Below are positions 1 to 64,000 of a stretch of 64,000 nucleotides of DNA, piece by piece; position 1 is the first letter of the stretch; each line of letters opens with the position of its first letter. Source of the stretch: Odontesthes bonariensis (taxonomy: Eukaryota; Chordata; Actinopteri; Atheriniformes; Atherinopsidae). The translations under genes and the position numbers were made by a program. Location: assembly GCF_027942865.1 (NCBI RefSeq), contig NC_134506.1:14468436-14532435 (forward strand), in the 5' to 3' direction. A model generated the notes under the pieces. The model was not told where the DNA came from, searched no databases, and worked only from the letters and a program-made list of their open reading frames with translations.

Positions 1-79
1 TGAATATTTTTACCCAGTATAATTATCTTATAATTCAGCGTGTCAGCTGATAATATAATCGACTGATGCCACAACACAC

Positions 80-919
80 CTTCAAATGTGTCCTTGCTGA
101 AGTTGAAGAGCACAACACCCACATTTCCCCTGTAGTCCTCATCTACGACACCAGCTGTGAACACACAGACCATGCAATAATCAAAATGGCTGACCTCAAC
201 GGTTAATGCCACAGGTTTAGAATGATTTGATCAGGTAAAGACTCACCACCAACGTCGATGAAGTGCTTGGCAGCCAGTCCAGATCTTGGTGCTGTGAAGC
301 AAAAATAGCAACAGACGGTTACAGCCCGTTGCTCATAGCAACTAGAATCGACGTGGACCAAACAGAACAGTAAACACTAGAACAACATGTAATGCTTGAA
401 CAGCAGATCAAAAACTCACCCACTCTCCCATAGCAGCCATGTGGAACTGCTATCTGAATGTCTGTCTTCACAATGGCCTTATCCATTGGGCCAACGGAGT
501 AGTCATATGCACTGTTTTAGTTTAGAGAAGTGCAGTTAGATGCATTATATCCATTGCAATTAATCGATAATTTGTTTTCATTTTAGGCATTTTATCTCAA
601 GCTAAGTGACTACGGTTTTCTACATTTCAAAACACATAGCTAGTTATTCATATTCTGCAAAACAATGTGTGGTAGCAGAATTAAAGCCATATGAAGGCTC
701 CTCACAAAACAAAGCCCTGTGCATATTTAAATTAGAAAATATAACCAACCTGTAAAGATCATATCCAGCTGCCTTAGCTGAACCCCTTGTAGGGGCCGTT
801 GCATGCTCAGAAAGTTTGGCAAATCTAAGCACTGATGTTTCCTCTTCAAGCCTTGCTTCTATCCTTGATCTCTTTGATGGGGAAACTGCGGAAGCATCTG
901 TAACTTCTAAGACGGGCAT
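80..919 (-). CDS. dut: dut, dUTP pyrophosphatase (5' four coding exons; 3' part lies off the window)
   Basis: Hydrolyses dUTP to dUMP and pyrophosphate, keeping uracil out of DNA and feeding dTMP synthesis; works as a homotrimer. Minus-strand coding exons are 919-750, 511-420, 291-247 and 154-80, all with GT-AG borders and matching phases (382 nt seen). The start ATG (919-917) opens [19 protein letters not shown], which resembles the nuclear isoform of vertebrate dUTPase, including its SPSKR stretch. Motif 1 (AAGYDLYSA) spans exons 1-2, motif 2 (PRSGLA) is in exon 3, and motif 3 ([10 protein letters not shown], with the catalytic Asp and the Tyr that excludes ribose) is in exon 4. The protein breaks off after KDTFE; motifs 4 and 5 must lie beyond base 1. 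No mitochondrial-leader first exon was identified. It lies tandem to slc12a1 in the conserved order. Confidence 0.95.
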
Positions 920-1030
920 GTTGGCAAATTATGCACAGTTAAAAACTGATGATAAATTAAATCAAGTATTTAGACTGAAAACTACCTATCTGCTAACAAA
1001 AGGGACAGCACTACAACCTACTGCTCCAGT

Positions 1031-1073
1031 TTCTTGGCGCTACTGATGAGCAATTTGAACGAATTTCCCGCGC
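1031..1073 (-). promoter_or_regulatory. E2F-like sites in the presumed dut promoter
   Basis: About 112-155 bp upstream of the dut ATG there is a full TTTCCCGC E2F-type match at 1064-1071 and a weaker CTTGGCGC match near 1033-1040. dut is a known S-phase E2F target in vertebrates, so the placement makes sense. No TATA box is evident. Function is inferred from motif and position only. Confidence 0.45.
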
Positions 1074-1079
1074 AGTGGA

Positions 1080-2960
1080 GTAGCTCCTCCTCAACAAAAC
1101 GGAATCAGTTACGAGGCGGAAACGGAATTACACAACACAAAATAAAGTGAAATAAACTTCAATAGCTTCAATGTACTGATACCAAAATAAAGTTAAACAA
1201 TTTTGGGTACTACTAAATCGTCACGAACCTGATGAAACACTGTAACTATGGCGACCCTTTTCGTTACCATATTCTCGCGATAGTTACTGAATGAAACCAA
1301 ATGTAACTTCTAACTAGACCGATATCACCGGACTACATTAGCCTGCAAAGCAAAAAAGTAACAAGTGGACGAGACAACCGGATTCATTCCAAGATGTTGA
1401 CGCGATCAGTACATAATGTGCAAATCAGTGCAAAGCCCAAAACAAAGCGTCAGTCACAAAAATGCTACGCAGGCTAGCAAAGCTAACGGCAATAAACACA
1501 CGACATATTAATGTCTATTATGTCTTGCTTGCCTTTGTTTTCAGCGTTCATGTGCGTGTGGAATTGTCGTCCCAAGAAACGTGGAGCAAGATGAAAACCC
1601 AACGGGCATAGCTGAAGAGCCTTTAAACTGAACAACACTCGTGTCATTTTTAGTTTTTTGCTAACACATTTAAAATGAGCAGCTCACCTCGGCTCTCAGC
1701 TGATCGCGTTCCTACTCCCGCTTCCTTTTTCGTGCAATCCCTGCGACAGAGGAGCAAGCGTGTACGTGCACAGAAATGTGGATAGATGTTGGAACTAATC
1801 GATCCAGATGATAAAGTGTGGGTTTTTTTTGTCGATTGTTTTTAGTGCGGTGGGACTTCAGGGTGTGTGTTGTTCTGGAACACGATTTACTCTTTGGCTA
1901 AGATCGTTTTTTGAAAGTAGTTCACAGTCATTGATGCGCAAAACACAACATATCAGAAAACACATGGAGATTTTACCAAGCACACCGAAACAGAAATCTT
2001 TACACATCTTTATATTTTTAGTGTGTGTTATAAAATGTTCGCTCTTTCTCTTTTTTTAAAATGTTGTTTTGCTTTGCTATTTTCATTTCTAAAATGTTTT
2101 CTGCTTTCTTTATGTTGTATTTTTCTCCCTCGGGCCTGTCTAAATACCTGATGTAACAAGTGAATAAAAAATGCCTAAAAGCACAAATGTACAACAAATT
2201 GAGTCTTGACTTTGTCCAGCAGCTCTTTTATCGTCAATTGGGAGTTTTCAGTCTGATCTCAAATTGCTGGCCTCCACTGAGAATATATTAGCATTGCCTT
2301 TTGATGTGTTGACTGTTGCGATTCACATTTAATGCAGTTATGTGCCCACATGGCACTTAACTCTCAGATTAATTAATAAATCATTTCACTTTAATAGGTA
2401 TGGTCTTGTGATGAATTGTCCAAACTATGTTTTGTTCATACTACATTTCCAAAGACACTGTGCCTTACAATTGATGAAACTCTTGCCAGATTTCTTATTC
2501 CTTGTGTCAGATATGACAGGTATTAAGATATCTTGACACTTGGCACTGACACTATACTTGTGTTTTGCACATAAAATCGTATCTGCATTTAACTGGGTGT
2601 ACATAGAAAGGCATGCATGTAGTTGTACAAAACAAGAGGCTAAACTTGTGTCTCAACAACATTTTTTTTATATATACTTGTTTATTTCAGGTGATCATAA
2701 TTATTTATTTAAATATGAAGAGATACAATTGGTTAAAATATACAGAATTGTTTTTTTTACAGTGTATTTCACTCGATTTTCCTTGAACAAAGACTGGCAC
2801 TGTGACAGTAACATAGAAACTGAAATGATAAGATGAAACAAGCAAACAATTGCATAATAGGTGTGTATGCCACACACTTTGATATCAAGACTGTTTAAAA
2901 AAAGATAATCAAACCATAATTGCCAAAGTTTACAGAAATCTGATAGCAATGCACCACATA
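1080..2960. other. dut-slc12a1 intergenic region without a recognised gene
   Basis: AT-rich DNA between the dut promoter and the slc12a1 3' end. Short open frames here have no recognisable domain and no convincing splice structure. The lower-numbered part may contain the dut 5' flank; the upper part may hold the end of the slc12a1 3' UTR. Confidence 0.4.
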
Positions 2961-2972
2961 TCATGTTAATCA

Positions 2973-2978
2973 TTTATT
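2973..2978 (-). terminator. candidate slc12a1 poly(A) signal
   Basis: AATAAA on the minus strand, about 630 bp past the slc12a1 stop codon. Two further minus-strand AATAAA hexamers at 2704-2709 and 2681-2686 are alternatives. Which one is used cannot be told from sequence. Confidence 0.3.
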
Positions 2979-3606
2979 CTATTTTTTTTCTTGTTGAAAA
3001 AATATCGACTTCGTATACTTTGTGTACTATATACATTTATCTTACAGTCACAGTCACTCTGTGTAACCAACACAGCAACCTTGTGGCACTACCCGTGCCC
3101 CAGCAGCTCATTGAGCTGATCTGACTTGGATTTGGCTTGGCCCTGACCCACAGCATTGATAGAGAAGTCTGGATGCAGCAGAACAGGTTGGTGGTAGCCA
3201 CAAAGTGTAGTCCTGCTAAGAAAAAAGTTTTGCTTGTCGCCAAGCGAGCTGCAGTGTCACACGGCGCAAATCATGTTGAACATAACCACACAAATTGCCA
3301 CAAATCCTTTGTGAAACAGCTACCAGACCAATAAATGAAACCAGGTAGAGAGTACAAAAAATCAGTGATTTAACTGGGACGGAAATGTAAGCTTCACGCG
3401 ACTGTTGTTTTGTTTTTTTGTTACTGTGGGTGTTTCCTGCTATTTTCTCATTCAAAGAAAGATTCATTTTGGACTCTGGTGTTGGTCTGGAAGACTGAAT
3501 GTTATCCACGTTCTTGTACACTTTATAAATATGGTTCATCGTTAACGTAATCCCCTTTTTTTACTCCTTAGATGCATAGTACTTTGATGTTTAGCCAGCA
3601 AGGTGC

Positions 3607-19572
<15,966 letters not shown>

Positions 19573-21578
19573 GCTCTGCCAACTGTCCCACAGCCTGGAA
19601 CAGAGAAAAAAGTAACATCTTAACAATCTAAGAAAGCTGCAGGACTGAGGCCTGCTTTCTCAACGGTACTGTTTGTTCAGGTTCAACTGAGAGTTCAGCC
19701 ATTCTAATCCTAATTTTAAATGAACTCATGAACATGCACAACTATGTTTGGTGAATCCCACACTGCTTGAATTGTTAATTTTCAAGTTGAACAAGCTTTG
19801 ATAAAACATTTTTTTTCGTTTGAAAGTAACACAAACCTGCAAATAACCAAGAAAAGGTTATCCAAGAACTAAATGCATGAGCTCAAACAATCAATTTAAG
19901 GTAAATAATTAATCTTAATTGCTTTCTAATCATTAATGACCATTATAAAACATTAATACTGTATATTTCATTTATCGCTAAGCCGTTCACAAAGTCTTCC
20001 AGAAGTGGTCAAAGGTGTTAAGTCCTCGTCTTAAGATCAAATACAGCCATTCAGCAGACTTCAGGGGCTCCAGCGTGAGATGATTTATACTCGGAAACCA
20101 GGTCGTCTACGTGTGTGTCGCAGTTAACGCAGACACTACGCAGACACTCTGGTGCACCTCCTCAAAATTGTAAAGGGCAGATTAAAGTTCTGCGTCTATC
20201 GTCTTGACGTGTTGCTTTGCTCTGGTCGCGAACCACTTTTCATGTTATGGTTCTGCAACCTCGGTCTGGAATTTCTCGGGACGCACAGCAGTTTCTCCTC
20301 GCGAAAATTTCGGTGGGCGGTGACGAGAACTTCAGCGGTGCCGGCGGAAGTGTTTATCTTTAAAAAAAAAAAAAGTGTATGCAAGATATGGATCTGGAGT
20401 TGCTCGACATCGAAGAAGAACAGCTTATTTTATTGGAGTTGGCGAAAATGCAAAGGAGGAAGCCACACAGGCAACCGGAAATTCACACCGAGGACCAATC
20501 ACAGCCGCTTTTGTCTGCGCACTTCCGTTGGTGGTCTGCGTGCGTCTGTCGCGTAGTCAGGATTTTTCTGAGGTGCACGAGGACGCGCGCAGAGCCTCTG
20601 CGTGGGGGAGTGGTCAAGATTTTGACTCTCGCAGAGGCTCTGCGTCTGAGCGTCAGAGGCTTTGCGTCTGAAGCATAAATCAGGCTTAACTCACCGCAGA
20701 CAGTGCCGCAGACATCGCCGCAGGGAGGAGAGATTGGTCAACACTACACTATGCGTATTTCCGGTTTGCTAACCGGCTGACGCTAACCGTGCTAACCATG
20801 ACGATTCTTTCGCCTCTCTGCCAGCTCCAGTAGTAGCAATATTTATTCTATTTCTAGATCGATCAGCTGCATCTCAATCAAAGTGCGCATTCGTCCAGTC
20901 GCCATTGTTGTTGAATGACCTCCGTAACCGTAACACCCACAATCCTAGCTTGTTCGTGATTGTCCCTCTTGCGTTGTGGCGTGGGATTAACATAGCGCAG
21001 ACAGCGCTTCAAGGCATAAATCAAAAATAACTGCGTCGTGTCTGCGACAAGCTCACTGCGACACACTGCTGCGAAGTATACACGAGCCTTAACGCAGACA
21101 CTACGCAGACACTCTGGTGCACCTCCTCAAAATTGTAAAGCCTGATTTATGCTTCAGACGCAAAGCCTCTGACGCTCGGACGCAGAGCCTCTGCGAGCGT
21201 CAAAATCTTGACCACTCCCCCACGCAGAGGCTCTGCGCGCGTTGTCGTGCACCTCAGAAAAATCCTGACTACGCGACAGACGCACGCAGACCACCAACGG
21301 AAGTGCGCAGACAAAAGCGGCTGTGATTGGTCCTCGGTGTGCCTTTCTGGTTGTCTGTGTGGCTTCCTCCTTTGCATTTTCGCCAACTCCAATAAAAGAA
21401 GCTGTCTTCTTCGATGTCGAGCAACTCCAGATCCATATCTTGCATACACTTTTTTTTTTTTGAAAGATAAACACTTCTGCCGGCGCCGACGAAGTTCTCG
21501 TCACCGCCCACCGAAATTCTCGCGAGGGGAAACTGCTGTGCGTCCCAAATTCCAGACCGAGGTTGCAGAACCATAACA

Positions 21579-22397
21579 GAGAGTCTCTATTATGAGGAGA
21601 GGGAAAACTGGCGGCTATTTCCGGGTGGTACTGCACTCTAGGGGCGCCAACGAAGCAGTGCAGAGCACGCCGAACTCTATGGTGGTACTATGAAATCCAC
21701 ATTAGATCCAGCCATTGCTTTCGATAGAATTTTTTATATTTTTTTATTTTCATTTTCCTAAAGGAAGGATAAATTATCCTTTCAAACGGCACTTGGTTTG
21801 ATTTTTTTAGACTCGCTAGATCTTTTTAAAATACACATTTATTGTCAGTATTGCCTCACGAGTGACGTCAGGCATGTGGCATCACTTTACGGCATGGTCA
21901 GTCCTAGCGCTGAGCTAGCAGAGAGGTGTTAGCTCAAATAGTTACAGATTTCAGCACATCCCTTTTACATACTCTCTGACTAGCCTCTGGTTTAGCTTTG
22001 GTTGTTGTTAGCAGCACCAGGTTAGCACTCTGGCACAGTGGACGAGTGCCGTAAAGCAGCCGGTCGTAATCTGCCGTGCGTTCATCAGATTCCGTTAGCA
22101 AAATGCTAGCGGAGACTGACTCGCAAATGCCAGACCTGTAAGAAAACAGAAAGATATAACTCCCAGGTTATTGTACTTTTGATATAAATCTACATCCCGC
22201 TGTCAGAAATCACAGTAATATTTTCAGGTTTCAGTCGCTAGCGGGGACATTTTTTGAGTTATTAGCGCCAGCCCTATGGAAAATGGTCATTCTGCACTCG
22301 CTCGCCAGCGCCCCCAGAGAAAATCAACTGAACTGCAGCCAAATTTTTTATAATGGGGCGAATAGGAAGTGGAACGGCTGTCTGTAAAAGGGCTGTG
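21579..22397. mobile_element. 819-bp element inserted in arm A' with 9-bp target duplication
   Basis: ACCATAACA occurs at 21570-21578 and 22398-22406; the uninterrupted arm A reads through this site once, so the empty site is present in the same window. Terminal repeats are weak: the clearest is a subterminal match of about 22 of 29 bases between 21632-21660 and the reverse strand near 22290-22320. A 9-bp duplication suggests a Mutator-like element; an 8-bp hAT duplication plus a chance base is the alternative. No coding capacity seen. Confidence 0.65.
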
Positions 22398-22773
22398 ACC
22401 ATAACATGAAAAGTGGTTCGCGACCAGAGCAAAGCAACACGTCAAGACGATAGACGCAGAACTATAATTCGCCCTTCACTCACCGCGGACAGTGCCGCAG
22501 GGAGGAGAGAAAGGAGGCCTCTGATTGGTCAACTCTACATCCGCTCTACACTATGCGTAGTTTGCTAACCGGCTGACGCTAACCGTGCTAACCGTGACGA
22601 TTCTTTCCCTCTGCCAGCTCCAGTAGTAGCAATATTTCTTCTATTTCTAGATCGATCAGCTGCATCTCAATCAAAGTGTGCATTCGTCCAGTCGCCATTG
22701 TTGTTGAATGACCTCCGTAACCGTAACACCCACAATCCTAGCTTGTTCGTGATTGTCCCTCTTGCGTTGTGGC

Positions 22774-22951
22774 GTGGGATTAACATAGCGCAGACAGCGC
22801 TTCAAGGCATAAATCAAAAATAACTGCGTCGTGTCTGCGACGAGCTCACTGCGACACACTGTATACTTCGCAGCAGTGAGCTCGTCGCAGACACGACGCA
22901 GTTATTTTTGATTTATGCCTTGAAGCGCTGTCTGCGCTATGTTAATCCCAC
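22774..22951. repeat. perfect 79-bp-arm inverted repeat with 20-nt loop
   Basis: 22774-22852 is the exact reverse complement of 22873-22951; the spacer is 22853-22872. The left arm is the end of tail D2, and the right arm is the same sequence folded back. If transcribed it would form a long uninterrupted hairpin. Confidence 0.9.
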
Positions 22952-25900
22952 GTCAGCTCCAACTCTAACATCTTGCAACTACTGCTGTGTTTTTGTTTTT
23001 CAAAGAAAAAAAAGATAAAGTAAAACATGAATGCTACAATATTTTCAACTTTACTGAATGGCTTGCCTAAAGCTATTTTGGATATTACTGTATTAAAGGT
23101 ATCACATTACTTTGGATAACTAAGGTAATAAAAAACCTAATAAATCAAGTGGTCTTATCGCAACAAATCAAGGACATAGCGTGTGAGGTCAGAAATCCAC
23201 AAGTCATCAAACTAATGATTCATAATCAGCAAAGTTAAGGTTCATTATTCTGCCTTCTCATCAATGGCAAAAAAGGCATATATTGCAGATTTTTCTTCAC
23301 TAAAATATGTAAACATTGGCAGTAAAATGTACGGAACTCTTAAAGCCTAACTATTTTTGAAACTTTCACCTGAAAAACACCCTCAAATTCATTAAGAAAA
23401 AATTCCACAACTGTGTCTCCAGACTGAACAATCTCCTCATCCCTCAGAGTGAGTGGGGTTTCAAAATAAATCAAAATAGACATTTATAAAACTGTCTCAT
23501 TACAATGAGTCAACGATAATAGTGTTCGGTCTTATTAAAAAATTCTAAGCTTCAAGTCTATTAGATTAGTTTTAGGAAAGAAGAATTACACTAAATGATA
23601 CATCCATTTAAGTAATTCCAATACTGTAGAGGGTCTTCCATCAGAATGTTCCAGCCAAAGCCAGCTCAGGGGCCCCTGGAAGGTAGAGTTTAAAGTAAAA
23701 GTAATCATTACAAACTACAACGATCTCAGTCAGTGTACTATCTGCATATGTTGTGCTATTATTATTATTATTATTATTATTACTATTGACATTATGGAAG
23801 AAAAAAAAGGGTTTACACACAACGCTTTTTTCAGTTGTTGGATGATTTTCCCCATGATTTTTGATAAGATGTTTGAATATTTGTTTTCATTTTTAATGAA
23901 ACCATATGAAAACTCTATGGACAAAAATGGTGGAGCCGTCTAAATGCGACGCTGACATACATTCTGCTTTTTGTAAGACGCCAAAAAGGTTGCAGAAGCA
24001 CTGGTTTAATCTTTAACAATGTCCTTTTTTTTTTCAAACGGACGTAAAAATGTATTATTTAAAAGTAGCTAGTAAGAAACTATGTGAAATAAATATTGTG
24101 AAGCAAATAGTACCGTCTGAAATTAATCGGAGTGAGTGTTAAGTTGCATAAAATTGAAAGCCTCAGTTAAAGTACAAATACCATGAAGTTATACCTTGTA
24201 GTTAAAGTACTTAAAGTACTAAAATGTAATGAATAACTTTCCACTTTTCTCTGACTTTTAAACAAAACTCCTAACAAAATACGATTTAACTGTAAGATGC
24301 GATAAAATAATCCAGAGCAGACATGATTATTGAAACTGGATAAGAAACCCTTGACACTTGATACTTGTCGCCTTAGATTTTCTTGTAAATTGTCTTGTAG
24401 GAAGAAGAAGAAAAGCACTGTGTTTTTCCGTTAAGAATAGTTTCAGATAAGGATGTCACATAGGTGACAGAGATAATGGTGCAATAACGATTGCATTCCT
24501 GACGAATGATGTGTGTCGAGGGAGGCGTGCACGGTGGCCTATGAATGTGAACTGACCGTGGGAGGAATAGCCAGTGGGCTCTGAAGCTCAAGACCTGCCA
24601 TATGTTTTCTGAATTCCTATCAGTTTACCGTCTTTACTTTGATGAAGTCTCAGACTATTCTTATTGTTGTTGTTTTTTAAAGCAGATCCCATTTCTCCAG
24701 CCGTGTTCTAAGAGTCTAATGCACTGACTTACACCCTCCCTGGCTGTTGCTGCATTGATGTTGGACAACTGCTGCCAGTATTTGGAGTGGAGAAAAATGT
24801 TTGGAGTTTTGACCCTCTGCTCTTTCCTGTAAAATTACGTAAAACTGATCTCTGCTTTGTCACAGATTATGTTAAAGAGAGCCAAATTGAAAGACTGGAA
24901 CAGCAATATTCTAAAGTGAGTAAATTCCTTTTATTTCACATCATTAAATCAAATGAAATCAATGAGAAATCTCTACCACCAACGGAGCAAGCAACAGGTC
25001 TGTCAATATGATATAAGACACACTCACACTCACACTTCGCACACGCACTCACCCACAAACAGGTGCTCTAATGTTTCTAGATGAAGGCACATAAACCCAT
25101 TAAAGGTCACAGTAAGGCAGATTCACAGCACTAAGGAGAAACCGTAGACCGTAAAAATTAGCAAAGGAACAGTTCCAGACTTTGAGCGGCCTGCTGTTTT
25201 ACAGAATCTATGTATAGGACTGTCCTGTCTTCCTCTGTCTGGAAGGAAGAGAGCAGGGGAGAAGGGTTGAGGATGGTTGAGGATAGAGAGAAAAGATGTT
25301 CACGTGTAGTGCTGACACACGTCCCACCCCTGTTTTCCTTGTGACCTTTTCCTTTGCAGACAGGGAGTGAGAGTTTCTCACAATCATTAGTAAACTAGCA
25401 GCACTGAGAATGAAAACAGTCTTTTTTTGTTTTTTATCCACATCTCCCATGAAAGTCCTTAGCGTTTTTCTCATCAGTCGACCTTAAGACAGAGTGTTTT
25501 TCGGAAGGAACATTTGACTGCTCACAAAGCAACATTTTTCATACATTTCTGTCACCCAGATATGTAATTTTGGCAACATACAGTATATACCATCACTCAA
25601 AAAGAGCAGCAGTACTCTGAAAGTTGATTTTGCATCATTTTGGAATCAGCAACACCGTAATATAAATAACAGTTTGTTCAGTTGCCATTCATTCCATTAC
25701 CTCAGAAAACAAGACACCACAAAAAGAACCAATCTACACACACCAGCAGCTGCATTCCTTTTGGTCACCAACAAACTGGATTTGATTAGTCAACAAAGCA
25801 GTAGTTCGACATAGTACCCTGTATCCACCCATGTACATTCTTATGCTTTATGGTTCTGCTGTGCAGAGGTGTAACCACTCTGTCCTCTATTCTGAGTTCA

Positions 25901-26359
25901 CATTAGGAATCTTGTCCCTGAGTCTTCTAACTTTATCTAAATAGACCTGCTGCGCCTCACTGTCCACCTGTGTTCCACAATACATCCACCTCTTATCACC
26001 TAAAGACATTCAACTTGTAGGTATCGGTTAAAGGGAGCTTACGCCAAATTCTGTGTCAGTCGATGAGCTTGAATACACATCCCCGAGCAGAAGGGCAGAG
26101 AATACTGCACAGCATCTGCCTCACACTTGGCTGTACACACACAACAAACATGTAGTCACATACTGCAGAGAGACTCTGAACTAACAATGCGTACACATCA
26201 AGCTTCAGTGTCTCAGTTCGGTGTATCACACAGAGGTGTGTTAATGGAGTGTCAGGTTGTGCAGGGTTTTGGCTTGGGGTGTCTTTGCATGTGTGTGTTC
26301 AGGTCCGCATGTACGCATATTTCTGTTTGTGAGGACTTGTATGGACGTGTGTTCCTGTG
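22952..26359. other. gene-free stretch between the repeat complex and ctxn2
   Basis: No gene recognised. It contains an (ATT)n microsatellite at about 23757-23785 and a run of CACACTCACACTCACAC near 25019. The 3' UTR of ctxn2 (minus) probably extends into the upper end. Confidence 0.4.
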
Positions 26360-26647
<288 letters not shown>

Positions 26648-27583
26648 TCAGGCATTTCGAAGCCTGCATGTTACCTGGACAGGGTTTAAATGATGGCTTC
26701 CGATTAGTTCTGTTTTGTCACTCGTGCGGCAGTCTGTTTTATCCACTTATTAAATCACAGTAAATGCAGACACCGTGCACGCTGAAAGGAAGAAGAATAC
26801 AGATTTTCCACATTTAAATGTGGAGCTACACCAAAGGCTACTGGTGTCTAAATATAGCCTCTTTGAAATTAGGTATAAAAGAGATGTTCGGACATCTCTC
26901 CCACTGTGTCCCTCCTGAGATTTGACCGACAATTGCAAAAAAAAAAAAAAATCAGACATAAAACAAATAAGTGTTAAAGACTTTCTGAAAACAGATGCAG
27001 GGAAATGAGCCAGGTTAGAATTGCAGTGTGTCGCAGTGCATGGCCAGCTGTTAAACGTAAACAAAGCTTGAACTTCTAAATGAAAACAACACATCTCATG
27101 AAGATGCAATGTTCCATATTTTTGGTTTTGAAGAAGGAGATCTCTACCTGTTGCGTGTGAGCAGATGCCTGCCAGACAGTGTAATTCCATGAGGCGGTGA
27201 AAGAGCGACAGTAATTCACCACACATAATCACAAAATTGGTTCGGTCACACAAGTGGATGTCTGCCTCTGTCATTCTTTTCCTCCCAAATCTTTCATATG
27301 AACACCAGCAGCAGGTGGCTCGAGAGTGAGGAGGGGGGCTGGATGAGAGAGGGAGGATGCATGTAGACAGCGGCTGGAAAATGAACAGAGAGAATGGTGA
27401 AAGAGATGAGGGGAGAAGGAAGTAGAATGATGAGAAGGACACTGCACAAGTATGCTGAGGGAGACGAGAGAGGGAGGGAGGGAGGTAGGGTGAAAGAGAA
27501 GGACTGCATTGACAGATTCTCCAGTGAGGATGTCTCAAGAAGAAAAGGCAGGCATCTCACCATCATTATCGTGCCATCCTTAC

Positions 27584-27697
27584 AGACCTGTTGCTGCCGT
27601 TTCTTGTGAACAACTCCTCCTTGGAGCTCTCAAACATATTTCCATTGTTCTGTCCATTGCTGGCATAGTGGATCCGCGAGACTAACAGTCCATCTAA
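27584..27697 (-). other. possible 5' UTR exon of ctxn2
   Basis: A segment preceded by a pyrimidine-rich acceptor (tttttttgcttag, just above 27697) and followed by a donor-like GGTCT|gtaagg near 27584 on the minus strand, about 1 kb upstream of ctxn2. The peptide in it is not recognisable. The call rests only on splice-like borders and position. Confidence 0.25.
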
Positions 27698-27699
27698 GC

Positions 27700-29556
27700 A
27701 AAAAAAGCAAGAGGTAAAGAGAGAAACAGAGGAGCAAGGGAGAGGCAGGGTCAATCTATTATACGTGTCTCTTTTAAAAGATACAGCTCCTGTCCTAGTG
27801 CTGCTTTACTTGCTGCCTCCCGCTCATTATCATTCTGTTTCTCTATCTCTCCCTCTAGAAGCACGCACGCTTGCTCCTGCTGCATGGCAACCACTTGTTA
27901 GTCTCACTCAGCTGCTTTGCTGCCTCAGTCATTCACAACAGTCCCCCCCCTCAGCAACACCATGATGGATGCAGCAGCATAAACAAGTAATCTTCCTCTA
28001 CTGTGTCTTCACCCCTTGTTTTCTCCTCCCTGGCTTTTTGTCTCTTCTCAATTTAGTCAATTCTAACAGGAATAACAGTGCTTATCCAGCACGAGAAATA
28101 CTGCCTCTCTCTGCTGCTGACTACTACACATGCTGCTGCAAAGGTATTTTTGGTACACCACAGCATTATGCTCTGAGCCTGGTTTGATGATGTGTGTGTA
28201 ATTGGTGCAGTTTGCACTGGACAAATTTAGTTAGCCCCCCTGCTCAAAGGCATACAAATGCAGACTGCGTAAAGACGCTAGAGGAGAAAAGACTGATATT
28301 TAAGCAGATTTGACATTAGTCAAGTTGCATAAGAAAACAACGAGCATGTCAGTTGATTGAACACTGAAAGAGAATGCAGCAGAGATACGTCTGGCCATAG
28401 GTTTTGTTGTTATGCAGTTCAAATTCATGCAGACTCAAAACTAAGGATAAAGCATGTCATGAGGGAGCTGGTCACAACCAGTGTGTGAAGTGCAATAATT
28501 TGTGACATCATTTATTTTTCAGATGTACACAACTTGGTAATTCCCGAAGAGAATATTCACTTTCAAGTTCATGCAGATTCTCAATTTCTGGGCTTGCTGT
28601 GCTTTTGATTCATATCTGTATTTACGACAGAAACAAGCAGCGAGGCTGATCTCATAAGTGCATTTTTATTTCACTCTTATTTCACTGATAATTCCTATGA
28701 ATTAAAAAGTATTTATCACATTGTTCTGTCATGAGACAGTTTGCCTCATTGATATCATGTCATGTCATTGTTAGATGGGAAGGTCTTTCAGTAAACTTTT
28801 AATGTTAGCGATTTGGCTATAGATAGTTTCTTTTTAAACCATTACAGTGATTTTGCTTACAGATAGCGTTTTATAGGTCCAATATTTTGACAGAGATCAG
28901 GAGTTCAATGACTTATATTAGACACATGACCCTGTATTGCCTTTATCATATCTTTCAACAGGCAGAGCCGGTTACAGGCAGCCTTTACTTGAGTTTCAAG
29001 GTGCAGTAAAATGTCTTTGGCTCTTAGAGAGAACCTGCTGAGACATGAACTTGTTGCATAAAGCACACTCTAATATTATACAGTGTCCAGAGGACATATG
29101 GATAAAGATTGTTATCCTTTATCTTAGCTAGACAACAGGTTAGGAGCAAAACTAATAATGGAAACTATAAAACAATGTTTTTAATATCTGCCTCAACAGC
29201 ATCCCCTTTAAAGTTATCAAACACTATGCTAGACCCCTGTGTGATAGTATAGTCTTACAAGAAAGTACAAAGACAGACACCGAGAGGTTGCACAGATTTT
29301 GAATACTTTATCAAGTCATTCCATTAACCTAAGTGGAGCCATTATTAATTCTGCCTGGGTTCAGAAGTCTATCAAATTTACATGGTCTCTTGAGAAGGGA
29401 ATGGTTGACGTTTTGAATTATGAATATCATAATAGCAAATTTGGTATTGCCAACATATTCTTAAGGAAGCTGATAGAAAGGTTTTGTTTTGTTATTTTTG
29501 TTAACAAAATACAAAATAAATAAATAAAATCCAAAATTGCTGCCGTAGTTTCCACA
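27700..29556. other. gene-free stretch, no feature recognised
   Basis: No coding region, RNA gene or clear repeat could be supported here on either strand. Confidence 0.4.
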
Positions 29557-29584
29557 GTTTATACTCTGCTAGGGTTTATACATG

Positions 29585-29972
29585 CTAGCAGAGTATAAAC
29601 CCAGTAGAGCTCTGAGATCTGCTGACTCAGGTCAGATAGTGGAGCCCAGAGTTCAAACTAGACATGGTGAAGCAGCTTTTAGATGTTTTGCTGCTCACAA
29701 CTGGAACAAACTACCAGCAGAACTGAAATCAGCCCCAACTGTAAGCACTTTTAAATCCAGGTTAAAAACATTTCTCTTTTGGTGTGCTTATCGTTGAGTT
29801 TATATTTTTCTTTTTCCCTTCTTCTTTGATTGCTTTTAACTGTGTTTTTCTCTTTAAATTGCTGCTTTATGCTGTTCTTTTAAATGCCTTGTCTTTATGT
29901 AAAGCACATTGAGTTGCCTGTGGTATGAAATGCGCTATATAAATAAAGATGCCTCGCCTTGCCTTGCCTATT
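29585..29972 (+). mobile_element. 5'-truncated LINE 3' end (L2/CR1-like)
   Basis: Encodes the last residues of a LINE ORF2 (HNWNKLPAELKSAPTVSTFK then LKTFLF), followed by a short 3' UTR with GCGCTATATAAATAAAGATG and a simple CCTTG-repeat tail. This tail layout is typical of fish L2/CR1-group elements. Only the terminal ~390 bp remain; non-functional. Confidence 0.65.
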
Positions 29973-30390
29973 ACGTTATATTTAATAACATTGCCTGACA
30001 GGTTATTAAGTTACTTTCCAGTAGTTCAGGTATGAACTGTGTAGCATTCATAATGCGTAAAATATGGTGCAAGAACATTTAGTCATCCAGGAAGTGTTTT
30101 ATCAGTTTATTGACCTGATTTTTCTTTACAGGGTAACGCATGTTCCATTCTGCATGTTAAAGGTTAACCTACCAGCTGCATTGTAGGTCAACAGCGTCCC
30201 AAGCTGTAATGAAAAGTTGCCACAGCCGTCCCTCAGGGCTGTTATTGGACAGAGTGATTTTTTTCCACTTGTGAGGTTGCACAAGTTTTACTGTGCAGTG
30301 TAATTAACATTCTGACGCATATCGTCACAATTTTAATTGTGATATGTACCACTTTGCTGGCTTGACAGTGAATAGTTTTCTCAAAATTCA

Positions 30391-30726
30391 TATAAAGATC
30401 CATCCATTCATCCATCCAGTTTCTGCTTAATCCAACGGTCGGGTCGCGGGGGGGCTGGAGCCTATCCCAGCTGTCATTGGGCGAGAGGCAGGGTACACCC
30501 TGGACAGGTCGCCAGTCCATCACAGGGCCACACAGAGACAAACGACCACACACACACTCACACTCACTCCAAGGGACAATTTAGACACACCAATTAACCT
30601 AACATGCATGTTTTTGGACAGTGGGAGGAAGCCGGAGTACCCGGAGAGAACCCACGCATACACGAGGAGAACATGCAAACTCCACACAGAAAGGCCCCAG
30701 CCGGGAATCGATCTTATAAAGATCCA
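30391..30726 (-). mobile_element. RTE-like LINE 3' fragment with 12-bp target duplication
   Basis: A common teleost repeat (GGCTGGAGCCTATCCCAGCT near 30452, GAGAACCCACGCATAC near 30646). TATAAAGATCCA occurs exactly at 30391-30402 and 30715-30726. On the minus strand the insert ends in a TGGATGGATGAATGGA-type tail, the short-tandem tail expected of RTE elements. The duplication shows a single 5'-truncated retrotransposition event. Confidence 0.65.
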
Positions 30727-31756
30727 AATGTAAAAAATGATTTGCAATCTTGAATCAGACAGTTTGACGGTGCTGCAAAAGCAAAGATTGTCATCCACAT
30801 ACCTTCAAGTTGACATGTTCTTGATACTTCTTGTATAGACAGCTTGAGTGCCATCATTTTGGCTCTATAACTGTTAACAAATAAAGGTTATTTTCTTAAG
30901 AACAACTGTGGATTTTGAAAGTCAGACTTAAAAGTATTTCTTTGTCAATGGAGTAGTCTCAGACTTTCTGCAGATTCTCTGTGAATGTCAAAGCGTGGTG
31001 GATAAAGATATTGAAATGATTCCTTTAGTGGAGTAAAAGTGCATAAGTCAATAGTTTCAGGGATGATGATGAATTGGCTTGGCACTTTATCATAATCACT
31101 AAGATGGAACATTTAATCAGACACTGAGAGTGCTGCCTGGAATAATGTAGACTTAAGGTATTACTGATACTGTTGCATAAATTGTCATCCAAAAATGAAA
31201 AAGGAATAGATTAATAAAATAGATTAGCTTACTTTGAAACCAAAAACGATAAGAGAAAAGCAGATATATCATGCACTGCAGCTCCTCAAAGTGCCATTGT
31301 ACAGTATATTGGTATGGGCACCTCCTGTAGGAAGTAGTCTCTCGCTGCAGGTCAAAGCTAGACTTACGTGCCTGTATGAATGACCTTCTGTACTGTTTAT
31401 TATTGCAGCAGAGCTGAAGAGGCCTCTGCCCTAAAACCAAATATACCTAACTAAAAATGGTGCAAAGACAGCAAAAGTAAATGTTCACTTTACAGTGTTG
31501 GAACTCTGAATTTGAATTGTTTTTTGAAAAATATATGCTACATGATTAAAAAAGTCAGGACAGGCATGTTTATCACTATGTTGCACAACTAATTCATGCT
31601 ACATGTTGGGTTTAAGCCGCTCATCAGGTCAGGGTCTCCTATGCTGTATTTATTCTTCAAGAGGAAAAATGTAATGTGCTTTAGTTTTAACATAGATTTG
31701 TGTGTGTAGTGATAACCTGCGTTAACTGGCAATGGTTTTCAGAAGGGTTCTTCAGC

Positions 31757-31935
31757 CTATTAGATTAGATTAGGTTAGATTCAACTTAATTGTCATTGAA
31801 CAGTAACAAGTACTTGAACAACGAAATGCAGTTTAGCATCTAACCGGAAGGGCAGAGTAGTAAAGTGCAAAGTATCTGCATATGGGCAGCGCAGGTATGA
31901 ACTGAATGTACTATGATATATGCAGTGAATGTGCT
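31757..31935. repeat. fish interspersed repeat (TTAGATTAGATT ... CGAAATGCAGTTT type)
   Basis: Starts with TAGATTAGATTAGGTTAGAT and contains AATTGTCATTGAACAGTAAC and ACGAAATGCAGTTTAGCATC, strings I recognise from a widespread fish repeat. Class and exact ends are uncertain. Confidence 0.4.
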
Positions 31936-33133
31936 GAAAATATACACAGTGTATTGATTTGCACCACTGTATTTTACAACCATGACAAATGATAAGTGGT
32001 TTTCAACCTTACATTGGGAAATGGTATTCTTCAATTGTTTTTATTCTTAAACTATTTGTGTTGTAATGTGAATGTTTTAATTAGTGTATTCATGCTCAGC
32101 TAAAAGACTGTTGTATTCTTTTTCTACCCTCTCATGTTATTGAGCTGTTGACAATTAAGTGAATTCATTTTCAGATTTTTTGGTGTTGCATATGACATTT
32201 CTTGGTTTCAATGTTTGGTATAGTCATCGTTTAATTTCAAACAAACGTAGGGTTTGATGTATTTGCAAATAACTGTCTTCTATTTTAATAAAATTTACAC
32301 CTGATTGTCTACATTAGCCTACAATGTAGCTGCTGCATTATCGTACTGATAGAGCAAAGTTTGCAGGAAAGTTTGAATGGACTGATGTGGTGGACTGAAT
32401 TCAAAATGAAAACAGTTAACACTTATTAATCATAATGAAAAGTAATTGTGCAGAGTCATTTCTGTGGGCAGAACTCCTGTCATGTTCTTTGTTGCAGAAG
32501 AGCTTGAGAAGAATGTGACTGAACAAACGGCGTTGTTTGATCACTTTGGTAAATATGCGGTACGGTATGCAGCATTGTTCAGCAGCTTTTGCACATTCCT
32601 CTTTGCATAAACAGTTCCACAGGCTAGACGAGTCCGCACTACAAAACAAGCCATCTTTATAATTTTGTTTAGTTGCGAGCCACTGGTCTCATTAATGTTG
32701 CCCCAGCAGCTTTCACTTTCTGCCACAGACTTACTGACAAAATCCAACATTTCTGCAAACATGGAAAGCCCTACGCTTACACAAGAAGCAGAGTCTGTTA
32801 TTTAACTCCTCGTAAACGACGTCAGTGTTACATTTCCGTCTTGTACAGGTGAGCACCCAGGTATCTGTAGACCTCCCGCACCTCCACCTCTTCTCTCATA
32901 ATTAGATTTTTCAGAACTGTGCCGTGTTCAGAAACCCATTTACTCATCCACCAGTGACCATTACTTCACTCATATTCAGTTGTCTTTGAATTATGCTGTA
33001 ATTTCTGGCATAATGTGAGCAACATTTTTCGATTCTTTTCTATTCACATAGGCTGCCTAGCAACAGCTCCAAATCTCGCGTTGGAGGCACAAAGCCTCCC
33101 TGCACATTTTCAACTGCGTAGGGGCATCTTGCG
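31936..33133. other. region upstream of myef2, no separate gene recognised
   Basis: No supported gene. A GACGTCA CRE-type half site lies at 32818-32824, about 330 bp upstream of the myef2 start. Two short minus-strand open frames at 32416-32762 have no recognisable domain. The promoter and 5' UTR of myef2 should be near the right end. Confidence 0.35.
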
Positions 33134-33150
33134 TTGTGTGTAAGCTCAAC

Positions 33151-36100
33151 ATGGCAGATGTTACAACTCCTGATGAGGCTGATGAGCCACAGCAAGAGGA
33201 ATCTATTGCATCCGTCAAGTCCGAAACCGATGAGACCTCTCAGGAAACACCCAATGGCGTGAAAACGTGGGTAACAATAATGTGCTCTTCTCTTAGTCCG
33301 GTCTGTGTTACTGCTAGCTAGCTTAGCTAAAATGGAGTCTTGGGATGCTAGCTATTGTTAACCAAGAAGCCTCTTACCTCTGCTGCAAAAACTAATCCGT
33401 TGGATACCTATTGGGTGGATATTGGATTTAAAGAGAACACAAAAGCTACGCCAAATTTTGATACAAGTTTTAAAATACCACGGTCTTGGCCAAACCTTTA
33501 GTGCAACGGGTACAATGGTTTAAGCTATGCTAATTGTTGTCTGTTGCTGATGTTAGCTACAGCTTGCTAAAATGAAAAATTCAAAGCAAGACAAATCGAC
33601 AATTTAAGATTTTAAAATTGGATTATTTAATCACATGGCTTTACTTGAACTTAGACGTCTTTATTAGCTAAAGCCTCTTTGTGAATTTGAGCGCAGTGTC
33701 TTGTTGTTCATTGAACCAGGTGCAGAGCGTTACGTTAGTAGCTAATGGCTCCGCGATGCTGCACAATAAACCCATGTTAAAGGAACAGTTTTTATATCAT
33801 TTATGCATAATTCAGTAGTGTAAAAGTGGTTTATGATAACGTTTTTAAACGGGCAGGGCAAATGTCAAAGTTACTCTTATAGAGCTTTTTCAAATTCTGA
33901 TTAAATGCCTTTCATCTGTGTACTCATGAGGAATTTGTGGAATTATCAGTAGGATGTCCAAGCTGGTAAGATTAGATTTAAGGTAGGATATAGGCTTTAC
34001 TGGCCTACTAAAGGTCAGGATTGCCCAATGTAATTGGAAAAAATATAATAATTTGAGCCCCCAGATACAAATCTGTAAATCTAGGTTTCATTTAAACAAA
34101 GTGTCAGATAAAGCGTGATCTTATTTGTTAAATACTATTTGTTACTTAATAATTTCCAACATATAGATCACAAGAGGTTATATTGAGTGGATGTTGATGC
34201 TGTTCTTTGACCTGTGCTTCTGCGTGCTTTGTAGGGACAGTGATGAAAATAAGTCCACCAAAGAACAGCATGATCTTAAAGAGAAGTCGGCAGGCAGCAG
34301 AAGAGGAAACCGCTATCATCCCTACAAAGACAAACATGGTGGAGAAAAGAAGAGCGCTCACAGGAACCGAGTGTTCATCAGCAACATCCCCTATGACATG
34401 AAGTGGCAGGCAATTAAAGATCTAATGCGTGAGAAAGGTAATGTCCCCAGTAATGGGGATGGTGTCTCACCCTCCTCTCTGTCTTCTCATCTGATTAGAA
34501 CTTTTTGATTTTGTTTGTTTACCAGATGGAACATCATGCTTCTAGCTCTAGTCTTTTAGTTTGTAGTCTTCTTTGGATGTACTAAGTGCAGATACAAAGG
34601 AAACAACATAGTGTGATTGGTTAAAGGTGTTTTTAATCTATTTTTTTCCTCCTTTCTTGGATGGACACCATTTCAGTTTTGGGCTGATATGTATGTGAGA
34701 AAAGGAAGATGAACTTAGTTTTACATTGTCACTTGTTCTATGGCATTGTCAGCTCCAAAATGTAACCTCAAACTAGTCGTAGAATTGATTGTTGAATGTT
34801 TTTGTTGCATCTGCTGCAAGGTGAACCGTGACTAAAATATTGTAATATTTTACTTTCTGAATTAAGGGGATCTAAAGAAGCCTATTGGTTTCAAAGGACA
34901 GTGTCAAACTCTTTACTGCTATGAATGGAATCTGTTGACAAACTGATCATGTTGAAGTCTTTTGAATTTCCCAGGTTTGATGTAGCTGTGTTTCTCTCTG
35001 GCCTTGGCCTTTGGGTGTCTCAGTCACTGGCCCAACAAGGCAATGTTGTTGTCTGGTGGGATGTTGGTTTGGGCTGACTGTTGATCATTAATGGGACATC
35101 TCCATCCGTAGCGGCATTGCCAAGGCCAAGGGTGACTTGAAGACTTGGTGACTTGAATTACTTTGTTCTTTTGGTATTTTTCCTTTGTATGTCTCATGTA
35201 GTTGGTGAGGTTACATACGTGGAGCTCTTTAAGGATGCAGAAGGAAAGTCAAGGGTAAGTGACGTGGCCAACTTGCTGCACGAGGTTTTAAATGCCCTCA
35301 GCAGGCTCTCATTAATCATGTGCTCTTCTAGGCTCTGATCCTTTGGGTCTACTGAACTGGAGATATTGTAGGTTGTGTTTAGAGCCTGATAGATAGATAA
35401 TGATTGATATTCATTTGAAAGGGAGATGTCCTGTTTTTTTTAATTTTTTTTTGGAAAAGTAGCCTAATGAACTCATCTAAGAGTACATTTTTGTTTTTGT
35501 TGTTGTCATTTCAATTGGTTTAAACGTTTGTTTGTTTGGCCATTTTCCAAAGGGAAATGCAGAGTTGTGTGTTTTTTACCTGATTGATTAACCCTCATGT
35601 CTCAAATATATTTATTTCTACAATTCTTTTACCTTTCACATGTAAAAAAAAAAAGTTTATCTTCAATGGCGCAAAACAGCTTTGATGTTTTATATTAAAT
35701 TGCACAAGTGCATATTCTGGATTTAAATGTGAACGACATCATTAATGACACTATTAGGCCTGAACAATGTGCTAAACATTTCAAGGCTTTTCTTTATGAT
35801 ACCACAGCAGTTTTAATCCAGTTCAAACCCCGTAAAAAGTTAAAGGTAAATTGCACTGCATTAGTTACGTTTTAAACTAGAACTTTTGGATACTATTTAT
35901 TATGTATTTACGATTAAAATGTAAAGTTAACTTTTTTTAATAATTTAAATAAGTATCCCTTTTATCTTGTTTACAATGAAAACAATCACAAACCTGCTGG
36001 CTCAAGCCAGTGGGAGAAGTATGGCCAATGTGTACTCTAGAACATAGAATCATGTTGATAGATTACTTTTATAATGTTCTTTGGTCTTGATTTAAAATGC

Positions 36101-39100
36101 ATTTTGTTCACTCCCCGTGTGCCACCTGGACTCCTGTGATACCCCGTTGATCAGGGCTGTGGGTAAGAATTGACCTTTCTTTCTCAAGTAATACATGAAA
36201 CATTTTTTTATGAAGGTTTTCGTCTTGTGCTTCCATGGACTCACGTTGTGCCTCTTGTTTGCCTCGTGCAACAGTGTGGTGGAGTTCAAAGATGAAGAGT
36301 TTGTGAAGGCGGCAGTATCGGCTATGAACAAGCATGACCTGAGTGGAAGGCCACTCAACATCAAGGAGGTGAGAATCGAATTAATTGGATCTTCGTGATA
36401 GACTCTTGCAACAGCACATGAAAGGTGTTATTTTAGCATTAGTACAAGTTTTTTTCCAATAAATATTTAAGGTAAACAGTTCTCATGGTAATGTTAACCT
36501 ATTTGTAAGTGATTCTGTGTCTGGATCTCCTGTTTAACATTGCACAAATACATTTCATTTGCTCTTTTCTGTAAATTGTATTGATACAAAGACAAAAAGC
36601 GTTTTGTTTAATTTATCTTTTCGTAGAGCTTGGTAGTATAGTGACATCTCATCAGCTTTCCCAACTAAACTTTCACCTGACTTGCTCTTAATGTTTATCT
36701 CAAATTAATTTGTTTAATACCCCCCCCCCCCCCCCCCCCCATATTTTTATTTTAGGACCCTGATGGGGAACATGCCCGGCGTGCGCTGCAGCGCATGGGA
36801 GGAGGTCAGCAGGGAGGCCGTGGGCAGGACATGGGGCCCGGTGGGATGAACATCCCACCCTCCATTGCCAACAACCCAAACATCCCACCTGAGGTCATCC
36901 ATGCACTTCAGGCTGGTCGACTGGGCAACACGGTGTTTGTGGCTAATGTGAGGACTCAGTTCGAAGCCTTTTCTGAATCTGCGTGGTAATGATCGTTGAT
37001 TAAAGATGTTATATTCTGTGTTCTTCAGCTGGATTTCAAGGTGGGCTGGAAGAAGTTAAAAGAGGTGTTCGGCATGGCCGGTGTGGTGAAACGAGCAGAT
37101 GTAAAGGAGGATAAAGATGGCAAGAGCCGCGGGATGGGAACAGTGACTTTTGACCAGCCACTGGAAGCTGTACAGGCCATATGTATCCTTTAAAAAAATT
37201 CAACATTACAATAAAAGAGTGCATATAGAGCAATGGTTAACAATTTGGATGTATGCTTCTCCTTGACTCTGGACCCAGCCATGTTCAATGGACAGATGCT
37301 GTTTGACAGACAGATGCATGTTAAAATGGTATGTTATTTTTAAGTACTGTTGAGGTCAGGTGCTGTACAGGATGTGTAAATTAACCCAGTTAACATGTCT
37401 GTTTTTTGTATGTGTTTGCAGGATGAAAAGTCTCTTCCGCCTGATGATTTCCGTCAAGTAGAAAAACCACATCAGTTACCACGTGAGTACACCGTTATCA
37501 GTCTGAGAGGGATGTGAACAGAACATGTTGATAGAACTGCATACGTATTTATAGTGATGTTTTAGAAAATCCCAGATATATTGCTGAAGCAGGAAGCTGT
37601 TTGTCTTTATGGTAGGGCTGCACGATTATGGAAAAAATCATAATTGAAATCACGATTATTAATCACGAATATGGAACAACAACAAACAACTGAATTTTAT
37701 TGCACTTCTTTCCAAACAAAAAACAATTTTCAGTGCAGAATGTAATTTAAAATCACGAAATTAAATCTAGCTAAGAATGTACTATGTAAGGAATAAACAA
37801 AATAAAACTGAAATGCAATTATTATTGCACAGTCTTTGCACAACACCTGCTTTTGTTGGACTTCGCTAGCCCTGAATCCGAAGTAACTCAACACAGCCGA
37901 AATTGAGCCCCTTCGAGGAACGAGCTCGTCCTTCTCACCAGAGAGACCGGCTGTGGGCTTACCTTCTGCCGCAGCTTCAGCTTGGCTCTCGGTCATTTCA
38001 ATCATCCTCACCACCAGTTTTGTCTTCCCTTATATCACTACTACTCTGCTCTCACCACTTGAACTTGACACCACTGCTGGCTGCACTAGTGAGGAGCTGC
38101 GCGCTTAACTTGCTTGTGGATCAGTTAGGCGGCGTAACAAATAGGTCCATGTTCACCCCCTGGTTGTTGGCGGACTATTGGTTAAATGCTTGCATGCTAG
38201 AGTATAATTCAACTGAACCCGCATTAAGAAAATAAATGTAAAAAAAATTCGCATTTTTCATAATCGTCACGGCCAAAATCGCGATTTTGATTAAAATTCG
38301 ATTAATTGTGCAGCCCTACTTTATGGGATGGCTGTAGCTCAGGAGGAAGATCGGAAGGTCGGTGGTTCGACTCCGGTTCAGTGGCCTACTGATGCATGTA
38401 TGAATGTGGGTGAATGAGTAGTAGAAAGTAGAAAAGCGCGTAGTGCTAAGATATGCTGTGTGAGTGATTGGGTGAATGTGACATGTAGTGTTGGAAGTGC
38501 TTTGAGTGGTCAGTCAGACTAGAAAAGCATTTACAAGTAAAGTCCATTTAGGGATTTTACCATTCATATGTTGGGTAGTAGTGAAAATGTTCACACCGTC
38601 ATAAGAGAGGTACAATGCAGTAGGAAAGAGAATTGAAGGGGAAAATAGAATATATAGTTGTAACACTTTGGGCCATTATGCACAAGTTTGGGCAATTTAT
38701 TACTGGGACAGTCAGTTTCTATCATATGAAATTTTCAATAGTCAAAGCCGATCACACATCAGCTGCTTTCACACACGCACTGGAAAGAGCCCTGAAAGAG
38801 ACTTTTTGCAGAGTTTCCATCCATCCCCCTGTAAATTCTCCATGACATCAGCGGGTGAGACGATGTGTAAATGTGTCAGCAAATGTTTGGGTTCATTTGT
38901 CCTTTCTGCTGACCTGTTTCCGCTCGCTCCCTTTACAAAATAAATACATTCAGTACACACCGAGGAGCCTCATCTGCTATTCTCAATGCATTGTGAAGAA
39001 AATGGCGATTTCCACGTTGTAATTTCTGCATCACGCGCTCCCCTGCTGCCTGCTCGAGACAGCAGTTTCCCCTCCGTTGCATTTCCTTCCGGGAGAGCAC

Positions 39101-42100
39101 ATTTCCAGCAGAAAAACGAGTTTGTGTGAACAGTAACTGCGTAAAAAGACCAGAGCAAATCGTCCACTCTTTCTCCTGAATATCTGCGGGGTTCATGTGT
39201 GAAAACGGCTGCAGTGACGTCATAGTGTGTGTCGTGTTTGGCTTGGTGTTGTCAGATCTTTGTCATAAATGGGTGTGTTTGTGTTTATTTTTTTTGCTCT
39301 TACAGGGGGTCTAGGTGGTATTGGAATGGGTCTGGGGCCAGGAGGACAGCCAATAAATGCAAACCATCTGAGTGGAGGTGGAGGGATGGGCTCTGTGGGA
39401 CCTGGAGGTCAGTAACCTCTGGAGTATTTTTATGTAGTGTTTAGCAGGACAGGCTCACACATGCCCACATCATGGAACATCATACACATATGTTTGTGCA
39501 AGCAGCTTCTTATTACTAGCTGCACAACACATTAGCACCTTATTGCAATGGATGCAATCAGAAGCTAAAAGAATGATCAGATAATACATAGACCATCAAA
39601 TCCTGGGTAACATTTATGTGGTAAATGCTCTGCAGCAGTCTTCATTTTAGAGGCAGAGGCTAGTAGGACACTTGCCAGCTCGAGTTTTGGATCACTGGGT
39701 AGATTTTCATGGGATTAATCAAAGTAGATGCATTTTGCACTTTGACGTGGACTTACTAACATTTTCTTCTGCCGCAGGTATGGATGCTTCAGGTTATGGT
39801 GGAATGAACAGACTCACAGGTAAGATCCTTGCTACCTGTTCGTTTCCGTGTGAAAAACTATTTCTGATGGTCGTGATCCAACTTGGTGCTGCTTTTGATA
39901 GGAATGAGTGGTGGTGGAGGCTTTGGTGGCATGGAAAGCATGGGCAGCATGGGCGGCATGGGTGGCTTTGGAGGCAGAGACATGGCACCTGTTGGTAGAA
40001 TGGGAGGTAAGTGAGTGCCCTGCAGGGATTAGGGTCATTTCAAGATTGTTAAGCTGTGAATAGTGAGCATCTTTGGTTTTTGGAAAATCCGGTTCAGTGT
40101 TACTTTTTATCTGTGTTGAGATATGTACCGGTCAGGAATGGGTGGAATGGATCGGGACTTTGGCCACAGTGACATGCCAATGAATCGAGGATTTGGAGAT
40201 TCTTTTGGAGGAATGGGTAGGTGATAAGAGTTCAGTCCTTCATTCCTTTCATATTTAACATCAAACACCGCAGAGATTATGCACATTTCTCCTTGTAGTT
40301 TTTTAGGAAGTTTAGGATGAGATTGCCTTCATTATATGTGTTCCTCTGGTCTTTAATTATTTGAATTTGTTGTTGGGAAATGGTCACATAATTCAAATTA
40401 CTCTAAATTCTGTCCTTTAGGTGGAAGTTTTGGAGGAGGCATGGGTGGTGGTGGCGGCTGCATGGGGCACATGGGAACTGGATTAGGTAAAGTTAAATGA
40501 AAAACTACTTTTTCTGAAGGAGTAAGTGTGTTTAAAACAACAACAAAAAACACACACACCATTGGCAGACTTTGGGTACTTATAAACTGCTGCAGGCTCT
40601 GTAACAATAGCCTCTGTTTGCTGTTGACATTTTACAGCATTTTTCACAGTTAATGCAGCCAATCGCGTGAGAGCGGGAAGAATATTTTAACGATCAAGAA
40701 AATTTATCATGAAAACAGTCATGTTAGTATGCTGACTTGCTGAACATGTGATAGTCAACAAGTAATGATTCGGGATTCGAGAAACCTTCCTTAAGCTCGA
40801 CGTGATTAGTAGAAGTGTTGGCCCTGCTGCTGCGTTGTGTTTTCTCCTGGCTGTTGGAACTTAGTGGCATGATGCATGTCCTAAATGTTCTTACTGTTTT
40901 CGGTCTTGAGGAATCGAGACAAATATTCCAAAATGATCATTAAAAAAAGCCCCGTAAGCAGACGGCAGCCAAGTTAAATTTTGTTCCACTGTTAAGTCAA
41001 AGGTAAATTAATGACAGCTAACATGATAAAAGTTTTTTTTTTTTTTTTTTTTAAGTTAACGAGGCAGTGTGAATGCTGAATTAATTGCTGGTGCCACTAC
41101 TTTTCTCTTGCATACCCGGTGACTTGCAAAGAGTGTCCCTGGTGAGGAGGGTTGCATGCTGCAGCACCTGCAGCACGACGCTAATAAAACGCATTGAGGG
41201 AGGACCTTAATTTAGTCTATTTAGTTTATTTTAGCACATAGAATCACCTAAAAGATACCCTATTTTATTGTAAAATAAACTACCGTGGACCAATATGAAA
41301 AGAACGTTGGGAACACAACAACTCAACATTTTATTGTTGTGTCCGTCATGTGTGGGCAGCCACCAATATAACTTTTTTTTTCCTGGAACTTAAAGAACAT
41401 GGCATCATATGATAGAAATGTAATTCCATCCCAGCTCAGTGCAAATACCTGGACGTTAGGTCTCTATGAACGACAAGCGTATGCTTCAGCATTTGTTTTA
41501 TCCTATTTTATAGATGTTTTACGGTAACGTGTCTTAGTGATTCTGTTGTGTTTGAGGTCAAAGTCATTGTGAAGTGAGGTGTCGTGCTCTTAGGAACTCA
41601 TTTATGCACATTTTTGTTCAGGGTTTGCTGGGACTTGTTAAAGATGTACAGTAAGTTGTACTGCTTTCTCACTGTCTATGTGTGTTTATTACAGGTGGTG
41701 GAATGGGCAATATGTCGATGGACAGAATGGGCTCCAGTTTTGACCGTGTGGGCATGTCAGGAATGGACATGAACCGTGGCTTTGGTGGCTTTGGAGGCGG
41801 TGGATCAGGCCACATGGGTGGAGGCATGTCCGACAGATCCAAAGCAGGCTGTCAGATATTTGTGCGAAATGTAAGTGTGGGATCAGTCTTGCATCAGCTA
41901 TCTTAAAGCTTTCAGATGTACTAATTGAGAAATTTCTGTGTTGCAGCTGTCCTACGACCTGACATGGCAAAAGCTAAAAGAGAAGTTCAGTAATTGTGGT
42001 ATGTTTTTTTTTTCCCCCCTTCGTTTTAATTGCTCCGTATCAATGACATCACTTATTGTTTAACTAACAAATCACTCGCAGCCTTCTGGCATTTCCTCAC

Positions 42101-42359
42101 AAATTGATTAGCAGGCCACAATTACAGGCTTAGTGTTAATCAAAACTTTGTGAACGATTCTAGTTTCAGAATTCAGCAATTTCTCTGTCCCGCAGGTCAG
42201 GTAATGTTCGCAGAAATCAAGATGGAGAATGGAAAATCAAAAGGATGTGGAACAGTGAGATTTGATTCTCCAGACAGCGCTGACAAGGCCTGCAGGATGA
42301 TGAATGGAACCAAGATCAACGGCCGAGAGGTGGATGTCCGCATCGATCGCAACGCTTAG
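33151..42359 (+). CDS. myef2: myef2, myelin expression factor 2 / hnRNP M-like protein (17 coding exons, 577 aa)
   Basis: Nuclear RNA- and single-strand DNA-binding protein with three RRMs. Exons: 33151-33266, 34235-34437, 35202-35254, 36155-36162, 36275-36368, 36756-36947, 37029-37182, 37279-37328, 37422-37482, 39306-39407, 39778-39819, 39902-40006, 40121-40216, 40421-40486, 41695-41870, 41947-41998, 42196-42359; total 1734 nt, open, all phases matching. Human MYEF2 is 600 aa. RRM1 begins RVFISNIPYDMKW (residue about 84), RRM2 follows GNTVFVAN (about 215), and RRM3 starts CQIFVRN (about 500) and ends VDVRIDRNA. Between RRM2 and RRM3 is a Gly/Met-rich linker coded by several short phase-1 exons. 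The first donor is AAAAC|gtgggt, chosen by phase over TGG|gtaaca. hnRNP M is the close paralogue; synteny with ctxn2 and slc24a5 fixes the name. The ATG at 33151 has a good Kozak context. Confidence 0.95.
36155..36162 (+). other. myef2: 8-nt coding microexon of myef2 (GGCTGTGG)
   Basis: Without it, exon 3 (ends AGG, phase 0) cannot join exon 5 (starts T GTG GTG GAG) in frame. The segment ttgatcag|GGCTGTGG|gtaaga has both splice signals and exactly the needed length (2 mod 3). The join reads S-R-G-C-G-V-V-E-F-K-D-E, the expected RRM1 RNP1 sequence of MYEF2. Residues 125-127 depend on it. Confidence 0.85.
36720..36740 (+). repeat. C21 homopolymer in the 3' splice region of a myef2 intron
   Basis: Twenty-one consecutive C end 15 nt before the acceptor ...tattttag|GAC of the exon at 36756. 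It forms part of the pyrimidine tract on the transcript; the opposite DNA strand carries G21. Confidence 0.9.
37605..38326. mobile_element. hAT-type non-autonomous element (706 bp) in a myef2 intron
   Basis: Exact 8-bp target duplication CTTTATGG at 37605-37612 and 38319-38326. Termini are TAGGGCTGCACGATTA and TAGGGCTGCACAATTA (reverse strand from 38318), followed by AT-rich sequence with CACGATTA/GCGATTTT motifs on both sides. Eight-base duplication and TAGGG(C) ends fit hAT. Internal sequence has no transposase. Confidence 0.85.
38327..38560 (+). mobile_element. tRNA-like SINE in a myef2 intron
   Basis: Directly abuts the hAT target duplication. It has Pol III promoter elements in tRNA order: A box TAGCTCAGGAGG (38335-38346) and B box GGTTCGACTCC (38364-38374). 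The body ends with AGTGCTTTGAGTGGTCAGTC and TTTACAAGTAAAGTCCATTT, as in a common fish repeat. Not a functional tRNA: no cloverleaf downstream of the B box. Confidence 0.6.
38757..39223. repeat. possible MITE-like repeat in a myef2 intron
   Basis: Ends show a loose inverted similarity: TCAGCTGCTTTCACACACGC at the left and CACTGCAGCCGTTTTCACAC on the reverse strand at the right. CpG-richer than the flanking intron. No coding capacity and no clear target duplication; tentative. Confidence 0.35.
41033..41052 (+). repeat. T20 homopolymer in a myef2 intron
   Basis: Twenty consecutive T in the long intron between the exons at 40421 and 41695. That 1.2-kb intron otherwise shows nothing I can name. 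Confidence 0.9.
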
Positions 42360-42562
42360 AGTTTTTGTAGAAGTTAAAGTAACACACTCACTCATTCAGC
42401 CCCTTTGCCAATGATCTTTTGTTTTGTTTTAAAAACACAATTAATTCATATCTCCATGTGTCCACTGTTTGACTATTTTCTTTTTGGTTTATATGTACTT
42501 CATAGCTATTTTATCTCTGTTTTGTAAACCCTTTATAATTTGTCTGGCAGTTTATTTGAAGA

Positions 42563-42568
42563 AATAAA
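42563..42568 (+). terminator. myef2 poly(A) signal
   Basis: AATAAA 204 bp after the myef2 stop codon, followed by a T-rich stretch. It gives a short 3' UTR before the convergent slc24a5 end. Confidence 0.65.
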
Positions 42569-42986
42569 CTTTTTAATTTTTAAACCCTGGCTGTAAACTT
42601 TTCTGAGGTCAAAGTCTCAACATTGTTCTTTGCTGTGTAAACCGAACCTGAAGGGGTCACTGTTTTTGGTCTTATTTCTCAATCCCTCTGCATATTGGCC
42701 TCTTTGAAGTTGGGGAAATTCCACATTAATCATAAAGGTAGACATATTTGATCGCTTTTATCAAGTGGACTCGAGAGCGTTAATAACGGGAAGCCAGAAT
42801 AAGAAATAGGATTTCGACTGTTGATTATCTAGGCATCATTAAGTGTCTGAAATCCATGCAAACTTAGGAGAGGTAGCTGTAAACAGGACTGAAACACGTC
42901 AGTAAATCTCTTTTAGTTGCATGCGTTTTTTATCTTTTTAAACTCTTTCCACCTTTCCTCCCTGCTCATAAAATGTGTCAAACTGT

Positions 42987-42992
42987 TTTATT
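42987..42992 (-). terminator. candidate slc24a5 poly(A) signal
   Basis: Minus-strand AATAAA about 350 bp past the slc24a5 stop. If used, the two convergent transcripts end about 420 bp apart without overlap. Confidence 0.45.
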
Positions 42993-43339
42993 GTCCCAAT
43001 TAAAACGTAAGCGGGCCAAATAAGTTCAGTTGACCTGTGTATTTCTTGGCATGGCATTGATAAGATGACACATTTTCTATTTATAGGCCTTTGAGACGGG
43101 AAGCACTTGAGAATTGGCCTTCGCTTTAATCACGTTCGGCACATACAAGAGAATGATCTTTGGCACGTATTCACCTTTGTTTCAAATCTATCACAAAGAG
43201 ATCTTCCTCCAGTGATGGGACCAGCACACATCCACCGTGGTGAAGTATACTTGGAAGTGGGGGTGTGCTTTTATGACCTTTGGAGGTTTTAAAGGCTTAA
43301 CATTTTTCAGTTTGGCGTACAACTCTAAAACATACGGCT

Positions 43340-50591
<7,252 letters not shown>

Positions 50592-51641
50592 AGTAATTTG
50601 AAAGTTAAATAAAAACAAATTGAAACGAACGAGTTTTCTAAGGACTCATGTGTCTTATTTAGTCCATTTAGCTTGCAGAGATTCAATGCGGGCTGTAACA
50701 GCTTATAGAAGCTGCATCTAACACTATACTAAGCTACAAGCTGCAAAGAGATTATTAGGGGGGGAAAAGCATCTTTTAAGGTCTGGCGCTACCGAGAGTG
50801 GGGGGGGATCACGAGTTGCGAGTCATTCCAGCTGACTTGAAGTTACTCTAGCCTGAGGCTCATCAGGGGTGTAATTCATCATTAGCGGACTTTGAAATAA
50901 CTCTACCACATCTTAAATAGGGAGAAATTAGTTATTTCTACAGTGGTAATCAAATTATAGTAAAGTCCTGAAGCTCTGCAGATAGATTTATTTTAGTAAC
51001 CATGCTTGCACCAACCAAAAGAACAAAAAAAAAAAATCTTTATGATGTGCTGGTGCTATCTGTAAAAATAAGGATAATTATGTATGATTAGCGACTCGGT
51101 GTCAGGTCCTGACATATATTAACATGACATCACAGAGTGGCCCAACAAAGACTCAATGCTTACTCCTGTGTGCAATTTAACCCCCATGCATGATCGTGAT
51201 ATATAAACTAATAAATATTCTTATACTAGCAGACATGTGACAGAAAATGTGGTGTGTCTGAGCGAGAGGAGACAGGGTGTCGGGCCTTTTTGGACATGCC
51301 TCAAGTTTCTCCACTTTACCAGCAGTCACACTTTGAGGCCTCTTCACATCACCTGCATGCTCGGAAGAAATGAAACAAATGGAGCGTCAGACTTTGCTGC
51401 AAACAGAAACCTGCAGACCAAGTCGGTGCTTTGCTTTGTTTGTTTTCAGAGGTGCTGCAATGACGATTAGCTAAGCTTTGCTTAACAGGAGCTTACATAA
51501 AGATCTGCTGAATATTTTAAGAATGACATAGATACTTATTTGTCTTTGGATTTTTCAACTTTCTTTTTTCAAACAGTGCACACAAGTCAAATGCGGCTGC
51601 ACATGTTTTTGTTGTTGTGATGGGTGATACTGAGTTCAAAC

Positions 51642-52694
51642 AATGGGCCTCATGCAAGAACATTTTCGTATTCTTATTCAAAATTTCTCTTACTTTTTTT
51701 GTACGAAGGTCTCGTACGAACATGCCCCGTCAGATTCAACAAATGCTCTTAACTTCGGAAAAAGCCACCCGTGCGTATTTAAGTGCATGTGCACGAGGAC
51801 AGTAAATGTGCATATTCCACACCCAAAATAATACCATATAAGGCTAAGCTTTCTATCTCCTGTGCCAGGAAGTGTTGAGTCATGAAAATGGCATCAAGGT
51901 GCAAAAAGAACAACTTACGGGCTTGATTGAAGTTCTGCTTTCAGAATTTGATGTACCATGGGTGATAAACTGATGAGAGCTTTGATGACTAAGGGGAGCG
52001 CACGACTCACAGAGGACTGGGACACCCCCGATCTGTCTCCAATCTCCCTCTGAAAGGCTTCTGTAGACAAAAATCCAAGGGCTCACCACCCTTGGACCTG
52101 GACGTGTGGTGGAATTGGGTTTGATCGACGTGTTTCTCTCTGGAGTTGTGGCTCTAACAAGCTGCATATTTGCAGCAGCACAGTCCTTGGCAATCTAAAT
52201 CGCGATGTCAGCCATTCGTCTGTCTCCGCAAGGATATCTACACGGTCTCGGAACACACGCTCTCTTCCAAGAGCCTGAAGCGCTAAGGCATCCAAAAGTA
52301 GCAAGTCAGCCGCTGGTTACACTTCCCATTGACCTTGTTATACTGTATACCGAGCCAAATTAACCTTTAATTAGTGCATAATCTAAGTCAAACAGAACAA
52401 TGTCAGCATAATTATGGGGTATATATATATATATATATATGTTTTCTTCAAAGTAATTAAATATACAATCCATTAGTCATGCAAACTTACTTTGAAATAA
52501 CAGCGGACTATTTTACAAAACTCCTACAACAGGTCTGGATCACTCGTAAATTCTGTTCATACCTGAAAGAAAACGTAAAATACAAAAAAATTGGCGAATG
52601 CGCATCACTCAAGCGTATCAATCTCTTAAATCACTCGTACGCACGACTTAAGAACAAAACTGGACGTACAAACGGTTGTTGCATGAGGCCCAAT
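51642..52694. mobile_element. PIF/Harbinger deletion derivative (1047 bp)
   Basis: Inverted termini GGGCCTCATGCAAGAAC (51645 on) and GGGCCTCATGCAACAAC (reverse strand from 52691) with 3-bp AAT on both sides (51642-51644, 52692-52694). A 3-bp duplication and internal HARBI1-like coding remnants fit PIF/Harbinger. An (AT)n tract lies at 52420-52441. Confidence 0.8.
51940..52304 (-). pseudogene. Harbinger (HARBI1-like) transposase N-terminal remnant
   Basis: The minus-strand frame has VDILAETDEWLTSRFRLPR and later ALGFLSTEAFQREIGDRSG, VSQSSVSRALPLVIKALISL, the order seen before the catalytic region of HARBI1-type nucleases. One in-frame TGA (within QGW-stop-ALGF near 52088) interrupts it, and the DDE catalytic part is absent. 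Dead, deletion-truncated copy. Confidence 0.75.
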
Positions 52695-54640
52695 ATGTTT
52701 GTGTATCATGACAATCCACACGCATGAGTGAGTTAATGGCGCCCCTTTGTGGTGTTGGCTGCTCATGGTTTGTTTAGACAGCCTGTTGATAGACTCACAA
52801 GAACAGGGTTTGACCCTTTACTGCGTCTCAGCTCCATTATTATCACCACATTTCAGCAGACTCAGTGTTTGAGCTGAGATTTTTTTTTTTCAATTCTAGA
52901 TCCATACTTGTCTTATTTATTGGTTGATTGATGTCAGTGTGGATAGTCCTGCCTATAGGACTTTGGGTCAGTTTAATTTATTTTTTAATGTTTTTCATGG
53001 CAGCCTTTTAAACTGGACCAACCCAGGCTCAGTGTCGGCTGTGCTCTAGTTGCTCTAGTTACCAGTACTGGTTATTTTATTATTTTTTTTTTTTTTGGCA
53101 CTTGGGTGCCTTTAGCTCCATTTAGACCAATAGTGGACAATGTGTAGTGACCTGCATTTGAGCAAGAAACAAACATGGTTCAGCTCTGGAAAACTGTGGA
53201 TGGGCTACTTGTGGAGCATCCTTCATACCATCCTCGATTTTTTTTTTCTCTCTGTGTTCTGGTTACTGGATTTGGATGGTCATAGTGCCCAGCCATTGGG
53301 GCCATCCAAGTATTGTTGAAGTGGATGTTTTGGTTTAAAAAAAATAAAAAAATAAAAAATCATTCACAGAATTGCGTACTGCTGAAATTCCTTTCATTGA
53401 CAAATAAACTGCTGGCATTCTTATTCATATTGTTCTCAGTGAATACCATAACCCTCTTATGGTGCTGCAGTTTGTTATATATATTGTTAAACACCCAGAA
53501 GAAACCAGTATTTCTGCATAGTTTGCCAGATGTATCAAAAATGGGATAATTAACTGAGAACGCTGTAGCCAGTCATTTCACGTTGCTCCTGACTTTCTGT
53601 CCGATGATTATTTCAGGAATGTAGGCTCATAATATTGCCATTGTTCCTGTTATCAAGAACCGTGAGCTGCAGCTGTGCAAAGAGCAAATATCAAGCTCTT
53701 TTTTATTTGCTTTTTTTTGTGCCTCTGAATTATTTGATGACATATTATTCAGAGGTTTTTGTACAATAGTTTTGACTAAAGTAAAGAGGCAGCTTGGCAA
53801 GAAACCTCTCCACCTTATTTGTCATTCGAAGCCTCTCTGTTCCTCTCAGTGTTTGCGCTTTCACTTGTATGTAAGAGGATACAATGGAAACTTTACAATG
53901 CCCTGTTCCATCTCAGCTGTCCCCCGTATGTTGTGCCTCCAAACCATGGAGGCAAAACACTCGTCATAGTGTATATATCTTGTGTGATTTAAAGGACAGT
54001 GATTAGTTTATCTGTTTCTGCATGTTTTGTACAAATAATAAATAATCTCTGGTAGAAGCAGGTTTTATTTGTCTTTAGGGGATAACCACTTGGTAGAGTA
54101 GAAATACTTGTCAGTTTGCTTAAAGCACCAACGATCTGGAGAATGAGGAAGGAAACAAGTCAAGCCAGACAAACTGGATGAATTGCTTTTCTCGTCATTA
54201 CACAAGCAAGTCAGCAGCTTTTATTAGTGTCACTGTACTGCTGTTACTGACAGCAATTGGGTTTTACTGATATACAGAAATTGTTCTTATCATCTGCTTA
54301 TCTCTTTTATTCCTTCAAGAACACTGTTCCTTGGCTCTCGAAACAGAACGTGTCTGTGTGTTTTGTGGACTTCAACTTGTTGAATAGCAGCACCCTTTCC
54401 TTGTGTGGATTGCTCTGTGTTCAAGGTTCAGGAAGATAACGAGAGGTGAGTGGCTGACGCATAGCTCGTGTTACCGAAGGATCATATTACCAAAGACAGC
54501 AGGTTAGGTGAAACCATAGCTGTGTTCAGATCGCTGTGGCTCGGAACAAACCAGGAACTTGGATTAACAGAGGTGTTTAAAAAGAAACTAAAGAAGCAAA
54601 CAAAGAGCTTCCTGATTTTTTATTTTTTTTGACGAAGAGC
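52695..54640. other. stretch upstream of the RNF128-like gene, no gene recognised
   Basis: No supported coding region. A donor-like GAGAG|gtgagt near 54446 and an acceptor-like run of T before gacgaag at about 54637 could bound an intron in the 5' UTR of the RNF128-like gene; this is speculative. Confidence 0.3.
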
Positions 54641-54646
54641 GTTACC

Positions 54647-55735
54647 ATGGGTATGAAGACACAAGACTTTCTGCTGCTTTTGCTGTGTTTGCCTGGGCTT
54701 GTTCACCGCTCAGGTGCCTACATGTTTTGGACAGCCATGGTGGAAATCAACTACGCTAACAGCAACAATGAGACTGTGGACAAATATTGTGAGTGTGGGG
54801 TGTATGGTCGTAACTCTCCCCTGGACAAAGCCTCAGGCATAGTTACACTCCCTAAAGGGGACCCTAAAGGCTGTGGCCCAGATCCTGTTTACAACCGAAA
54901 CTCCAGCTCTCCGCCTTGGATAGCCCTGGTGAAAAGGGGAAACTGCACCTTCAGTGAAAAGATCAATGCTGCAAAACGTCAAGGAGCTGCTGGTGTGGTC
55001 GTGTATAATATGGATGGCAGTGGAAACAGCACCTCTCACATGGCACATAAAGATGGAGATGGTATTGTGGCCATCATGATTGGCAACAGTCAGGGCCTAG
55101 AGATTGTCAGGTTGATGAAAAACGGAACAGATGTTCAGATGCTTATTGATGTGGGCACCCCCCACGGACCCTGGATGGACACCTACTGGCTGTACTTTTT
55201 GTCCATAGCCTTCTTCATTGTCACGGCAGCCTCGATCGCCTACTTTGTGTTTATCTCTGCCAATCGTCTCTATGGTTTGAGCAGGCACAGAATCAGTGAG
55301 AATAGGCTCAAAACTGAGGCCAAGAAAGCAATTAAGCGCCTTCAAGTACGCACGCTGAAAAGAGGGGATGAGGAAACTACCTCTGACACCCATTTGTGCG
55401 CTGTCTGTATTGAATCCTACAAGGCAGGCGATGTGGTGACGGTGCTTACATGTGACCACATCTTCCATAAAACCTGCATCGAACCCTGGCTGCTGGAGAG
55501 GAGAACCTGCCCCATGTGTAAGTGCGACATTTTGAAGGCTCTTGGAGTTGAGGAGGAGACCAAAGAGAACGTCTCTACAGAATCACCACCAGAGGTCGCC
55601 GTGGTCTCAGTCACAGGAGACGACACCTTGTATGAAGTCCCACTGAATGGCCCAGTGCGCCCCGGCCCAGACCAACACCAGCATCGCTATGACAACAGGG
55701 CCTTTGAGGGAGACTTGGAGGCAGCAAGGGAATGA
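54647..55735 (+). CDS. RNF128/GRAIL-like transmembrane RING-H2 E3 ubiquitin ligase, intronless CDS (362 aa)
   Basis: PA-TM-RING family E3 ligase, expected in endosomal/ER membranes, transferring ubiquitin to membrane proteins. ATG at 54647 sits in an ACCATGG context. Residues 1-24 form a signal peptide. A protease-associated domain follows (about 40-170; SGIVTLPKGDPKGC, WIALVKRGNCTFSEKI, GDGIVAIMIGNSQG) with possible N-glycosylation at N41, N85, N99, N127 and N159. A TM helix lies at about 181-203. The RING-H2 ligands are C251, C254, C269, H271, H274, C277, C288 and C291. HGPW before the TM, RLQVRTLKRGD and CPMCKCDILKALG are as in RNF128. Length fits RNF128/133/148 (305-428 aa). The CDS has no intron, unlike human RNF128 but like RNF133/RNF148, which suggests a retrocopy. 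The frame is intact, so it is probably functional. I cannot fix the orthologue from sequence alone. Confidence 0.9.
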   Translation: MGMKTQDFLLLLLCLPGLVHRSGAYMFWTAMVEINYANSNNETVDKYCECGVYGRNSPLDKASGIVTLPKGDPKGCGPDPVYNRNSSSPPWIALVKRGNCTFSEKINAAKRQGAAGVVVYNMDGSGNSTSHMAHKDGDGIVAIMIGNSQGLEIVRLMKNGTDVQMLIDVGTPHGPWMDTYWLYFLSIAFFIVTAASIAYFVFISANRLYGLSRHRISENRLKTEAKKAIKRLQVRTLKRGDEETTSDTHLCAVCIESYKAGDVVTVLTCDHIFHKTCIEPWLLERRTCPMCKCDILKALGVEEETKENVSTESPPEVAVVSVTGDDTLYEVPLNGPVRPGPDQHQHRYDNRAFEGDLEAARE

Positions 55736-55882
55736 GCAACAGCTGGAAACAAAACAAAAACAAACCAGGACGTTAAATTTCTTGTTTGAGGTAGATTTTT
55801 CCCCCCGATATATGTTGAAACAACAAAATGGAATCCCACTGTCATGCTCCAGTAGGAGAAAACATTATTACAGACCTGCTTC

Positions 55883-57060
55883 AATAAATACATTAAAAAA
55901 GAAAATAATCCAAGGATTGGACTTAATGGACTTTATTTGATTAGGTGGCTGTCATTGTTTGATCTTGGTAAAAGTGTGAAAACGATGGGTGTGCTCATAA
56001 AGTTAGCTTGAGATGGTTCAGATGCATTCTGAAAAGTAGGAAATCGTGCAGTGAGACTGGTGTCACTTTTCTGTTTTGCAAAGGCAACACAGCTGACACA
56101 GGTTAGGAAGGAAGTGCAGGAGACAATTTGAATGTCTGTTTGAAACTGGGGCCAAATTTCCCTCTGTACCTTGCATTGTCATAGAAATTTAACCACCGCC
56201 TTTCAAATTAAATCAATTTATTTTTCTTCATACAGTTGGTGTTTATTTCACTTGCTTTCTGTTTTTAAGCAGCAGTGGTGGTTTTTTTTTCCATTTTCAT
56301 TGGGTTTAGTCAGCTTGTCAGGCCGAATTTGCGAACACACCCTTATGTACACGCCCTTCACTGCAAATTCAGCATGACGCACATTTTACTACCATGAGCA
56401 AAAGAAAATCACCGGAGGCTTTTCAGAAACATTTTTCGAAGAAACATGTTGAAACACTATCTACATTTTACGACCTGAGTCTTGCAGTGACACAGCCGTA
56501 AGATGATTGAAAGGAGAATTGTACGTCCTCTTCTGAAAATGTTTTCTTAAGCTTGAGATAAGGGGAAATCATCTTTATGGTTCTTGAAATGACATACATT
56601 TAGATTTGTTTATCAGCCATGAATTTGTTGATATGAAGATAATAAGGGATATTCGTTTGGTCCTTTCCATGCCTAAACAGCTGATTTCGGGTTAAACAGC
56701 GAACACAAATGGTTGTATATGAACATGTCTTCCAGGTTTTGCCTTTGAATTATTTTGAATGGAGTTTATTCAGTCCTTGTCTACCTCTGAACTTTAATAT
56801 GGTTTATGGACTTTAGCGTGTTTATGATTCTAGCAATCATGAGATTACGTGTGTTCCTCAGTAAATGATAAAGCTAAAGAACTGTTTCACTTCTATGTTT
56901 GCTGGTGGGGATATACTGATTATGATACTTAATATATTTTTCTATTGTTGAATCATTTTCCTTCCTGCTTTACAGATTCAAGGAGTCTTAAAATTGTACT
57001 GTAAAAATAGATATCCCTTTCTGTATGAAATCACATTGATGCTTATTAGAATGCAATAAA
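55883..57060 (+). terminator. candidate poly(A) signals of the RNF128-like gene
   Basis: AATAAA at 55883-55888, about 150 bp past the stop, and again at 57055-57060. Alternative short and long 3' UTRs are possible; the long form would cover the intervening 1.2 kb, which holds nothing else recognisable. Confidence 0.4.
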
Positions 57061-57099
57061 TCCCTCAAAATGAGGCAAACTTTTCAAGCATGCATGTTT

Positions 57100-59138
57100 G
57101 TAAGAATGTGTTTGTGGATGTGTGCGTGGGAAGGGAATGTATGAGTGTGACTGTACAGTTGGGCTGTTTGCATTAGACAGGTGTGTGTGGTTAAGTCACC
57201 TCTCACTTTCAGAGTTCTAGTCTTATTCCCAAAGACTGTTGGGGAGGATAATTACCTCTGCACAGGTGGGAGCTGATACGCACGCACAGTGGCTGGAGCT
57301 GGATAATCATCATACCACATAAGTAGGAGGGCCTGACTGAGCAGGCAGAGATATGCAGCTGTACAGCAGTGGAATGGAAGTATTATTTCATGATCTTTTT
57401 GCATTGCTTCAGAAGTATAGCCACTGTAAAGACTTTTAACCATATTTTTTTTTTTTTAGGTCTGATGCTCTCCAATTTTTGTAACTAGTAACCTCTTAAA
57501 CTGAATTAATGTCCACATATTATTCTATAGCACAGACTATGGTGTTAACATGAAGTGAGGAAGCAGTTAAATCAGACTTGTTTTTTTCTTCCCACAGGGA
57601 CTGTTTTAGGAGCTGAAACAGGTGAATCTTGTAAATATCAGGTATTCTTACAAGAAAGCAACAAACAGATGCATGGCAGCGGTCACAGATCTAAAGCATC
57701 CTCTCACACGCACTTCACTGTACATGTTTATTTTCTCAGATAGTAAATTCTGTGTCTTCAGGCCTTGCCTTGCTCCAACACCCCCTTTTAGCTCACTTGG
57801 TATCCACGTTAATTGATCTTTTTTCTCCCTCTTTAAAAAAATAAAACAGAACATTGTGCTTATTTGATATGATACCTGAAAGTCTCAGTTTCCCCATAAG
57901 TCAAAGACTGACTGAAATATTTTAAGATGAGAGTAATACTATGATGCAGTGAGTCAGGATGAAATGTGTTGACGTTACAACAGGTAGATTATCAAGGTGT
58001 GAGGTTTCCAGTGAAAGGGTTACTGGCTCTTCCCTCTGAGGCCAGCTTCCACTGAATTTCAGACCTGTGCTGTGAGCTCAGCATTCATAGGTCAGATGGT
58101 TATAGTGGTATAACGGTAAGACAGAGAATCAATACTGAACTAACCGGCTGGGATGGGAACAACTGGCAAGTCCCGTGTTTAGAGGCGCGCTCTGCTCAGC
58201 GGTGGCGCTCCTCTGATTTATTGCAGTTGTTAAGGAGAAAATTGAGTCAGAAGGTTTTCATTTAATGGCATTCTAGTCGGTGGCTGTACTCTAATGCCAC
58301 ACTTGACCTTCGGTTTCAGATAAGAACCAAACAGCGCAATTAACCAATATAGAGGCCTGAGACCTTATCTTCTCCAGCACAGTAATAGCAGTAAAAGCCT
58401 CGTGCTCGTCTTGGGCAACATTTGGGACTGAACAGTAAACTTTACACATAAGCCTGTGTTTGTGGTTAATTAAACCTGGTAAACATTGCTAAATGCCCTG
58501 ACTAAAAGGCCCGTACTCTTATGAGTGTCTCTCTATGGCTGTCCTGCAGCACCACCTGGTGGATAAGTTTACCACTGATGATGAGTTCAGATGGGATCAT
58601 GGCATGGTCACAAACCAGGCCTGTCGTTTTATTTTTCATCTTCAGGTGCTTCAAGGGAATTTCTTGCATGAATGGAATGCACACAGTAATAAATCCTGGC
58701 ATAATAAAACGGAGTACTTCACGTGCTGTATACTTTAATGATCCAGCTGAGGAGTCCTACTTGTCTTCTTCATCTTTGGTCCCTTGTAAATCACTTCTCT
58801 CTCTTACACGCTCTATCCATCTTTCCGTGTGGTCTCTCTTCTCCGCTGTGCAGCTTCAGCAGAGTGAAAGAGAGTCTTTCTAATTAAATTACAGTGGGTC
58901 TCGTCTCAGCCTCTCTTGTCCCAGACTGTCTGAGTAATTATCCTAATGAAGGAGAAAAATTAGATTACAAAAGTACAGTAAGAAACAAATTAGTCCATTT
59001 AGCTATTGAGTAAGCTACAGCATAAAGCATTTCTTATGTTCTGCTTATATGGAAAAATAGATCACAAGCTCTTGAGTGTACTGTACAAACTTCCCTTTCC
59101 CGCTGTGTTTCATTCACTCAGTAATGAAGTGCAACCAC
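57100..59138. other. gene-free stretch, no feature recognised
   Basis: No supported gene. Short open frames at 57252-57854 and 58502-58883 on both strands lack recognisable domains or splice context. Confidence 0.4.
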
Positions 59139-60490
59139 AGCAACCTAATTCCCAAAAGTTTGGATTCTGTGTAAAATGTAAACAAAAACAGAATGCAATG
59201 GTTTGCAAATCTCATAAACAACTATCAATTGTTGAAAGTGAGACAATTTAATATCAAATTTGACCTCATGTTGAATTTGATGGCAGTTGCATGTTTCGAA
59301 ATGTTGGGAGGGTCGGAACAAAAGGCTGGAAGAGTAGGTGGTACTAAAAAGAAATGGCTGGATCAACATGTTGCAACTAATTAGTTTGATTGGTAGCAGG
59401 TCAGTAACATGATCGTCTATAAAACGAGCACCTTAGAGAGCGAGAGTCTCTCACGAGTAAAGATGTGCAGAGGTTCAGCAATTTCCAAAATGAGACTTTG
59501 AATATTCCATCATCTACAGTACATCTACAGCTAATAATGTCATCAAGAGATTCAGAGAATATGGAAACATCTCTGTGCACAAGTGGACAAGTGGCCAGAA
59601 ATCATTTTTTTTCCTGTGATCTCTGGGCATTCAGGCAGCACTGCAATAAAAACAGGCATAATTCTGTCATGAAATCACTGCATGGGCTCAGAAACGCTTC
59701 CAGAAGTCATCTTCTGTGAACACAGTTCACTGTGCCATCCATAAATTTAGGTTAAAGCTGTGTCTTGAAAGAAGAAGCCATATGTGAACATGATCTAGAA
59801 ACACTGCCATCTTTTCTGGGTCAGAGCTTATTTAAAATCGACTTTGGCAAAATGGAAAACTGTTCTTTGGTCTGACAAAACAAAGTTTTAAAATTCTTCT
59901 TGAAATCACGGACACCCCATCCTCATCCAGCGACTATCGGGCTTTCTATCAGCACTCAGTGTAGAAACCTGCATCATACACGTTCGTGTGGGGGTGCATT
60001 AGTTCTTCTGGAACAGGCCACTTGCACAACTGGAAAATCACCAACACCGTTGAAGGTGTATGCAGGCTTTTAGACCCACATGTCTCCTATCCAGATGTCT
60101 TATTCAGGGAGCATACTGCATCTATTACAACAGCATGGCTTCATAGTAGAAGAGTCCAGGTGTTGGACTGTTCTGCCTGCAGTCCAGACCTTCCACCAAC
60201 TGAAAACATTTGGGCATCAGAATAAAAATACTGTTGTTAAACGAAGAAATAATGTCACACAGTGACAACTTTTGTCGCAACTTTTTCTAGATGTGTTGCT
60301 ACTATCAAATGCAATAAGTGTTTTTTTTTTTACATTACATTTTTCATGTAATAGTAAAATGTTACACTTTGAACATTTTATACATTTTATATGTTCTTTG
60401 TGAGTAGAATGTTGGCTCATGAGATTTACAAATCATCACATTGTGTTTTCCACATTTTACAGTGTCCCAACTTTTTGTGAATCGGGGTTA
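59139..60490 (+). mobile_element. degenerate Tc1/mariner element
   Basis: The right end reads GTCCCAACTTTTTGTGAATC then GGGGTTA, and the left end is its degraded inverse (CTAATTCCCAAAAGTTTGG). Next to each lies a CAAATC(T/A)...-type subterminal motif with poly-A/T, as in a widespread fish Tc1-like family. The interior is a broken transposase on the plus strand. Confidence 0.75.
59530..60270 (+). pseudogene. Tc1-like transposase pseudogene
   Basis: Recognisable pieces occur in different frames: an N-terminal helix-turn-helix region (TIKRFREYGN-like, near 59536), then WGCISSSGTGHLHNW (about 59989) and TASITTAWLHSRRVQVLDCS followed by ACSPDLPPTENIWAS (to about 60222). Several stops and frameshifts and loss of the QDN catalytic segment show it is dead. 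Confidence 0.7.
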
Positions 60491-61251
60491 TTATTACACG
60501 AACTAGGTTTATACTAGCATTGTTAGGCTGACTCATCTTTTTCTCTTAAAGAAAATCAGCTGCCTTTCTATTGGTGGTTTATCTGGTTTATATCTCACCT
60601 GCAGCAGTGTTTGCTGCAAGCAACATCTAACCAGCAAGAGTCTACTTTACACTTTATGCATACATTTAAAGTCCCCAGCATAGCAGTAGCATTTCAGGTT
60701 TGCCTCTACTTTATGTTGTGAACCCTTCCTTCTCATTGTTGTCCCTCCAGCAGATCAGATACTGCTGAGTGCACCGGACAACACAAACCTCATCCTGTGT
60801 CATTGTTGTTACTTCCCCCTCTTGTCCTGTCCTTTGTCATGTTGGCTGGAAACATTGCTCTTTTTTTCTCTGCTGACAAGGGCAGCAGAGACAGGGCAAG
60901 CTGACAGGGCAAGCTTCCGAGGTTAAAGCAAGATAGCGGATGTCTGAGGAAGAGACACCTCTTCCCCTTTGACTCAATGGAAGGAAGTGCTGTCACCTGA
61001 TTTTATGACTGCATTGTAGGTGGAAAAAAACAGGCCTCATTTGTTATTAGTGCATCGCTTCTTCAAATTTGAACTCATCTTTTCTTTAAAAATCTGAATC
61101 AGGTTTGGTAGAGGTTATCAAATAGGCTTCAAGGCTTACAAGTCTGCCATCTGCTGGAAAAATATGATTGCAACTAAATTTACTTGCTTTGATGTTCTGG
61201 AGAAGTTGTGGAATGTCTTTACTGCTGAGCACATTTGAGTCTTTAAGCAGA

Positions 61252-63402
61252 TAATACTACTTCAAACTTTAAGAACCCTTCACATTCAGATTTACATACA
61301 AGTCCTAAATGAAGATCAATTATTAACTATCAGTGTCAAAACTGTGAACCTTTGCTTTCTGTATCTCGTGTGACCCCCTTGTACAACAATAACCGCAACT
61401 GAAAATTTCATGTAGGTATTTTATTTATTTTTATTCCTCTTGTTCTGTCATAAAGAAAAATAAATATAAAAGAAACAATCTGAGAAAACAATGAAAAACA
61501 AGACAAACCCAGACAACCAGCCGCTACACCTGCAGAAACCAAACAGAAGACATCCCACGGCCTCTGTGGGGAATCCAGTTGGAGAACCACCAGGAGCACC
61601 TGTAAGCAAACATCCCATCGGCCACGCCCGGTCCCTGCCACCCTGACACGAGTCGAGTGCTGGATCCGGGCCCCATGAGCCTGAGCGCCAGCAAACCCCC
61701 CAGCAGGGGCCCCGTCCAATACCCGAGAGGGCCAGGCAGCCCAGACAGCCGAAAATAGTGGGCCAGCGCTCGCCCAAATGCCCCCCGGCAAAGTGTCCCG
61801 AGAGTCAAGACGTGCCCACATGTGGGTGCAGCTGCAAGCAGTGGGAAGGGGCGAGGCGGGGCAATGCCCCCCTCCCGCCAGGAACAGCACAAGCAGGCCA
61901 GAGGACAGTAAGACTCAGACCCAGACCCAACCACAGCCACAGCCAACCAGGTTACACCCACACTGCCACACAAATCAGAAAAAAATAAAGAGAAAAACTA
62001 GATAAATACCCACGCACCCACTCACACACATGCACACACTCGCACAGCACACACATCCGCTCATGGTCCCCCTCCCAGCCCCAACCCCCCTCCCCAAATC
62101 TCCCCCAAGGTGTAGCGTGGCGGGCACGTCTGGGGCCAGGAGCACCCCAGCCACCACAGACCCCAAATCAGCAGACCGACTCCTCCTCCTGGCCCCTCCG
62201 GCCCCAGGCAGCACCCAGACAACAGGGTTGTAGAAAGACCCCCTCCCCTCGCCCCCTGGCTCATCAGTATTTGAGTGGGTTGAGGGAGATTTCATGTAAG
62301 TATCGATCCGTTCTGCTTATTGGCTTTTAGGGATATTAGCTAATTCCTTCAAATAGAACAGCTTCTGCCAAGGGATATTTCCTCACATGCTGTCCTCACT
62401 TCTGGTTCCTCTGGAACATTTGTATTGGATTAAGGTCAGAACTTGGATTTGGGCAGTCCAAAGCATTATCTTATTCATCTTTCTCTTAGGATACGGGTCC
62501 TGCATGGACGTCCTCACATTTTCCGTGAGAGTTTGCTGTTCTCATTATGAAATCATTGTTCCATCAATTATGGCAGCCTTTTATGGACCACTTGCCGTAA
62601 AAAGCCACACCACAATTCCACCGCTACGAGGTTTCACTGACGGGATAATGTTCCTATACTGAATTGCAGAGCCTTCCTTTCTTTAAGCATATTTCTTCTT
62701 ATTCAAATGAGAAAGTTCTCTTTTAGTCACGTCTGTCCAAAGAAAATTTTTCCACCAGCCTTCTCGCATGTTCACATGGTCATCAGTGTTTCTCTTGGAG
62801 AGTGGTGACTGTGTCCTTACAGCATTGCGCGACCATTACTGTTCATTGCACTCATGCCCATTAATATTACCCAGTGTGAGAAAACTTTCAGATACTCAGA
62901 CATTACTCTTTGCTGTTTTGTGACCTTGTAGCCTTTCATATACCTTAATCTTGGATTGATCTTTGTTCTTCAGCTCCTCAAAGGTAAGGCAAAATTGGTC
63001 ACGAATTTCCTCTATTTGAGCATAATCCATCTGACTGTAGATTTATGGAAGCCAAAACTCTTCAGAAATCCCCTTTGTTTCTGCTGTCTTGTACTTCCAC
63101 AAGCAGACGCTTTGAAGATCAGACCCCCACTTCGTTAAAGATTGAATGTCCTCTCAAACCTGAATATCTCTTAATTTTATTGAAAACACCTGACTCCTCC
63201 TCGGTTTTTAAACATAATTGTGACTTTTGGAGGTTTGCTTTTCAACTCACTGACTTGCAATATTAGATAAGTTCGCACAGCAAATAAATAACCAAGTGTA
63301 GTTTATGTTTTTCATTTTCAGGACTTCTTTGGAAGAAGAAATGTATTTTATATGTAATATATCAAATATATTTCAAAGGGTCAACTTTTAAGCACCACTG
63401 TA
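61252..63402 (-). mobile_element. second Tc1-like element, minus strand, split by a retroelement
   Basis: The right end AAGCACCACTG (63390-63400) is followed by TA; the left end is the degraded inverse near 61252 (CTTCAAACTTTAAGAACCC). Interior strings such as CTGTGAACCTTTGCTTTC, GTGTGACCCCCTTGTACAAC, GGATTAAGGTCAGAACTTGG and GAAAACACCTGACTC match a common fish Tc1-like element read on the antisense side of its transposase. The transposase is disrupted by many indels. Retroelement sequence occupies 61419-62288. Confidence 0.75.
61405..62302 (-). mobile_element. retroelement inserted into the Tc1-like copy, 14-bp target duplication
   Basis: ATTTCATGTAGGTA (61405-61418) and ATTTCATGTAAGTA (62289-62302) flank an 870-bp insert, with one mismatch. 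On the minus strand it ends with an A-rich tail (AATAAAAATAAATAAAA) at the 61419 side. The body (about 61500-62270) is strongly C-rich on the plus strand and much more GC-rich than anything else in the window. Open frames of up to 160 codons have no recognisable domain. It is probably a 5'-truncated non-LTR element or a processed transcript. Confidence 0.7.
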
Positions 63403-64000
63403 TGCTTGATGTTTAGGAGGAGGGGACAGTGGTGACTTTTAGTTTGTTGTAGAGAATTATTATTACTTTATAATTGACTAGTTGATCGAGAACAAATAAA
63501 TCAACAACTGATGATTATTCACTTTGATAATTCCAAGCCAAAGTACCAGGTATTATTATAGCTTTTTAGATATGCAAATGTGCTACTTGTGCCAGTTTGT
63601 TGTCACAACATGGAAACTGTTAAAGTATTTTTCAGTTTGCTCTGATAAAAATAAATAAATTAATGGTTGTAGCTGTAGCCCTGCCTAAACGTTATGATCA
63701 TTAAAATCAATGGTAATCAAAGCTTCTCTTTCTTTTTTGCTGTGTGATGTGGGAAACATCTGATTTTTTTTAAAAATCTCTTTCTGTTGTAGATTCCAAA
63801 CATTTCCCCCATTTGCTTTTATTACCACAGTTCCATCGCTCACATAAATTGCACAAACACGCACACATTTGGAATGGAGAAAAAGAATAAAAGCTCTGTG
63901 TGCCTTTGGAGAAACTGTCTTTAAAGCACTAAATGTCTGCATTCACAATTAACTTCTGTCTCCACACACAAAGCGATGCCTCAGCACTGAGCATGCACCT
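63403..64000. other. right-hand end of the window, no feature recognised
   Basis: AT-rich; no gene or repeat could be supported. Confidence 0.4.

Follow-up and report, generated by a model that had tools for sequence, protein, structure and literature searches.

A probable 8-nt coding microexon within RRM1 of myef2, with a counterpart in the paralogue hnrnpm

Main

RNP1 is strand β3 of the RRM, and its typical consensus carries aromatic residues at positions 3 and 5. Neural microexons are typically a multiple of 3 nt in length, keep the reading frame and add residues at domain surfaces. Microexons are an already known kind of feature, defined in the accessible text of PMC8042270 as exons of ≤30 nt, and among fly microexons with exons on both sides the same text counts 283 of 411 as alternative and 128 of 411 as constitutive. 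For the hnRNP M family (HNRNPM, MYEF2, Drosophila RUMP and C. elegans SUP-46), the accessible sections of PMC5513350 report a single closest homologue in C. elegans, a single one in Drosophila and two in human, and give a MYEF2/HNRNPM protein motif, LPxGLxxIGMGLGxxGxPI/L/V. Here we analyse an 8-nt stretch inside the fish myef2 gene and conclude with high confidence that it is a true coding microexon, normally included, ancestral to myef2 and hnrnpm, and kept by the need to preserve the frame. Like the microexons defined in the accessible text of PMC8042270, it is short (8 nt), flanked by GT-AG introns on both sides, coding and conserved in a paralogue; unlike regulated neural microexons, its length is not a multiple of 3 and it lies inside a conserved domain motif. 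Among open-licence literature we found no report of a MYEF2 microexon or an 8-nt microexon and, judged by titles and the first lines of abstracts, none of an HNRNPM microexon; one paper on HNRNPM (PMC12179342) concerns, in its accessible part, ESRP1 and hnRNPM and not this exon. Genome annotation databases probably already carry the microexon.

A frame-restoring 8-nt exon in myef2

The window, which is the whole 64,000-nt stretch of DNA analysed, is part of contig C1 in the 945-Mb genome of Odontesthes bonariensis. Pfam matches identify three minus-strand genes near a plus-strand gene, which lies between the first two:

26360-26647, minus strand: cortexin (PF11057)
43340-43762, minus strand: Na/Ca exchanger (PF01699)
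16957-17259, minus strand: SLC12-type transporter (PF08403)

Two further frames, 644-928 and 47615-48211, matched no Pfam family. Cortexin, a Na/Ca exchanger and an SLC12-type transporter are what we take to be the neighbours of human MYEF2, and because this neighbourhood and the family motif agree, we assign the plus-strand gene to myef2 and not to hnrnpm. Our model comprises 16 exons including the 8-nt microexon and encodes three RRMs (Pfam RRM_1, PF00076: 67.7, 57.7 and 76.4 bits for RRM1, RRM2 and RRM3) and a Gly/Met-rich linker. The three RRMs are shared with the hnRNP M family, as are the Gly-rich region between RRM2 and RRM3 and the segment LPRGLGGIGMGLGPGGQPI, which fits the family motif given in the accessible text of PMC5513350, and we met no feature that speaks against membership. 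Among solved structures, three HNRNPM chains match at 54.2, 54.2 and 40.4 bits, and we read them as RRMs other than RRM1.

Elsewhere in the window, positions 20278-21546 form a large inverted repeat, a near-palindrome whose arms measure 271 nt (96%) and 142 nt (95%), and the mirrored reading frames there are a by-product of that repeat. On the plus strand, 54647-55735 holds an uninterrupted 362-residue frame that encodes a PA domain and a RING finger, apparently a gene of the membrane E3 ligase type that lacks introns over that length.

The exons and introns around the microexon are arranged as follows:

34236-34437, plus strand: myef2 coding exon of the gene model upstream of the RRM1 exons, with the start of RRM1 (VFISNI); ends in phase 1 (the acceptor AG places the start at 34235; the model is read from 34236)
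35202-35254, plus strand: myef2 exon of 53 nt, ending in GGAAAGTCAAGG and followed by gtaagt; phase 0
35255-36154, plus strand: intron upstream of the microexon, 900 nt, from the splice-signal measurement
36155-36162, plus strand: microexon of 8 nt, GGCTGTGG, with a cag acceptor and a gtaaga donor
36163-36274, plus strand: intron downstream of the microexon, 112 nt, gtaaga...aacag
36275-36368, plus strand: myef2 exon of 94 nt, VVEFKDEEFVKAAVSAMNKHDLSGRPLNIKE, opening with the last base of a codon
36756-36947, plus strand: myef2 exon following RRM1, beginning in phase 0 at GAC
42196-42359, plus strand: last coding exon of myef2, with most of RRM3 and the corresponding Gly-Cys-Gly stretch unsplit, ending with the stop codon

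A run of 21 C at 36720-36740 lies shortly 5′ of the 3′ splice site at 36756; its length may vary and may affect that acceptor.

A preliminary description of this DNA had placed the microexon at these coordinates, with the same bases, cag acceptor and gtaaga donor, and had argued that the exons on either side cannot follow one another in frame. Our model bears out both points. Because the 53-nt exon ends in phase 0 and the 94-nt exon starts with one base of a codon, the number of bases needed between 35254 and 36275 is 2 mod 3. Joining the exons through GGCTGTGG yields GKSRGCGVVEFKDEEF and restores the peptide SRGCGVVEF; within RNP1 of RRM1, the microexon supplies the Gly and Cys codons and two bases of the Gly codon that follows. 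The model then stays open from 34236 to the stop at 42359, and its RRM1 is complete. Joined directly, 35254 to 36275, the exons give GKSRCGGVQR and then a stop after six codons, 18 nt into the 94-nt exon, and the Pfam RRM_1 score of RRM1 drops from 66.2 bits with the microexon to 30.8 bits without it, the skip product covering only profile positions 1-40 of 70. The further claim that loss of the microexon would shift the frame and destroy RRM1 therefore holds where the microexon alone is skipped (30.8 bits), but not for every join that avoids it, as some of these stay in frame.

A matching microexon in hnrnpm

A protein search of the same genome returned nine matches, four on C1 (myef2), three on C20, and the remaining two, both weak (33-34% identity), on C23 and C2. 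The C20 gene (locus L011) is identified as hnrnpm by a long Met/Asp/Arg repeat exon and its RRM layout, and its RRM1 protein is 73% identical to that of myef2 (58/79). It has the exon series 53-8-94 nt with phases as in myef2, and its microexon, at L011 5044-5037 in the matching intron, reads aaag, GGTTGTGC, gtaagt and restores SRGCAVVEF. The microexon is thus conserved as an exon of the same position, length and phase in a related gene, and in both genes it is at most 30 nt long and flanked by canonical splice sites. Between myef2 and hnrnpm, two of the eight bases differ, one change being synonymous and one replacing Gly with Ala, and human MYEF2 and HNRNPM presumably differ likewise at this residue. 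Without its microexon, hnrnpm reads SRCR and then a stop, 6 nt into the 94-nt exon, and the RRM_1 score of its RRM1 falls from 65.8 bits to 28.3 bits for the skip product.

The surroundings have diverged. The introns around the microexon measure 900 and 112 nt in myef2 as against 697 and 765 nt in hnrnpm, and the flanks (150 nt 5′ and 112 nt 3′ of the microexon) show no similarity between the genes above mononucleotide shuffles, 171 and 226 of 500 of which reached the observed score. Diverged lengths and dissimilar flanks together indicate that the 8 nt have been preserved while their surroundings have not. The paralogue thus provides decisive and independent support for the microexon.

RNP1 of RRM1 reads R-G-C-G-V-V-E-F in myef2 and R-G-C-A-V-V-E-F in hnrnpm. 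Where the typical consensus has its aromatic residues, myef2 RRM1 has Cys and Val, which departs from a canonical RNP1, and these positions are non-aromatic in all three RRMs of both proteins. The microexon is central to RNP1 by position and does not encode the classic base-stacking residues. Its description as the core of RNP1 was accordingly apt in that it supplies the middle of the motif, and too strong in so far as the classic stacking aromatics are absent.

The two genes also share a feature in RRM2. Intron 6 of myef2 (37183-37278) and its hnrnpm counterpart (L011 3416-3322) both begin GTATCCTTT and carry TCCTTGAC or TTTCCTAAG shortly 5′ of the 3′ AG; by consensus, they look like a conserved U12-type (minor) intron, of which we found no report for MYEF2 among open-licence literature. 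Another myef2 intron contains what is probably a non-autonomous DNA transposon, an element of about 0.7 kb (37612-38319) whose 17-nt inverted ends (GTAGGGCTGCACGATTA) are 94% complementary.

Constitutive or regulated inclusion

The splice signals of the microexon are canonical. Near the acceptor (-20 to -4), pyrimidines make up a fraction of 0.59 in myef2 and 0.41 in hnrnpm, ranking second lowest among 15 introns and lowest among 14, respectively; the AG-free zone 5′ of the acceptor extends over 91 nt in myef2 (third longest of 15) and 49 nt in hnrnpm (fifth longest of 14). Both microexon donors match 6/9 consensus positions, not the lowest value in either gene, and the donor of the preceding exon matches 8/9. 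A poor near pyrimidine tract combined with 6/9 donors suggests that inclusion may be incomplete. The low tract, the AG-free zone and the 6/9 donors would be consistent with an upstream intron whose branch point and tract lie far from the acceptor. In myef2, the 112-nt intron may be spliced out before the 900-nt one, so that the 8 nt and the 94-nt exon would form a single exon of ordinary size, 102 nt. Since the hnrnpm counterpart of the 112-nt intron spans 765 nt, the microexon does not in general need a short intron downstream.

These features bear on the proposal, made in the preliminary description, that splicing of the microexon could act as an on/off switch, which stands only as a possibility. 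Skipping in some tissues or at high protein level would produce a premature stop and decay of the transcript, and would thereby set the amount of MYEF2/HNRNPM. Skipping would put the stop 18 nt into the 94-nt exon in myef2 and 6 nt into it in hnrnpm, in either case long before the last exon junction; the myef2 model has 12 more junctions beyond the stop, and the near tract is weak in both genes. So early a stop on loss of the exon, in a gene for an RNA-binding protein, is shared with the AS-NMD essential exons in the accessible text of PMC6547761, and that text names 'an essential exon in HNRNPM' as an unknown but plausible AS-NMD candidate; according to the accessible text of PMC8042270, fly microexons are alternative more often than longer exons. 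However, the accessible text of PMC6547761 does not specify the HNRNPM exon, attaches a q of 0.7 and warns of false positives. Moreover, a premature stop on skipping is a property of any frame-shifting exon, and the intron flanks of the paralogues show no shared regulatory element when compared with shuffles. On balance we consider such a regulated switch unlikely. We would give still less credence to a dosage valve, in which MYEF2/HNRNPM or a shared splicing factor would suppress the weak-tract exon and send the transcript to decay, cross-regulation having kept the 8 nt since duplication. Conservation in the paralogue is no harder to reconcile with a constitutive exon than with a switch, and from the exon structure of the two genes we infer that the microexon is included in the mRNA and is most likely constitutive.

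Joins that bypass or mimic the microexon

A different possibility is that the microexon and the 94-nt exon (together 102 nt, 34 codons) are skipped jointly as a modular unit, which would remove the second half of RRM1 in frame. The join from 35254 to 36756 is in frame in myef2, as is the matching join in hnrnpm, but the myef2 product keeps only RRM_1 profile positions 1-39 of 70 (32.3 bits), and we regard this route as improbable, slightly more so than the dosage valve.

Nor is it at all plausible that there is no microexon and that 35202-35254 is spliced in frame to an acceptor at 36216 or 36285. We scanned donors lying between 40 nt upstream and 400 nt downstream of the exon end against acceptors lying between 600 nt upstream and 30 nt downstream of the start of the next exon, and found 16 of 870 donor-acceptor pairs open in myef2 and 6 of 1482 in hnrnpm. 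From the normal donor at 35254, three joins are open and in frame in myef2 (acceptors 36216, 36285 and 36300); two are in hnrnpm, where the acceptors lie 10 and 22 nt into the 94-nt exon. The 36216 join, which lengthens the exon by 59 nt and replaces three residues with 20, is thus open, as is the 36285 join, which enters 10 nt inside the 94-nt exon, costs six residues and has an in-frame equivalent in hnrnpm. Yet the 36216 join lowers the RRM_1 score from 67.7 to 49.1 bits with the match split into two stretches, and its extension has no counterpart among the two in-frame hnrnpm joins (acceptors within 600 nt); the 36285 join scores 43.3 bits and its hnrnpm equivalent 41.3 versus 65.8. All three sites scored (36216, 36285 and the hnrnpm 10-nt site) hence fall below the microexon form. 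Such joins would also leave the matching 8-mers in the two genes unexplained.

As a control for coincidence, we generated 2000 dinucleotide shuffles each of the myef2 intron (1020 nt) and the hnrnpm intron (1470 nt). At least one open 8-nt stretch occurs in 1826/2000 shuffles of the myef2 intron, so an open frame alone is not unusual and proves little. The pattern AG-GGNTGYG[GC]-GT, encoding Gly-Cys-(Gly/Ala), arises in 2/2000 myef2 and 1/2000 hnrnpm shuffles, and in 0/2000 of either when GTAAG is required; a looser pattern with Phe, Tyr, Cys or Met in the middle appears in 3/2000 and 7/2000. The same match in the corresponding intron of both paralogues is far beyond chance. An accidental 8-mer with AG and GT in a 1020-nt intron, for which one could cite the abundance of in-frame AG-(2..29 nt)-GT stretches (25 against a shuffle mean of 21.6), is therefore ruled out by coding content and paralogue to the point of being next to inconceivable.

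Origin and significance

The microexon is older than the split of myef2 and hnrnpm because both genes keep identical 53-8-94 lengths and phases, and their common ancestor would already have possessed it. In neither gene does an intron interrupt the corresponding stretch of RRM2 or RRM3; hnrnpm RRM3 reads AAG TCC AAG GGC TGT GGT GTG GTT, the same peptide core with no intron, and this sequence (AAGTCCAAGGGCTGTGGTGTGGTT) resembles the spliced RRM1 sequence of myef2. Since RRM2 and RRM3 are unsplit there, we infer that two introns came to split RRM1 8 bp apart and that the microexon is most likely the strip left between them, presumably retained as its loss breaks both the reading frame and RRM1.

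Searches for relatives in a prokaryote contig collection (356 pattern stretches) and a viral contig collection (58) confirmed none, as expected for such sequences. A spliced retrocopy that could serve as proof of inclusion was sought in the genome with two 27-base patterns at ≤3 mismatches, each giving 0 matches.

In practical terms, short-read aligners and gene finders can miss an 8-nt exon and report a truncated RRM1. The locus is a clear example of an ancient exon, too short to be recognized in the ordinary way, that sits at the centre of a conserved domain motif and has been retained in two genes. Should some tissue include it only incompletely, this would be a simple and natural way of controlling how much MYEF2 and HNRNPM is made.
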